Source: Flavobacteriales bacterium
GTDB lineage: Bacteria > Bacteroidota > Bacteroidia > Flavobacteriales_D > Crocinitomicaceae
Reading direction: 5' to 3'
DNA length: 61,081 nt
NCBI GenBank assembly: GCA_947380375.1
Contig: CANCQX010000004.1
Span: 1 to 61,081, forward strand
The translations under genes were made by a program, and so were the position numbers. Every line of letters begins with the position of its first letter. Position 1 is the stretch's first letter. Below are positions 1-61,081 of the stretch, one piece after another. The notes under the pieces are model-generated. The model had not been told where the DNA came from and made no database searches. It saw only the letters and a program-made list of their open reading frames with translations.

Positions 1-1
1 T

Positions 2-46
2 TTTGACTCTCTTGAAGAGGCTTTGAATCATTTTAAGAATAAATAA
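2..46 (+). CDS. C-terminal tail of an upstream gene (partial)
   Basis: Frame 2 is open from the window edge to a TAA at 44-46, giving the fourteen-residue tail FDSLEEALNHFKNK. The stop lies 2 bases before the purA ATG, which is the spacing of genes in one transcript. I cannot identify the product from this tail. In several Bacteroidota a Fur-family regulator precedes purA, but that is background knowledge and the tail itself does not show it. Confidence 0.5.
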   Translation, partial: FDSLEEALNHFKNK

Positions 47-48
47 GA

Positions 49-1320
49 ATGAAGGTAGATGTATTATTAGGCCTACAATGGGGTGATGAAGGTAAAGGGA
101 AAATTGTTGATGTTTTAACTCCAGAATATGATATTATTGCTCGTTTTCAAGGAGGTCCAAATGCAGGTCATACGCTTGAATTTGAGGGGATAAAACATGT
201 TTTGAATACTATACCTTCAGGGATATTTAGAGAGAATGTTTTAAATATTGTTGGTAATGGTGTTGTTATTGATCCTGTACTTTTCCAAAAAGAGTTAGAA
301 AAATTAATTCCGTTTAATGTCGATTATAAAAATCGACTTCTAATCTCTAAAAAAGCTCATTTAATTTTACCTACTCATAGATTATTGGATGCTGCTTCTG
401 AAACTGCTAAAGGTAAAGATAAAATTGGTTCGACTTTAAAAGGTATCGGTCCAACTTATATGGATAAAACAGGTAGAAATGGTTTGAGAGTTGGTGATAT
501 TTTTTCTCCAAATTTCAAAGAAAAATACGACTGTTTAGTTGAAAAACATGTAGGTATTTTAAAACACTACGAAGGTTTTGAATATAATCTAGAAGAATTA
601 GAAGGTCCTTGGATGGAAGGTATAGAAACTCTAAGAGGTTTAATCGCTATCGATAGCGAACATTATCTAAACAAAGCATTAAAAGAAGGTAAAAAAGTTT
701 TAGCGGAAGGTGCGCAGGGTACAATGTTAGATATTGATTTTGGAACTTATCCTTTTGTAACATCATCAAATACAGTTACAGCCGGCACCTGTACAGGATT
801 AGGTGTTGCTCCTACAGCTATTGGTAAAGTTATTGGTATTTTTAAAGCTTATTGTACAAGGGTAGGAAGTGGACCTTTCCCAACAGAATTAGATAATGAG
901 GTTGGTGAATTGATTCGTAAAGAGGGTAATGAGTTTGGTGCTACTACAGGTCGTGCAAGAAGATGTGGATGGGTTGATTTACCTGCTTTGAAATATGCAA
1001 TTATGATTAATGGAGCAACTGAACTTTCAATGATGAAGTCAGATGTTTTAGATTGTTTTGATACGATTAGAGTTTGTACACACTATATAATTAATGGTGA
1101 AAAATTAGATTATTTTCCTTTTGATATAACTGATTCTGAAATTACACCAGTTTATGAAGATATTAAAGGTTGGAATTGTGATTTGACAAAATTAACTTCT
1201 TATGCAGATGCGCCTAAAGAATTAAAGGATTATGTTATTTACTTGGAAGATAAGTTAGGTGTACCGATTACTGTAGTTTCAGTTGGTCCTGATAGAAAAC
1301 AGACATTGGTAAATAACTAA
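49..1320 (+). CDS. purA: Adenylosuccinate synthetase
   Basis: Cytosolic enzyme that joins IMP and aspartate using GTP to make adenylosuccinate, the first committed step from IMP to AMP. The 423-residue length is normal for the family. The N-terminal GDEGKGK phosphate-binding loop (about residues 12-18) includes the catalytic Asp13, and the NAGHT segment near residue 40 holds the catalytic His. The EGAQGTMLD IMP-binding stretch lies near residue 230 and a GTGRARRCGWVD-like base-binding region near 310 (seen as TTGRARRCGW). The start at 49 puts this motif at the usual distance from the N-terminus. The gene sits 2 bases behind the preceding stop and 5 bases before the OstA-like gene, so all three are probably co-transcribed. 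Confidence 0.97.
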   Translation: MKVDVLLGLQWGDEGKGKIVDVLTPEYDIIARFQGGPNAGHTLEFEGIKHVLNTIPSGIFRENVLNIVGNGVVIDPVLFQKELEKLIPFNVDYKNRLLISKKAHLILPTHRLLDAASETAKGKDKIGSTLKGIGPTYMDKTGRNGLRVGDIFSPNFKEKYDCLVEKHVGILKHYEGFEYNLEELEGPWMEGIETLRGLIAIDSEHYLNKALKEGKKVLAEGAQGTMLDIDFGTYPFVTSSNTVTAGTCTGLGVAPTAIGKVIGIFKAYCTRVGSGPFPTELDNEVGELIRKEGNEFGATTGRARRCGWVDLPALKYAIMINGATELSMMKSDVLDCFDTIRVCTHYIINGEKLDYFPFDITDSEITPVYEDIKGWNCDLTKLTSYADAPKELKDYVIYLEDKLGVPITVVSVGPDRKQTLVNN

Positions 1321-1325
1321 AGATT

Positions 1326-2891
1326 GTGAGAAGACCTCAAATATATATTACGAAAATTGCGCTTATAATAAGCGCAATTTTTTTGCTTCATTACCAAATT
1401 TTTTCTCAAAATAATACCCTAGAGTTATTACCAGGGGCAGAAAAATTTGAATTCAATGAAAAAACTGGTACTCATCGTTTGATTGGAAGTGTTAATTTTA
1501 TATATCAAGGTAATACTATGTATTGCGATTCTGCTCATTATAAAGAGAGATCACAAGAAGTTAGAGCTTATGGAAATGTTCATATTACTAAGCGAGATTT
1601 AAATTTATTTTGCGATTCGCTTTATTATCAAGGACTTACTAAACAGGCTATACTTTGGGGGAATGTAAGGGTTAGGGATCAAGAATATAAGATTACGACA
1701 GATACTTTAGAATATGATGCGAATAAATCAGTTGCAATTTATAGGTATGGAGGTAAAGTTGAAAGTATTTTGAATGGAGAAGTCCTGACAAGTAAAGTTG
1801 GCTATATGTATTCTAAAAGCAAGGATATGTTTTTTAGTCACGGAGTAAATTATCGAAGTTCAGAATTAAGAATGGTAACTGATACTCTTCGATATAATTA
1901 CAAGCAAAAAACAGCCTATTTTTTTGGACCAACTAATATAAATCAGCTCGAAAATAATAAAACAAAAGGTGCTAGGATTTATTGTGAAAAAGGTTGGTAT
2001 AATACAGATAATAAAGAAGCGACACTTCAAAATAATGCTACTATTTTTAAAGATAATCAATTGATGAAAGGAGATTATTTATACTCCAATTCACAAAAAG
2101 GAATTTCGATAGGAAAAGGAAATGTGATATTTAAGGATACATCTGAAAATCTTGAATTTAGAGGTGATTATGCTTATTCTTCAGATTTAAAAAGACTTTC
2201 TTACTTAACGGGTAAAGCTCTAGTTTTAAAAATTGATGGTAAGGATACATTATTTATTCATGCGGATACCCTTTTTAGTTTGAAGGATTCTTTAGGGAAA
2301 GCAACCAAAATGAAAGGTTATAATAACGTCAAAATTTACAGGCATGAACTTCAAGCCAAATGTGATTCATTAGTGTACGATAAAATTATTGGTAAAATGG
2401 AGTTATATATTGATCCAATAGTTTGGGTAAAAACTAAAACAGAATTAAAGGGAGATTTTGTTGAAATTTATTTTGTATCTGATACTATTATTGAAAAAGC
2501 GAATGTTATTGGTAATTCTACCGTTTTGTTTGAAATAGATTCAGGCAAGTTCTATAATCAAATAGGAGGAAAGGATATCCTTGCTTTTTTTAAAGGAAAC
2601 GATATTTATAGGACTGATGTTAAAGGAAATGCTAGAACAATTTCTTTTCCAGAAAATACAGAAAAAAATGATTCTACAATAATTATCAAAAGACTAGGTA
2701 TGAATAGAATTTATTCTAGTGATTTACGCGTTTATATTGATAGTAATGAAATTCAGGGAATTACTTATATCGATAAGCCTGATGGAGTTTTTTACCCTAT
2801 GGAAAAGTTAAATAAAGAAGAGCAATTTATCAAAGGATTTAAATGGATGTCTGCTTTAAGACCTAAAACTTGGAAGGAAATTTTGGAATAA
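1326..2891 (+). CDS. OstA/LptA-like organic-solvent-tolerance family protein
   Basis: Secreted or periplasmic 521-residue protein with an N-terminal hydrophobic signal segment (about residues 9-27, ending near FSQN). The rest is repetitive beta-strand sequence of the LptA/OstA jelly-roll type, with many units of the form D(T/S)L.Y....A...G.V, for example near residues 65-130. LptA-family proteins bridge the periplasm for lipopolysaccharide transport to the outer membrane, and the Bacteroidota versions are longer and less studied, so a role in LPS or envelope lipid transport is inferred. The start is a GTG 5 bases after purA; an ATG start would remove the signal peptide. A strong hairpin follows the stop. 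Confidence 0.8.
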   Translation: MRRPQIYITKIALIISAIFLLHYQIFSQNNTLELLPGAEKFEFNEKTGTHRLIGSVNFIYQGNTMYCDSAHYKERSQEVRAYGNVHITKRDLNLFCDSLYYQGLTKQAILWGNVRVRDQEYKITTDTLEYDANKSVAIYRYGGKVESILNGEVLTSKVGYMYSKSKDMFFSHGVNYRSSELRMVTDTLRYNYKQKTAYFFGPTNINQLENNKTKGARIYCEKGWYNTDNKEATLQNNATIFKDNQLMKGDYLYSNSQKGISIGKGNVIFKDTSENLEFRGDYAYSSDLKRLSYLTGKALVLKIDGKDTLFIHADTLFSLKDSLGKATKMKGYNNVKIYRHELQAKCDSLVYDKIIGKMELYIDPIVWVKTKTELKGDFVEIYFVSDTIIEKANVIGNSTVLFEIDSGKFYNQIGGKDILAFFKGNDIYRTDVKGNARTISFPENTEKNDSTIIIKRLGMNRIYSSDLRVYIDSNEIQGITYIDKPDGVFYPMEKLNKEEQFIKGFKWMSALRPKTWKEILE

Positions 2892-2898
2892 TTTTTTT

Positions 2899-2932
2899 AT
2901 TGTAGGTATATAAAATACTATATACCTACAAT
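2899..2932. terminator. Bidirectional terminator between ostA-like gene and spoT
   Basis: A perfect 14-bp inverted repeat (2899-2912 and 2919-2932, loop of 6) is flanked by T-runs on the left and A-runs on the right. It can therefore end transcription from the plus-strand OstA-like gene and from the minus-strand spoT gene, which converge here with only 53 bases between their stops. Confidence 0.8.
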
Positions 2933-2944
2933 AAAAAATAAAAA

Positions 2945-5176
2945 TTAATGTTCTACTTCAACATCCCAACGCTCAACTCTAATAACGCCTTCAACTTGTT
3001 CGAATTTGCTCATTAATTGTTCTAAATGTTGAGTGTCATATACTAATACTTTAATTCTTCCTTCAAATAATCCATCATTTGTTTCAAATGAAATGAATTT
3101 CATATTTACGTTTTGTTGGTTTGAAATAATTTCCGTAAGCTTATTTACAATACCTAGACTATCAGTTCCATAAAGTTTTATAGCAGCTAAACGCTCTTTT
3201 AATTCTTCGGTTTTCCATTTAGCTTTAACTAAACGATAAGCCATTTTAGACATTAAATGTTCTGCATTTGAACAACTATTACGATGTATTTTTACCCCAT
3301 CATTAATAGTTATAAAACCAAAAATTAAATCGCCAGGTATAGGATTGCAACAACGCCCCATTGTATATTGGATATTTTTAAAATCTTCACCAATAGTAAT
3401 TATATCTTCCTTTTGATTTATTTTAGAATATACGTCCTGTTCGTTTTTGTCTTTAGGAGAAATATTTTTCTTTTCTAATAAAATAGTACCATTTTGATTT
3501 TCTAATTCTCTTAATCGAGTGAGGTCAATTTTACTTTTTGCAATTCTAAAAAAGAATTCAGTTGTATTAGGGATAGAATAAAATCTTTCAAGAACAGCAA
3601 TATTTTCTTTAGTAGATTTAATATTGAACTGTTTTAATTTTCGTTCTAGAATTTCTTTTCCATCTTGTGCAATTCTTTTTCTTTCATCGTGAAGAGCATT
3701 TTTTATTTTTTGTTTAGCTCTTGCAGATATAACCATCAACAACCATTCATCTGTTGGTTTTTGTTTAGGTGAAGTAATAATTTCTAACTGATCGCCACTT
3801 TGAAGCTGGTAGCTTAGAGGTACTAATCGATTATTTACTTTACCGCCAATACATGTATTACCAATATCAGTATGAAGATCATAAGCGAAATCTAAAATTG
3901 TTGATCCATTTGGAAGAACTCTTAAGTCTCCTTTGGGTGTAAAAATATAGATTTCTTCTCTGAATAAATTAAGCTTAAAATCATTTACAAAATCCATTGC
4001 ATTACCATCTGGACTTTCCATCAAATCTCTAATCTCGTTTATCCAACGATCCAATTTACTATCTTCAGTATTATTTTCTTTGTACTTGTAATGAGCAGCA
4101 AATCCTTTTTCAGCTATCTCATCCATTCTTTTTGATCGAATTTGAACTTCTACCCATTTTCCAGTTGGTGACATTACAGTTGTGTGTAATGACTCATAAC
4201 CATTCGCTCGAGGTGTTGAAATCCAGTCTCTTAAACGATCTGGGCTAGGTTGGTAAAAATCAGTAACAATACTATAGATTCTCCAAGCATCTGGTTTTTC
4301 AAGTTCTTGAGGGGTGTCAATTATGATTCTAATTGCGAAAATATCATACACTTCTTCAAAAGGAATCCCTTGTTTTACCATTTTTCGGTGTATTGAAGAG
4401 ATTGATTTGGTTCTAGCTTTTATTTCAAACACATATCCTTCATACTGTAAAGCATCCTTAATAGGATCTACAAATCGACGTATAAAACGATTTCTAACAT
4501 CTTTAGTTGACTTTAAGTTTGCCTCAATGTTATGATAAACTTCAGAATCTGTATAAAGCATAGCTAAATCTTCTAACTCTCCTTTCACAAGGTAAAGACC
4601 TAACCTATGCGCTAAAGGAGCATATAAAAATTTAGTTTCCGAAGCAATTTTAAGCTGTTTATCAGGAACCATACTTCCTAATGTCCTCATATTGTGAAGT
4701 CTATCAGCTAATTTTATCAACACTACTCTTATGTCTTCAGAAAGTGTTAAAATCATTTTTCTGAAATTTTCCGCTTGAATTGAAGCGTTTTCATCGAAAA
4801 CTTCAGGTATTTTTGTTAACCCGTCAATGATTAATCGAACTTTTGGTCCAAATAAATCTTCTACGTCTTGAAGAGTAATATGAGTATCTTCAACTGTATC
4901 ATGAAGTAAAGCACAAATGACAGCTGTAGCTCCTAAGCCCATTTCTTCGCTGCAAATTCTAGCGACAGCTATAGGGTGGTAAATATATGGTTCACCAGAT
5001 TTACGACGCATATCTTTGTGAGCATCTACTGCTACATCAAAAGCTTTACGAATCATTCGAGTATCTTCTTTCGAACGATTTTTAGTCGTTTTCATTAAAC
5101 CTTTAAACGCATTCAAAATTTCGATACGTTCTTTTTCTAAATCAATTTCAGGAAATTTACTTGAAATATCACTCAT
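2945..5176 (-). CDS. spoT: Bifunctional (p)ppGpp synthetase/hydrolase (RelA/SpoT homologue)
   Basis: Stringent-response enzyme of the long Rsh class, 743 residues. In order I see an HD hydrolase domain (YHPIAVAR near residue 66 and HDTVEDT near residue 91), the RelA/SpoT synthetase domain (about 240-360, with the GYESLHTT substrate loop), a TGS domain (about 405-465, beginning TPKGDLRVLPNGSTILDFAY), a helical stretch, a conserved GRCCNPIPGD segment near residue 600 and a C-terminal ACT domain (about 665-740). The intact HD motif supports ppGpp hydrolysis as well as synthesis. It lies 8 bases downstream of fumarylacetoacetase and both genes end at the hairpin at 2899-2932, so they probably share a transcript. 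Confidence 0.96.
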   Translation of the reverse strand: MSDISSKFPEIDLEKERIEILNAFKGLMKTTKNRSKEDTRMIRKAFDVAVDAHKDMRRKSGEPYIYHPIAVARICSEEMGLGATAVICALLHDTVEDTHITLQDVEDLFGPKVRLIIDGLTKIPEVFDENASIQAENFRKMILTLSEDIRVVLIKLADRLHNMRTLGSMVPDKQLKIASETKFLYAPLAHRLGLYLVKGELEDLAMLYTDSEVYHNIEANLKSTKDVRNRFIRRFVDPIKDALQYEGYVFEIKARTKSISSIHRKMVKQGIPFEEVYDIFAIRIIIDTPQELEKPDAWRIYSIVTDFYQPSPDRLRDWISTPRANGYESLHTTVMSPTGKWVEVQIRSKRMDEIAEKGFAAHYKYKENNTEDSKLDRWINEIRDLMESPDGNAMDFVNDFKLNLFREEIYIFTPKGDLRVLPNGSTILDFAYDLHTDIGNTCIGGKVNNRLVPLSYQLQSGDQLEIITSPKQKPTDEWLLMVISARAKQKIKNALHDERKRIAQDGKEILERKLKQFNIKSTKENIAVLERFYSIPNTTEFFFRIAKSKIDLTRLRELENQNGTILLEKKNISPKDKNEQDVYSKINQKEDIITIGEDFKNIQYTMGRCCNPIPGDLIFGFITINDGVKIHRNSCSNAEHLMSKMAYRLVKAKWKTEELKERLAAIKLYGTDSLGIVNKLTEIISNQQNVNMKFISFETNDGLFEGRIKVLVYDTQHLEQLMSKFEQVEGVIRVERWDVEVEH

Positions 5177-5184
5177 AATTTTTA

Positions 5185-6456
5185 TTATTTTGCCGGAAGT
5201 ACTTTTGTAATAATTTCTCCAAATCCAACTCTTATTCCATCTTTTGAACTATGCCCTCGTAAAATAACAGTGTCATTATCATTGATGAATTTTCTTTCAG
5301 AACCATCTTTCAGAATTAATGGTTTAGATCCTCTCCAAGAAAGCTCCATCATTGAACCATAAGAATCAGGTGTTGGTCCAGAAATAGTTCCCGAACCCAT
5401 TAAATCCCCACATCTTACATTACAACCATTAACTGTATGGTGAGCTAATTGTTGGGTTAAATTCCAATACATATATTTATGATTCGATTGACAAATCAAA
5501 TTTTCATCTGAATTTTCTGGTTGAAGAGAAACTTCTAAATTAATATCATATGATTTTTGCCCATTATATTCTAAATAACTTAAAACTTTTGGGTCTTGAA
5601 TTGGACCATCTAATTTGAAAGGTTCAAGAGCATCAAGAGTTACAACCCAAGCTGATAATGAAGATGCGAAATTTTTAGATAAAAATGGCCCTAGAGGTAC
5701 ATATTCCCATGTTTGAATATCGCGTGCAGACCAGTCGTTAAATAAACACATTCCAAAGATATAATCTTCGGCTTCAGATGTTGAAATAGAATCTCCTAGT
5801 GGTTTTCCGTCAAATGTTATGAATGCCATTTCCAATTCAAAATCTAATAATCTACAAGGAGCGTAAATTGGTGGTTCTTCAGGATTTGGTTTAATTTGTC
5901 CTTTTGGTCTATGAATATTTTGTCCTGATAATATTACAGAGCTAGATCTTCCATGATAACCAACAGGAATATATAACCAGTTTGGAGAAAGTGCATTTTG
6001 AGGATCACGAATCATAGTTCCAATATTAGTAGCATGCTCTCTACTTGAATAAAAATCAGTATAATCACCTATCTGAATAGGCATACTCATTTCTATTTTT
6101 TCAATTGGAATTAAAGCTTGGGCAATATGATTTGTGTTATTCTTTAGTTCGGATTTATTTTCATTCAAAAGATTTGAAATTCTATTACGTAAATCACGAG
6201 TAGCTTTTTTCCCTTTTTTCATTAAGGAATTTAAGAACTCATTTTCAAAATCAATCAATGAAAATGGTAAATGATCTAAATAACCAAGTTCATATACTTC
6301 TTTTAAATCTAGAACATGGTCGCCAATTCTTACACCAACTCTTGTTGAAGAATCTTCAGTTTTAAAAATTCCAAATGGTAAATTTTGTATAGGGAAGTCT
6401 GAACCTTCAGGAACATTTACCCAACTTTTCAATGAAGGATTATTAGCTTCAATCAT
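5185..6456 (-). CDS. fahA: Fumarylacetoacetase
   Basis: Last enzyme of tyrosine and phenylalanine breakdown, cleaving 4-fumarylacetoacetate to fumarate and acetoacetate. The 423-residue length matches the family. The N-terminal domain has the expected DSSTRVGVRIGD region. The catalytic domain contains DFYSSREHATN (metal-binding Asp and catalytic His), the ELEMAF segment with metal-binding Glu residues, WSARDIQ with another metal Asp, and MGSGTISGP near the C-terminus. It is the first gene of a two-gene minus-strand unit with spoT. No other tyrosine-degradation gene is adjacent; the two-domain VOC protein at 42.5 kb is not a convincing 4-hydroxyphenylpyruvate dioxygenase. Confidence 0.95.
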   Translation of the reverse strand: MIEANNPSLKSWVNVPEGSDFPIQNLPFGIFKTEDSSTRVGVRIGDHVLDLKEVYELGYLDHLPFSLIDFENEFLNSLMKKGKKATRDLRNRISNLLNENKSELKNNTNHIAQALIPIEKIEMSMPIQIGDYTDFYSSREHATNIGTMIRDPQNALSPNWLYIPVGYHGRSSSVILSGQNIHRPKGQIKPNPEEPPIYAPCRLLDFELEMAFITFDGKPLGDSISTSEAEDYIFGMCLFNDWSARDIQTWEYVPLGPFLSKNFASSLSAWVVTLDALEPFKLDGPIQDPKVLSYLEYNGQKSYDINLEVSLQPENSDENLICQSNHKYMYWNLTQQLAHHTVNGCNVRCGDLMGSGTISGPTPDSYGSMMELSWRGSKPLILKDGSERKFINDNDTVILRGHSSKDGIRVGFGEIITKVLPAK

Positions 6457-6492
6457 AATTTTATAAGTTATTTGTTTTGTAATTATTGTTTA

Positions 6493-6533
6493 CAAAAAAT
6501 GCTCAAAGTCTGAAGTTAACAACCTTTGAGCAT
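6493..6533 (-). terminator. Terminator downstream of ychF
   Basis: A perfect 10-bp stem (6499-6508 with 6524-6533, loop of 15) is followed on the minus strand by a run of six T residues. It lies 33 bases after the ychF stop and before the fumarylacetoacetase start, so it separates the two minus-strand transcripts. Confidence 0.8.
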
Positions 6534-6565
6534 AATTGCTAAATTTTTAAGTGTTTTTTTAGATT

Positions 6566-7663
6566 TTAAACATTAAATCTAAAGTGTAAGATATCTCCAT
6601 CTTCAACGATGTATTCTTTTCCTTCAACTTTGAATTTTCCTGCATCTTTTACAGCATTTTCAGAACCTAAAGTTGTGAAATCAATGTATTTCATAACTTC
6701 AGCACGAATAAATCCTTTTTCAAAATCGGTATGAATAACACTTGCCGCTTGAGGTGCAGTCATTCCTTTATTGATTGTCCAAGCTCTAACTTCTTTTACA
6801 CCAACGGTAAAATATGTTTCTAATTTTAATAAATGATATGCTGAACGAATCAAACGATTTACACCTGGTTCTTCTAAACCTAATTCATCTAAAAACATTT
6901 GACGTTCTTCATATGTTTCTAATTCAGTAATGTCAGCTTCTATTTTTGCACCAATTATAAGTACTTCCGCATTCTCATCTTTTACAGCTTCACGAACTTG
7001 GTCAACGTATTTATTTCCTGTTTTTACAGAAGATTCATCTACGTTACAAAGATAAAGAACTGGTTTAGTAGTTATTAGTTGGAATTTAGCTACGATTTCA
7101 TTCTCTTTTTCATCAAGATCTAAAGTCCTGATTGATTTTCCTTGTTCTAAAGCTTCTTTAATTCTTCCGCAAAGTTCATTTTCTTTTAAAATTTCTTTAT
7201 CACCAGTTTTTAATACTCTAGCAAGTGAAACAATTTTCTTTTCGATTGTTTCAAGATCTTTTAGTTGAAGTTCAATATCAATTATTTCTTTATCACTTAC
7301 AGGATTTACAGTTCCATCAACGTGAATAATGTTGTCGTCGTCAAAGCAACGTAGAACGTGTATAATAGCATCTGTTTCTCTAATGTTAGCTAAAAATTGA
7401 TTTCCTAAACCCTCTCCTTTTGAAGCTCCTTTTACTAATCCTGCTATATCAACTATTTCCATAGTAGTTGGAACAACTCTTTCAGGATTAGCAATGCTTT
7501 CTAGTTTTTCTAAACGTGAGTCTGGAACAGATATAGTTCCAACATTTGGTTCGATAGTACAAAAAGGAAAGTTTGCCGATTGAGCTTTTGCATTCGATAA
7601 ACAATTAAACAATGTCGATTTACCAACATTTGGAAGACCAACAATACCACATTTTAGAGCCAT
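6566..7663 (-). CDS. ychF: Ribosome-binding ATPase YchF (Obg family)
   Basis: P-loop protein of the Obg/HflX class that binds 50S/70S ribosomes and hydrolyses ATP rather than GTP. The 365-residue length is normal. The N-terminus shows the G1 loop GLPNVGKST (residues 9-17), and DIAGLVKGAS carries the G3 motif. In place of the GTP-specific NKxD, the G4 position reads NVDE, which is the YchF signature of relaxed base specificity. A coiled-coil insertion follows the first GTPase half, and the C-terminal TGS domain ends in ILHFRFNV. A well-formed promoter lies immediately upstream and a terminator downstream, so the gene is probably monocistronic. Confidence 0.97.
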   Translation of the reverse strand: MALKCGIVGLPNVGKSTLFNCLSNAKAQSANFPFCTIEPNVGTISVPDSRLEKLESIANPERVVPTTMEIVDIAGLVKGASKGEGLGNQFLANIRETDAIIHVLRCFDDDNIIHVDGTVNPVSDKEIIDIELQLKDLETIEKKIVSLARVLKTGDKEILKENELCGRIKEALEQGKSIRTLDLDEKENEIVAKFQLITTKPVLYLCNVDESSVKTGNKYVDQVREAVKDENAEVLIIGAKIEADITELETYEERQMFLDELGLEEPGVNRLIRSAYHLLKLETYFTVGVKEVRAWTINKGMTAPQAASVIHTDFEKGFIRAEVMKYIDFTTLGSENAVKDAGKFKVEGKEYIVEDGDILHFRFNV

Positions 7664-7679
7664 TATTTTAATTTTTACA

Positions 7680-7710
7680 CAAATATAGCTTTTTAGATAA
7701 AAGACAGCAA
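7680..7710 (-). promoter_or_regulatory. Predicted ychF promoter
   Basis: On the minus strand, TTG (7710-7708) and TATATTTG (7687-7680) are separated by 20 bases. This matches the Bacteroidota principal-sigma consensus TTG-N17-23-TAnnTTTG. The predicted start of transcription is only about 10-12 bases before the ychF ATG at 7663, giving a very short leader. Confidence 0.65.
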
Positions 7711-7737
7711 GACATAATACAAAAGACTTGGCGCAAA

Positions 7738-9711
7738 TTATTTCAATTTAATTTTAGCTATGTCTTTCTCAATTTTTTTATTCAATTTTGAAGTCTTGCT
7801 TTTTAAATCTTTATTTTCTTTTATTTGTTCTTTGAGATGTCTATTAATAAAACTAGAGCGTATTGCATTCATTTGAAATTCAATAAATTGCTCTTTTAAA
7901 TAAGTGTGGTTTTCTTTTTTTGTTGGTTCTATTTGATTTTTTGATAATTTAAAAATTTCATTGAATTTATTTTTAAATGTCTTCAAGATTGAGTTGTAAG
8001 ATTTTATATCTTTTTCAAAAGCATTTATGTTATCTTTATGTTTAATATTTACTAGTTCACTTTCTTTTATTGACTTCTTTAATTTACAATATTCTATATC
8101 ATTTATAAGATTGAATTTGTATAAATTATCGAAATCTTTTTTTATTGTATTAAACTCTGAATAAAAATAGGTGACAATTGCACCATTTTTAGAATCATAA
8201 AGTAGTGAGTCATCTTTGGTTTTATGAACTAATAAACTATCTTTTAATTTCCTTACAGGAAAATCAAGGTCATCACTAAAGCTCAAACGAAGATTACATA
8301 ATTCTTTAGCGGTTTTATTGTTTAAGTCTGAATTTATAGAATATTTAGTCATATTATTCACGAATTCATTATGAATAGAAGTGAGTTTTGCTAATTTATC
8401 TTCAATTTGTTTCTCTGTAATTTTAATAGAATCAGAATATAATTTAATTCTATTCATATATAAAGTTGAATCGGTTATGTTTGTTTTCTTTCCAAAAGAT
8501 GTTTTTTTAAATTGTTTATTTTTAACTATTTTACGTTTTAAAATTTTATTTTTTTGTTGAGTTGATTTTAGGTTTATTTTCCCTACAATTCCAATTTTCA
8601 ACCCTGAATTTAAAAGTTTAATAGATTTATCAGTCGATGATATTAATATTTTATTTTGTTTTGAAATCAATTCTTTCTTCTTCAAATTGTTAATTATCAG
8701 GTCACTTTTTTGATTCTTTAAAAAGTAAATATTTGTGTCAGAATGAATTTTACTTTTGAAAAGTAATTTTTTAATTGAGTCACACTCTTTAAGTGTTTGT
8801 TCTTTATTTTCAGACCCTATGTTTAGATTTTGACTTTGCTTTAAAGCTTGTAAATAATAGGATTTAGAAATACCGAAATTGTTTCTTTTATTGGTTTCAA
8901 AAGATTCATAACCTTCACTTATTTCTTTGTCAATTTCTTTGGTGATCAAATATTTATCTCGTTTAACTGTTAGATCATCATTAGATTTATTTTTTGATAA
9001 AGTATCAAATTTTTCAAAATAAGCAGAGCTATCCAATTCAAATTGATTTAATGAAGTGGTTGGATTTGTTAATTGCCAAATTGGGTTAGATGGAAAATGG
9101 TCAGTTTTAAAAAAGTATCCGTTTTTGCAGAAATAGATTTTGGTACTTTTATTTGAAAAATGAGGTTTATAAACTAATCGATCACTTGTGCCTAATGAAA
9201 AAGCGAAAATAAAATAGCCAGCAAAAGTTCTTTTATAATATTCAATTTTACCTGCATCCATACAGGCGTCAATTAAATACCAGGAATTATTTAATTTTAC
9301 TGCATTCCATGATTGTTTATCCAAATAAAATTTATCTAAATAATCTACGTATTCATTTTTTACATATCCTTGAATACTTACAGATGGGATATTAGAGTAT
9401 TTGCAAAGTTCATTAAATAAACGACTATAATCAGTTGATATAGCTTTTCTTTTAAATAAAATCTTTTTTATTGGAGTTTGAGAATAATTAAAACTTAACC
9501 AACGATTTATATCGAACTCAATGTTATGTGTAATCCAACTATGTATAGCTACAACTTTTTCAGAGTCTGTTTCTATATTTTTTGTCAGATGATAGGCTAA
9601 TTTATTTGATTTTAAAGTCTGGAAATACGGAATATATCGATTTGATTTATCTGTTTGAGTAAACGAAAAAAACGAAAAAAATAGTAAGAAAATTAGAGCT
9701 AAAACCTTCAT
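7738..9711 (-). CDS. Secreted transglutaminase-fold protein lacking catalytic Cys and His, with long lysine-rich coiled coil
   Basis: 657 residues with a signal peptide (residues 1-18, ending FSFT). Residues about 30-160 match the transglutaminase-like core: SEKVVAIHSWITHNIEFD, then DYSRLFNELCKYSNIP, then SWNAVKLNNSWYLID. In active members the position before DY is the nucleophilic Cys and the residue two before WN is His. Here they read Ser92 and Gln133, and only Asp148 is kept, so the fold is probably non-catalytic. The remaining roughly 500 residues are charged, Lys/Asn/Ser-rich and predicted helical or coiled coil. Homologues with a similar core occur in Bacteroidota, where function is unknown. 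It may be a binding or scaffold protein of the periplasm or surface. Confidence 0.7.
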   Translation of the reverse strand: MKVLALIFLLFFSFFSFTQTDKSNRYIPYFQTLKSNKLAYHLTKNIETDSEKVVAIHSWITHNIEFDINRWLSFNYSQTPIKKILFKRKAISTDYSRLFNELCKYSNIPSVSIQGYVKNEYVDYLDKFYLDKQSWNAVKLNNSWYLIDACMDAGKIEYYKRTFAGYFIFAFSLGTSDRLVYKPHFSNKSTKIYFCKNGYFFKTDHFPSNPIWQLTNPTTSLNQFELDSSAYFEKFDTLSKNKSNDDLTVKRDKYLITKEIDKEISEGYESFETNKRNNFGISKSYYLQALKQSQNLNIGSENKEQTLKECDSIKKLLFKSKIHSDTNIYFLKNQKSDLIINNLKKKELISKQNKILISSTDKSIKLLNSGLKIGIVGKINLKSTQQKNKILKRKIVKNKQFKKTSFGKKTNITDSTLYMNRIKLYSDSIKITEKQIEDKLAKLTSIHNEFVNNMTKYSINSDLNNKTAKELCNLRLSFSDDLDFPVRKLKDSLLVHKTKDDSLLYDSKNGAIVTYFYSEFNTIKKDFDNLYKFNLINDIEYCKLKKSIKESELVNIKHKDNINAFEKDIKSYNSILKTFKNKFNEIFKLSKNQIEPTKKENHTYLKEQFIEFQMNAIRSSFINRHLKEQIKENKDLKSKTSKLNKKIEKDIAKIKLK

Positions 9712-9886
9712 AATTTCCGTTTACGAATAATTTCATTTTGAGTTACTTATTAGTATTAAAAAATCATTTTAACTTATTTTTTAATGGTTTTAGGGCTGTT
9801 GAAATTAAATGGGGAATAATTATCTAAGTTGTTTGTAATAAATAAATAAACCTTATTTTTAAAACTAATTATTTAACATTTAGCAG

Positions 9887-11242
9887 ATGAAAGTTATTTT
9901 CTTTTTTGTTTTAATAAGTTTTGGAATAGTTGCTCAGAATACAGATTCGAGTTTTATTCGCTTAATTTATAACCAAGCATTAAGTAAGGGGAAAGCATAC
10001 GAGGATTTACGTTCTTTATGTAAGGATGTAGGAGCAAGATTATCAGGTTCTTCTGAGGCAGCTATGGCAGTTCAGTGGGGTAAAGAAAGATTAGAATTAA
10101 ATGGATTTGAAAACGTCTACTTACAAGAAGTGAAAGTTCCTCATTGGGAAAGAGGAACGAAAGAATCTGGATGGATAAATTCTAAAGATGGACTTCGAAA
10201 AATCAATATTTTAGCTTTAGGAGGGTCAATTGGTACAAATGGTCTTTTAGAAGCTGAAGTGATTGAATTTAAATCATTAGTAGAATTACAAAAATCTTCA
10301 AAATCTAATGTTGAAGGTAAAATTGTTTTTATAAATCAACCAATGAACGAACAATTCGTAAATACGTTTAATGCGTATGGAGGTTGTTATTCTATTCGAG
10401 GAGAAGGAGCAATTGAAGCGTCAAAACTTGGAGCTGTAGGGGTTGTTATTCGTTCAGTAACATTACCTATGGATACACATCCTCATACAGGTTCTATGCA
10501 TTATTTAGACAGTGTTATTAAAATTCCTTCTGCAGCTATTTCAACTCTTGACTCAGAAGAGCTTTCCAAATTATTAGTTAAGGGAAAGGTGAAATTTTCT
10601 ATGGAGTTGGATTGTAGAGTTTTTCCTGATGAACTTTCTTATAATGTAATTGCGGAAATAAAAGGTATTGAAAAACCAAATGAGATAATCACGGTTGGTG
10701 CTCACTTGGACTCTTGGGATACTGGAGAAGGAGCGCATGATGATGGTGCAGGAATAGTTCATTCAATGGAAGCATTAAGAATTTTAAAAGAATTAAACTA
10801 CAAGCCTAGGCATACAATAAGAGTGGTCTTTTTTATGAATGAAGAAAATGGGAATAAAGGTGGGATTGCTTACGCTAAGAGGTCAATAGATAGAGGTGAG
10901 AATCATATAGCAGCAATTGAAAGTGATCGCGGTGGGTTCACTCCCAGAGGTTTTGATTGTGATGGATCACATGAGCAAGTTCAATTTTTAAAGACATTTG
11001 GAAAGAATTTGAATGAATACGATTTATTTCATTTTGATAGAGGTTTTGGAGGGGTAGACATAGGACCATTAAAAAAATCATTTGAAAAAATTATGTTAAT
11101 CGGCTTTGTTCCAGATTCACAACGTTATTTTGATTTTCATCATGCTGAAACTGATGTTTTTGAAAGTGTTAATAAAAGAGAGCTAGAATTAGGTTGTGCA
11201 GCGATAAGTTCGTTACTTTATATGTTAGATAAAAAAATGTAA
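9887..11242 (+). CDS. M28-family zinc metallopeptidase (carboxypeptidase Q-like)
   Basis: Exported 451-residue aminopeptidase/carboxypeptidase-type enzyme with a signal peptide (about residues 1-16, ending GIVAQ). A PA-type insertion lies about residues 100-230 and the M28 catalytic domain follows. All expected metal ligands are visible: His273 and Asp275 (GAHLDSW), the bridging Asp285 (GAHDDGAG), catalytic Glu319 with metal-binding Glu320 (FFMNEENG), Asp347 (AIESDRGG) and His419 (FHHAETD). The enzyme should therefore be active on peptides in the periplasm or outside the cell, and the overall layout resembles plasma glutamate carboxypeptidase. It is divergent from the transglutaminase-fold gene across 175 bases in which I see no clear promoter match. 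Confidence 0.88.
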   Translation: MKVIFFFVLISFGIVAQNTDSSFIRLIYNQALSKGKAYEDLRSLCKDVGARLSGSSEAAMAVQWGKERLELNGFENVYLQEVKVPHWERGTKESGWINSKDGLRKINILALGGSIGTNGLLEAEVIEFKSLVELQKSSKSNVEGKIVFINQPMNEQFVNTFNAYGGCYSIRGEGAIEASKLGAVGVVIRSVTLPMDTHPHTGSMHYLDSVIKIPSAAISTLDSEELSKLLVKGKVKFSMELDCRVFPDELSYNVIAEIKGIEKPNEIITVGAHLDSWDTGEGAHDDGAGIVHSMEALRILKELNYKPRHTIRVVFFMNEENGNKGGIAYAKRSIDRGENHIAAIESDRGGFTPRGFDCDGSHEQVQFLKTFGKNLNEYDLFHFDRGFGGVDIGPLKKSFEKIMLIGFVPDSQRYFDFHHAETDVFESVNKRELELGCAAISSLLYMLDKKM

Positions 11243-11265
11243 TAAATTGATTTACAGATGTAAAA

Positions 11266-11313
11266 ATTGTTCATTAAATTGTTCATTAAATTGTTCATTA
11301 AATGGTTCATAAA
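11266..11313 (+). repeat. Four-copy 12-bp tandem repeat
   Basis: Three exact copies of attgttcattaa (11266-11301) are followed by a fourth copy with two changes (11302-11313). The array lies between the M28 peptidase stop and the promoter of the alpha-oxoamine synthase. It may be a slippage-prone microsatellite; whether it affects expression cannot be seen. Confidence 0.9.
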
Positions 11314-11322
11314 ATATCAGGT

Positions 11323-11358
11323 TTGCACTAAAAATATCGCTTTAATTCTCTAAATTTG
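11323..11358 (+). promoter_or_regulatory. Predicted promoter of the alpha-oxoamine synthase gene
   Basis: TAAATTTG at 11351-11358 is an exact -7 match, and a TTG at 11323-11325 lies 25 bases upstream, slightly farther than usual. The implied leader is about 55 bases before the ATG at 11420. Confidence 0.45.
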
Positions 11359-11419
11359 TACTAGAATTAACATAAACAGAATAAAAATAACAATTCCAGT
11401 TCAATTAAAAAACAATAAT

Positions 11420-12700
11420 ATGGCTCAAGACATATTCGACAAAATCAGAAAGAACAGAGGTCCAATTGGTCAATACTCTAAAGGAGTTCATGGATATTTT
11501 ACATTCCCTAAATTAGAAGGGGAAATCGGAAATAAAATGATTTTTAGAGGTAAAGAGTGTTTAATTTGGTCTTTAAACAATTACCTAGGTTTAGCAAATC
11601 ATCCAGAAGTTAGAGAAGCTGATAAAAATGCAGCAGCAGAATTCGGTTTAGCTTACCCAATGGGAGCTAGGATGATGACAGGTCAAACAAGTGAGCATGA
11701 GAAATTAGAGAATGAATTAGCTGATTTTATGCAAAAAGAAGATTGTATCTTGATGAACTTCGGTTACCAAGGTATGGTTTCTGCAATTGATTGTCTTGTA
11801 GATAGAAATGACGTTATAGTTTATGATAGTGAAGCGCATGCTTGTATTTTAGATGGTATGCGTTTACATAAAGGTAAAAGATTTGTTTTCAAGCACAACG
11901 ATATGGAGAGCTTTGATAAACAAATGGGACATGCATCTCGTTTAGTAGAACAAACAGGTGGAGGAATTTTAGTTATTACTGAAGGTGTTTTTGGTATGGC
12001 TGGAGATCAAGGTAAATTAAAAGAAATCGTTGAATTCCGTAAATCAGGTAAATATAATTTCCGTTTATTTGTTGATGATGCTCATGGTTTTGGTACATTA
12101 GGTGAAACTGGTCAAGGTTGTGGTGAAGCACAAGGAGTTCAAGGAGAAATTGATGTTCTTTTTGGTACTTTCGCTAAATCAATGGCTTCTATTGGAGGGT
12201 TTATTTGTGCTGAAGAAAGTATTGTTGAATATTTCAGATATAATATGCGTTCTCAAATGTTTGCAAAAGCACTTCCAATTACAATTACTATTGGAGCTCG
12301 TAAACGTCTTGAATTATTGAGAACTCAACCAGAATTGAAAAATAATTTGTGGAAAATTGCAAACGCACTTCAATCAGGACTAGTAGATTCAGGATTTAGT
12401 ATAGGAGATTCTAATTCTCCAGTTACTCCTGTATTTATGAAAGGATCTTTAGCTGAAGCGACTAATTTAACATTTGATTTACGTGAAAATTATAATATTT
12501 TTTGTTCAATAGTTATCTATCCAGTTGTTCCTAAAGATGTTATAATGTTGCGTTTAATACCTACCGCAGTTCATGCGATGGAAGATGTAAATTATACAAT
12601 TGAAACTTTCAAAAAATTAAAAGAAAAATTAGATACTGGTGCATACAGAGCTGAAGAATTAGCAACTGTTGAGGTAGATGATAAAAGAAATACAAAATAA
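11420..12700 (+). CDS. PLP-dependent alpha-oxoamine synthase (serine palmitoyltransferase or cysteate acyltransferase type)
   Basis: 426-residue fold-type I PLP enzyme that condenses an amino acid with an acyl-CoA or acyl-ACP and releases CO2. The FVDDAHGFGTLG segment carries the PLP-ring Asp and His, and FGTFAKSMASIGG carries the Schiff-base lysine, Lys253. Its N-terminal region and the NNYLGLANHP and GARMMTGQT motifs fit the Bacteroidota lipid-type members and not BioF, and a separate BioF is present at 28.6 kb. In this phylum such proteins make either 3-ketodihydrosphingosine (sphingolipids) or 3-ketocapnine (sulfonolipids); I cannot choose between serine and cysteate from the sequence alone. 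It has its own promoter and a downstream hairpin. Confidence 0.85.
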   Translation: MAQDIFDKIRKNRGPIGQYSKGVHGYFTFPKLEGEIGNKMIFRGKECLIWSLNNYLGLANHPEVREADKNAAAEFGLAYPMGARMMTGQTSEHEKLENELADFMQKEDCILMNFGYQGMVSAIDCLVDRNDVIVYDSEAHACILDGMRLHKGKRFVFKHNDMESFDKQMGHASRLVEQTGGGILVITEGVFGMAGDQGKLKEIVEFRKSGKYNFRLFVDDAHGFGTLGETGQGCGEAQGVQGEIDVLFGTFAKSMASIGGFICAEESIVEYFRYNMRSQMFAKALPITITIGARKRLELLRTQPELKNNLWKIANALQSGLVDSGFSIGDSNSPVTPVFMKGSLAEATNLTFDLRENYNIFCSIVIYPVVPKDVIMLRLIPTAVHAMEDVNYTIETFKKLKEKLDTGAYRAEELATVEVDDKRNTK

Positions 12701-12719
12701 TTTTTAAAAATAGACGATT

Positions 12720-12742
12720 GGTACAGGGCATTGCTCTGTACC
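12720..12742 (+). terminator. Hairpin downstream of the alpha-oxoamine synthase
   Basis: A 7-bp GGTACAG/CTGTACC stem with a 9-base loop lies 20 bases after the stop. There is no strong T-run directly after it, so it may be a weak terminator or an RNA-stability hairpin ahead of the helicase gene at 12803. Confidence 0.4.
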
Positions 12743-12802
12743 TAATTGTTTATTAAAATTTCACCACACAAAATCAACCACCATTCAAAGTAAAAATAAA
12801 GA

Positions 12803-14635
12803 ATGGAAGAATTACACCCCCACATTAAAAATCTATTGCATTGTATAGATCTTGAAGAAAAAGAGCAAGAGAAAAAATACAAAATAGATCAACATCATAG
12901 TTTAAAGGTATTAAAATCAGAAGGTTTAGCTTTACATCCAATTAAAGTTGTTCGTAAAGCTTTTGGATATGCAGATTATCCTGAAATATCATTTCGTTTA
13001 CCTTTTCCTGCCGATACATCTAGTTTTAAAGATGGCGCAGCAATAGAATGTTTTTGTGAAGGAGAAGAGGCTATAAAGGGGGTTATAATGAATATCGATG
13101 GAGCAAAAGGCGATTTTAGACTTTTCGCACCTGATTTTCCTGAATGGATTGAAGATGATGGAGTGGGAGTGAAGTTATCGCCTGATCATCGTACAAATGA
13201 TGTAATGAAAAAAGCTTTGAAAGGATTGATTGAAATTCCTCAAAGTAAATTTTTATTTAATAAAATTCATTCAGAAGTAAAGTGGGATAATCAAATTCAT
13301 TTTTCTAAAGAAAATTATGAGTTCAAAAATCAAACATTAAATGAAAGTCAGAAAAATGCTGTTCAAGCAATGGTTGAAAATGAAAATATAACAATCATTC
13401 ATGGCCCTCCAGGAACTGGTAAAACAACTACGTTATTAGAAGGAATTCATCAATTAATACTTAAAGGTGAAAAATTATTAGTTTCAGCTCCAACAAATAC
13501 AGCTGTTGATAATATTGCCAGAGGATTGATAGACTTAAAAATAAATATCCTTAGAGTTGGTAATACAACTAAAGTAAATGATATTGTTTATCCTTTTACT
13601 ACTGAAGGAAAAATGATAGATAGTAAACAGCAGAAAGAAATTAAGAAATTAAAAATTCGAGCTGAGGAACTTCGTAAAATGGCAAATCAGTATAAACGTA
13701 ATTTCGGAAAAGAAGAACGTGAGCAACGTAATTTGTTACTGAAAGAAGTTAAAAATATTCGTAAGGAAATTAGAGATTTAAGAAATTATTACGAAGAACA
13801 ATTATTTAATCAGGCTAAAGTAATTTTAGGGACACCAATCGGGTTAAGTGATTTCGTTTCTTCTAATCAACATTTTGACACAATAATTATAGATGAAGCT
13901 GGACAATGTATTGAGCCTTTAGCTTGGGTTTTATTTCCTTTAGCCGATAAATGGGTTTTGGCAGGAGATCATTTGCAATTACCTCCAATGGTAATCTCTG
14001 ATGAAGCAGCTAAATTAGGATTTAATAAGTCAATTTTAGAAACTTGCTTTAATTCAACAACGAATGTTCATTTTTTGAATGTTCAATATCGTATGAGAAA
14101 ATCAATAGCAGGTTTTTCAAGTTTATATTTTTACAACAATGAATTAACTACCCCAAGTCATTTAGAAAATACAGGACAACACATAGCTTTTTTCGATACA
14201 GCGGGTGTAGGATACGATGAAGAAAAAGGTGGAGATGGAACAAGTTTAATGAATCAAGGTGAATTAGACGTTGTGCAAAAAATAATAGATTCAGAGAAAT
14301 TAGAATTGAAAGATATTGCTTTTATTTCTCCTTATTCTGGTCAGGTAGGATTAGCAAAATCTTATTTTCCTAAAGAATTATTGATTAGTACAATTGATAG
14401 TTTTCAAGGTCAAGAGAAACATACAATAATTATTTCTTTAGTTCGATCCAATTCAGAATCTAAAATAGGATTTCTTTCTGATTATAGAAGAATGAATGTC
14501 GCTTTAACTCGTGCGAAAGAAAGACTTTATGTTATTGGAGATAGCTCTACTATTGGAAATGACAATTTTTATGCTCAATTCTTAGAGTATATGGAAAATA
14601 ATAATGCTTATAGAAGTGTTTGGGAATTTGAATGA
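12803..14635 (+). CDS. Superfamily 1 UPF1/IGHMBP2-like DNA/RNA helicase
   Basis: 610-residue helicase of the UPF1-like branch. The N-terminal region (about 1-170) is a beta-barrel-like domain. The helicase core follows: Q-motif-like LNESQKNAV, Walker A HGPPGTGKTTT (about residues 200-210), motif Ia SAPTNTAVDN, a coiled-coil insertion rich in Lys/Arg/Glu (about 270-345), Walker B IIIDEAGQCIEP, motif III GDHLQLPP, motif IV QYRMRKSI, motif V TIDSFQGQEK and motif VI VALTRAKERLYVIGD. All motifs are intact, so it should hydrolyse ATP and unwind nucleic acid with 5'-to-3' polarity as in relatives. The cellular substrate is unknown. Its stop is 2 bases from the stop of the convergent anmK. Confidence 0.9.
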   Translation: MEELHPHIKNLLHCIDLEEKEQEKKYKIDQHHSLKVLKSEGLALHPIKVVRKAFGYADYPEISFRLPFPADTSSFKDGAAIECFCEGEEAIKGVIMNIDGAKGDFRLFAPDFPEWIEDDGVGVKLSPDHRTNDVMKKALKGLIEIPQSKFLFNKIHSEVKWDNQIHFSKENYEFKNQTLNESQKNAVQAMVENENITIIHGPPGTGKTTTLLEGIHQLILKGEKLLVSAPTNTAVDNIARGLIDLKINILRVGNTTKVNDIVYPFTTEGKMIDSKQQKEIKKLKIRAEELRKMANQYKRNFGKEEREQRNLLLKEVKNIRKEIRDLRNYYEEQLFNQAKVILGTPIGLSDFVSSNQHFDTIIIDEAGQCIEPLAWVLFPLADKWVLAGDHLQLPPMVISDEAAKLGFNKSILETCFNSTTNVHFLNVQYRMRKSIAGFSSLYFYNNELTTPSHLENTGQHIAFFDTAGVGYDEEKGGDGTSLMNQGELDVVQKIIDSEKLELKDIAFISPYSGQVGLAKSYFPKELLISTIDSFQGQEKHTIIISLVRSNSESKIGFLSDYRRMNVALTRAKERLYVIGDSSTIGNDNFYAQFLEYMENNNAYRSVWEFE

Positions 14636-14637
14636 AA

Positions 14638-15711
14638 TTAATTTGGAATGTGATAAACTCCACCAACAACATTTCTAAATGCACCTGTTACCGATGAAAT
14701 AGTATTTGTTTGTTTTTCTAAATAGAGAGCACCAAGAAAGGCGAATATAATTGCCTCTTTGAATTCAATTATTTTGTTTTCAGGGATAATAATTTCACCT
14801 TTAAAATAGTATTTAAGTCGTTCTATTAAAAAAGAGTTTTTAGTTCCACCACCACTTATTAATACCGATTCAAGTTTATTTTGGTTCAAGATAGAAGCAA
14901 TTTGAAGTGCCTCATGCTCAATTATTGTTCTTAAGGTATTTTCTATATCAGTTTTAAAATTTATTAAAGGATTGAAAATTGCTTCTAGCCATTCAGTACC
15001 AAGAGATTTAGGATGATTTTGTTTGTAGTAATCTAAATTATTTAATTTTGAAAGTAGCTCTTGATTTACATTACCTTTTCTTGAAATATCCCCATTTTTA
15101 TCATAATCAAATCCTAAATTATTTACAAGTTTGTTCAATGGAAGATTTGCTGGGCATATATCAAAAGCAATCATTTCATTGTTTTGTAGGAAACTAATGT
15201 TTGCAATCCCACCTAAATTTAAAAATGATTTTGCTTGATTTTTAAACAATAGCAGATCTCCTATCGGAACTAATGGAGCACCTTGACCACCTGCTATGAC
15301 ATCTTTTGTTCTAAAATCATTTATAACTGGAATTCCAGTTATGAATGAAATTGTGGAGCCACATCCTATTTGACTAGTAAATCCATTTTCAGGTTGATGA
15401 AATGTTGTCTGACCATGAGATGAAATAGCGTCTATATCGGATTTATTGATATTGTATTTATCAATAAAGTTGAGTGTCATTTCTCCAAAAGTTGAACCTA
15501 TTTTTTTATCTAATTTTAAAAAATCAGGAACTGTAAGTTTTGTAGAATTAGATAATTGTTCTATAAATTCTGTTTGGTATTCTGTTGTTTCTGAGTTAAT
15601 TACAAGAAAGTTCCATTCCCCATTTTTATTTACTTCAAAACGAACATGTGCTATATCTAAACCATCCATTGAAGTACCAGACATTAAACCAATTATTTCA
15701 TAACTTTTCAT
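14638..15711 (-). CDS. anmK: Anhydro-N-acetylmuramic acid kinase
   Basis: Cytosolic sugar kinase that cleaves and phosphorylates 1,6-anhydro-MurNAc to MurNAc-6-phosphate during cell-wall recycling. Length 357 is typical. The N-terminus has GLMSGTSMDGLD (ATP-binding loop, residues 8-19), followed by ISSHGQT with a substrate-contacting His, NLGGIANIS and FDICPANLPLN (catalytic Asp region), and a C-terminal ISGGGTKN ATP-binding motif. No other recycling gene is adjacent. It converges with the helicase gene with only 2 bases between the stops, leaving no room for a separate terminator. Confidence 0.94.
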   Translation of the reverse strand: MKSYEIIGLMSGTSMDGLDIAHVRFEVNKNGEWNFLVINSETTEYQTEFIEQLSNSTKLTVPDFLKLDKKIGSTFGEMTLNFIDKYNINKSDIDAISSHGQTTFHQPENGFTSQIGCGSTISFITGIPVINDFRTKDVIAGGQGAPLVPIGDLLLFKNQAKSFLNLGGIANISFLQNNEMIAFDICPANLPLNKLVNNLGFDYDKNGDISRKGNVNQELLSKLNNLDYYKQNHPKSLGTEWLEAIFNPLINFKTDIENTLRTIIEHEALQIASILNQNKLESVLISGGGTKNSFLIERLKYYFKGEIIIPENKIIEFKEAIIFAFLGALYLEKQTNTISSVTGAFRNVVGGVYHIPN

Positions 15712-15857
15712 TTTATAAAAGTAATAAATTATGATTTTTAAACAAATTATCCTTAAATTTCTTAATGTGGTTAGAAACGATTAATGAGTTTACTGATATT
15801 TATCATTTTATGTTAATCGAATAAACTAAATTTAATAAGTGTTATGAATATTAACCT

Positions 15858-15865
15858 TAAATTTG
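15858..15865 (+). promoter_or_regulatory. Predicted acyl-CoA dehydrogenase promoter (-7 element)
   Basis: TAAATTTG is an exact match to the Bacteroidota -7 box, 36 bases before the ATG at 15902. A TTG -33 element is not obvious at the right distance. Confidence 0.5.
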
Positions 15866-15901
15866 TTTCAATATAAAATACAATAACATAAATATATATA
15901 C

Positions 15902-17044
15902 ATGAATTTTGAATTAACTGAAGAGCAAATTGCAGTTAGAGATGCAGCTAGAGATTTTGCGCAAAATGTATTAAAACCAGGAGTTATAGCTCGTGATAAT
16001 GAACAACGTTTTCCTGCAGAAGAAATAAAACAATTAGGAGAATTAGGTTTCATGGGTATGATGGTTAGTACTGAATACGGTGGAAGTGGAATGGATACAA
16101 TGTCTTATGTTTTAGCAATTGAGGAAATTTCTAAAGTTGATGCTTCTACTTCTGTTTGTATGTCAGTTAATAATTCATTGGTTTGTTGGGGAATGGAGAA
16201 GTTTTGTACAGAAGAACAAAAACAAAAATTCTTAGTTCCATTAGCTTCGGGTAAAAAAATTGGAGCTTTTTGTTTGTCTGAACCTGAAGCAGGGTCAGAT
16301 GCAACTTCCCAAAGAACAACTGCAATAGATATGGGAGATCATTATTTATTAAATGGAACAAAAAACTGGATTACAAATGGATCTTCAGCTTCAACATATA
16401 TTGTAATTGCTCAAACAAATGTTGATGCTAAACATAAAGGAATAAATGCTTTTATTGTTGAAAGAGGTATGGAAGGATTTATTGTTGGAGCTAAAGAAGA
16501 TAAAATGGGAATTAGAGGAAGTGATACCCATACTCTTTTGTTCAATGACGTTAAAGTTCCAAAAGAAAATAGAATTGGTGAAGACGGTTTTGGTTTCACT
16601 TTTGCTATGAAAGCACTTTCTGGTGGTCGTATCGGTATTGCTGCACAGGCATTAGGTATTGCTGGAGGAGCTTATGAATTAGCATTAGCTTATTCTAAAC
16701 AACGCCAAGCTTTTGGTAAAGAGATTCATTATCACCAAGCAATAGCTTTTAAATTAGCTGATATGGCTACTGAAATCGAAGCCGCTAAGTTGTTGGTTTA
16801 TAAATCTGCTACTGATAAAGATTTAGGTCGTAATTATGATCAATCAGGAGCGATGGCTAAATTATACGCATCTAAAGTTGCTATGGAGCAAACAGTTGAG
16901 GCTGTTCAAATACACGGTGGTTATGGTTTTGTAAAAGAGTACCACGTAGAAAGAATGATGAGAGATGCTAAAATTACTCAGATTTATGAAGGTACGTCAG
17001 AAATTCAAAAAGTGGTTATTTCTAGAAATATACTGAAAGATTAA
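15902..17044 (+). CDS. Acyl-CoA dehydrogenase (short-chain/butyryl type)
   Basis: FAD flavoenzyme that introduces the 2,3-double bond in acyl-CoA and passes electrons to ETF. At 380 residues it has the full three-domain ACAD layout. Seen motifs are the FCLSEPEAGSDA flavin-binding segment, WITNGSSA, KMGIRGSDTH, the RQAFGKEI dimer/FAD segment, QIHGGYGF, and the C-terminal IYEGTSEIQ whose Glu is the catalytic base in this family. The closest recognised class is short-chain/butyryl-CoA dehydrogenase, but chain-length preference cannot be read directly. It is flanked by its own -7 box and a strong terminator, so it is probably a single-gene unit. Confidence 0.93.
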   Translation: MNFELTEEQIAVRDAARDFAQNVLKPGVIARDNEQRFPAEEIKQLGELGFMGMMVSTEYGGSGMDTMSYVLAIEEISKVDASTSVCMSVNNSLVCWGMEKFCTEEQKQKFLVPLASGKKIGAFCLSEPEAGSDATSQRTTAIDMGDHYLLNGTKNWITNGSSASTYIVIAQTNVDAKHKGINAFIVERGMEGFIVGAKEDKMGIRGSDTHTLLFNDVKVPKENRIGEDGFGFTFAMKALSGGRIGIAAQALGIAGGAYELALAYSKQRQAFGKEIHYHQAIAFKLADMATEIEAAKLLVYKSATDKDLGRNYDQSGAMAKLYASKVAMEQTVEAVQIHGGYGFVKEYHVERMMRDAKITQIYEGTSEIQKVVISRNILKD

Positions 17045-17066
17045 TTTCTTTTTATTAAATATTACG

Positions 17067-17097
17067 AAGGCTGTTTCAAATCGAAACAGCCTTTTTT
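17067..17097 (+). terminator. Rho-independent terminator of the acyl-CoA dehydrogenase gene
   Basis: A perfect 11-bp GC-containing stem (17067-17077 with 17083-17093, loop of 5) is followed by a T-run. It overlaps the last bases of the convergent murF, whose stop is at 17096, so it may also act in the other direction. Confidence 0.85.
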
Positions 17098-18373
17098 ATA
17101 AACTGTCTTCTAATTTTTCTAAACCGATTCCTCTAGATCCTTTTAAAAGAATCAAATAATCTTTTATTGATGAAATTTTTAAGTATTCTGCAGTTTTTAA
17201 GGTATTAGAAAATTTTAATTCATCTGAATTAATAGATTCAAATATAGGACCAACAGTAATTTTATTTAAGTTTAATTTTTTAGTTAAATCCAATATGTTT
17301 TGATGTTCTTTAATTGAATCATCTCCTAATTCTAACATATCACCAATTATTGCAATTTTATTTGGATGATTTATTTGAGAAAAACTTTCTAATGCACTTG
17401 TCATACTAGATGGATTAGCATTATAACAATCTAAAATCAATGTATTATTCTTTGTTTTTTTAACTTGTGATCTTTTATTGTCAGGAGTATATTCTGAAAT
17501 TGCTTCATTTATTTTATTAGGTTCTATATTGAAGATTTTTCCAAAAGTAATTGCCGCTAAAAAATTATAGAAATTGTATTTTCCAATCATTTTGGTTGAA
17601 ATCAATTCAGATGAATAATTATCTGATTTCCATTTCATCTCAACAAAAGGTGAGAGATTTAATAATTCACCTTTTACATCTGATTTATCAGAAGTCCCAT
17701 ATTTAATATTTTTGACTTTAGGTGCATTATTAATTAAAATTTCATCGTCACCATTTATTATTAAAGTCCCATGATTTTTTAAAATTGAATCATATAATTC
17801 TTTTTTTGTTTTGAGTACACCTTCAAAGTTTATAAAGCCTTCTAAATGTGCTTTTCCTATATTAGTAATAATTCCATAATTTGGTTCTGCTATATTGCAA
17901 AGTTCTTCTATGTCTTTAAATTTATTTGCACCCATTTCAATGATTGCAATTTCATGATTTTTGGTAATTTTTAATAAGGTTAATGGAACACCAATGTGAT
18001 TATTTAAATTACCTTCTGTTGCAATTACATTGAATTTTTTTTCTAATACAACTTTAATTAACTCCTTAGTACTAGTTTTTCCGTTACTTCCTGTAATTCC
18101 TATTACTGGAATGTTGAATTTTTTTCGATGGTAATTGGCTAATTTTTGTAAATATTTTAATACATCATCTACTAAATAAATATTGTCATTTGTTTTAAAT
18201 TTTAATTCATCCACAATAACATATTTAGCTCCATCCTTTAATGCTTGTTCTGCAAATTCATTACCATTAAAATTATCACCTTTTAAGCAAAGAAATAGAC
18301 AATCTTTTTTAATTTTCCGAGTATCAGTACATACTCCTAAAGTTTCATAAAATAGTTCAATTATTTTTCGCAT
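17096..18373 (-). CDS. murF: UDP-N-acetylmuramoyl-tripeptide:D-alanyl-D-alanine ligase
   Basis: Cytosolic Mur ligase that adds D-Ala-D-Ala to UDP-MurNAc-tripeptide, completing the peptidoglycan precursor. At 425 residues it is slightly short but complete. The N-terminal domain has the MurF-type DTRKIKKDCLFLCLKG segment. The central ATPase domain has GITGSNGKT (residues 92-100, Lys99) and IIEMGANKFKDIEEL. The C-terminal domain has DCYNANPSSM, which is diagnostic for MurF, and IGDMLELG. It lies downstream of gldJ on the same strand, a neighbourhood I recall as common in Flavobacteriia, but a terminator hairpin separates them. Confidence 0.96.
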   Translation of the reverse strand: MRKIIELFYETLGVCTDTRKIKKDCLFLCLKGDNFNGNEFAEQALKDGAKYVIVDELKFKTNDNIYLVDDVLKYLQKLANYHRKKFNIPVIGITGSNGKTSTKELIKVVLEKKFNVIATEGNLNNHIGVPLTLLKITKNHEIAIIEMGANKFKDIEELCNIAEPNYGIITNIGKAHLEGFINFEGVLKTKKELYDSILKNHGTLIINGDDEILINNAPKVKNIKYGTSDKSDVKGELLNLSPFVEMKWKSDNYSSELISTKMIGKYNFYNFLAAITFGKIFNIEPNKINEAISEYTPDNKRSQVKKTKNNTLILDCYNANPSSMTSALESFSQINHPNKIAIIGDMLELGDDSIKEHQNILDLTKKLNLNKITVGPIFESINSDELKFSNTLKTAEYLKISSIKDYLILLKGSRGIGLEKLEDSL

Positions 18374-18410
18374 CGTATACTAAATTTATTTTATGGTAAA
18401 GTTTGTGTAT

Positions 18411-18445
18411 AAAAAAAGAACCATCTTTAGGATGGTTCTTTTTTT
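18411..18445 (-). terminator. Terminator between gldJ and murF
   Basis: A perfect 15-bp inverted repeat (18411-18425 with 18431-18445, loop of 5) has A-runs on one side and T-runs on the other. On the minus strand it follows the gldJ stop at 18461 and precedes the murF start. The symmetric A/T tails would allow termination in either direction. Confidence 0.85.
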
Positions 18446-18460
18446 ATATAATTTTGTGTT

Positions 18461-20488
18461 TTATCTATTTTTTTTCTCATCTTTTTTTCGTTGTTTCTCT
18501 TTTTCATAAGAAAAACCTTCAGGACTTCCTACTCTATCCATACAACATCTAAATCCGATTGTACAAGTTGATTTATCCTCATCTAAAAATCTTCTATTAC
18601 CTGCAACTAACCAATAAGCTCGATCTTTCCAAGAACCGCCTTTATATACTCTTGATTTGTCAGATACTAATGTTGTTGGCCAAGATGTTTTATCACCAGG
18701 TTTAACTTGTGCACCATCTAAACCATATTCTTCGTATTTGTTTTGGTACATAATTAAATTTGGATCTCTACTAGCTTGGTTTATTTTGTTTTTCACATCA
18801 TCATTTTGATAGTAGATAGAACTTTCAATATCACCATCTAAATAATCTACATAATCATCACGACGGTAATTTAATCTTCCAATATTTTCCTCTTCAGTTA
18901 CATTTCTGTATTTCATTTTACCAGGAGTGTCAGTTATGTATTGCGTGAAACCTAATCTTAGCATAGATATAATTTCAAATGCATACTCATCACCATTAGG
19001 ACCAGTTCTTAATCTATCTACGAAAATACCATCAAATAATTCATCTTGAATTCTTGCTGTAGCTTCATTATCGTGCTTATTATTTTTATCAAATATCGCT
19101 TTGTCGATTACAGCATTTATTTCTGCTAAAAGTTTTAACTCAACCGAATCTTTTACATTTCCATGAGAAACATAGAAAGGATCGGGAGCATACCCAGTTT
19201 TAGAAGGATTTTTTGATTGATTTCCTTTTGCAATTCCCAAAGGAATAACTGTATCATTTGGGTCATGTTTTGCTGCAGAAACACGTTGAAAACGAACTCT
19301 TTCAAACTCATTTAGGTATTCTTTCATACCATGTACATCAAATGTTACATTCGCAGATTTCATCTCAGCACTTCCTGCATTATTTAGAAGTTTTGTTTTA
19401 AATACATTTCCTCTAAATGGACGAAATTCGTCAAAATCTTCTGAAGATAATGGTCTATATACATCTAAAACCCATTCAGAAACATTACCTGCCATGTGGT
19501 ATAATCCATAATCATTTGGCCAATATGATTCTACAGGAGCAGTAACATCTGCACCATCATTTAAGTGACCAGCAACCCCCATATAATCTCCTCGACCTCT
19601 TACAAAATTCGCTCTAATTGCTCCTTGAAATTGCTCTTCATCATTTCTAACCCAGTGACCATCCCAAGGATATATTCTGCGCTCGTTTATATTTTCTTGT
19701 CCAGCACCTAAATTTCCGATTAAACCATAAGCAGCAAATTCCCATTCAGCTTCGGTTGGGAGTCTGTATCTAGGTAACAATATTCCATCCTCTTGACGTA
19801 CAATTCTTGTACCTAACTTTTTACCTTGTCTATTATTAGGGTTTAAATCATCTAAATTTTGTATTACTTTTTCTTCATACTGACCTGCTAAATATGCTTC
19901 AGTATTAAAAGTGTTTTCATCACGTTGTTCTATGTTGTAATCAAGAATTCCCTCGCGAATTAAAATATATTCATTTACTCTATCTGTTCTCCATTTACAG
20001 TAATCAGATGCTTGTAACCATGAAACACCTACTACAGGATAATCACGGTATGCAGGATGACGTAAATAATATTCAACGAATTTCTCACTGAATCCAAGTG
20101 GGGATCTCCATGAATTAGTATCAGGTAAAACGTTTTTACCTACAACAGGATAAGTTTCAAAAGCTCTTGAAATCCAATACATATACTCACACCAATGGAA
20201 ATTAGTGATTTCAGTCTGATCTAAATAAAATGATGAAACTGTAACACGTGAAGCACGGTTATTCCAATCATACATAACATCCTGTTCTGCTCTACCCATT
20301 GTGAAAGTTCCACCTTCAACAAGAACAAGTCCAGGTCCAGTTTCTTGATCTACAAACGGCATTTTTTGAAAACCACCTGTTTGAGGATCATTATAAGCTG
20401 TTCCTGTAGTGTTTGAAAATTCTTGATAACAAGAACTTAAAATAACTAAACAGCCAATAATTGCTGAAAAAAGTTTAATACTTTTCAT
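18461..20488 (-). CDS. gldJ: Gliding motility / type IX secretion lipoprotein GldJ
   Basis: Outer-membrane-associated lipoprotein required for gliding and T9SS function in Flavobacterium. The signal peptide ends in a lipobox with Cys20 (LSSC). The mature protein has the GldJ-type start GPGLVLVEGGTFTMG followed by a formylglycine-generating-enzyme-like (SUMF1) fold: YPVVGVSWLQASDYCKWR, RLPTEAEWEFAA, YHMAGNVSEWV, and KGGSWKDRAYWL near the C-terminus. The C-terminal half of the fold is separated from the first by an acidic insertion, about residues 370-590. Length 675 exceeds the roughly 560 of F. johnsoniae GldJ as I recall it, mostly through this insertion. The end is very Lys-rich. Context with PorP/SprF, PorU and PorV supports the assignment over GldK. 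Confidence 0.9.
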   Translation of the reverse strand: MKSIKLFSAIIGCLVILSSCYQEFSNTTGTAYNDPQTGGFQKMPFVDQETGPGLVLVEGGTFTMGRAEQDVMYDWNNRASRVTVSSFYLDQTEITNFHWCEYMYWISRAFETYPVVGKNVLPDTNSWRSPLGFSEKFVEYYLRHPAYRDYPVVGVSWLQASDYCKWRTDRVNEYILIREGILDYNIEQRDENTFNTEAYLAGQYEEKVIQNLDDLNPNNRQGKKLGTRIVRQEDGILLPRYRLPTEAEWEFAAYGLIGNLGAGQENINERRIYPWDGHWVRNDEEQFQGAIRANFVRGRGDYMGVAGHLNDGADVTAPVESYWPNDYGLYHMAGNVSEWVLDVYRPLSSEDFDEFRPFRGNVFKTKLLNNAGSAEMKSANVTFDVHGMKEYLNEFERVRFQRVSAAKHDPNDTVIPLGIAKGNQSKNPSKTGYAPDPFYVSHGNVKDSVELKLLAEINAVIDKAIFDKNNKHDNEATARIQDELFDGIFVDRLRTGPNGDEYAFEIISMLRLGFTQYITDTPGKMKYRNVTEEENIGRLNYRRDDYVDYLDGDIESSIYYQNDDVKNKINQASRDPNLIMYQNKYEEYGLDGAQVKPGDKTSWPTTLVSDKSRVYKGGSWKDRAYWLVAGNRRFLDEDKSTCTIGFRCCMDRVGSPEGFSYEKEKQRKKDEKKNR

Positions 20489-20521
20489 ATTTTTCTGTTT
20501 TTATTTTTTGTATTCAATTGA

Positions 20522-20550
20522 CAAATTTACTATATTAACGTAAGTTACAA
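20522..20550 (-). promoter_or_regulatory. Predicted gldJ promoter
   Basis: On the minus strand, TTG (20550-20548) and TAAATTTG (20529-20522) are spaced by 18 bases, a full consensus match. The promoter sits between the PorP/SprF gene and gldJ, so gldJ can be transcribed independently with a leader of about 25 bases. Confidence 0.65.
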
Positions 20551-20570
20551 TAAAAGTTACATTATTTTTT

Positions 20571-21539
20571 TTAAAAAGATGGACAAGATATCGTTTTGAA
20601 GGTTGTAGGTTTTGATTTACAATTTAAATTTAAACCTAAAGAAACTTCATGAGAACCTCCTGAAACACCGTTGTTTAGTTTGGAAACTGTAACGTCATAA
20701 CTATAACCAATTTTAAAATTTCCTGTGTTTATTCCGAGTGATAAAATAAATGCATCTTTATTTCTAAACCAAGCTCCAAATGTAAAATTACTATATTTAA
20801 CATAGGTTCCAATATTTATTTCTTGAAACCCATTCTGATATTGATAAATTATATTTGGTAAAATTGATGTCGAATTATTGTAACGTGATCTACTCCCTAG
20901 TTTAATTTCCGCCCCCATATGAGCTGTAAATCGAATAGGAGTATATGAGTGACCTTTTATCATTGATTCATCTGGTTGATTCAAGTGATGAGCTGTTAAT
21001 CCAAAAAAGAAGTTTTTAGTATATCCAACTATTCCTGCAGAAGCATCAAAATAATTTGCGCTTCCACCTCTAGGTTGATCCCCAGTTTCATAAATAAAAC
21101 CTTTTCTTGGATCTATCATATCTCCAAAAGTAAGTTTACTCCAATCTAACGATTTTTGATAATAGGCTGCTTGAGCTCCAAATCTTATAGAAAATTTTCT
21201 AGTTATTTTTAAATGGTATGAATATATTAATCCTAACATTGTAGTCTTAATTGTGCCCTGTCCTTGTTCATCATGAGTAGCTAAAACACCAATTCCTCCT
21301 GATATGCTTTTTAAGTGTTGATCATATGATGCGCTGAAGGTAGTATAGTTTCCAGATAAATTAGGCCATTCATTTCTATAATTTAAAGAGAATCTTGGAC
21401 ATCCATTAGATCCAGCAAAAGCAGGGTTTAAGTACAGTGGATTTGCGTAAAATTGAGTAAATGTAGGATCCTGAGCCAATGCTGAATGAATAGCAATCGA
21501 AGTAAGACAAATTAGTAATAAATTTTTCAAATTATTCAT
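20571..21539 (-). CDS. PorP/SprF-family type IX secretion membrane protein
   Basis: 322-residue outer-membrane beta-barrel of the PorP/SprF family, whose members act with the T9SS and often serve a partner adhesin or the GldK/PorK ring. The signal peptide ends near residue 22 (HSALA). The typical opening DPTFTQFYANPLYLNPAFAG is visible directly after it, followed by alternating strands such as RFSLNYRNEWP and SYDQHLKSISGGIGV. No SprB-like giant adhesin is next to it, so it is either the core PorP or a paralogue. It is upstream of gldJ on the same strand and divergent from porU across 169 bases. Confidence 0.88.
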   Translation of the reverse strand: MNNLKNLLLICLTSIAIHSALAQDPTFTQFYANPLYLNPAFAGSNGCPRFSLNYRNEWPNLSGNYTTFSASYDQHLKSISGGIGVLATHDEQGQGTIKTTMLGLIYSYHLKITRKFSIRFGAQAAYYQKSLDWSKLTFGDMIDPRKGFIYETGDQPRGGSANYFDASAGIVGYTKNFFFGLTAHHLNQPDESMIKGHSYTPIRFTAHMGAEIKLGSRSRYNNSTSILPNIIYQYQNGFQEINIGTYVKYSNFTFGAWFRNKDAFILSLGINTGNFKIGYSYDVTVSKLNNGVSGGSHEVSLGLNLNCKSKPTTFKTISCPSF

Positions 21540-21708
21540 TAAAAAGGTTTAAATGAAATAAAAGAATCAACCTAGTATTATAAACGGTTGAATTATTAAT
21601 AAGTTACAAATATTGTAATTCGTTTATAATAATCAAAGATTATTTTCGTTTTTTTACTTATTTTCTTGTTTTGATGATGATATTTGTGCTGTAAATACTT
21701 TTAAATTT

Positions 21709-24700
21709 ATGAAGATAAGTTTTTCTTTTTTCTTTTTTTTATTGCTTACTTTTAATTTTTTCTCACAGGAAAATATAGATATTTCTATTCCTTGGGAACA
21801 TCCAAAAGAAATTTATTTTGAAAATCAAAAGTTAATAATTCCTTCTATTGATGGACAGGGATTAAATATAAATAAACCAGATTTCTATTGGATTAAAAAT
21901 GTAAATAAATCTTTTGGTAATTCTAAATTTGTTTTATTAAATTTTTCAACAGAAGATGCTTTTCAAGAAGAAATTAACTATTTGAACGGTCAGAAAATCG
22001 AAGTTTCGGATAAAATAATTATTGATTCTAAAATTACAAATGCAAGTTCAGAAAGTTTTGCTGTTCTTAGTTTATTTCCATTTGTAAAAGTTGATGGAAT
22101 TATTAAACGCATCAAATCTTTAAATCTTAAAATTGAATCACCTTTAATTGTTAAAAATGTAAAAGAAAAATCTTTAGTTGTCTCTTCAGTATTAGCTTCT
22201 GGTTCAGGAATATGGTATAAGATTGGTGTAAGATCTGATGGTATTTGTAAAATAGATAAATCATTTTTAGAATCATGTGGTATTTCTACTACAAATTTAA
22301 ATCCTTTATCTATAAATATATATGGAAATGGAGATGGTAAATTACCAGAATTAAATTCGGTTTCAAGAACAGATGATTTGGCTAAAAATGCAATTTATAT
22401 TTCTGGTGAATCCGATGGTGTTTTTAATGATGATGATTTTATACTATTTTATGCTTGGGGACCTAGTCGCTGGTATTCGACAGATAATAATGATTTTTAT
22501 CAGGATAATAATATCTATTCAGATTATTCGTATTATTTTATAAATATTAATGCATCTGAAACACCTTTAAGAATTTCTTCTATCAATTCAACTACAAATT
22601 CAATAACCAATACTATCACTTCCTATAATTTTTATGACACTCATGAATCTGATCTAGTATCATTAGTAAGTGGAGGGCAAAGATGGTATGGTGAATTGTT
22701 CGATACTCAATTGAGTCAAACTTTTAATTTTTCTGTACCAAATATTGAAAATTCTAGTCCAGCTAAATTTAATGTGTCGATGGCTTCAAATACATCCAAT
22801 GGTGCTGGGACTAGTCAGACTTATAGCGTAAATGGTAATGTTTTAAATTCTTTATCATTACCAATTGGTGATTATGGAAGAACCGACATTTCAATGCCAT
22901 TTTCAAATCCTGAAAGTTTAATTCCTTTGACTATTAGTGTTATTAGAAATTCACCTAGTATAAAAGTTTATTTAGATAAAATTACTTTAAATGCGAGAAG
23001 AAATTTAATTTTTACAGGTTCTCAATTTAATTTTCGGGATTTAAATTCTGTTGGAATTTCTAAAGTTGGAAATTTTATTTTGTCAAATGTTCCTTCTTCT
23101 ACTATTGTTTGGGAAATAACAGATAGACATAGACCAAAACTTATAAATGGTATTTTAACCGGAAGTTCCTATAGTTTCCAATTAACTCTTGATTCATTGA
23201 GAGAGTTTGTTGCATCTGATAATGTAACTTTTTTAATTCCCGACAAAATAGGTTCAATTTCAAATCAAAATCTTCATGGGTTTCCACAAGTAGATTATTT
23301 GATTGTTTCTAATTCATTATTTTTAGAACAGGCCAATAGATTAGCAGATTTACATCGTTCTAAAGGATTAACAGTTCATGTTGTATCAACTGATCAAATT
23401 TTCAATGAATTTAGTTCAGGTATGTTAGATCCTACTGCTATTAGAAGTTTTGCTAAGATGTTTTATGATAGATCTTTGAGTATTCCATCAAGTGCACCTA
23501 AATATTTATTGTTGTTTGGGGATGGAACGTTTGATCCTAAAAATAGAGTGGCTAACAATAATAATTATGTACCTACTTATCAAGTTTTAAATTCTGAGAA
23601 TCACATTTCAGCTCTTGTATCAGATGATTACTACGGTTTTTTTGATCCTTCTGAATCTATAAACTCTACCGATTTATTGGATATTGGAATTGGTCGATTA
23701 TTAATTTCAGATATTACAATGGCCAAACAACAGGTTGATAAAATTGAACATTATTTTAAAAATGGATCTAATTTATTTTCTTCATCAACTACAAATTGTT
23801 GTATAGTTGCAACTAATGGTAGCTCTACTTTTGGTGATTGGAGATTGAAAAATATATTCATTGCCGATGACGAGGAAAATGGATATTTTGTTACCCAAGA
23901 TGCAGAACCTAATTCAATTTTTGTAAAAAATAATTATCCTGAAATTAATTCTGATAAATTATATTTGGATGCATTTACACAAATTTCTAATGCTGGAGGT
24001 CAAAGATATCCTGAAGTGTATGAGGCAATTACAGATAGAGTAGAAAGAGGGGCTTTGATTGTTAATTATGTTGGACATGGAGGGGAAACAGGTGTTGCTG
24101 AAGAAAGGGTAATAACAATCCCTCAAATTCAAGATTGGAAAAATATTGATAAACTTCATTTAATGGTTTCAGCAACATGTGAATTTACAAAATACGATGA
24201 TCCTTCTAGGGTTTCTGCAGGTGAATGGGCTTCCTTAAATCCTTACGGTGCTGCAATTGCTTTAATGACGACAACTCGCTCCGTTTTTTTTGGGGTTAAT
24301 ACTATAACAGGGGCTAAATTTTATGAAAATGTTTTTAAAAGAGATGCGAATAATATGCCTCTTACTTTTGGTGAAATTATCAAATTAACAAAAAACAGTT
24401 CGGGCTCTTCTGATAATAAAAGGAGTTTTACTTTGATTGGTGACCCTGCTCTGCAAATAGCTTTGCCTAAAATGAAAATTATAACTGATAGTATTAACTC
24501 TTTGAGCCCGTCTATCGAAATTGATACAATTAAAGCTTTAAGTAAAATAACAATTAAAGGACATATAGAAGACTTTTCTTCAAATATTCTGACTGATTTT
24601 AATGGAGTTCTTTCTCCAACTGTCTTTGATAAATCTAAAAATCAATCTACTTTAGGTCAAGATACTGAATCTCCAATTATTCCTTTTTCAATTCAAAAAA

Positions 24701-25551
24701 ATGCCTTGTACAAGGGGAAAGTTACGATTAATAAAGGTTTTTTTGAATTTTCTTTTATAGTCCCAAAAGATATTAATTATACTTATGGAAAAGGAAAAAT
24801 AAGTTATTATGCCGATAATGGAGTGTTTGACGCTTCTGGTCAAGATAATAGATTGATAATTGGTGGTGTTGATCCTTTGGGTATTCAAGATGATAATGGT
24901 CCTCAAATTGAAATGAATTTGAATAGTGAAAGTTTTGCAAATAATGGTATTACAGATGAGACACCAATGTTAATAGCTAAATTATACGATGAGAATGGAA
25001 TTAATACAGTTGGGAATGGAATTGGTCACGACATTTTAGCGATTTTAGATGGTAATACATCTAAACCAATAGTTTTAAATGAATATTATACTGCTAATAT
25101 AGATTCCTATCAGTCGGGTTCTATTCAATATAATTTCTCAAAGTTAGATAAAGGAAGACATACATTATTACTGAAGGTTTGGGATGTGAACAATAATTCA
25201 TCGGAAGCTAATTTAGATTTCATTGTTCAAGAAAAAGTAGAATTAGCTTTAGAACATGTGTTGAATTATCCAAATCCTTTTACAACTAAAACTGAATTTT
25301 ACTTTGAACATAATCAGGTATGTAATGATCTAGAAGCTCAAATACAAGTGTTTACGGTTTCAGGGAGATTAGTTAAAACTATTAATCAGCAAGTTTTGAC
25401 CAATGGATATAGAAGTAATGGTATTTCTTGGGATGGATTAGATGATTATGGAGATCAATTAGCAAAAGGTGTTTACGTTTATCGATTAAAAGTAAAAACA
25501 CCTGAAGGAAAAACATCTGAAAAACAAGAAAAGTTAGTAATATTAAAATAG
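21709..25551 (+). CDS. porU: Type IX secretion C-terminal signal peptidase / sortase PorU
   Basis: Cell-surface member of the gingipain (C25) family that removes the C-terminal signal of T9SS cargo and attaches the cargo to lipopolysaccharide. At 1280 residues it has a signal peptide (about 1-20), an N-terminal beta-rich region, the C25 domain (about 520-930) and a C-terminal T9SS-type Ig-like domain (from about 1180, starting NYPNPFTTKTEFYF). The catalytic dyad is present: His790 in NYVGHGGE and Cys824 in VSATCEF. It is followed by porV after 50 bases, the usual pairing, because PorV holds PorU and cargo at the outer membrane. Confidence 0.94.
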   Translation: MKISFSFFFFLLLTFNFFSQENIDISIPWEHPKEIYFENQKLIIPSIDGQGLNINKPDFYWIKNVNKSFGNSKFVLLNFSTEDAFQEEINYLNGQKIEVSDKIIIDSKITNASSESFAVLSLFPFVKVDGIIKRIKSLNLKIESPLIVKNVKEKSLVVSSVLASGSGIWYKIGVRSDGICKIDKSFLESCGISTTNLNPLSINIYGNGDGKLPELNSVSRTDDLAKNAIYISGESDGVFNDDDFILFYAWGPSRWYSTDNNDFYQDNNIYSDYSYYFININASETPLRISSINSTTNSITNTITSYNFYDTHESDLVSLVSGGQRWYGELFDTQLSQTFNFSVPNIENSSPAKFNVSMASNTSNGAGTSQTYSVNGNVLNSLSLPIGDYGRTDISMPFSNPESLIPLTISVIRNSPSIKVYLDKITLNARRNLIFTGSQFNFRDLNSVGISKVGNFILSNVPSSTIVWEITDRHRPKLINGILTGSSYSFQLTLDSLREFVASDNVTFLIPDKIGSISNQNLHGFPQVDYLIVSNSLFLEQANRLADLHRSKGLTVHVVSTDQIFNEFSSGMLDPTAIRSFAKMFYDRSLSIPSSAPKYLLLFGDGTFDPKNRVANNNNYVPTYQVLNSENHISALVSDDYYGFFDPSESINSTDLLDIGIGRLLISDITMAKQQVDKIEHYFKNGSNLFSSSTTNCCIVATNGSSTFGDWRLKNIFIADDEENGYFVTQDAEPNSIFVKNNYPEINSDKLYLDAFTQISNAGGQRYPEVYEAITDRVERGALIVNYVGHGGETGVAEERVITIPQIQDWKNIDKLHLMVSATCEFTKYDDPSRVSAGEWASLNPYGAAIALMTTTRSVFFGVNTITGAKFYENVFKRDANNMPLTFGEIIKLTKNSSGSSDNKRSFTLIGDPALQIALPKMKIITDSINSLSPSIEIDTIKALSKITIKGHIEDFSSNILTDFNGVLSPTVFDKSKNQSTLGQDTESPIIPFSIQKNALYKGKVTINKGFFEFSFIVPKDINYTYGKGKISYYADNGVFDASGQDNRLIIGGVDPLGIQDDNGPQIEMNLNSESFANNGITDETPMLIAKLYDENGINTVGNGIGHDILAILDGNTSKPIVLNEYYTANIDSYQSGSIQYNFSKLDKGRHTLLLKVWDVNNNSSEANLDFIVQEKVELALEHVLNYPNPFTTKTEFYFEHNQVCNDLEAQIQVFTVSGRLVKTINQQVLTNGYRSNGISWDGLDDYGDQLAKGVYVYRLKVKTPEGKTSEKQEKLVILK

Positions 25552-25578
25552 CAATACAATAAAAGTTATTCCTTTACG

Positions 25579-25586
25579 TATATTTG
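25579..25586 (+). promoter_or_regulatory. Predicted internal porV promoter (-7 element)
   Basis: TATATTTG in the porU-porV gap is an exact -7 match without a clear TTG -33 box. Transcription would begin near 25593, giving a leader of about 9 bases to the ATG at 25602 or about 21 bases to the alternative ATG at 25614. Confidence 0.45.
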
Positions 25587-25601
25587 TAAACATAAAATTT
25601 T

Positions 25602-26870
25602 ATGGTAATAAAAATGAGAGTATTTTTTATAAGTTTATTTGTTTTAGTCTTTATGTCGAGTTCATTAATAGCACAAACTCCTAATTTAAGTGGTGTTTCT
25701 AAAAATGATTTGACAATGAATACAATTACTACCGCCCTTCCTTTTTTATCAATTACCCCAGATTCGAGAGCGGGAGGAATGGGCGAAGCTGGTACTGCAT
25801 TGAGTCCAAATTCTACGTCTATATATTGGAACACCTCAATGTTGAGTTTTGCAAAGAAAAAAGCAGAAATAGGGTTGTCTTATGTTCCATGGTTGAGACA
25901 ATTAACGAATGATATTCATTTATCTTATATTTCAGGTTATTATAAGATAAATCAAAAACATGCAATTGGAGGCTCTTTGCGTTATTTTAGTTTAGGAGAA
26001 ATTACATTTACTGATAATTCGGGAAATGTAATTAGAAATGATAAACCAAGTGAATATGAAATTGCGGGAGCTTATGCATTTAAGTTAAGTGAAAAATTAA
26101 GTGTTGGACTTAACGGTAAATTTGCTTATTCAAATTTGACAGGTGGTTTGGTCGTTGGAGGAGTAAATACGAAAGCTGCTGTTGCTGGAGCTACAGATTT
26201 ATCTTTCACCTACTTTAGTGAAAATGCTAAAATAGGTAGTTTATCTGGGGCGTATACTTTTGCTACAACGATAAATAACGTTGGTAATAAAATAACTTAT
26301 TCTGAAAATGCTAAAAGAGATTTTATTCCGATGAATTTGAAGATGGCTACATCTTATAGGGCTGATTTAGACAGGTTTAATAATGTTTTATTAGCGTTTG
26401 AGCTTCAGAAGTTATTGGTGCCAACACCGCCTATTTATGCTAAAGATGGTGCAATTGTATCAGGTAAAAATAATGATGTAGGAGTTATTGCTGGAATGCT
26501 TCAATCTTTTCATGATGCGCCAGGAGTAGTCGCAAAAGATAATAATGGCAATTTTATTCAAAATTCTGATGGGTCTTATCAAATTCTAAAAGGGTCTAGA
26601 CTAAAAGAAGAATTAACTGAAATTAATATAGCTACGGGTTTAGAGTATTGGTATAACAATGTTTTTGCTCTAAGAACGGGCTACTTTTATGAAAATAAAA
26701 ACAAAGGAAACCGTAAGTATGTAAATTTTGGTGCTGGTTTTAAGTATAATAATTTAGGTATTGATATGTCTTATTTAATTTCTGTAAGTGGAAAAAATAG
26801 TCCACTTGCAAATACTATAAGATTTACTTTGCGATATACTGTTGGAGATGCAGTAGATAAATCAAATTAA
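25602..26870 (+). CDS. porV: Type IX secretion outer-membrane shuttle protein PorV
   Basis: FadL-like beta-barrel that collects T9SS cargo from the SprA translocon and delivers it to PorU. Length 422 as drawn. The signal peptide begins at either of two in-frame ATGs, 25602 or 25614; the second gives the more compact MRVFFISLF start and suits the nearby -7 element. The mature region has the PorV-type opening TTALPFLSITPDSRAGGMGEAG, written here as the segments TTALPFLSITPD and SRAGGMGEAG, followed by NSTSIYWN and repeated barrel strands. It directly follows porU and is 2 bases ahead of ispF. Confidence 0.93.
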   Translation: MVIKMRVFFISLFVLVFMSSSLIAQTPNLSGVSKNDLTMNTITTALPFLSITPDSRAGGMGEAGTALSPNSTSIYWNTSMLSFAKKKAEIGLSYVPWLRQLTNDIHLSYISGYYKINQKHAIGGSLRYFSLGEITFTDNSGNVIRNDKPSEYEIAGAYAFKLSEKLSVGLNGKFAYSNLTGGLVVGGVNTKAAVAGATDLSFTYFSENAKIGSLSGAYTFATTINNVGNKITYSENAKRDFIPMNLKMATSYRADLDRFNNVLLAFELQKLLVPTPPIYAKDGAIVSGKNNDVGVIAGMLQSFHDAPGVVAKDNNGNFIQNSDGSYQILKGSRLKEELTEINIATGLEYWYNNVFALRTGYFYENKNKGNRKYVNFGAGFKYNNLGIDMSYLISVSGKNSPLANTIRFTLRYTVGDAVDKSN

Positions 26871-26872
26871 AA

Positions 26873-27349
26873 ATGAATATTAGAATTGGTTTTGGAGTTG
26901 ATGTCCACCGTTTAGCGGTTGGACATTTACTTTTTATAGGAGGTAAACAAATTCCTTCAGAGTTTGGTGCAGTAGGTCATTCCGATGCAGATGTTTTAAT
27001 TCATGCAATTTGTGATGCCCTTTTAGGAGCAGCAAATTTAAGAGATATTGGTTTTCATTTTTCAGATACAGATCCTCAATACAAAGGGATTGATAGTAAA
27101 ATTTTATTGAAAGATGTTGTTAAATTGGTTCATGAAAAAGGGTACAGTATTATAAATATTGATTGTACTGTTATTTTAGAAAGTCCTAAATTAAATCCCC
27201 ATATTCCTGATATGCAGAAAATACTAGCTTCTATCTTAAAAGTTGACTTAGATGCTGTATCATTAAAAGCTTCTACTCATGAGAAAGTTGATTCTTTTGG
27301 TGAGGGCAGAGCAATTAAAGCATATGCTGTTTGTTTATTGAACAAATAA
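26873..27349 (+). CDS. ispF: 2-C-methyl-D-erythritol 2,4-cyclodiphosphate synthase
   Basis: Homotrimeric zinc enzyme of the non-mevalonate isoprenoid pathway, forming MEcPP from CDP-ME-2-phosphate. Length 158 is typical. The metal ligands Asp10 and His12 sit in GFGVDVHRL, GHSDADVLIHA carries the next metal His and conserved Asp residues, and SLKASTHEKVDSFGEG near the C-terminus is the conserved family end. The ATG is 2 bases after the porV stop, so ispF is probably carried on the porV transcript although the functions are unrelated. Confidence 0.97.
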   Translation: MNIRIGFGVDVHRLAVGHLLFIGGKQIPSEFGAVGHSDADVLIHAICDALLGAANLRDIGFHFSDTDPQYKGIDSKILLKDVVKLVHEKGYSIINIDCTVILESPKLNPHIPDMQKILASILKVDLDAVSLKASTHEKVDSFGEGRAIKAYAVCLLNK

Positions 27350-27373
27350 ATTTTAATTTTCAGATCAATAAGT

Positions 27374-27381
27374 TATCTTTG
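27374..27381 (+). promoter_or_regulatory. Predicted bioB promoter (-7 element)
   Basis: TATCTTTG is an exact -7 match, 129 bases before the bioB ATG. This would make a long leader of roughly 120 bases, unusual next to the 10-40 bases seen at other promoters in this window. The leader contains a 24-codon ORF. Confidence 0.5.
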
Positions 27382-27409
27382 TATTCAAATTGAACAGTAT
27401 GGTATAGCC

Positions 27410-27484
27410 ATGATTAGAAACATGCATATTATTATAGTTCTTAAAGGTTTATTCACTTCGTTGTTGCGTAATCGATTCATTTAA
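27410..27484 (+). CDS. Candidate 24-codon leader ORF upstream of bioB
   Basis: ATG at 27410 to TAA at 27482 encodes MIRNMHIIIVLKGLFTSLLRNRFI, given here in two parts: MIRNMHIIIVLK and GLFTSLLRNRFI. The peptide is hydrophobic in the middle with basic ends and lies wholly inside the predicted bioB leader, ending 25 bases before the bioB ATG. I recognise no homologue and see no Shine-Dalgarno sequence, which is normal for this phylum. It could be a regulatory leader peptide, a small membrane protein or chance. Confidence 0.25.
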   Translation: MIRNMHIIIVLKGLFTSLLRNRFI

Positions 27485-27509
27485 CTGTTAAAAAACAAAT
27501 TATCTATAT

Positions 27510-28607
27510 ATGAAAGTAAATCCTACATATAATACAAAAGAAACTTTATTAGAATTATATAATAAACCATTGTTAGAATTGGTATTTGAGGCAGCGACTA
27601 TCCATCGTCAATTTCATAATCCAAGAGAAGTTCAAATGTCTTCTTTGTTGAGTATTAAAACTGGAGGGTGTTCTGAAGATTGTGGATACTGTCCCCAAGC
27701 TGCTCGTTATCATACGGATGTTGAAGCTCATAAGTTAATGACAGTTGATTCTGTTGTTGAGCAAGCTAAAAATGCGAAAGCAAATGGATCTTCACGCTTG
27801 TGCATGGGGGCTGCATGGAGAGAAGTTAGAGACAATAAAGATTTTGATAATGTTGTAGAAATGGTTCAGGCTGTTAACGATTTAGATATGGAAGTTTGTT
27901 GTACATTAGGTATGATGAATGAAGATCAAGCTAAACGTTTAAAAAATGCTGGATTATTTGCTTACAACCATAATTTAGATACATCTAAAGAATTTTACGG
28001 TGATGTAATTTCTACAAGAGAATATGAAGATCGTTTGAATACAATTGATAATGCTCGTAAGGCAGGATTAACAGTTTGTTCAGGTGGTATTATTGGTATG
28101 GGTGAAGCTGTTGAAGATAGAATTGGATTACTAATGAGTTATATGGAAATGGAAACTCCACCAAATTCTATTCCTATTAATGCTTTAGTTGCTATTGAAG
28201 GAACTCCTTTAGAAGATCAAAAACCAATAGAACAATGGGAAATGATAAGGATGGTTGCTGTTACAAGAATTGCTTTTCCTGAATCTGTTGTACGTTTATC
28301 TGCAGGAAGAACTAAAATGAACATGGAAGGACAAGCACTTTGTTTTATGGCTGGTGCAGGTTCAATTTTTGCTGGAGATAAATTATTGACAACTCCTAAT
28401 CCAGAGTTTAATGAGGATAAAGAAATGTTTGAAATATTAGGTTTATTGCCTAAAGCGGCTTATACAGAAGGTGAAAAACCTGTTACTCATTCAGATCCTA
28501 TTATTGATGCTCGTAAAAAGAAAGAGGCTGAAAGAGCAGCTGATTTGTTGGCAGCTAAAGAAGCCGGTTTTGAGCCAAGAAAGGTCTCAACAGTAGAAAA
28601 TTTATAG
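27510..28607 (+). CDS. bioB: Biotin synthase
   Basis: Radical-SAM enzyme that inserts sulfur into dethiobiotin, the last step of biotin synthesis. Length 365. The radical-SAM cluster motif CSEDCGYC carries Cys54, Cys58 and Cys61, which bind the [4Fe-4S] cluster. SGGIIGMGE and VRLSAGR match conserved substrate and [2Fe-2S] cluster regions, the latter with the Arg ligand. The C-terminal tail beyond about residue 325 is charged and variable. The stop TAG overlaps the GTG start of bioF by one base, so the two are translationally linked. Confidence 0.97.
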   Translation: MKVNPTYNTKETLLELYNKPLLELVFEAATIHRQFHNPREVQMSSLLSIKTGGCSEDCGYCPQAARYHTDVEAHKLMTVDSVVEQAKNAKANGSSRLCMGAAWREVRDNKDFDNVVEMVQAVNDLDMEVCCTLGMMNEDQAKRLKNAGLFAYNHNLDTSKEFYGDVISTREYEDRLNTIDNARKAGLTVCSGGIIGMGEAVEDRIGLLMSYMEMETPPNSIPINALVAIEGTPLEDQKPIEQWEMIRMVAVTRIAFPESVVRLSAGRTKMNMEGQALCFMAGAGSIFAGDKLLTTPNPEFNEDKEMFEILGLLPKAAYTEGEKPVTHSDPIIDARKKKEAERAADLLAAKEAGFEPRKVSTVENL

Positions 28608-29683
28608 TGGATCAAAAACTTCAAGATAAATTAAATAAAAGAATAGAAGAGGGGACATTACGTTCCCTTTCTTCGTTTGAAGGATTTATTGATTTTTATT
28701 CCAACGATTATTTGGGGTTTTCTAAAATTAAATTTAAATCTGAGAATGCTTCTAAATATGGAAGTACGGGTTCACGATTAATTTCAGGAACATCGAATGA
28801 ATCTCTGAAAGCAGAAGTTTTTTTAGCTGATTTTTTTAACTCAGAATCTTCTTTGATTTTTAATTCTGGCTATGATGCTAATTTAGGTTTTTTTAGTTCC
28901 GTTCCTCAACGTGGTGATTTTGTTTTTTATGATGAATATATTCATGCAAGTATTAGAGATGGGTTGAGATTAAGTTTCGCTAGTTCTAATTCATTTAAAC
29001 ATAATGATTTAGTTGACTTAGAGCTAAAATTATCTAAAGTTCAAGGAGTAAGATATGTTGTTGTAGAATCTTTGTATTCAATGGATGGTGATATAGCTCC
29101 ATTAATTGAAATTATGGAATTATGTACAAAATATGCTGCTTATTTAATTGTTGATGAAGCACATTCAGGTGGAGTTTTTGGTCAATTAGGTCGAGGTTTA
29201 GTTTCGGAATTAAAGTTAGAAGATAAAGTTTTTGCTCGCATAATTACCTTTGGAAAGGCATTTGGGTCTCATGGAGCTTGTGTACTTTGTGAGAAAAAAT
29301 TAAAACAATATTTAATTAATTTTTCAAGATCTTTTATTTATACTACAGCATTACCACCAGATGCTTATTTAAGAATAATGGAGGTTTTGAAAGATGAAAG
29401 ATCTATATTGGAACGAAAAAAATTAAAAGAAAATATAGATTATTTTAGATTAAAAATAAATCTTAAATGGTGTGTTTCTGATTTTAACTCTCCTATACAG
29501 TTGATTAAAATTGGTGATATTGAATTAACTAAAAAGATTGCAGAAAAAATGCAATTATTAAATTTAGCCGTTAAACCTATATTCTCACCTACTGTTCCAG
29601 TTGGAAGTGAGGGGTTACGAATCTGTTTACACTCTTTTAATAAAAAAGAGGATATCGATATATTGATTAATTTATTGAATTAA
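28607..29683 (+). CDS. bioF: 8-amino-7-oxononanoate synthase
   Basis: PLP enzyme joining pimeloyl thioester and alanine in the first step of the biotin ring pathway. Length 358, slightly shorter than E. coli BioF. Motifs are FYSNDYLGFS, GSTGSRLISGT, DEAHSGGVFG and the Schiff-base lysine Lys217 in TFGKAFGSHGA. A GTG start sharing one base with the bioB stop is the only start that preserves the N-terminal helix. Other biotin genes (bioA, bioD, bioC) are not in this window. It is a paralogue of the lipid-type enzyme at 11.4 kb, and co-location with bioB favours the biotin role. Confidence 0.93.
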   Translation: MDQKLQDKLNKRIEEGTLRSLSSFEGFIDFYSNDYLGFSKIKFKSENASKYGSTGSRLISGTSNESLKAEVFLADFFNSESSLIFNSGYDANLGFFSSVPQRGDFVFYDEYIHASIRDGLRLSFASSNSFKHNDLVDLELKLSKVQGVRYVVVESLYSMDGDIAPLIEIMELCTKYAAYLIVDEAHSGGVFGQLGRGLVSELKLEDKVFARIITFGKAFGSHGACVLCEKKLKQYLINFSRSFIYTTALPPDAYLRIMEVLKDERSILERKKLKENIDYFRLKINLKWCVSDFNSPIQLIKIGDIELTKKIAEKMQLLNLAVKPIFSPTVPVGSEGLRICLHSFNKKEDIDILINLLN

Positions 29684-29688
29684 AAAAA

Positions 29689-30450
29689 TCATTCTTTCCA
29701 AAGTACTGTTGCAGATGCTTGGGCTGTTGGCATAATTGTTAAATCATTAATTGTAACGTGTTTTGGACGTGTTGCGACAAAGTATATTGTTTCAGCAATA
29801 TCATTAGCCAATAATGGTTGAAATCCTTCATAAACACTAGTCGCAATTTCTTTATCGCCTTTGAATCTTACTATAGAAAACTCGGTGTCAGCAGCACCTG
29901 GAGCAATATTTGTAACTTTAATTGAGTGCTCGACTAAATCGATACGCATCGCTTTTGATAATGCATCAACTGCATGTTTTGTAGCACAATATACATTTCC
30001 ACTTGGATAAACTTCTTTTCCAGCAATACTTCCTAAATTGAAAATATGACCTTTCTTATTTTTCTTCAAAAAAGGCACAATTGCCTTAGTTATATAAAGT
30101 AGTCCTTTTATATTTGTATCGATCATTCTTTCCCAATCTTCAACGATACCAGAATCAATAGGGTCTCGACCTACAGCTAAACCTGCATTATTAATTAATA
30201 TTTCTATTTTAGAAGTAATTTCTAACGAAAGACTTCCGATTGACTCGTTAACTTCTTTTAATTTTCTGACATCGAAGCAAAGTATTTCAATCTTTACTCC
30301 AAATTGAGATGTTAATTTAGATTTTAAATTTTCAAGTCGATCACGTCGTCTACCGGTCAAAATTAAATCCCAACCATTTTGAGCAAATAGGTTAGCACAA
30401 GCTTCTCCAAATCCTGATGTTGAACCTGTTATAAATATATATTTATTCAT
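29689..30450 (-). CDS. SDR-family NAD(P)-dependent oxidoreductase (YdfG-like)
   Basis: 253-residue classical short-chain dehydrogenase. The cofactor motif TGSTSGFG lies at residues 8-15, NNAG at about 90, the catalytic Ser in FNLGSIAG, and the catalytic Tyr and Lys in YCATK. A basic TGRRRDR segment after beta-2 points to NADP. The overall sequence resembles the YdfG 3-hydroxy acid/serine dehydrogenase group, but the substrate cannot be assigned. Its start overlaps the end of the upstream membrane-protein gene by 8 bases, which places it as third gene of a minus-strand unit. Confidence 0.88.
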   Translation of the reverse strand: MNKYIFITGSTSGFGEACANLFAQNGWDLILTGRRRDRLENLKSKLTSQFGVKIEILCFDVRKLKEVNESIGSLSLEITSKIEILINNAGLAVGRDPIDSGIVEDWERMIDTNIKGLLYITKAIVPFLKKNKKGHIFNLGSIAGKEVYPSGNVYCATKHAVDALSKAMRIDLVEHSIKVTNIAPGAADTEFSIVRFKGDKEIATSVYEGFQPLLANDIAETIYFVATRPKHVTINDLTIMPTAQASATVLWKE

Positions 30451-31915
30451 GTTTTTTTTTCATTTTTGAAGGATTGATAATAATTGCCCCAACTAAAAAT
30501 AATGCAAGTTGTGCAGGAAATCTAAATCGAACTATTGCGCCCAAAACGGGTGTAGTCCAGCCAATTAGTAGTAATAATAAAGTAGCAAAAAGTAACAAGC
30601 TAATAATTATTCCTCTGGTTTTTTTATCAATTTCCTTTTTTAAATAGACGGATATTAAAATAAATATTGAAAGTACCCATACTTCAAACATAGCTGGATA
30701 CATTAAAAAACTTCCATTGTCATTTGGAAAGGGTCTAAATAAAGTATTAATTAAAGCTTCAGGTATATTTTTAATTAGTTGAAGAGTTGAATTATTAATA
30801 TTTGTAGTTTTTATATAGCTATTAGTTCCTGGCATAATTATATGAATTCGCCAACTTTTTACAATTGAATTGAGAGTTGTATCGTATGGTATTTTTGATT
30901 GATCATCTGGAATAACAATTGCTTTTGAAGGTTTGATAAGTTGAACGAAACCATCTTTTATTTTTATGTTTTTATAGTCCTCCGGTTTAAAATAATAAAA
31001 TCTATTTTTCCCATTATCTATAACGTGTATTCCTCCATGTCCAACATTTTCTAAATCAAATTGTTTTCGGGATAAATTTACTGTAATTGCTTTTGTTTTT
31101 GATGGGAATATTAAAATGTTAAAGACTAAAAGTATAGTAAAAAAAATAAAAGTGTAAATTAGATTGCTTTTAAATAAATAAATATATACAGTATAAAATA
31201 AGAAACTAGGTAAAAGGCATAAAAGTATGTAAGGTTTAAATAATATAAGTAAAATTAATCCCAATGCCCCAAAAAAACATCGTTTATTTTTAGCTTTTTT
31301 TATCAGTAAAGCTCTTGCTGTCAAACCAATACCTAAAATTAATAAAGGTTCTTTTAATATTCCTGAACTCCAAAATAGTAAACTTGGAAATAATAAAATT
31401 GAAAGAAAGAATAGCAGTGGATTTAATTTTGAGTAAGGAGCAAAAGCTTTGTGAAGTTGTTGAATTCCAATTAATGATAACCCACACATGATTATAGTAT
31501 GAACAAATGGTTCTCCAAATGAAATGAAGTGAATTAAACTATGAATTCTTATCGTATTTCTTGAATCATTAATAAATGTAAAATTTCCAGCATCCCATAT
31601 AAATGAGTTTTGCATATATTGATGAATCATTCTTGCATTGTCACCAATCCCTGTAAATAAAGCCAAAAAGTCACTTTTTGATTGAAAAAAAACAGAATAA
31701 AGTTGTTTACTTTCATTTAAAAATCGGATTGCATCAGAAAGTTCGTCAGGGTTTTTATTTGAATAAATATAAACATATGAAAAAATAAGTCCCATTGCTA
31801 TTTTTATAACAAATGCAAAAGGCATCGTCCATTTAGGAGTATCTTCAATTTGTAGGTGTTTTGAGTACCTGAAGATAATTAAAAAGATAAAGAAATATAA
31901 AATTGAAATTATCAT
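30443..31915 (-). CDS. Multi-spanning membrane protein of unknown function (paralogue B)
   Basis: 490 residues with about ten hydrophobic segments and one hydrophilic loop (about residues 255-390), probably periplasmic. The most conserved stretches shared with the upstream gene are LIHFISFGEPFVH, SLLFWSSGILKEPLL, NLSRKQFDLENVGHGG, LFRPFPNDNGS and GWTTPVLGAIVRFR. The layout resembles polytopic polysaccharide polymerases or GT-C glycosyltransferases, but I do not recognise a catalytic signature and do not assign a function. It overlaps its paralogue by 4 bases (ATGA) and the SDR gene by 8 bases, so the three are translated from one message. Confidence 0.7.
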   Translation of the reverse strand: MIISILYFFIFLIIFRYSKHLQIEDTPKWTMPFAFVIKIAMGLIFSYVYIYSNKNPDELSDAIRFLNESKQLYSVFFQSKSDFLALFTGIGDNARMIHQYMQNSFIWDAGNFTFINDSRNTIRIHSLIHFISFGEPFVHTIIMCGLSLIGIQQLHKAFAPYSKLNPLLFFLSILLFPSLLFWSSGILKEPLLILGIGLTARALLIKKAKNKRCFFGALGLILLILFKPYILLCLLPSFLFYTVYIYLFKSNLIYTFIFFTILLVFNILIFPSKTKAITVNLSRKQFDLENVGHGGIHVIDNGKNRFYYFKPEDYKNIKIKDGFVQLIKPSKAIVIPDDQSKIPYDTTLNSIVKSWRIHIIMPGTNSYIKTTNINNSTLQLIKNIPEALINTLFRPFPNDNGSFLMYPAMFEVWVLSIFILISVYLKKEIDKKTRGIIISLLLFATLLLLLIGWTTPVLGAIVRFRFPAQLALFLVGAIIINPSKMKKKHE

Positions 31916-33387
31916 TTTTTCAACTCTGTTTTTTTATTGGTATTAAATAAAAGTGTAGCAATAAGTAAAATAGCTAATTGTGCAGGTAAACGATACCTAT
32001 AAATTGCACCGATTATAGGAGTTGTCCAACCTATTATTATTAATAAAAATAATGAAAATATAATTAGACTAGCAATTAATCCAATTTCTTGTTTACTTAA
32101 TTTTCGTCTTTTGTAAATTGAATACATTAGAAATAATGTAATTATCCAAGTTTCAATCATTGCTGGATATTTAAGTGTGCTTCCAGGATCACTAGGAAAA
32201 GGTCTGAAATAACTATTCAATAATGCTTCTGGAATGTTTATTATTAATTGAGAAAAAGAGTTATTTATGGGTGTAGTTTTTATGTAGCTTAAAGCTCCAT
32301 TTACATTATAAGTGATAATTCTATTTTTATTGTCTGGAATATATATGTGAGTTTTAGGTTTATATTTATGTTCTCGAGATACAATTAAGCAAGGTGTAGG
32401 CTTTATAACTTTTACAATACTGTCTTTTTTATTGATAATTAGAGTCTCATAATCTTTATGTTCAAAATAAATGTAACTAGTATCACCTTTGATATATAGT
32501 CCTCCTTTTCCGAGATGATCAAAATCGTATTGTTTTCTTGAAATATTTTCAACTAATTTTTCTCGTTGTCCAGGAAAAAGCACTATGATCGATAGTCCAA
32601 TTAAGAAAAAAGTTAGTATGCTAATTAAAAGTTTAGCTTTAAAAATGTATTTATAAAGGATATAAAAAATAGTTGAAGGAATCATGCAGAGCAAGACATA
32701 AGGCTTAATACTTAGTAAAATTATTATTCCAACAAAACCTAAAATGATACGTTTTAATAATAATTCTGGAATTAATAATGCTCTAATTAAAATGGATAAG
32801 CCTAAAAATAAAAAGGGTTCTTTTAAAATTCCAGAAGTCCAAAACAATAAACTTGGAAAAAGTAAGAGGATTAAAAAAAAAGTAAATGGTTCTAAAGTAG
32901 TATATGGTTTAAATGCTATAAAAAGATTTTTGAGTCCAATTAAAGAAATAAAACACATGAAAAGTGAATGGATTATAGGTTTACCAAAAGAAATAAAATG
33001 AATTAAACTCTGAATTTTAATAATATTTCTAGAGTCATTAGCAATCATAATATTTTGAGTATCCCAAAATTCCGTTTGACTTAAATATTTTTTTACAAAT
33101 AACATTTCGTCCCCAAATCCAAATAATAATGAGAAATAATCTTTTGGGGATTCATTATAAACATTTCGAAGTATTGCACCATCTGATAAAAAACGCATAG
33201 TATCAGATGGAATAAGATTATTACTGTCAGGATGTAAATACTTCGCTAAAAAAATTACTGCAACTACTATTTTAATAGTAAATGCTATTGGCATAGACCA
33301 TACTGGTAAATTTTTTAGTTGTAAAATAGACCAATATCTGAAGGCAAAAATAAATGCTAAAAAATATGTAATTTCTAAAAGATACAC
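31912..33387 (-). CDS. Multi-spanning membrane protein of unknown function (paralogue A)
   Basis: 491 residues, GTG start, first gene of the three-gene minus-strand unit. It is collinear with paralogue B along its whole length: SLIHFISFGKPIIH, SLLFWTSGILKEPFL, NISRKQYDFDHLGKGG, YFRPFPSDPGS and GWTTPIIGAIYRYR. About ten hydrophobic segments flank a hydrophilic loop at about residues 260-395. The loop carries a short extra segment relative to paralogue B. No known domain is recognised. Conservation of the FW(S/T)SGILKEP and RPFP.D.GS motifs between two diverged copies argues for functional residues. Confidence 0.7.
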   Translation of the reverse strand: MYLLEITYFLAFIFAFRYWSILQLKNLPVWSMPIAFTIKIVVAVIFLAKYLHPDSNNLIPSDTMRFLSDGAILRNVYNESPKDYFSLLFGFGDEMLFVKKYLSQTEFWDTQNIMIANDSRNIIKIQSLIHFISFGKPIIHSLFMCFISLIGLKNLFIAFKPYTTLEPFTFFLILLLFPSLLFWTSGILKEPFLFLGLSILIRALLIPELLLKRIILGFVGIIILLSIKPYVLLCMIPSTIFYILYKYIFKAKLLISILTFFLIGLSIIVLFPGQREKLVENISRKQYDFDHLGKGGLYIKGDTSYIYFEHKDYETLIINKKDSIVKVIKPTPCLIVSREHKYKPKTHIYIPDNKNRIITYNVNGALSYIKTTPINNSFSQLIINIPEALLNSYFRPFPSDPGSTLKYPAMIETWIITLFLMYSIYKRRKLSKQEIGLIASLIIFSLFLLIIIGWTTPIIGAIYRYRLPAQLAILLIATLLFNTNKKTELKK

Positions 33388-33460
33388 TCGTTTTAATTAT
33401 GTCTCAAAAATAAGAATAAACATTGGTTAAGTTAAGCGTCAATTTGCCTAATTTTTTACC

Positions 33461-33499
33461 GACATTTTGTCAGTTTTTACGGATGGCATAAACATTGAT
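33461..33499 (+). promoter_or_regulatory. Sigma-54-like promoter with palindromic upstream site ahead of htpG
   Basis: TGGCATAAACATTGAT at 33484-33499 resembles the -24/-12 consensus TGGCAC-N5-TTGCW: GG and TTG are correctly spaced, with the final C replaced by A. The palindrome GACATTTTGTC (33461-33471) lies directly upstream and no TAnnTTTG box is present before the ATG at 33531. Transcription would start near 33509. Confidence 0.5.
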
Positions 33500-33530
33500 T
33501 AAGTGTAACAAATTAAATTAAATTTAAATT

Positions 33531-35420
33531 ATGAGAACAGGTCAAATCAATGTCCAAACGGAAAATATTTTTCCAATTATCAAAAAATTCTTGTATTCAG
33601 ATCATGAGATTTTCTTACGAGAATTAGTTTCGAATGCTGTAGATGCAACTCAGAAATTAAAATTTTTATCATCAAATGGTGAGTTTAAAGGTGAATTGGG
33701 AGAGTTGAAAGTAGAGGTTATTCTTGACGTAAATGAAAAAACGTTAACAATTCGTGATAGAGGAATTGGAATGACTGAAGAAGAAATTGATAAATATATA
33801 AATCAGATTGCATTTTCTGGTGCTGAAGAGTTTTTGCAAAAATATAAAGGTCAAGAAGGTGCAGAACAAATAATCGGACATTTTGGTTTAGGTTTTTATT
33901 CTGGTTTCATGGTAGCAGAAAAAGTTCAAATTAGAACTCTTTCACGTCATGAAGGAGCTAAAGCTGTTCAATGGGAAAGTAATGGTTCTCCTGAATTTAC
34001 AATTACTGAAATTGAAAAAGAAGATCGTGGAACAGATATAGTACTTTTTATTTCTGAAGATTCAAAAGAATTTTTAGAAAAAGCAAGAGTTTCTGGAATC
34101 TTAAATAAATATTGTAAATTTTTACCAACTCCAGTAATTTTCGGAACAAAAACGGAATATATTGATAGTCCTTCAGGTGAAAAAGATGATAAAGGAAATG
34201 TTAAAAGAGAGGCGATTGAAGTTGTTAATCAGATTAATAATCCAGAACCAGCTTGGACAAAAGCTCCGATTGATTTGAAAAATGATGATTATGACGCTTT
34301 TTACAGAGAGTTATACCCAACATCTTTCGATAGCCCTTTATTTCATATTCATTTAAATGTTGATTACCCTTTTAATTTAACAGGAATTTTATATTTCCCT
34401 AAAATCAAGGAGAATGTAGAAGTTCAACGTAATAAAATTAATCTTTATTCAAATCAAGTTTTCATTACAGACAGTGTAGCTGAAATAGTACCTGAATTCT
34501 TGACTTTGCTTCATGGTGTAATTGATTCTCCAGATATTCCTTTAAATGTTTCAAGATCTTATTTACAAAGCGATAGTAATGTAAAGAAAATTTCAGCACA
34601 TATTACTAAAAAAGTAGTAGATAAATTAGCTGAAATGTTTAAGAAAGATCGTAAAGATTTTGAAGAAAAATGGGATGATTTACAAATTTTTGTTCAATAC
34701 GGAACTCTTTCTGATGAAAAGTTTTCAGAGAAAGCAAAATCTTTTTCTTTAGTTAAAAATACAGCAGGTACATATTATACAATTGAAGAATATAAAGAGA
34801 AAATAACAGCTTTACAAACTGATAAAGAAGGGAAAACTATAATTCTTTATACAAACAATCCAGATGAACAGTTTTCTTTTGTGAAAAAAGCTACGGATAG
34901 AGGGTATGAAGTATTACATTTAGACGGACCTTTAGTTTCTCATTGGATTTCTAAAATGGAACAATCGATTGAAAACATTTCGTTTGTTAGAGTTGATTCT
35001 GATACTTTAGATAAATTAATTAAAAAAGATGAAGAATTACCTTCAGTATTGTCAAAAGAAGATGAAGAAATATTGAAACCTTTATTTGAAAGTACTGTTA
35101 ACAAAGATAAATTTCATATTCAATTTGAGAGTATGAGTGCTAATGATGCCCCGATTGTAATTACTCAGCCTGAATTCATCCGTAGAATGATGGAACAACA
35201 AAAAATGGGTGGTGCAGGTTTCTTTGGTGCTTTTCCTGAAACTTACAATATGGTTGTAAATGGAAATCACTCAAAAATATCTGAAGTTTTAAATGCTTCG
35301 AGTGAAGGTGATAAAACTGCTAAAGTTAAGCAATTGACAGATTTAGCTTTACTTTCACAAGGTATGTTAAAAGGTGAAGCATTGAGTAATTTTATCGATA
35401 GAAGTATTGAGTTGGTATAA
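33531..35420 (+). CDS. htpG: Molecular chaperone HtpG (Hsp90)
   Basis: Cytosolic ATP-dependent dimeric chaperone. At 629 residues it has the full bacterial Hsp90 layout: an N-terminal GHKL ATPase domain (Glu in FLRELVSNAVDA, the DRGIGMT lid region and GHFGLGFYSGFMV), a middle domain with the conserved catalytic Arg in NVSRSYLQ, and a C-terminal dimerisation domain. There is an unusually acidic spacer (ESTVNKDKF region, about 520) before the C-terminal domain. Transcription is probably stress-controlled through the unusual upstream element. A terminator follows the gene. Confidence 0.97.
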   Translation: MRTGQINVQTENIFPIIKKFLYSDHEIFLRELVSNAVDATQKLKFLSSNGEFKGELGELKVEVILDVNEKTLTIRDRGIGMTEEEIDKYINQIAFSGAEEFLQKYKGQEGAEQIIGHFGLGFYSGFMVAEKVQIRTLSRHEGAKAVQWESNGSPEFTITEIEKEDRGTDIVLFISEDSKEFLEKARVSGILNKYCKFLPTPVIFGTKTEYIDSPSGEKDDKGNVKREAIEVVNQINNPEPAWTKAPIDLKNDDYDAFYRELYPTSFDSPLFHIHLNVDYPFNLTGILYFPKIKENVEVQRNKINLYSNQVFITDSVAEIVPEFLTLLHGVIDSPDIPLNVSRSYLQSDSNVKKISAHITKKVVDKLAEMFKKDRKDFEEKWDDLQIFVQYGTLSDEKFSEKAKSFSLVKNTAGTYYTIEEYKEKITALQTDKEGKTIILYTNNPDEQFSFVKKATDRGYEVLHLDGPLVSHWISKMEQSIENISFVRVDSDTLDKLIKKDEELPSVLSKEDEEILKPLFESTVNKDKFHIQFESMSANDAPIVITQPEFIRRMMEQQKMGGAGFFGAFPETYNMVVNGNHSKISEVLNASSEGDKTAKVKQLTDLALLSQGMLKGEALSNFIDRSIELV

Positions 35421-35445
35421 ATTATTTTAAATATAATTTTGTTTG

Positions 35446-35483
35446 CGGAATCATTACTAAAGTAGTGATTCCGTATTTTTTTT
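35446..35483 (+). terminator. Rho-independent terminator of htpG
   Basis: A 13-bp stem with one G-T pair (about 35446-35458 with 35461-35473, very tight loop) is followed by a run of T residues. It lies 25 bases after the htpG stop and about 20 bases before the J-domain protein start. Confidence 0.75.
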
Positions 35484-35502
35484 AACATAAAAATAGAATA
35501 TT

Positions 35503-36282
35503 TTGTTTAAATGGATTTTTGCAGTTGGTGGATTTTTCTTATTAGGAAGGAGATTTTCAGGGGCTTTTTTAGGTTTTATTGTAGGTGGCTTTATTGATAA
35601 TTATCAAACTGTTATAAGTAAAGCAAAAGCTCAAGCTAAATCAGAAGGACGTGAGTTCAAATCAGAAGATCTTTTTCAATATTATCAACAAAGATCTTCT
35701 CAAAATGATGTCCCAACAATAATTATGGCTCTTTCAGCAGCCGTAATGAAGGCGGATGGAAAAGTAGTGAAATCAGAATTGGATTATGTAAAGCAATTTC
35801 TGAAACAACAATTTGGAGAAAATTATTCCAATACTCATTTACAAACATTAAAGCATTTTTTAGAATCAGGAGAGATTCCTTTGGATCAAATCTGTTCAGA
35901 TATAAAAATGAGAATGCAGCCAGAAGTAAGGATGCAACTACTTCATTATATGTTTGGTATAGCTAAAGCAGATGGTTTGGTTTCAGAATCAGAATTGAAT
36001 GTGATGAATGTTATTGCATCAATGATGGGTGTTTCTAATGTTGATTTTGAGAGTATCAAAAATATGTTTTATAGAAATGCCGATTCTGATTATAAAATTT
36101 TAGGAATTGACTCATCAGCTACAGATGATGAGGTTAAGAAAGCATATAGAAAAATGGCAATTAAGTTTCATCCTGATAAAGTAGCGTCAATGGGTGAGGA
36201 ATATGAAAAGGGTGCTAAAGAAAAATTTCAACAAATTCAAAGTGCATACGACAATTTGAAGAAAACTAGAGGTATTAAATAA
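35503..36282 (+). CDS. Membrane-anchored TerB/J-domain co-chaperone (DjlA-like)
   Basis: 259 residues. An N-terminal hydrophobic, glycine-rich segment (about 1-30) probably anchors the protein. A TerB-like helical domain follows (about 65-185, with AVMKADGKV and FGIAKADGLV repeats that carry the acidic TerB pattern). A C-terminal J domain (about 190-255) contains the diagnostic HPD tripeptide in KFHPDKV. The domain order matches DjlA, which stimulates DnaK ATPase from the inner membrane. The start is a TTG at 35503, the only start that keeps the membrane segment. It follows htpG after a terminator and so probably has its own weak promoter. Confidence 0.88.
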   Translation: MFKWIFAVGGFFLLGRRFSGAFLGFIVGGFIDNYQTVISKAKAQAKSEGREFKSEDLFQYYQQRSSQNDVPTIIMALSAAVMKADGKVVKSELDYVKQFLKQQFGENYSNTHLQTLKHFLESGEIPLDQICSDIKMRMQPEVRMQLLHYMFGIAKADGLVSESELNVMNVIASMMGVSNVDFESIKNMFYRNADSDYKILGIDSSATDDEVKKAYRKMAIKFHPDKVASMGEEYEKGAKEKFQQIQSAYDNLKKTRGIK

Positions 36283-36290
36283 AATAAATT

Positions 36291-36338
36291 ATTGAATGTT
36301 TGATTAATGAAAATAATTTCAAATATCAAACATTCAAT
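36291..36338. terminator. Inverted repeat between convergent J-domain and methylase genes
   Basis: A perfect 14-bp inverted repeat (36291-36304 with 36325-36338, loop of 20) fills the gap between two convergent genes. It lacks a long T-run but is well placed to end both transcripts. Confidence 0.6.
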
Positions 36339-36352
36339 ATGTTAAAATAAAT

Positions 36353-37084
36353 TTAACCTTTGCTCTGACTAATTCCAATCAAAAACATAGTTGGATATTT
36401 TTCTAAGTCAAATGCTTTTTCTCTCCAGTTTTTTATTGAATAGGTTCTTACTGAGGCGTTAGGCATTGTTAAATTATGGGCAATACACAACATTGTAGTA
36501 TCGGCTAATTCATTTAATAAATCTTCAAGTACATTCATATTTCTAAAAGGCGTATCCATAAATATATGAGTACGGTCATTTCTTCTAGCATCTCCTTCAA
36601 AATCTTTTAATTTTTTAACTCTTTCTTTTCTTTCTTTTGGAAGGTAACCATGAAAAGTGAAGCTCTGACCATTAAAACCACTCCCCATAAGTCCTAATAG
36701 AATAGAAGATGGGCCAACTAAAGGCATGACATGTATGTCGTGTTCATGTGCAAGCGCGACAAGCTCAGCTCCTGGGTCAGCAATACCAGGACAACCAGCA
36801 TCAGAAATTATAGCTAAATTTTCTCCGGATAAAACGGGTTTAATCATTTTGTATAATTCGTCCTGTGGCGTATTTTTATTTAAGATGAAAAAAGTAGATT
36901 CATCAATCGGGAATTCACGGTCTAATTTTCGTAAATATCTACGTGCCATTTTTATATCTTCAACTGCAAAATAACGAAATGTTACAGCTAGTTTTGCGAC
37001 ATCATGAGGTATGATATCTGAAGTTGTTTCTCCTCCTAAAGTTGTAGGGAGAAGGTATATTTTACCGTGAGCAATGTGAGACAT
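36353..37084 (-). CDS. RsmI-like tetrapyrrole-methylase-fold SAM-dependent methyltransferase
   Basis: 243-residue SAM enzyme of the tetrapyrrole methylase/RsmI superfamily. SDAGCPGIADPGAELVA near residue 90 and PLVGPSSIL near residue 120 are family signatures, and FHGYLPKERKER is the RsmI-type substrate-facing segment. RsmI 2'-O-methylates C1402 of 16S rRNA. The N-terminal region (LGGETTSDIIPHDV) differs from canonical RsmI, matching a divergent group I recall as common in Bacteroidota, so I keep a general name. It is 22 bases downstream of the phosphatase gene on the same strand. Confidence 0.8.
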   Translation of the reverse strand: MSHIAHGKIYLLPTTLGGETTSDIIPHDVAKLAVTFRYFAVEDIKMARRYLRKLDREFPIDESTFFILNKNTPQDELYKMIKPVLSGENLAIISDAGCPGIADPGAELVALAHEHDIHVMPLVGPSSILLGLMGSGFNGQSFTFHGYLPKERKERVKKLKDFEGDARRNDRTHIFMDTPFRNMNVLEDLLNELADTTMLCIAHNLTMPNASVRTYSIKNWREKAFDLEKYPTMFLIGISQSKG

Positions 37085-37106
37085 ATATTTGTTTTGAGTG
37101 AACTTT

Positions 37107-37577
37107 TTAAAATAGTTCGTTATTTTTAATTTTTTCCAGAATACAATCTGTTGCTTTGTCTAAGAAATGATATACTTCAATAAATCCTTCTTCACCTCCA
37201 TAATATGGATCTGGTACTTCAATATTTTGCCCAGGATAGGTTTGGTTTAGTATTAATTGAACCTTTTTCTTATCCTCTTCATTTCTTGCGAGTTGTAGAA
37301 TATTGGACTTATTGCTTTTATCCATCACATAGATAACATCAAAATTATCAAAGTCTTCAATAATAAATTTTCTCGACCTTAAATCGTCAATTGAAGTCCC
37401 AAATTTTTTTGCTGTTTGACACATTCTAAAATCAGGTGATTCTCCTGCATGTATTCCAGAAGTTCCTGCAGAATCTACAATGACATCTAATTTATTGTCA
37501 TTTATTTTTTTTCTCATCAGTCCATCCGCTAATGGTGATCGACAAATGTTTCCTAGACAAACCATTAAAATTTTCAT
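37107..37577 (-). CDS. Low-molecular-weight protein-tyrosine phosphatase
   Basis: 156-residue cytosolic phosphatase. The P-loop CLGNICRSP (CX5R(S/T)) lies at residues 7-15, with Cys7 as nucleophile and Arg13 as phosphate ligand, and the general-acid Asp is in VPDPYYGG near residue 125. The start at 37577 (MKILMVCLGN) places the P-loop at the family's usual distance from the N-terminus; an ATG six codons upstream is possible but adds an unconserved extension. In bacteria such enzymes often reverse tyrosine phosphorylation in polysaccharide export or stress signalling; no cognate kinase is adjacent. Confidence 0.93.
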   Translation of the reverse strand: MKILMVCLGNICRSPLADGLMRKKINDNKLDVIVDSAGTSGIHAGESPDFRMCQTAKKFGTSIDDLRSRKFIIEDFDNFDVIYVMDKSNKSNILQLARNEEDKKKVQLILNQTYPGQNIEVPDPYYGGEEGFIEVYHFLDKATDCILEKIKNNELF

Positions 37578-37831
37578 AACCGCAAAATTAATCAATCTAT
37601 TAATAGAAACATTCTTATTTCAATTGATTTATTCTAATAAGGGTTAAAAATTTACTTTTAAAGTCAATCAAATTTATTAATATTCGATGTATATAATTAA
37701 ATGTCCTATCAAAACATAGTATTTATTCATTTAGGTGAAATATTAATAAAAATTTAATGTATAACAAATTACTTATGCTTAATTTAAGAGTTATGGACAC
37801 ATGAGGATTTATTAATTAAAAACACTTTGCT

Positions 37832-38701
37832 ATGAGACAGCTTAAAATCGTAAAACAAGTAACCAACAGAGAAACTGCCTCATTGGATAAATACTTACAA
37901 GAAATCGCTCGAGAAGATATGATTTCTGCAGACGAGGAGGTTCGTTTAGCTATATTAATCAGGCAAGGTGATAAGAAGGCTTTGGAACGTTTGACAAGAG
38001 CTAATTTAAGGTTTGTAGTTTCAGTTTCAAAGCAATATCAGAATCAAGGATTAGCACTTCCTGATTTAATTAATGAAGGAAATATGGGACTAATTAAAGC
38101 GGCAGAACGTTTTGATGAAACGAGAGGTTTTAAATTTATTTCTTATGCAGTTTGGTGGATTCGTCAATCTATTTTACAGGCATTGGCAGAACAAGCTAGA
38201 ATCGTTCGATTACCACTTAATAAAATTGGTGTAATTAATAAAATAAATAAAGCATATTCTGAGCTTGAACAAAAATATGAAAGACCACCTTCAGTTGATG
38301 AATTGGCAGATTTGTTAGAATGTTCTAATGAAGATGTAAGACAGTCTTTAGCTAGTAATGGAAGGCATGTTTCAATGGATGCTTCTTTGGTAGAAGGTGA
38401 TGAATCGTCTTCAAATATGTATGATTTATTGCCAAATGATAGTTTACCAAGTCCTGAAAATGAATTGGTAGTAGAGTCACTTCGTAAAGATATTGAAAGA
38501 TCGTTAACTACCTTAACTTCTAGAGAGGGTGATGTTGTTAGAATGTATTTTGGTTTAAGCGGAAGGTATCCGTTAACACTTGAAGAAATTGGTTTAAAAT
38601 TCGATTTGACTAGAGAAAGAGTTAGACAAATAAAAGAAAAGGCAATCAGAAGGTTGAAACATACCTCCCGAAGTAGAATGCTTCAAACTTACCTAGGTTA
38701 A
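37832..38701 (+). CDS. rpoD: Principal RNA polymerase sigma factor (RpoD/SigA, short Bacteroidota form)
   Basis: 289-residue group 1-type sigma-70 factor. Region 1.2 starts [15 protein letters not shown], region 2 has [17 protein letters not shown] and the -10 recognition helix ending [10 protein letters not shown], region 3 follows, and region 4 ends with [29 protein letters not shown] for -35 recognition, which I cite here only by its ends. Region 1.1 is missing, as in other Bacteroidota principal sigma factors, whose altered promoter preference (TTG/TAnnTTTG) agrees with the boxes listed here. The upstream 254 bases are AT-rich with no clear promoter. The stop overlaps the priA stop by 4 bases. 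Confidence 0.95.
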
Positions 38702-41181
38702 GCAGGATCAACATCGATTACCATTCGTATTGATTTATTAAAAGGAACGCTATAGAAGGATGAAACTAATTCTTGTATGCGTTCCTTTACTTTTTTCTCC
38801 GGAGCATCTCTTTCTATTTTAAGTGTAATCTTTTTTAGGTATAAATTTTTTACCCTTTTAACAATTGGATATTCTGGACCTAAAACTCTTTCCTTGAAAA
38901 TATCTCTTAATTGGTTACCAAAATCTATCGCGGCTTTATCTAGAATATATTCTTCTTTGTGTTTTAAGGTAATGTCAATTATTTTAAAAAATGGTGGATA
39001 AAAGAAATTTTTTCGTTCTAAAATTTCACTTTCGTAAAAACCTACATAATCGTGATTGATAATTTTTTGAATTACCCAATGATCTGGATCGCCAGTTTGA
39101 ATAATTACTGATCCTCTTTTGTGCTTTCGACCCGATCTTCCTGCTACCTGTGAAATAAGTTGATAAGAGCGCTCAAAGGCTCTAAAATCTGTTCTATTAA
39201 GAAGCATATCGGCATCTAAGACACCTACTAAGCTTACATTGTCAAAATCTAATCCTTTGGTCACCATTTGCGTTCCAATAAGAATATCAATTTGTCGATT
39301 TTCAAAATCATTTATAATATTTTCATACGCATTTTTAGAACGAGTAGTATCTAAATCCATGCGTTGAATTATTTTTTCGGGAAGCATTATAGATAATTCA
39401 TCTTCAATTTTTTCCGTTCCAAATCCTAACATTTTTAGACGATTACTCCCGCAAGCAGAACAAGTTCCGATAGGAGGTGAGTGATGTCCGCAATAATGAC
39501 ATTTTAAAGTATTAGTATGTTTATGATACGTTAATGACACATCGCAATTTTTACATTTTGGTGTCCAGTTACAAATTTCACATTGCCACATTGGTGTGTA
39601 ACCTCTTCTATTTTGAAATAAAATTATTTGCTCACCTTTATTTAATGCACTTCTCATAGTATCCATTAAATAGGAGGAAAAATGCGATTGCATACTTTTT
39701 TGACGACGTTCTTTTTTTAAATCAGCACAAAATATTTCGGGTAATTTAAGACCTCCAAAACGTTCGGTTAAGTTTATTAAGCCATATTTACCTATTGTTG
39801 CGTTGTAATATGTTTCAATTGAGGGTGTTGCAGAACCTAATAGTACTTTGGCTTTATACATGTGACCTAAAACTACAGCGCAATCTCTTGCGTTATACCT
39901 TGGGGATGGGTCGTATTGTTTAAACGAACTTTCATGTTCTTCATCTACTATTATTAAACCTAAATCTGAGAATGGTAGAAAAATGGATGAACGTGCCCCA
40001 AGTATAATTCTAAATCTATTTTGGTTATTATTTAATACATTATTCCAAATTTCTACTCGTTCATTTTGGTTAAATTTTGAATGGTATATACCGATTAATT
40101 CTCCAAAATATGCGGATAAACGTTGAATAAGTTGAGTAGTCAGTGCGATTTCAGGCAATAAATATAAAACTTGTTTACCTTGTTCTAATTGTTCTCGAAT
40201 TAATTCTACATATATTTCTGTTTTACCAGAACCAGTAACACCATGCAATAATGAAACTTGTTTACTTTCGAAAGATTCTCTAATTTCTTTAAGAGCTAGT
40301 TCTTGAGAAGGAGCTAAAGTTTTAAAATCAGAAGTAGAGTCAGCTGTTTTTGTGAAACGAGATATTTCTATTCTGCTTTGCGTTATAATTCCATTTTTTT
40401 CAAGTGTGTTTAAAGAAGAAATGGATACTCCTGCTTCTTCCAATTGTTTTCTTAAAATTGGTTCCAATTGATTGTTTGAATAATTTCCTTCTTTTAGAAT
40501 TAGAAGTAAAGTTTCTAATTGTTTCCTTGCTGCTTTTTTTGATTCTAAATATTTAATTGTTTCTTCGAGAACGAGTTGATTCGAAATCGTTTCACTTAAT
40601 TGAATGAATATTGCTGTTTTAGGAGTGAATTTTTCAGACATTTCCTCTAACGACATCACCGCTTTCAAATCTATTAAAGCTTTAATAATGGGTTGAATTG
40701 TTTTGATTCCCACAATTTCAGATATTTCTTTTAAATCTAAAACTTCACGAATTTGAAGAGCTTCGATAATTTGAAATTGACGATCGTCTAGTTTTATTTT
40801 AGTGAGATCGAAATCGGGATGAAGTACAATCTTGGTTTCACTAGCAAGTTTGAAATTTGAGGGTAAAGCAGCATTCATTACATCTCCAATAGGAGCCATA
40901 TAATAAGATGAAATCCATTGCCATAATTGAAATTGATTTTTTGTAATAATAGGTGTTTCGTCTAAAACGTATTCTATATATTTTGCCTGATAAACAGTTG
41001 GAATGGTTTCATGTACTTTTGTTACAACACCAGTTAATAATTTAGATTTACCAAAAGGAACAACTACACGTATACCGGGAAATACCGCTTCATTCAATTC
41101 ATAAGGAATTCGATAAGTGAAAACTTGGTGAATTGCAATCGGAAGTATTACATCAGCAAAAAGTGTTTTTCGGTCGCTCAT
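38698..41181 (-). CDS. priA: Primosomal replication restart helicase PriA
   Basis: DNA helicase that reloads DnaB at collapsed replication forks. Taking the start at 41181 ([11 protein letters not shown]) gives 827 residues with the PriA 3'-DNA-binding domain at the N-terminus ([16 protein letters not shown]). The helicase core shows Walker [13 protein letters not shown], the DEEH box in [17 protein letters not shown] and QVAGRSGR. A zinc-binding insert has four Cys pairs (CEIC, CKNC, CHYC, CSAC). A longer upstream reading frame would add a membrane-like extension that covers the terminator at 41185-41221 and part of the next gene, so I reject it. It converges with rpoD, sharing 4 bases. Confidence 0.95.
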
Positions 41182-41184
41182 AAA

Positions 41185-41221
41185 TAAAAAAATCTTCGAT
41201 AAAATATTTTTACCGAAGATA
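41185..41221 (-). terminator. Terminator downstream of the DUF4249 gene
   Basis: A hairpin with an ATCTTCGG-type stem (arms about 41192-41198 and 41214-41220) is followed on the minus strand by a T-run. It lies between the DUF4249 stop at 41258 and the priA start at 41181. Confidence 0.65.
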
Positions 41222-41257
41222 CTATTTAATAATTTATTATACCTGAAAACAATAGGC

Positions 41258-42361
41258 TTAATGACAATAAAAAGATTTATTTGCATCATAATTATTATCA
41301 CTGCAAAATAATAACCCAGAAGTAGTAACACCTTCACATAATTCTTGCCGAGACTTCTGACTTAAACAGCTAGAATTTTGTAGGGCAATAGAAAAAGGTT
41401 TTACTATAGTAACAGTTTGTCTAGATGAAAAAATACCAATTACATAATTATCGTTACTAACTTTCAAATTTGTGTAGTTTGGTTTTGTTTGAGCAAGAGA
41501 ATTGCTAGGTTTATTTGTATTTATATAATTATTAAACTCATCTGACCCTCCGGTTAAAATAATTGTCATAGATTTTAATTTCCTTTTAGTAATTATTGGA
41601 TTTGAAGTGGTATTTGTTTTAATTAAATCATAATACATTTGACCATGAATAGAAGTGCTAAAAGTAGAATTTGATTGAACTTCTGATTCTCCTGTATTCC
41701 AAATGAAACTCACAGGATTTACAATTGTACTATTTTGATATTCATCAAATTCGATTTTGATTGAAGCATTTATGACCGAAGCATTCCCCGTATTAGAAAT
41801 AGAAATATTGGTAGCTTTGAGTTTTCCATCAGTACTATTGACAAAATCGAATGAAGCATTTTGTGAACTTTGCCCTGAAGATATCCCATTTACCAATCCT
41901 GTTTCTCCTGTAACAAAGAATTCTTTATTAGTTCCTTTGTATAAGATGATTTCTAATTTATAAGTAGCATTGGGATTTAATCCTCCTAAAGAAGAATCTT
42001 TGAAGTAGTATAATTTTTCTGTTGGAGCATAAAAAACACCATTTGTCTTTTTAGTATTAATAATCGTATCTTTTAATATCCACGATTTACCTGTTTTGGA
42101 ATTATTTAGGTATTCAGTAATCGTTGCATTTACACTAGAAAAATAGCTGGAATCAGGTATTTTAGCTATTTCTAAAGCATTACCAGGACCAATAAAAGCT
42201 CTGTTTATTTTTATAAAATGGGTAGATTCAGATTGATCGAGTAAACCATAAATAACAGCTGTTTCCTTAAATTCACCAACTAACTCAACATCTTCTTTAC
42301 AAGAATTAAAAGAAAATGAAATAAATAATAATCCAATCGTGAAATAAAAATATTTTCTCAT
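41258..42361 (-). CDS. DUF4249 domain-containing lipoprotein
   Basis: 367 residues. The signal peptide ends in a lipobox with Cys21 (FSFNSC), followed by acidic residues, and in this phylum that favours an outer-membrane or surface lipoprotein. The DUF4249 pattern is visible: VIYGLLDQSESTHFIKINRAF near the mature N-terminus (quoted in parts: VIYGLLDQS, HFIKINRAF), then NATYKLEI and GETG segments and a beta-rich C-terminal half ending in a Cys-containing tail. Such proteins usually sit beside a TonB-dependent receptor and may take part in uptake at the outer membrane. No receptor is present here. Function is unknown. Confidence 0.85.
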   Translation of the reverse strand: MRKYFYFTIGLLFISFSFNSCKEDVELVGEFKETAVIYGLLDQSESTHFIKINRAFIGPGNALEIAKIPDSSYFSSVNATITEYLNNSKTGKSWILKDTIINTKKTNGVFYAPTEKLYYFKDSSLGGLNPNATYKLEIILYKGTNKEFFVTGETGLVNGISSGQSSQNASFDFVNSTDGKLKATNISISNTGNASVINASIKIEFDEYQNSTIVNPVSFIWNTGESEVQSNSTFSTSIHGQMYYDLIKTNTTSNPIITKRKLKSMTIILTGGSDEFNNYINTNKPSNSLAQTKPNYTNLKVSNDNYVIGIFSSRQTVTIVKPFSIALQNSSCLSQKSRQELCEGVTTSGLLFCSDNNYDANKSFYCH

Positions 42362-42463
42362 TAATCTATATTTTAGTTTAATTTTTAATAGTTTCTATAT
42401 TTAAGATTTAAAAATAGAATTGAAAATCGTTACTTTTTTAAAGTATTTATATTGAATTGGTTA

Positions 42464-43531
42464 CTAATCTTTTATTTTGTTTAACCCCATTGTGCGTAAC
42501 ATCCAATTTGGTAAATGCTTTTTAGGATCTCTATTTTTTAAATTAATATACCAACCAAATTTTTTCATAATTGGAACTTTGTGTGTTTCAACAAATTCTA
42601 TCCAAGTACCATCAGGATCTTCGATATATGAAAATCTACCTGCAGCTTCACCCATATCAAATGAATTGTCACTATCAACTGTAAATGGGAATCCTTTTTC
42701 AGAACATTCCTTTTTTAGTGCTTCCATTCCTTGAATATCAAAACAAAGATGAATAAAGCCCCAATCTCCCCAAAATCTATTTTCAAATATTTTTTTACAA
42801 TCAGTTCTTTCAAGCGATTGAATTAATTCAATTTGAGTTGGGCCTAAAAGACGAGCGAAAGGTCCTTTTCTTAAAGAGGGATGAGATAGTAATACACGAC
42901 GTACTTTTTTATCTCCTTGAGGTAAGCCTTTCAAATCATCAAAAACACCAGTTTCATCATATTCTACTTGAGAATATCCTAAAATATCTTTATAAAGAGT
43001 TAAAGATTTTTCAATGTCACTAACACCGATTAATGTTCCCGCTACAGCTCCACATTTAGAGGGGTGATTAGTATTGGAAAACCATTCATTTCCTTCAACC
43101 ACATTGAAAATATTTCCGTTTGGGTCTTTTGCAAAGAAATGAAGCTTTCCGTTTGGAGTTTTTACTACATCACTTAAAAGTGTTGCGCCATTTTTTTTAA
43201 AATAGTCAAAAGTTTCTTTTACATCACGTGATTTAATTCGACAAGAATAAAGTCCAAAATCACCAAGTTGAATTTCAAATTTAGGTTTTTCTGTATTTCT
43301 AGAAGTATATTGCCATATTTCAAAGCCACCGCCACCTTCCATACTTAAGGCTAAAGTTGCTGTTCTAGATTGAACTATCCCACCAGTATATTTTGTCATT
43401 AATGGAGCTTCTGCAGCTTCTTCGAAAATTCTAACGTTAATTCCTAAGAATTTTCTGTACCATTTCCAAATTTCTTGAACATTTGGAACTCCAATCCCCA
43501 TTTGTTGTATTCCACAGATTATTTTTTCCAT
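42464..43531 (-). CDS. Two-domain VOC (glyoxalase/dioxygenase fold) protein
   Basis: 355 residues forming two vicinal-oxygen-chelate domains (about 5-145 and 160-315) and a C-terminal tail. In domain 2 I see GTLIGVSDIEKSLTLY, FIHLCFD and WIEFVET, so one His and Glu residues of a possible metal site remain, but the first-strand His common in this family is absent. Domain 1 lacks the usual His residues too (IQQMGIGVPN). It therefore is not a convincing 4-hydroxyphenylpyruvate dioxygenase, despite the two-domain layout. Substrate unknown. A TATATTTG -7 box lies upstream at 43561-43554 on the minus strand. Confidence 0.75.
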   Translation of the reverse strand: MEKIICGIQQMGIGVPNVQEIWKWYRKFLGINVRIFEEAAEAPLMTKYTGGIVQSRTATLALSMEGGGGFEIWQYTSRNTEKPKFEIQLGDFGLYSCRIKSRDVKETFDYFKKNGATLLSDVVKTPNGKLHFFAKDPNGNIFNVVEGNEWFSNTNHPSKCGAVAGTLIGVSDIEKSLTLYKDILGYSQVEYDETGVFDDLKGLPQGDKKVRRVLLSHPSLRKGPFARLLGPTQIELIQSLERTDCKKIFENRFWGDWGFIHLCFDIQGMEALKKECSEKGFPFTVDSDNSFDMGEAAGRFSYIEDPDGTWIEFVETHKVPIMKKFGWYINLKNRDPKKHLPNWMLRTMGLNKIKD

Positions 43532-43553
43532 ATTTATTTAGTGTATTCTGAAG

Positions 43554-43561
43554 CAAATATA
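43554..43561 (-). promoter_or_regulatory. Predicted VOC-gene promoter (-7 element)
   Basis: The minus strand reads TATATTTG, an exact -7 match 22 bases before the ATG at 43531. No clear -33 TTG is seen. Confidence 0.45.
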
Positions 43562-43628
43562 AAGATGATTATGGATTTTTAATACTGAAAGTTCGATTAA
43601 TACAAAATCAATCATCCAAAATCAAACA

Positions 43629-45926
43629 TTATCGAATTGCTCTGTCATTAAAAATAACATAACCATAGCTGAATTGAAATGCTAATGGATTTGATTGTTG
43701 AGGGAAATAATTTAAGGTAATTCTAATTGGTCCAAAAAAAGAATGGTAAATTATTGATGATGAAGCCAATATCGCTTGACCTTTAAATGGTTTTGAATAT
43801 CCAAATGTACCATTATCAATATTTTGATTTAATTGCACAAAAGGTTGGTAATAATAAGTGTCAATTCTCAAATCAATCTTCTTTTTTAGAGAGAAAATAA
43901 AATTAAGTCCAGTTCCAACGAATTGAGGAGACCTGTATTCGGGCAAAAAATAGGTTTCGGCATCTGCAATTGGAGAAAAAGCAGTCATTGCTAATAGAGT
44001 AGCTGTATAATTAGAATATAAAGATTGACTATTCAATACACCTTTAGCATGAAATCCTAAATGAAAATTTTGATGATCTATTAAAAATGTTTGAACTTCA
44101 GAATTGATATTTATCCAAGAATGTAGTTTTATAATATTGTATGGTGAATTTTTAGAAGAAGAACCACTAATACTGTTTTCGGTTCCATTAATATATTTTA
44201 CTTTAAACGAGAAATAATGTCCGCTTGATGCAAATTGTTTTTTATTTAATGTATTTTTTAAAAATTGCCAACTTGAAGAAAATCCATTGAAAAAAGTTTT
44301 GTCTGTCGTGTCTTTGTTTGTATAGTTGGTGGTTTGATAATAATCATCTTCTAAGTTAAAACCTCTTAAATCCAAGATGCTTACAGCAGTATTTTTTATT
44401 GGGTGATTAAATTTAAAACCGAAATACATTTCTTTTTGAATTAAAAAAGAAGGTCTAATATCTTCAAAAAAAGTTGCAAAATTGTGAAAATAATCCCAAC
44501 GATTTAAAACAAAATACGGTGAAATTGAAACTGGATGAACAGATGGTGTTTCAATTGTTAATTCTGCTTTTGCAGATCCATAAAATTTTCCAAAATAAGA
44601 TTCTAATTTTAATACCGAAGCTACTTTTCCTAGTTTCTTTGCTGATATCCCTATGTAACCTGTGTTTATTGCTCTTGATGAAAAATGTCCTCCTACATCT
44701 AGTTTGAATTCCTTTGCTTTTCTAACCTCTAGATTTAAGTTGTAAGTTGAATCTGTTTTTTTACTTATAGTTGGGTAAATAAAATCTATTTGTTGTGAAT
44801 TATACAATCTAAAATATCTTTTTTCAATTATGTCAGAATTTATTACTTTTTCTTTTTTATTAATAAATGATTTTTTTATGAAGAACGCCTGCTCTTTACT
44901 AAGAGAACTTGAAGTAATGGACTCTATATTAAGATCATTAATTTTAGCTTTAAAAATTTCTCTTTTTTTAAGTAATTCATCTTTTGAAATTTTTCTTTCA
45001 ACATGAACTTCGATCGAATCCAAATATTTTAAAGTTGAATTGTAGCCATCACTAATTGCTTGTTTTACTTCTTCAAAATCGAATGTATTTACTTTACTTA
45101 TAGGCTGTATTATGATTCCAATTTCACATGGTAATGAAAAATCACTATGGGAAACAAGCATGTTTACAACTTGGCTAATTAAATCATCTTCCATTGGAGC
45201 ATCAGCATTATTTGATACATTACTCCCAATAATAAAGTCAGGACTAAATTCTTTGTACATTATATCAGCGGGAAAATTATTATACAAACCGCCATCAAAT
45301 AATAAATTGCCTTTAATTTTAAGTGGACTAAAATAAAAAGGGAAAGTCATAGATGATCTAACTGCTTGGTTTAAATTTCCTTCTGAGAAAGTGATGCTTT
45401 TTTTATTTGTTATATCCGAAGATACGCATCTAAATGGAATAAAAAGACTGTCAAAATTGTTATTACAAGATGCTCCAGTTGTTCCCAATAATTTTAGCAT
45501 TTCAAAATCGAGATAAGAAGAGGATATGAAATTAGTTGGGAGTGATTTTTTTAAAATATTAGTATGAGTAAATAAGAGATTTATTAAACTAGCATTCTGT
45601 TCTTCTTCACGAAATAAAAAATGTTGATTTGGTTTAATTTTTCCAGTTATCATTAATTGAAAATCTTCAGATAGCACATAGTTTTCAATTTCTTCCGGAC
45701 TAAACCCAGATGCATACATTGAACCAACTAATGCTCCTGCAGATGTACCAGTAATATAATCAATTGGTATTCCCTTTTCCTCTAAAGCCTTTAAAACTCC
45801 AATGTGAGCTAGTCCAGTGGCTCCGCCACCACTCAACACCAAACCTACCTTTTGCTGAGCAAAAGTTGAGCATAATAACAGTAATACAAAGGTTAATAAA
45901 GAAATATTTCGGGATGTTGACTTCAA
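43629..45926 (-). CDS. Patatin-like phospholipase fused to an outer-membrane beta-barrel
   Basis: 765 residues. After a signal peptide (about 1-23, ending TFAQ) comes a patatin domain (about 27-330) with the oxyanion loop GGGATGLAH, the nucleophile Ser in GTSAG and the catalytic Asp in FDGGLYNN, so the lipase dyad is intact. A POTRA-like segment (about 330-400) follows, and the C-terminal 350 residues are alternating beta strands of the BamA/Omp85 barrel type, ending with an aromatic-rich strand. The layout resembles PlpD-type (type Vd) autotransporters and suggests a surface-exposed or periplasmic phospholipase. The start is TTG at 45926; no ATG would keep the signal peptide. It is divergent from the RlmL-like gene. 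Confidence 0.88.
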   Translation of the reverse strand: MKSTSRNISLLTFVLLLLCSTFAQQKVGLVLSGGGATGLAHIGVLKALEEKGIPIDYITGTSAGALVGSMYASGFSPEEIENYVLSEDFQLMITGKIKPNQHFLFREEEQNASLINLLFTHTNILKKSLPTNFISSSYLDFEMLKLLGTTGASCNNNFDSLFIPFRCVSSDITNKKSITFSEGNLNQAVRSSMTFPFYFSPLKIKGNLLFDGGLYNNFPADIMYKEFSPDFIIGSNVSNNADAPMEDDLISQVVNMLVSHSDFSLPCEIGIIIQPISKVNTFDFEEVKQAISDGYNSTLKYLDSIEVHVERKISKDELLKKREIFKAKINDLNIESITSSSLSKEQAFFIKKSFINKKEKVINSDIIEKRYFRLYNSQQIDFIYPTISKKTDSTYNLNLEVRKAKEFKLDVGGHFSSRAINTGYIGISAKKLGKVASVLKLESYFGKFYGSAKAELTIETPSVHPVSISPYFVLNRWDYFHNFATFFEDIRPSFLIQKEMYFGFKFNHPIKNTAVSILDLRGFNLEDDYYQTTNYTNKDTTDKTFFNGFSSSWQFLKNTLNKKQFASSGHYFSFKVKYINGTENSISGSSSKNSPYNIIKLHSWININSEVQTFLIDHQNFHLGFHAKGVLNSQSLYSNYTATLLAMTAFSPIADAETYFLPEYRSPQFVGTGLNFIFSLKKKIDLRIDTYYYQPFVQLNQNIDNGTFGYSKPFKGQAILASSSIIYHSFFGPIRITLNYFPQQSNPLAFQFSYGYVIFNDRAIR

Positions 45927-45932
45927 ATTTGC

Positions 45933-45950
45933 TATTTTTGTACAAAATTA
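45933..45950. promoter_or_regulatory. Divergent promoter pair for the patatin and RNA methyltransferase genes
   Basis: Within the 53-base gap, the plus strand has TATTTTTG (45933-45940) and the minus strand has TAATTTTG (45950-45943), both exact TAnnTTTG boxes set back to back with 2 bases between them. RNA polymerase binding in one direction should exclude the other. Confidence 0.5.
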
Positions 45951-45979
45951 ACAGGATTTCTGAAAGAAAAAAAATCAAA

Positions 45980-47200
45980 ATGGAGAACAAATTGAATGAT
46001 AGTGAAGTGAAAATGAATATTACGTTAAAAACTTTTTATGGTCTTGAAGAGGTTTTAAAAGAAGAATTGGTTGAATTAGGCTATTCTGAGGTTAAAGTGT
46101 TAAATCGTGCCGTTCAGATTGTTGGAACTTGGAGAGATGTTTATTTTTTGAATTTACATTCTAGATGTGCCATTTCTGTTTTAGCTGAAGTAGCTAATTT
46201 TTCAATTAGAAACGAAGATGATCTTTATAAAAAATGTATGAAGATTGATTGGACTCAATATTTTGATGTAACTAAAACTTTTGCAGTAAAAGGAGCTATT
46301 TTTTCGGATTTCTTTAAACATTCACAATTTCCTTTTTTATTAGTGAAAGATGCAATTGCAGATACTTTTAGAAATAAATTTGGTAAGCGACCAGATGTTC
46401 ATATAAAAGTACCACAAGTATTATTTGATGTATATATCAATGATCAAAATGTTACAATTTCTTTGAACTCAAGTGGAGTACCACTTTTTCAACGTGGATA
46501 TCGTCAATCAGCAGGGGATGCTCCATTAAATGAAGTTGTTGCAGCTGCATTAGTACGTATGTCTGGTTGGGATAGAAAATCTGCTTTTGTTGATCCATTT
46601 TGTGGCTCAGGAACTATTTTAATTGAAGCTGCAATGTTAGCTGCAGGAATCCCTTCTTCTATTGAACGTCAACATTATGCTTTCAAAAACTTCGCCAATT
46701 ATGATACTGTTTTATGGGATGAAATTTATGAAGCTGCAACTAAACGTTGTCAATCACTGCCTTGTAGAATTGTAGGATCTGATATTGATCCAGATATGAT
46801 AATGAAAACAAGAAGAAATTTAAAAGGAATTGCAGTTGGTCGTTTTATTGAAACGGATATACGTCCATTTGACGAAGTAAAAAAACCTGAAGACACTGGA
46901 TTTATGGTTACTAATCCTCCTTATGGAGAGAGAATGGGAGATAATATTGAAGAAATGTATTCTTCTCTTGGGGATTGGATGAAAACGGAATTAAAAGGGT
47001 ATACTTGTTGGGTAATATCAGCAAGCGAAGAAGGTTTTAAATCTATTGGATTGCGTCCTGAAAGAAGAATTAAAATGTATAATGGAGATTTAGAATGTAG
47101 CTTTAGAAAATTCAGTATTTATGAAGGTTCTAAAAAAGCAAAAAATAATAATTATGATTTAGATGAAGTTTCAGAAACTATATCTGATGAAGAAGAATAA
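45980..47200 (+). CDS. THUMP-domain 23S rRNA guanine-N2 methyltransferase (RlmL/RlmK N-terminal type)
   Basis: 406 residues using the ATG at 45980 (MENKLNDSEVK). The N-terminal THUMP domain (about 15-170) begins LKTFYGLEEVLKEELVELG, quoted here to its 19 residues. It is followed by a Rossmann methyltransferase domain with DPFCGSGTILIEAAM (SAM loop) and the catalytic NPPYGERMG motif. This matches the RlmL half of E. coli RlmKL, which modifies G2445 of 23S rRNA; the RlmK half is absent, as in many bacteria. A frame extending further upstream overlaps the patatin gene and is not used. The C-terminus is acidic. Confidence 0.9.
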   Translation: MENKLNDSEVKMNITLKTFYGLEEVLKEELVELGYSEVKVLNRAVQIVGTWRDVYFLNLHSRCAISVLAEVANFSIRNEDDLYKKCMKIDWTQYFDVTKTFAVKGAIFSDFFKHSQFPFLLVKDAIADTFRNKFGKRPDVHIKVPQVLFDVYINDQNVTISLNSSGVPLFQRGYRQSAGDAPLNEVVAAALVRMSGWDRKSAFVDPFCGSGTILIEAAMLAAGIPSSIERQHYAFKNFANYDTVLWDEIYEAATKRCQSLPCRIVGSDIDPDMIMKTRRNLKGIAVGRFIETDIRPFDEVKKPEDTGFMVTNPPYGERMGDNIEEMYSSLGDWMKTELKGYTCWVISASEEGFKSIGLRPERRIKMYNGDLECSFRKFSIYEGSKKAKNNNYDLDEVSETISDEEE

Positions 47201-47222
47201 ATAATCTTAAAACTTAATAAAT

Positions 47223-47256
47223 AAAAAAATCGGATTCAATTGAATCCGATTTTTTT
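47223..47256. terminator. Bidirectional terminator between rlmL-like gene and citrate synthase
   Basis: A perfect 34-base palindrome (17-bp arms meeting at 47239/47240) with terminal A and T runs lies between two convergent genes. In RNA a few central pairs would open to form the loop. It serves both strands. Confidence 0.85.
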
Positions 47257-47297
47257 ATTTAATCTAATAACTAAATACTAATTGCTAAAAACTCTGT

Positions 47298-48584
47298 TTA
47301 TCTTTTAGAGATTTCAACATATTCTCTTTCAGTAGCACCAGTATATATCTGTCTTGGTCTTCCAATTGGTTCACCACCTTCAGTCATTTCTTTCCATTGA
47401 GAAATCCATCCTGGAAGTCTTCCAATAGCAAACATAACAGTAAACATTTCTGTTGGAATATTTAATGCTCTGTAAATAATTCCAGAGTAAAAATCTACAT
47501 TTGGATATAAGTTTCTTGATTTGAAATATTCATCTTCCAAAGCAACTTGCTCTAATTTTTTAGCTATTGCTAATAATGGATCATTAACGTTTAATTTTTC
47601 AAGAATATCATCGCATGCTTTTTTGATAATTTTAGCTCGAGGATCAAAGTTTTTATAAACTCTATGACCAAATCCCATTAAACGGAAAGGATCATTTTTG
47701 TCTTTTGCTTTTAATACCCATTTATCAACATCTCCACCATCGTTTTGAATTTCTTCTAACATCTCCAAAACTTCTTGGTTAGCTCCTCCGTGAAGAGGAC
47801 CCCATAAAGCTGAAATACCAGCAGAAATAGTAGAATATAAATTTGCTTGAGAAGAACCAACAACTCTAACAGTAGCTGTAGAACAGTTTTGTTCATGATC
47901 AGCGTGTAGAATTAATAATTTATTTAAAGCAGATGAAATTACAGGGTCAATTGCGTATTCTTCAGTAGGCATTGCAAACATCATGTGCATAAAGTTTGAA
48001 CAATAGTCTAAAGAGTTTTTTGGGTACATAAATGGATGACGTAAAGCATTTTTATGAGACCATGCAGCTAAAGTTGGTAATTTACCTAATAAACGGTGAA
48101 TTGTTAAATCTTTCGCTTCAGCACTTCTGTTTGGATCTAATGATTCTGGATAAAAAGTCGAAAGAGAACCTACCATAGAAGCTAAAACTCCCATTGGATG
48201 AGCTTTTGCAGGATATGCTTCAAAAAATTGTTTCATATCTTCATGAATCAATGTATGTTTAGTTATACTATTGATAAACGATTCTAATTCAGTTTTAGTT
48301 GGTAATGAACCATAAATTAATAAATAAGCAACTTCTAAAAAACTTGCTTTTTCAGCTAATTCTTCAATAGAATAACCTCTATATCTAAGGATTCCGATTT
48401 CTCCATCCAAAAATGTAATTGCACTTTCACAACTACCTGTGTTTTTAAATCCTGGATCAATTGTAATGTATCCAGTTTTTCCTCTTAAAGAACTGATGTC
48501 AATTGCTTTTTCATTTTCCGTACCTTCAATTACAGGAAATTCATAAACTACACCATTTAATTCTAACTTAGCTATTTCGCTCAT
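47298..48584 (-). CDS. gltA: Citrate synthase (type II)
   Basis: First enzyme of the TCA cycle, condensing acetyl-CoA and oxaloacetate. Length 428 and an N-terminal extension of beta strands (LELNGVVYEFPVIEGTE) mark the hexameric gram-negative type that is often NADH-sensitive. Catalytic His residues are in LHADHEQNCS and GFGHRVYKNFDPRA, the catalytic Asp is in ARNLYPNVDFYSG-like SRNLYPNVDFYSG, and WGPLHGGANQ contacts CoA. It is a single-gene unit ending at the palindromic terminator. The 135-base upstream region is T/A-rich without a confident promoter match. Confidence 0.97.
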   Translation of the reverse strand: MSEIAKLELNGVVYEFPVIEGTENEKAIDISSLRGKTGYITIDPGFKNTGSCESAITFLDGEIGILRYRGYSIEELAEKASFLEVAYLLIYGSLPTKTELESFINSITKHTLIHEDMKQFFEAYPAKAHPMGVLASMVGSLSTFYPESLDPNRSAEAKDLTIHRLLGKLPTLAAWSHKNALRHPFMYPKNSLDYCSNFMHMMFAMPTEEYAIDPVISSALNKLLILHADHEQNCSTATVRVVGSSQANLYSTISAGISALWGPLHGGANQEVLEMLEEIQNDGGDVDKWVLKAKDKNDPFRLMGFGHRVYKNFDPRAKIIKKACDDILEKLNVNDPLLAIAKKLEQVALEDEYFKSRNLYPNVDFYSGIIYRALNIPTEMFTVMFAIGRLPGWISQWKEMTEGGEPIGRPRQIYTGATEREYVEISKR

Positions 48585-48719
48585 TATATTTTACCTTTAT
48601 TTGATATTCAGTTTTATTACGTCGTCTAAATTATACAAAGAAATTATACAATCAAAACGTATCAATAAATATTTTTATTTTTTTTAATATTCTTTAAGTT
48701 TTAACAAAAAAACAACTTT

Positions 48720-50894
48720 TTAAAGATTTTCGATTGTGAAGTTTAACATCATGTTAAATAAGTGATTTCTAGTGTTTCCACCATGAATACCGTGGTTTTT
48801 GTTTGGGTAAATGAACATGTCAAATTGTTTATCTTCTTTTACTAATGAATTTATCATCTCCATTGTGTTTTGATAATGTACGTTGTCATCCCCTGAACCG
48901 TGAATTAAAAGATATTTTCCTTTTAGTTGGTTTACAAAATTAATTGGTGAGTTGCTTTCATATCCTGCTTGGTTTTCTGCAGGAGTTCTCATGTATCTTT
49001 CCGTATAAATATTGTCATAATATTTCCAATTTGTAACTGGTGCAACTGCTATCCCAGTTTTAAAAATTTCAGATCCTTTTGTCATTGCAAGGGAAGCCAT
49101 AAATCCTCCAAAACTCCATCCATGTATACCAATACGTTTAGAATCAACATATTTTAATTTACCTAATTCTTTTCCTACGGCAATAACATCTTCGGTTTCT
49201 AGTTTTCCAAGTTGTAAATAAGTAGACTTTTTAAATGCTGCTCCTCTATACATCGTACCTCTTGAATCAACAGAAACAATAATATAACCTTTTTGAGCTA
49301 AAAGTTGGTGATACATATAATCGTTTCCATCAAATGAATTTAAAACTGTGTTATGACTTGGTCCACAATAAACAGTTAGAAATAAGGGGTATGTTTTAGT
49401 TGAATCAAATTTTGGGGGATAAATTATCCAAGCATTTAAATCTTTTTCAGCACCCTTAATTTTTATAAATTTTTTAGGCGAAATAGTGTAAAATTTTAAT
49501 TTTGATACAAGTTTAAAATTATTTTCAAGTGTATTTAGCTCTTTTCCATTTTCATTACACAGAGAGATAATATTAGGCGTGTTTGCATCTGAATATGTTT
49601 TAATAAAATAGTGCATTCCATTCGAAAATTCAGCATCATTTGTTCCTTCAGGTGAACTAATTAGCTTTTTAGATTTACCATTAAGCCCAATTTTGTAGAT
49701 ACCTTTATTTATTGTTCCATTTTCAACTGAAGAATAGAATAAAGTTTTGGTTTTTTCATTAATTCCTAGAAACTCTACAACATCCCAATTTCCTTTTGTA
49801 ATCTGAGTTGTTTTTCCGTCAAATCCTAGTTGGTAAATATGATTGAAACCATCCGTTTCACTTGTTCTTAAAATTGTTTTTCCATCGCTTAGGATTAATA
49901 AATTATCATCTATTTCAACATAGGTAGCTGCATTTTCTTCGAAAAATATTTTTGAAATGAATGTGTTTTCGTTTAAGTCAATTAAATGGTATCTCAATTG
50001 ATTTTGATGTCTGTTTAATGTTTGTAGGATTAATTTGTTTTCTGTGTTAGACCATTTTAAACGAGGAATGTATTCGTAATCACCTATTGAAAGTTGTTTT
50101 GATTCTTTTTTAGCTATTGAATAAATATGACACGTTACTTTTGAATTGTCTTCTCCTGCTTTTGGATATTTAAAATTGTATTGATTAGGGTAAAGATCTT
50201 TGTAGTAAGTCATTGTGAATTCTTTAACTTTACTTTCGTCAAATCTTAAAAATGCAATATTTTTACTATCAGGTGACCAATTATACCCTTTGGTAATAGC
50301 AAATTCTTCTTCGTATACCCAATCAGTAGTTCCATTTATAATATTGTTTTTTTCTCCATTAAACGTGATCTGTATAATTTCTCCATTTGATAAGTCTTTG
50401 AAAAATAAGTTATTATCAAATATGTATGAAACCTTTGTACCATCAGGTGAATATTCTGCTAATGTCTGAGGTTTATGTTGATCATCAAGTGATTGTAATG
50501 ATTTAGTTTTTAAATCAAATAAATAAAACGTTGCGGTAAAACTTCTTCTATAAATTGGTTTTCTTTCTGAAGAAAAAAGTAATTTAGTCTCATCTTGGTT
50601 GAATTCATAATCATCAATTTCAATTGTTTTGCCATTTATTTTTAAGGATGAAAGTGATACTATTTCTTCCGCTTTTCCTTTGTAATCAGAAAATGAATGT
50701 TTTGAAATGATTGTTTTTCCTTCGTTCTCAGAAATTTTAGTAAAGTGTTCTCCATCATTCATTGATTTAAATCCAGCAATAGATGCTTCTGAAAATTCTC
50801 TGTTTTTCCAGATTTTTTCAACTGTCAATTCTTGTGAGTATATAAATAAATATACTCCACAAAATAAAATTGATAAGATAAAATTTGACTTCAT
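48720..50894 (-). CDS. Dipeptidyl peptidase IV-family serine peptidase (S9B)
   Basis: Exported prolyl dipeptidyl peptidase, 724 residues, with a signal peptide (about 1-20, ending YSQE). An eight-bladed beta-propeller (about 35-470) includes the substrate N-terminus-binding VYEEEFA segment. The alpha/beta-hydrolase domain holds the catalytic triad Ser594 (GWSFGGF), Asp669 (GSGDDNVH) and His701 (NKNHGIHG). The double Glu in the propeller (YEEEF) is the DPP IV hallmark that anchors the free amino end of peptides. It probably degrades proline-containing peptides in the periplasm, as in other peptide-feeding Bacteroidota. It is divergent from the nuclease gene. Confidence 0.95.
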   Translation of the reverse strand: MKSNFILSILFCGVYLFIYSQELTVEKIWKNREFSEASIAGFKSMNDGEHFTKISENEGKTIISKHSFSDYKGKAEEIVSLSSLKINGKTIEIDDYEFNQDETKLLFSSERKPIYRRSFTATFYLFDLKTKSLQSLDDQHKPQTLAEYSPDGTKVSYIFDNNLFFKDLSNGEIIQITFNGEKNNIINGTTDWVYEEEFAITKGYNWSPDSKNIAFLRFDESKVKEFTMTYYKDLYPNQYNFKYPKAGEDNSKVTCHIYSIAKKESKQLSIGDYEYIPRLKWSNTENKLILQTLNRHQNQLRYHLIDLNENTFISKIFFEENAATYVEIDDNLLILSDGKTILRTSETDGFNHIYQLGFDGKTTQITKGNWDVVEFLGINEKTKTLFYSSVENGTINKGIYKIGLNGKSKKLISSPEGTNDAEFSNGMHYFIKTYSDANTPNIISLCNENGKELNTLENNFKLVSKLKFYTISPKKFIKIKGAEKDLNAWIIYPPKFDSTKTYPLFLTVYCGPSHNTVLNSFDGNDYMYHQLLAQKGYIIVSVDSRGTMYRGAAFKKSTYLQLGKLETEDVIAVGKELGKLKYVDSKRIGIHGWSFGGFMASLAMTKGSEIFKTGIAVAPVTNWKYYDNIYTERYMRTPAENQAGYESNSPINFVNQLKGKYLLIHGSGDDNVHYQNTMEMINSLVKEDKQFDMFIYPNKNHGIHGGNTRNHLFNMMLNFTIENL

Positions 50895-50982
50895 AAGTTG
50901 TGTCTAAAACTTTTATTTTTTAAAATTATCATTTTAATTTAATAGTAGCGGGAAAAACAGTCGATAATTTAATACTTAGTAT

Positions 50983-50990
50983 TATTTTTG
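50983..50990 (+). promoter_or_regulatory. Predicted endonuclease-gene promoter (-7 element)
   Basis: TATTTTTG is an exact -7 match, 46 bases before the ATG at 51036. A TTG -33 element is not evident. Confidence 0.4.
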
Positions 50991-51035
50991 TTAAAATAAT
51001 TTAATTTTTCCCATAAAACTAACAGCCACGTTTCA

Positions 51036-53201
51036 ATGTCTAAAATCATTTTCTGTTTAATTCTTTTTACAAATAATCAACTATTTTCTCAGGCTAATTT
51101 ACCCACAAGCTGTGATTTTTCAACTTCACAATTACCATTAGGATGGAATGAAATAGGGACAACTACCTATTCATCTTCTGGAAATACAATCTCAGCTTTA
51201 AAATTTGATAATACCAATGATAAATTAACAATTCAGTTTTCTTCTTCTCCAGGAAATTTAAATTATTATCTAAAAGGGAATTCGTTTTCATTAGGTACTT
51301 TTCAAGTTGAAGAATCAGTGAATGGTTCAGTTTGGACAATGTTACATTCTTTTATCGATGTACCATCTGATTCTTATACTTTATTTACAGATTCTCCTAA
51401 TTCAAATAGTCGATTCATTCGTTTTAATTATAAAAATAAAGTAAATGGAAATATTGGTTTAGATGATGTGCAAATTGATATTGCCGGACCTACACCTCAG
51501 CAAGAAATTAATGTTCAATTTCAATCTCAAAATCTAGACTCAAAACAAATTATTTCACAAAATTCACCTTTATTAGTTACACTGCCTTTGAAATTTGATA
51601 TTCAGAATTTAGGAACTTTATCTGATCTAACTATTTCATCAATTGAAGTTTCAGGTGTTAATGCTTCAGATTTTTCTATTCAATCTACTTTTTCAATTAT
51701 TCCATCGGCACAAAAATCAGAATTTATTTTAAACTTCACGCCTTCTGCTTTAGGTTCTAGAATCTGTAAATTATCTATATTTTCCAATGATTATGATGAA
51801 GGTGTTTATGAAATAAATATTTATGGAATCGGTGGTGATTTAGCTACAGAGCCAGTTTCTCAACCAACAAATTTATTATTTTCAACTATTAAAAGTTTTA
51901 GGGTTTCAGGATCTTTTACTAAATCAAACGATGCCGAAGGTTATTTAATTTTAAGAAAAGATAAAAATGATATTTTAGAAGTTCCAAAAGATGGTGTTGT
52001 CTATGAAAGAGGGGATAGGATCGGCGAATCACAAGTTGTTTCAAGTTCAGAATACACCAATTTTTCGCCTAACTATATTGAGGCCAATTCAAATTATCAT
52101 TTTGCAATTTTTGCTTATAATGGTTATGGATTGTATCGAAATTATTTAACTAATTCTCCTTTAATCGGGGCTGTAACTACTCCTATAACAATGATGAAAC
52201 CTTATTATTATACTTCAATTTTAACCGAATCAGATAATTTTTCTTCTGAATTACATAATTTAATAAGTTCACACAAATCATACGCTTACAGTGATTATGC
52301 TCAAAATATGATCGCTAAATTTGAAATGAGAGATACAGTTGATAATCATAGAGTTTTGACTTGTGTGTATAGCGGTGGTAATAAAATATATTCAGAACCT
52401 TTTGATTGGAATAAAACAGGATTTAGTAGAGAACATTCATATTGCCATAATTGGATGCCTTCTAATCCAGCAAATAATCCTGAACGACCAGAATATGAAG
52501 ATTATCATCATTTATTTCCTACAAATCAAATAAATGCAAATGAAGTTAGAAGTAATTATCCGTTAGGGAAAGTTATATTCAGTTTAAGTTCTTATTTGGA
52601 CAGTAAATTTGGTTTCAATGCAAAAGGTGAATTAGTTTTTGAACCGAGAGATTCTCATAAAGGTGATGCAGCTCGCGCTATTTTATATATGGCAATTTGT
52701 TACAATGGAATTGAAGGTAATAATTGGGGACTAAAAAAAATAATAAGTCCTACAATACAATATGGACAAGATCAAGAAATATTAAAAGAATGGAACTTTC
52801 AAGATCCTCCAAGTAATTGGGAAATAGCAAGAAATGATTACATCGATTCTCTCCAAGGAAATAGAAATCCATTTATTGATAGACCTGATTTCGCTTGTTT
52901 TATTGACTTTAATTCAATGACTTACCTTAAAAATGGATGTTCATCAAGTTTAAATGAAGTTGACACTGAAAATGTAAAGGTTTTTCCTAATCCATTTAAT
53001 GAAGAAATAATTATAGAATTAAATGATATTGAAAATTCTGAAGTTCAAGTTTTGGATTTAAATTCTAGATTAATCTTTAATACTTCTTTTGAAAGTGAAA
53101 AGTTTTTGAAATTAAATCTTGCCAATATTCAAAGTGGAATTTATTATTTAAAAGTTATTTCCCAAGAATCGATTTTTATTCAAAAGATTGTCAAAAAATA
53201 A
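51036..53201 (+). CDS. T9SS-exported endonuclease I-family nuclease
   Basis: 721 residues. Order of domains: signal peptide (1-18, ending LFSQA), a beta-sandwich (about 20-150), an ASH/HYDIN-like Ig domain (about 160-275, QNLGTL...VSGVNASDF...NFTPSALG), an FN3-like segment (about 285-390), the endonuclease I (EndA/NucM) domain (about 395-620) and a C-terminal type A T9SS sorting domain (about 645-721, starting VFPNPFNEE and ending with IQKIVKK). The nuclease site is in SREHSYCHNW (His467 as likely general base) with YHHLFPTNQINANEVRS, cited by parts. It should be exported by the T9SS and processed by PorU, acting on extracellular DNA for nutrient gain or defence. Confidence 0.92.
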   Translation: MSKIIFCLILFTNNQLFSQANLPTSCDFSTSQLPLGWNEIGTTTYSSSGNTISALKFDNTNDKLTIQFSSSPGNLNYYLKGNSFSLGTFQVEESVNGSVWTMLHSFIDVPSDSYTLFTDSPNSNSRFIRFNYKNKVNGNIGLDDVQIDIAGPTPQQEINVQFQSQNLDSKQIISQNSPLLVTLPLKFDIQNLGTLSDLTISSIEVSGVNASDFSIQSTFSIIPSAQKSEFILNFTPSALGSRICKLSIFSNDYDEGVYEINIYGIGGDLATEPVSQPTNLLFSTIKSFRVSGSFTKSNDAEGYLILRKDKNDILEVPKDGVVYERGDRIGESQVVSSSEYTNFSPNYIEANSNYHFAIFAYNGYGLYRNYLTNSPLIGAVTTPITMMKPYYYTSILTESDNFSSELHNLISSHKSYAYSDYAQNMIAKFEMRDTVDNHRVLTCVYSGGNKIYSEPFDWNKTGFSREHSYCHNWMPSNPANNPERPEYEDYHHLFPTNQINANEVRSNYPLGKVIFSLSSYLDSKFGFNAKGELVFEPRDSHKGDAARAILYMAICYNGIEGNNWGLKKIISPTIQYGQDQEILKEWNFQDPPSNWEIARNDYIDSLQGNRNPFIDRPDFACFIDFNSMTYLKNGCSSSLNEVDTENVKVFPNPFNEEIIIELNDIENSEVQVLDLNSRLIFNTSFESEKFLKLNLANIQSGIYYLKVISQESIFIQKIVKK

Positions 53202-53206
53202 GTCAA

Positions 53207-53240
53207 AAAAAAAGCGGAATCTAAATTAGAATCCGCTTTT
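53207..53240. terminator. Bidirectional terminator between the nuclease and lpd genes
   Basis: The stem (GCGGA/TCCGC plus an inner TCTA/TAGA, with one A-A mismatch and a 3-base loop) has A-run and T-run flanks. It lies between convergent genes and can serve either. Confidence 0.75.
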
Positions 53241-53258
53241 CAAAAAATAAGCTTATTA

Positions 53259-54650
53259 TTATAAATGAATCACTTCACCATAAGCAGCAGCAGCAGCTTC
53301 CATAATTGCTTCCGACATAGTTGGGTGTGGGTGAACAGTTTTAATTATATCGTGACCAGTAGTTTCTAATTTACGTATTGAAACGATTTCAGCAATCATT
53401 TCGGTTACGTTAGCTCCAATCATGTGGGCACCTAAAACTTCACCGTATTTTGCGTCAAAAATTAATTTTACAAAACCATCTTTCGCCCCAGAAGCACTTG
53501 CTTTACCTGAAGCGGAGAATGGAAATTTTCCAATTTTAATATCTAAACCAGCTTCTTTTGCTTGTTTTTCAGTCATTCCAACTGAAGCAATTTCAGGAGA
53601 TGCATAAGTACATCCTGGGATATTTCCATAATCCAATGGTTCAGGGTTGTGACCAGCAATTTTTTCTACACAGATAATTCCTTCAGCAGATGCAACGTGT
53701 GCCAATGCAGGACCAGGAACGATATCACCAATTGCATAATAACCAGGGATATTTGTTTGGTAAAAATCATTTACTAAAACACGACCTTTATCAGTAACGA
53801 TACCAACTTCTTCTAAGCCAATGTTCTCAATATTTGAAACAACACCAACAGCAGAAAGAACAACATCACATTCTATTTTTTCTTCTCCTTTGGCAGTTTT
53901 AATTGTTACAACACAACCTTTTCCTGAAGTATCTACTGATTCAACGTTAGCATTTGTTAAAATAGAAATACCCGCTTTTTTAAGAGATTTTTCCATTTGT
54001 TTAGAAACATCTTCGTCTTCTACAGGAACAATGTTTGGTAAATATTCAACAATTGTTACTTCAGTTCCAATTGCGTTGTAGAAATAAGCAAATTCAACTC
54101 CAATAGCTCCAGAACCAACAACTACTAATTTCTTAGGTTGAGATTTTAAAGTCATAGCTTCTCTGTACCCAATAATTTTTTCACCATCTTGAGGTAAATT
54201 TGGTAATTGACGAGAACGAGCACCTGTTGCAATGATTAATCCTTTATCAGCAGTATATTCTGTTATTTTTCCATCTTCTCCTGTTACAGCTACTTTTTTA
54301 CCAGCTTTAACAACCCCAGATCCTTTTATAACATCGATTTTATTTTTCTTCAACAAGAATTGAATTCCACCGCTCATACCATTAGCAACACCACGACTTC
54401 TTTCAATCATTGCATTGAAGTCAACAGAAGCTTCTTTAACGTTAAGTCCGTAATCGTTAGCGTGAGTTAAATATTCAAATACATTAGCACTTTTTAATAA
54501 TGCTTTTGTAGGAATACATCCCCAATTCAAACAAATACCACCCAAAGATTCTCTTTCAATGATAGCTGTTTTTAATCCTAATTGAGAAGCGCGAATTGCA
54601 GTAACATATCCACCAGGCCCACTTCCTAAAACTATAATGTCGTAATTCAT
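53259..54650 (-). CDS. lpd: Dihydrolipoyl dehydrogenase (E3)
   Basis: FAD/NAD disulfide oxidoreductase that reoxidises dihydrolipoamide in the 2-oxoacid dehydrogenase and glycine cleavage complexes. Length 463. The FAD motif GSGPGGYVTA is at residues 9-18, the redox-active disulfide is in GGICLNWGCIPTK, the NAD motif is GSGAIGVEFAY, the second FAD motif is GYYAIGDI, and the C-terminal active-site HPHPTMSEA supplies the catalytic His and Glu. No E1 or E2 gene is next to it, so it is probably the shared E3. Its 5' region is truncated to about 65 bases by the repeat cassette that begins at 54717. Confidence 0.97.
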   Translation of the reverse strand: MNYDIIVLGSGPGGYVTAIRASQLGLKTAIIERESLGGICLNWGCIPTKALLKSANVFEYLTHANDYGLNVKEASVDFNAMIERSRGVANGMSGGIQFLLKKNKIDVIKGSGVVKAGKKVAVTGEDGKITEYTADKGLIIATGARSRQLPNLPQDGEKIIGYREAMTLKSQPKKLVVVGSGAIGVEFAYFYNAIGTEVTIVEYLPNIVPVEDEDVSKQMEKSLKKAGISILTNANVESVDTSGKGCVVTIKTAKGEEKIECDVVLSAVGVVSNIENIGLEEVGIVTDKGRVLVNDFYQTNIPGYYAIGDIVPGPALAHVASAEGIICVEKIAGHNPEPLDYGNIPGCTYASPEIASVGMTEKQAKEAGLDIKIGKFPFSASGKASASGAKDGFVKLIFDAKYGEVLGAHMIGANVTEMIAEIVSIRKLETTGHDIIKTVHPHPTMSEAIMEAAAAAYGEVIHL

Positions 54651-54716
54651 TTTAATTCAATATTTGTTGTGGCGCGAAGTTAAGGAATAATTATTTAAAG
54701 TAATTGTAAGTTTGGG

Positions 54717-54769
54717 AATATTTAACCACAGAGGCAAAGGAGTTTTTCACGGAGTTTCACAAATTTTTT
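54717..54769 (+). repeat. CACAGAG-type repeat, left copy 1
   Basis: This unit reads tttaaccacagag, a variable 5-6 bases, then ggagtttttcacggag and tttcacaaa. It is the outer left copy and contributes the 17-bp terminal inverted repeat. Confidence 0.85.
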
Positions 54770-54771
54770 TG

Positions 54772-54822
54772 TTTAACCACAGAGTATTGGGAGTTTTTCA
54801 CTGAGTTTCACAAAGTTTTTTT
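54772..54822 (+). repeat. CACAGAG-type repeat, left copy 2
   Basis: This is a direct copy of the previous unit with exactly 51-base periodicity. The outer block tttaaccacagag and the inner blocks ggagtttttcac and gagtttcacaaa are identical, while the 5-base middle (tattg in place of gcaaa) differs. Confidence 0.85.
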
Positions 54823-54895
54823 TAAAAATCAGTGTTGAGGAATGATAATTCTAATTAAATTCAATAAAAAATTATACACTATTTAAAAAATAAAT

Positions 54896-55270
54896 ATGGA
54901 AATTAATGACTTAACCCAAATCATTTTAGATTGTTCTTATAGAGTTCATTCAGCGCTCGGACCAGGACTTCTTGAAAGTGCTTATGAAGAATGTTTGTTT
55001 TATGAATTGAATTTAAATGGTTTAAAAGTTGAAAAACAAAAAAGCTTACCATTAGTTTATAAAGATATTAAATTGAATGTTGGATATCGATTGGATTTAT
55101 AAGTTGAAAATCAAGTGATAGTTGAAATTAAGGCAGTAGAAAATTTAAACGAAGTTCATACAGCTCAAGTCTTAATAACATATTTAAAATTATCAGAATG
55201 TAAAATTGGATTACTTTTAAATTTTAATGTCAAATCTTTGAAATATGGAATTAAACGTCTAATAAATTAA
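54896..55270 (+). pseudogene. GxxExxY protein (PD-(D/E)XK nuclease fold) interrupted by one in-frame stop
   Basis: The frame from ATG 54896 encodes 68 residues and then TAA at 55100-55102. The same frame then continues without any shift for 55 codons to TAA at 55268-55270. The two parts together form a full GxxExxY protein of about 124 residues: HSALGPGLLESAYEECL contains the literal GxxExxY motif (GLLESAY), GYRLDL ends the first part, and [27 protein letters not shown] and GLLLNFNV make up the second. The stop replaces what is normally a Leu codon (TTA to TAA needs one base change). It separates the predicted catalytic Asp (RLD) from the ExK motif (EIK), so the truncated product would lack the site. 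Confidence 0.88.
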
Positions 55271-55365
55271 AAAAATCGGTTTTACATCACAAAACAGCTA
55301 TCTACTTACTATATTAAAATATTGATTACATAACTTTTAAAGTAATTTTAACAAATAAATAATAA

Positions 55366-55415
55366 AACTCTGAGCTACTCCGTGAAAAACTCTGCGAACT
55401 CTGTGGTTAAATATT
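55366..55415 (-). repeat. CACAGAG-type repeat, right copy 1 (inverted)
   Basis: This is the inverted counterpart of left copy 1. On the minus strand it reads the 17-bp end, a variable 6 bases, then gagtttttcacggag. The similarity fades inside that point (tagctcagag instead of tttcacaaa). Confidence 0.85.
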
Positions 55416-55484
55416 AAACAATTAATGGCATAAGTTTTGATTAATCCCAACTATAAATTAGTGAACTAAAAAATACCCTGCGAT

Positions 55485-55518
55485 CCTCAGTGAAAAACTC
55501 CGAGCACTGTGTGGTCAA
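55485..55518 (-). repeat. CACAGAG-type repeat, right copy 2 (inverted, degenerate)
   Basis: The minus strand reads ttgaccacacag, a short variable block, then ggagtttttcactgagg. It is outside the perfect terminal repeat and stops 14 bases before the ATG of the sigma-54 regulator at 55533, so it forms part of that gene's 5' region. Confidence 0.75.
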
Positions 55519-55532
55519 AAAATAAAATAAGA

Positions 55533-56708
55533 ATGAGCAAGATATTAATTATAGATGATGAACGTGCAATAAGAAGAGCACTTCGTGAAATTTTAGAATT
55601 CGAAGAATTTGAAGTGGTAGAAGCTGAAAATGGAAAAGAAGGATTTGAAAAAGCAAGTTCAACTAGTTTTGATATGATTTTTTGTGATATCAAAATGCCT
55701 CAAATGGATGGAATGGAAGTTTTAGATGAATTGTTAAAAGCTAAAATTGACACTCCTGTCATCATGATTAGTGGACATGGAAATGTTGAAACTGCTGTTC
55801 AAGCTATAAAAAAAGGTGCTTTTGATTTCATTGAAAAACCGTTAGACTTGAATCGAATTTTAGTTACTATCAGAAATGCGAAAGATAGAACTGTTTTAGT
55901 AGAAGAGACAAAACAACTTAAAACAACTGTTAAAAGATACAAAGGGAATTCTATTATTGGTGAAGCGCCAGGCATTTTGAAGATTAAAGAAATGATTGAA
56001 AAAGTTGGGCCTTCCGATGCACGTGTTTTAATTACTGGAGGAAATGGAACTGGAAAAGAATTAGTTGCCCGTTCAATTCATGATAATTCTAACAGACGAA
56101 AAATGCAATTTATTGAGGTTAATTGCGCTGCAATACCAAGTGAATTGATTGAAAGTGAATTGTTTGGTCATGAAAGAGGTGCGTTTACATCTGCTGTAAA
56201 AGATAAAAAAGGGAAATTTGAATTAGCCTCTGGAGGAACATTGTTTTTGGACGAAATTGGTGATATGAGTTTATCTGCTCAAGCCAAAGTGTTAAGAGCT
56301 TTACAAGAGAATGTTATTCAACGAGTAGGAGGTGAGAAGGATATTAAAGTAGATTGTAGAATTGTTGCTGCGACGAATAAAGATCTCAGAAAAGAAATCG
56401 AAGAGGGACGTTTCAGAGAAGATTTATACCATCGATTAGCCGTAATATTGATTCACGTCCCATCTTTAAATGAAAGAAGAGACGATATACCTGTTTTGGC
56501 TGAACATTTTTTGACAATGGTTTGTGCTGAACACGGAATTCCAAGAAAAGAATTAAAAGAAGAAGCTTTACTAGAGCTTCAAAAAACGAATTGGACAGGT
56601 AATATTAGAGAATTAAGAAATATTATTGAACGTTTGGTGATTTTGTGTGATTCAAAAATAACGGATGAAGATGTAAAATTGTTTTCTAATCCTAAAGTGA
56701 ATGCTTAA
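55533..56708 (+). CDS. Sigma-54-dependent response regulator (NtrC family) without a C-terminal HTH
   Basis: 391 residues from the ATG at 55533 (MSKILIIDDE). The receiver domain (1-120) has the acidic pair Asp8/Asp9, the phosphoacceptor Asp52 in CDIKMP and the conserved Lys in EKPLD. The AAA+ domain (about 140-375) has Walker A GGNGTGKE, a sigma-54-contacting loop reading GAFTSA in place of GAFTGA, Walker B GGTLFLDEIGDM and the sensor-2 WTGNIRELRNIIERL. The protein ends about 20 residues later, at KLFSNPKVNA, with no Fis-type helix-turn-helix. Typical NtrC proteins run to 450-470 residues. It may activate without specific DNA binding or through a partner. No sensor kinase is adjacent. Confidence 0.92.
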   Translation: MSKILIIDDERAIRRALREILEFEEFEVVEAENGKEGFEKASSTSFDMIFCDIKMPQMDGMEVLDELLKAKIDTPVIMISGHGNVETAVQAIKKGAFDFIEKPLDLNRILVTIRNAKDRTVLVEETKQLKTTVKRYKGNSIIGEAPGILKIKEMIEKVGPSDARVLITGGNGTGKELVARSIHDNSNRRKMQFIEVNCAAIPSELIESELFGHERGAFTSAVKDKKGKFELASGGTLFLDEIGDMSLSAQAKVLRALQENVIQRVGGEKDIKVDCRIVAATNKDLRKEIEEGRFREDLYHRLAVILIHVPSLNERRDDIPVLAEHFLTMVCAEHGIPRKELKEEALLELQKTNWTGNIRELRNIIERLVILCDSKITDEDVKLFSNPKVNA

Positions 56709-56818
56709 CTTTTTTAATGCTATTTATTAATTTAAATATCTTATAATCAAATTGTTGTTTTAGTGTCCAAGTCTTTATTATAATTTGTAAAATTAACAAA
56801 TAAAATAAAGGCTTTCTT

Positions 56819-58108
56819 TTAAATTGATTTTTTCAATAAATCGGCTAAAATTTTTGCCGTAGATTTTCTACTGAATTGATTCATATTTACATTATAAATT
56901 GGTTCGGTTCTATTTTTAAGGTAGAACTGAATAATTGTTTTAATAAGTTCTTTATTATCTTTAGGTGAAATCATTTTTGCATTTTCATTTCCCTTCATTA
57001 ATTCTGCGGCATCCCCTTCTTTATCTCCGATTACAATTATATTGTTACCAGTTGCTAAATATTCCATCTGCTTTCCTGAAATAATTAGTTTCGAGTTTGG
57101 AATGTCGGCTAAGCAATTTAAAAGTAAATCAGCATTCATCATTTCTTGTAAGGCTTCGGTATGAGATACTTTTCCTCGGTAATCAATTATTAAATTGTCT
57201 ATTTTTCTTAAATTAATGAGAATTTCAGGGTGGATATTCCCAACTAAAACAAATCTAATTTTCCAATCAGGATTTTTTGATATGATATACTTTAATGCTT
57301 CTACTATTTCATTATGAGCTTGTTGTAAAGTCCAAATGCCGATATGTGCAATTGTAAATTCAGGATATCGCTTGCCTTTAATTTGTGAAAGTTTTTCTTC
57401 ATCAAATCCGTTTAAAATTGAATAAACTTTCGTTTCTTTTCCTTGAAGTTTACTAGCTAACATTTTTTGCATAGAAGGACCAACCGTTAGAATGATATCA
57501 GCTTTTTCTAGTACGGTTATTTCAAGCTTTTTATCTTTTATATCTGCACGTTTATTTCGTTTGAATAAGTTATTATAATAAACTTCTGTCCAAGGATCTC
57601 GAAAATCTGCAATCCATTTAATATTATGTTTTTTCTTTATTTCTAATCCGATTAAATGAGTAGAGTGGGGAGGACCTGTAGTAATTATAAAATCAACTTT
57701 TTCATCGTTAATTATTTTTTCTACTAATGGAATTGCTTTTTTATTCCAACTAACTCTTGCGTCAGGTATAAAATAATTTGCCCTTATATATCCAGATAAT
57801 TTATCGAAAAGAGATTTTTTTTTATCCCCAAAATCACCAACAGGAATTTGTTTTTTTGTACTACCTGATTTTAAAAAAGAATAAAATTTTAAAATTTGAA
57901 ACCCACCAGACGTATGGTGGGTTTTAATATGTTCGACTTGTTTAACAAGTGATCCGTCAACGGTCGAATAAGCGGCATTATTTGGATGTATCGTTACAAC
58001 TATTGGTTCAATTCCATTTTCTACTAAATGTTTAGCAAAATACATCCATCTCTGAACACCAGAACCTCCACTTGGCGGCCAATAATAACTAACAATTACA
58101 ACTTTCAA
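56819..58108 (-). CDS. Group-4-like glycosyltransferase (GT-B)
   Basis: 429-residue GT-B-fold glycosyltransferase. The N-terminus has the family-typical VSYYWPPSGGSGVQRW (donor/acceptor glycine loop) and the C-terminal half contains IAHIGIW, a sugar-nucleotide-binding region (about 255-300) and SGKQMEYLATGN followed by GDKEGDAAEL, which fits the E-x7-E-type end of GT4-like enzymes. Sugar and acceptor cannot be assigned, although surface polysaccharide synthesis is likely. It starts 4 bases after the alaS stop, so it shares the alaS transcript. Confidence 0.8.
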   Translation of the reverse strand: MKVVIVSYYWPPSGGSGVQRWMYFAKHLVENGIEPIVVTIHPNNAAYSTVDGSLVKQVEHIKTHHTSGGFQILKFYSFLKSGSTKKQIPVGDFGDKKKSLFDKLSGYIRANYFIPDARVSWNKKAIPLVEKIINDEKVDFIITTGPPHSTHLIGLEIKKKHNIKWIADFRDPWTEVYYNNLFKRNKRADIKDKKLEITVLEKADIILTVGPSMQKMLASKLQGKETKVYSILNGFDEEKLSQIKGKRYPEFTIAHIGIWTLQQAHNEIVEALKYIISKNPDWKIRFVLVGNIHPEILINLRKIDNLIIDYRGKVSHTEALQEMMNADLLLNCLADIPNSKLIISGKQMEYLATGNNIIVIGDKEGDAAELMKGNENAKMISPKDNKELIKTIIQFYLKNRTEPIYNVNMNQFSRKSTAKILADLLKKSI

Positions 58109-58112
58109 TGTA

Positions 58113-60725
58113 TTATATTTTTGCTTTTATTTCATCGATTGCTAGGCTTAAACCTCCTGCATTTTTACCTCCAGCAGTAGCGAAGAATGCTTGTCCACCT
58201 CCACCACCTTGGATGTGTTTAGAAACTTCTCTGATGATTTTTCCAGCATCTATATTTTTAGAAGAAATTACTTCATCTGAAGCGATAATACTTAAAGTAC
58301 ACTTGTCAGCCTCTTTTCCTCCTAAAACTCCAAAGAAATTAGCAGTTTCACCTTTCAATTGAAAAAGTATATCTTTTATAGATCCACTATCTAATTCAAC
58401 GATTTCGCCTAAGAAATTTACACCGTCAATTGTATTGATTTTTTGTTTTAAATCGGCTTTAACCAACAATGATTTTTCTTTTTGGAATTGTTCTAATTGT
58501 TTAATTAATTGGTTGTTGTTAGAAATTAAATCTTCAATCCCTTTTTGTAAGTCTTTTGGATTTTTAAGTAATTGAGAAATAGAATCTAATTTAGTAGCCT
58601 TTTCTTTATAATAATTTTCTGCTACTTCTCCAGTTATAGCTTCTATTCTTCTTATCCCAGCAGCAACGGCTGTTTCGGTTGTAATTTTAAACAATCCAAT
58701 TTGACTTGTAGTAGGGACGTGAATACCTCCACATAATTCAACTGATTCTCCAAATTTAATTACACGTACCGTATCACCGTATTTCTCTCCAAATAAAGCC
58801 ATTGCTCCTAATTTCTGTGATTCTTCAATAGGAGTATTTCTTCGCTCATCAAGAGTAATGTTTTTTCTTATTTCAGCTGTTACCAAAGCTTCTATTTTTT
58901 CAATTTCTTCATCCGTTACTTTAGAGAAATGAGAAAAATCAAATCGTAAATTAGTGGGATTTACTAATGAGCCTTTTTGTTCAACATGTGTTCCTAAAAC
59001 AGTTCTTAAAGCATGGTGAAGCAAGTGAGTTGCTGAATGATTATTAGCAGATAATTTTCTTTTCTCATTATTGATTTTTGCAATGAAAGTAGCTCTTGGA
59101 TCTGCAGGTAATTTATCTGACAGATGAATAATCAAATTATTTTCTTTTTTAGTGTCAAATATTGAAATTTTTTCACCGTTGAATTCAATATAACCTGTGT
59201 CTCCAACTTGTCCACCACCTTCTGGATAAAAAGGAGTTTGATTGAATACCAATTGATAAAATTCTTTTTGTTTTTGACTAACTTTTCTGTATTTTATAAT
59301 TTCAACAGAAGCTTCTGTATTGTCATAACCAATAAAATCAACGGTGTTATCTGATTTTAATTCTACCCAATCATCTGTTTCTATAGCAGTTGCAGCTCTT
59401 GACCTGTCTTTTTGTTGTTGTAATTCTTTGTCAAAAGCAACTTCATCAATACTTAAACCATTTTCTCGAGCTATTAATGATGTTAAATCTACAGGGAACC
59501 CAAATGTATCGTATAATTCAAAAATTGCAGAACCATTAATTACCGAATCTCCATAATTTTTAGTTGTTTCAATTATGTTTTCAATTCTTTTAATCCCAAG
59601 TTCAAGTGTTCTGAAAAAACTAATTTCTTCTTCACGAATTACCTTTTGAATCAGTTCTTTTTGAGTAATTAATTCTTCGAACGGATTTCCCATTATTTCA
59701 GATAAAATTATAGATAAATCACATAAGAATGGTTCTTTTAAATCCAATGTTTGGTATCCGTATCTTACTGCTCTTCTTAATATTCTTCGAATTACATAAC
59801 CAGCGCCTGTATTTGATGGCAATTGGCCATCTGCAATAGAGAAAGCAATAGCTCTAATGTGATCAGCAATAACTCTTAAAGCAATATCAGTCTCTTCTTT
59901 TTCTCCATATTTTTTACCTGAAACTTTTTCCATGTGTTTTATTAACGTTTGGAATAAATCAGTATCATAATTTGATTGTTTAGCTTGAAGTGCCATAGCT
60001 AACCTTTCTAATCCCATTCCTGTATCAACATGAGTTGATGGAAGCGGTTCTAAAGAGCCGTTTGCCTTACGATTGAATTGCATGAAAACGTTGTTCCATA
60101 TTTCAATAACTTGTGGATGATCTTCATTTACAAAATCTCTACCTGGTTTTGAGAATCTTTCTGCTTCATTTCTTAAATCAACATGAATTTCTGAACAAGG
60201 TCCACAGGGCCCAGTATCTCCCATTTCCCAAAAATTATCTTTTTTAGAGGCTAGTATAATTCTATCTTCTGCGATAAATCGTTTCCAAATTTCAAAACTT
60301 TCGTTATCCATTGGTACTCCGTCTTTATCATCTCCTTCAAAAACAGTAACATATAATCTATCTACTGGAATTTTATACCTCTCTGTTAATAATTCCCAAG
60401 CCCATGAAATTGCTTCTTCCTTGAAATAATCTCCAAAAGACCAATTTCCAAGCATCTCAAACATTGTATGATGATAAGTGTCAACTCCAACTTCTTCTAA
60501 ATCATTATGTTTTCCGGATACGCGTAAGCATTTTTGAGTATTTGCAACACGTTTATTTTTAGGAATACTATTGCCTAGGAAATAATCTTTGAATTGATTC
60601 ATTCCAGCATTTGTAAACATCAAGGTTGGGTCATTTTTGACAACCATCGGAGCAGAAGGTACAATTGTATGACCCTTAGATTCAAAAAAGCGAAAGAACT
60701 CTTCACGTATCTCTTGTAATTTCAT
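58113..60725 (-). CDS. alaS: Alanyl-tRNA synthetase
   Basis: Class II synthetase that charges tRNA-Ala and clears mischarged Ser and Gly. Length 870 is typical. The catalytic domain shows motif 1 to 3 features (MVVKNDPTLMFTNAGMNQFKDY in parts: NDPTLMFTNAGMNQ), GCGYVIRRILRRAVRYG-like GAGYVIRRILRRAVR, and GMGLERLAM. The editing domain has NHSATHLLHHAL and CGGIHVPTT with the zinc-binding His and Cys. The C-terminal oligomerisation/DHHA1 domain ends in HIQGGGGGQAFFATAGGKNAGG, cited here as HIQGGGGGQ and GKNAGGL. It is the first gene of a two-gene unit with the glycosyltransferase. Confidence 0.97.
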   Translation of the reverse strand: MKLQEIREEFFRFFESKGHTIVPSAPMVVKNDPTLMFTNAGMNQFKDYFLGNSIPKNKRVANTQKCLRVSGKHNDLEEVGVDTYHHTMFEMLGNWSFGDYFKEEAISWAWELLTERYKIPVDRLYVTVFEGDDKDGVPMDNESFEIWKRFIAEDRIILASKKDNFWEMGDTGPCGPCSEIHVDLRNEAERFSKPGRDFVNEDHPQVIEIWNNVFMQFNRKANGSLEPLPSTHVDTGMGLERLAMALQAKQSNYDTDLFQTLIKHMEKVSGKKYGEKEETDIALRVIADHIRAIAFSIADGQLPSNTGAGYVIRRILRRAVRYGYQTLDLKEPFLCDLSIILSEIMGNPFEELITQKELIQKVIREEEISFFRTLELGIKRIENIIETTKNYGDSVINGSAIFELYDTFGFPVDLTSLIARENGLSIDEVAFDKELQQQKDRSRAATAIETDDWVELKSDNTVDFIGYDNTEASVEIIKYRKVSQKQKEFYQLVFNQTPFYPEGGGQVGDTGYIEFNGEKISIFDTKKENNLIIHLSDKLPADPRATFIAKINNEKRKLSANNHSATHLLHHALRTVLGTHVEQKGSLVNPTNLRFDFSHFSKVTDEEIEKIEALVTAEIRKNITLDERRNTPIEESQKLGAMALFGEKYGDTVRVIKFGESVELCGGIHVPTTSQIGLFKITTETAVAAGIRRIEAITGEVAENYYKEKATKLDSISQLLKNPKDLQKGIEDLISNNNQLIKQLEQFQKEKSLLVKADLKQKINTIDGVNFLGEIVELDSGSIKDILFQLKGETANFFGVLGGKEADKCTLSIIASDEVISSKNIDAGKIIREVSKHIQGGGGGQAFFATAGGKNAGGLSLAIDEIKAKI

Positions 60726-61081
60726 AGTATATGAGTGTGTTTATTAGTTTTTAATTTTGAAAATGTAAATTTAATTCAAATCCTTGGTTATTTAATCAAT
60801 TTATAAGTCTTTTATCTTGTTGAATTCGGATACTAAATTTACATCTTTAGTTTGTAGATATTAAGAAATCTTTTAAAATCATTTTCAAGCACTTCATAAA
60901 TGTTTTTATAATATATTAAAATTGGGTCCTACATATATTATCTTTAGGTTTTAAATTTTCAGAATTTAAACTGTTACTGAAATACTAATTATTAAAGTTA
61001 ATTAAAGCAATTTTCGAGACAGATTTTACGCTTTAATATTCAAAAAAAAACTATATTTTAAATAAATTTCCTAGCTTTTTT
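60726..61081. other. Right-end intergenic region (about 356 bases)
   Basis: I find no coding frame, RNA gene or hairpin that I would support here. The sequence is very AT-rich. A plus-strand TATCTTTA near 60940 is one base off the -7 consensus and could belong to a divergent gene starting beyond the window. The alaS promoter should lie here, but no exact minus-strand TAnnTTTG box is seen. Confidence 0.5.

Follow-up and report, generated by a model that had tools for sequence, protein, structure and literature searches.

A palindrome and a sigma-54-type promoter in fixed register before htpG of a Flavobacteriales bacterium, and a candidate activator encoded near groESL

The window analyzed here, a stretch of 61,081 nucleotides from a Flavobacteriales bacterium, harbors the Hsp90 chaperone gene htpG, which is preceded by a palindrome and a sigma-54-type promoter (Table 1). 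The first-pass annotation had read the palindrome core, GACATTTTGTC, at 33461-33471 just upstream of TGGCAT-N5-TTGAT and had found no principal-sigma box before the gene. Letters and coordinates are correct (TGGCAT at 33484-33489 and TTGAT at 33495-33499), and TAnnTTTG is absent from the + strand of 33330-33531. Exactly 10 bases separate the GG (33485-33486) from the G at 33497, which is the sigma-54 spacing, and 12 bases lie between GACATTTTGTC and TGGCATAAACATTGA. The -12 pair of the htpG box is GA, not GC; in relatives, too, TTG is most often followed by A (25/40). On the basis of sigma-54 geometry, htpG is predicted to have a leader of ~22 bases, with the centre of the palindrome at about -43 relative to the predicted start.

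Two adjoining and seemingly related membrane-protein frames (by eye) occupy 30443-33387 on the - strand, divergent from htpG. The palindrome could also serve the nearer of them, because the 143-base intergenic region is common to this frame and htpG. The frame right after htpG (35503-36282, +) has a DnaJ-domain-like C-terminus by eye and is possibly co-expressed with it, and a primary-sigma-factor-like frame (37832-38701, +; by eye) lies 2.4 kb past htpG.

Table 1. Positions of the features at htpG and of two genes for predicted sigma-54 activators
Feature	Position	Strand	Basis
Palindrome CGACATTTTGTCA	33460..33472		TGNCA-N3-TGNCA with 1 mismatch; core 33461-33471; predicted activator site
Sigma-54-type promoter TGGCATAAACATTGA	33484..33498	+	-24 GG 33485-33486, N10, -12 GA 33497-33498
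Predicted transcription start, ~33509	33507..33511	+	sigma-54 geometry, 12 bases after the -12 G
htpG (Hsp90 chaperone), 629 aa	33531..35420	+	open reading frame; PF00183, E 5.5e-44
Receiver-AAA+ sigma-54 activator	55533-56708	+	PF00072, PF00158; no HTH match
miaB-linked EBP, 413 aa	contig C25, outside the window; L067 7944-9185	-	PF00158, HTH_8

Taken alone, the palindrome and the box are unremarkable in the window, because their counts are within chance. The exact form of GACANNNTGTC occurs once (0.46 expected from composition), forms with up to one mismatch occur six times (13.65 in shuffles), and TGGCAY-N5-TTG with up to one mismatch occurs 12 times (20.46 in shuffles). Unlike either half, the pair in fixed register is above chance. 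The 3.05-Mb source genome (G000) has three sites for the two-part pattern, at htpG, grpE, and the lemA operon, and one for its reversed control. Within the phylum, 66 of 198 genomes have matches. The 49 genomes that share the class of the source genome, which is taken to be Bacteroidia from the labels of near relatives, yield 43 matches; the reversed control yields 15. Of the 43, 32 fall at a spacing of 12-14, with 16 spacing values allowed. Judged by eye from their N-termini, the genes after these 32 elements are htpG (10), grpE (7), dnaK (7), clpB (4), and lemA (2), such that 30 elements precede chaperone genes or lemA and two precede nothing recognised. The phylum-wide reach suggested in the first-pass annotation is not borne out by the sample: in other classes, 10 of 42 matches fall at spacing 12-14 versus 7.9 expected if spacings were uniform, although the pair does precede one lon (L048, by eye), a Bax1-I gene assigned by Pfam (L044), and a second Bax1-I gene in L045, a near copy of L044. 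Matches at spacing 18 (L017, L023, L042, and L043) appear coding-sequence-like by eye. Two matches at spacing 16 (L050 and L051), from two close relatives, have the same 147-aa frame downstream.

A sequence-only model of the pair, R1, was built from the 32 elements, with two of them (L029 and L034) kept though no recognised chaperone gene follows. The L034 element is complete (GACATTCTGTC, TGGCATAGGAATTG, near position 1038), yet what follows is not a recognised protein gene and may be a small RNA or a short protein. Run on 50 class genomes (48 families), R1 gives 72 sites, six of these sites being training sites, in 37 genomes, as opposed to five sites in 5 of 50 genomes for a letter-reversed decoy; an R1 site is absent from 13 of the 50. 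Five of the 72 sites have no open frame in the stretch, leaving 67 for blastp against reference proteins, and 57 of these match: HtpG (19), GrpE (13), TrxA (8), Hsp20 (5), DnaK (4), Lon (3), LemA (3), FtsH (1), and GroES (1). L223, the weakest of four Lon assignments (E 8e-6), is FtsH by Pfam. A domain scan of the targets without a blastp match, from which 3 of 10 were left out, adds ClpP (twice), SecA, a trypsin-like protease, and a rhomboid, as well as two misfits, a DUF445 protein and a cyclic-nucleotide-binding protein. Overall, chaperone, protease, thioredoxin, LemA, or secretion genes are downstream of 62 of the 72 sites. The earlier claim of like pairs before other heat-shock genes thus holds at its core, such pairs being widespread in the class.

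In the source genome, R1 gives seven weaker matches down to E 10, all ranked under the three training sites. Four are at mutL, trxA, lon, and dnaK; the other three lie inside a long frame, on the opposite strand at lemA, and at a contig edge. Measured against TGNCA-N3-TGNCA, the palindrome has no mismatch at lemA and trxA and one at htpG, grpE, lon, and mutL. With 0-1 palindrome mismatch, the pair is present in this genome at htpG, grpE, lemA, trxA, and lon. At dnaK and groES, a sigma-54-like box is accompanied by a poor palindrome (four and three mismatches, respectively), and hsp20 and clpB were not located in the source genome. The weaker element before mutL (contig C9, L076; E 0.13) precedes a repair gene and no chaperone gene.

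A set of promoters chosen by gene was obtained by seeking HtpG in the same 50 genomes, which gave 37 matches, one of which (G235, 35% identity) was left out. Box and palindrome, each with up to one mismatch and at a spacing of 11-13, occur together in 30 of the 36 htpG regions and in none of 200 shuffles, a count that is not fully independent, because TGNCA was generalised after the miaB promoters and R1 sites had been seen and because 19 of the htpG genes were already R1 matches. Counted singly, the palindrome with up to one mismatch is found at this spacing in 31 regions, a sigma-54-like box within two mismatches in 33, and TGGCA-N6-TTG without mismatch in 26. Three regions (G198, G240, and G220) have no box and carry TAnnTTTG in its place, two (G206 and G228) have the box and a poor palindrome, and in one (G012) an exact palindrome accompanies a weaker box. 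Within one mismatch, 28 of the 36 regions contain one palindrome, five contain two, and three contain none; no second conserved palindrome is found in the 200 bases upstream of htpG in the 36 regions.

The source genome encodes RpoN (PF04552, E 6.1e-52) and has four strong matches to sigma-54 activators of the enhancer-binding protein (EBP) type (PF00158), one of which is cut by a contig end. One EBP gene is found on contig C25 in the order miaB, EBP, lptE, a frame without a known name, secG, groES, and groEL. The miaB-linked EBP has no receiver domain; of its 413 residues, only 11 precede the PF00158 match, and the C-terminus is a Fis-type HTH (HTH_8, 368-409). The loop motif is GSFTGA in the source-genome EBP and, among 62 EBP sequences, GAFTGA in 34, GSFTGA in 27, and GSFTSA in one. 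The HTH is conserved, with a mean top-residue frequency of 0.84 over 62 sequences (61 of 112 loci plus the source genome), and it is present in seven genomes examined (G228, G220, G226, G208, G213, G232, and G204), a count from which G198, G240, and G235 were left out as no EBP frame was found in the stretch. The linker of ~100 aa contains a conserved segment at ~276-299 (SERE.LYK.LFDMK.DL.DLKKL) that has no Pfam match and is a candidate contact for restraint of the EBP.

Both the gene order and the EBP itself are conserved. Among 82 EBP loci, 80 of which come from the best 80 of at least 533 relatives (labelled mostly Flavobacteriales or Bacteroidetes), the full order miaB-EBP-lptE-secG-groES-groEL is found in 72, and eight of the other ten are cut by the locus end. 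L092 is without groESL and L109 without miaB and groESL within 6 kb, neither being explained by a contig end. An EBP ortholog is encoded in 49 of 50 class genomes (E 7.3e-109 or better), the missing genome being 69% complete, and rpoN is found in all 198 phylum genomes sampled. A 490-kb genome has kept rpoN and, at E<=1e-40, only the miaB-linked EBP, still beside miaB, with its loop drifted from GAFTGA to GSFTSA; R1 finds no convincing element in this genome (best E 3.7).

The palindrome recurs at the head of this cluster. TGNCA-N3-TGNCA precedes miaB in 76 of 77 loci among the best 80 of at least 533 relatives (shuffled mean 0.33). For the exact sites of the same best-80 set, TAnnTTTG lies at most 37 bases after the palindrome in 76 of 77 loci, and the palindrome ends 16-20 bases before it in 73 of 77, covering the -33 region of the sigma-A promoter from which the miaB-EBP-lptE-secG-groESL cluster is read. 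A wider class sample of 40 stretches, nine of which were left out (six without miaB, three at an edge), has the exact palindrome at miaB in 24 of 31 genomes versus 0.11 in shuffles and the palindrome with up to one mismatch in 26 of 31 versus 2.84. No such palindrome is found at miaB in the remaining five of the 31 (G204, G205, G207, G237, and G007). Site and regulator do not co-track cleanly across genomes: G007 has the htpG palindrome though none at miaB, and G206, G228, and G240 have a palindrome at miaB and none at htpG. The miaB site of L024 (spacing 15) had been a candidate sigma-54 promoter and was rejected, its box TATCTTTG being a TAnnTTTG primary promoter. Sigma-54 activation of the EBP operon at miaB was dropped for this reason, and repression of the sigma-A promoter is favoured.

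In 1.94 Mb covering 80 loci on both strands (best 80 of at least 533 relatives), there are 30 occurrences of the joint motif, all of them 50-100 bases before groES; the one in L098 is in T-rich sequence at a greater distance from the gene. In many groES promoters of L083-L162 just the right half, TGTCA(G), is left, and in several the -24/-12 spacing is one base shorter.

One activator gene, usually near groEL, is likely the master switch, because the pair precedes heat-shock genes in many relatives. That sigma-54 and the palindrome define a real regulon is very probable. What the sequences show is the pair with its spacing, the genes that it precedes, a palindrome before the EBP operon as well, and the conservation of the EBP and rpoN; on this reading htpG would be a member of a class-wide proteostasis regulon read by sigma-54 RNA polymerase. 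From these features we infer that the EBP binds the palindrome, that it represses its own operon, and that a heat signal and a restraint act on it. The dimer-sized TGNCA-N3-TGNCA, which precedes the -24 box by 11-13 bases, would be bound by an EBP dimer beside the polymerase; at about -43, the EBP would open the sigma-54 promoters of chaperone and protease genes. Bound to the same palindrome over -33 of its own sigma-A operon, it would limit its own synthesis, and free chaperone may hold it back. The miaB-linked EBP is probably the palindrome binder, and we judge it equally probable that a PspF-like EBP binds the palindrome, activates the chaperone genes, and restrains its own operon. For autorepression by itself the balance is even, and restraint by chaperone titration is doubtful. 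The broadest statement, that the whole class runs its heat-shock regulon via one receiver-less EBP beside groESL, with a single promoter-adjacent dimer site and a feedback loop, is tentative and somewhat short of an even chance.

The position of the palindrome invites a different explanation. The usual enhancer of an EBP is remote, ~80-150 bases upstream, and often comprises two or more sites. At htpG there is a single site with its centre near -43, and this lone promoter-adjacent site, unlike the usual remote enhancer, counts against an EBP. The palindrome might instead bind a separate repressor whose release under stress frees the sigma-54 promoters of the chaperone genes and, at the EBP operon, the sigma-A promoter, with the EBP activating from solution. 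Lying across -33 of a sigma-A promoter, the palindrome is in a repressor position, and it is nearer the sigma-54 promoters than enhancers usually are. However, the Fis-type HTH of the EBP would then have no evident site, because it is conserved and no second conserved palindrome exists upstream of htpG. At the chaperone promoters the palindrome is clear of the -24/-12 elements, and the cluster contains no repressor-like gene in the two genomes examined in full. A separate repressor is thus considered unlikely. Less likely still is that another EBP drives the sigma-54 promoters, with the palindrome serving an accessory factor. The source genome does have four strong EBP matches, weaker matches of like open-frame length recur in many class genomes, and the window itself encodes an example, the receiver-AAA+ protein of Table 1, which has a sigma-54-like box upstream. 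This protein should not bind the palindrome, because it is without an HTH, and the 490-kb genome makes do with the miaB-linked EBP as its sole match at E<=1e-40. The box before the receiver-AAA+ frame, TGGCATAAGTTTTG at 55426-55439, has no palindrome (six mismatches).

The box itself could be read by another sigma factor, of the ECF type or a sigma-A variant. The GA in place of GC at -12, the resemblance of TTTG to part of the sigma-A -7 box, and the apparent site at miaB in L024 that proved to be a TAnnTTTG promoter are all compatible with this. They are outweighed by the mismatch-free TGGCA-N6-TTG in 26 of 36 htpG regions, by the substitution of TAnnTTTG in the three regions without a box, by rpoN in 198 of 198 phylum genomes sampled, and by Flavobacterium psychrophilum, in which mapped starts and a -24/-12 motif assign the same genes to sigma-54 (PMC9723704), making another sigma factor highly improbable. 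Finally, either half of the element is within chance in the window, as a fortuitous resemblance at htpG would have it; the chance of this is negligible in view of 30 of 36 htpG promoters versus none in 200 shuffles and of 72 R1 sites versus five for the decoy.

A receiver-less EBP acting from the palindrome is retained as the preferred reading, against which weigh the degenerate palindromes at dnaK and groES of the source genome, the half sites at many groES promoters elsewhere, the 13 genomes without an R1 site, and the 490-kb genome with its drifted loop and no convincing element. Bacteroidia figure prominently among the bacteria of gut, soil, and sea, and to our knowledge no regulator of their heat-shock genes has been named. 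The literature search likewise listed no named Bacteroidia heat-shock regulator among its matches, and no report of the palindrome or of a miaB-linked activator among the same matches, most subscription papers being outside the search. A fixed site and a near-universal candidate activator make the question of this regulator directly addressable, and an EBP working from -43 would, if true, widen the known modes of sigma-54 activation.

The closest precedents come from the phylum itself. In F. psychrophilum, mapped starts with -24/-12 boxes (SM4 promoters) are described for groES, lon, dnaK, grpE-dnaJ, htpG, and clpB, the first five of which form one co-expression cluster (PMC9723704). The cluster responses given in the available part of that paper are to blood, osmotic pressure, plasma, and freshwater, heat not being among them; distinct activators are suggested for the clusters and none is named there. 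SM4 resembles the present system in its sigma-54 boxes at the same chaperone genes and differs in that, within that part, no activator is assigned to it (PMC9723704). The locus tags of a sigma-54 regulator (THC0290_0733) and LptE (0732) are close to that of groES (0729), and transcription of the regulator gene also starts at a separate SM5 promoter with a different box (PMC9723704). A start at SM5 would bypass repression at miaB, and this further promoter directly before the EBP gene is why autorepression, at first held slightly more probable, is now rated as evenly balanced. In silico sigma-54 regulons of Bacteroidota are enriched in GroEL/ES, GrpE, DnaK/J, and IbpA, and in Bacteroidia also in HSP90 (PMC12316311, which cites PMC2780778 for sigma-54-dependent grpE and groES). 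They share the chaperone targets and differ in that no activator is assigned in the portion of that paper drawn on here. The string "palindrom" is absent from the main text of PMC9723704 and of PMC12316311. The link of sigma-54 to Bacteroidota chaperones is thus not new (PMC9723704, PMC12316311). Because this control has already been published, what is new, as far as the literature search goes, is the site with its register, how wide the regulon is, and which activator is the candidate.

RpoH and CIRCE/HrcA exert heat-shock control with a different sigma factor and different sites, and they share their target genes with the palindrome regulon. If a single EBP does govern it, the system would be a sigma-54 counterpart of RpoH that has no remote enhancer and that free chaperone may restrain. 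PspF provides the nearest likeness for the activator. It autoregulates, its site overlapping the primary-sigma promoter of its own operon; the miaB-linked EBP operon is also read from a primary-sigma promoter that is overlapped by the site. PspF of Escherichia coli, a group 4 EBP, shares with the miaB-linked EBP the lack of a regulatory N-terminal domain, the AAA+ GAFTGA loop, and the C-terminal HTH (PMC7175178). The differences are the ~100-aa linker with its conserved LFDMK-like segment, one promoter-proximal site in place of remote enhancers, cytoplasmic chaperones among the targets, and no PspA-like partner identified here. For the site, the comparison is NorR, which recognizes GTCA-N3-TGAC. 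The geometry is the same, with two inverted 4-base arms around three bases. NorR differs in that it contains a GAF domain and works from enhancer sites upstream, three in number (PMC2941729).
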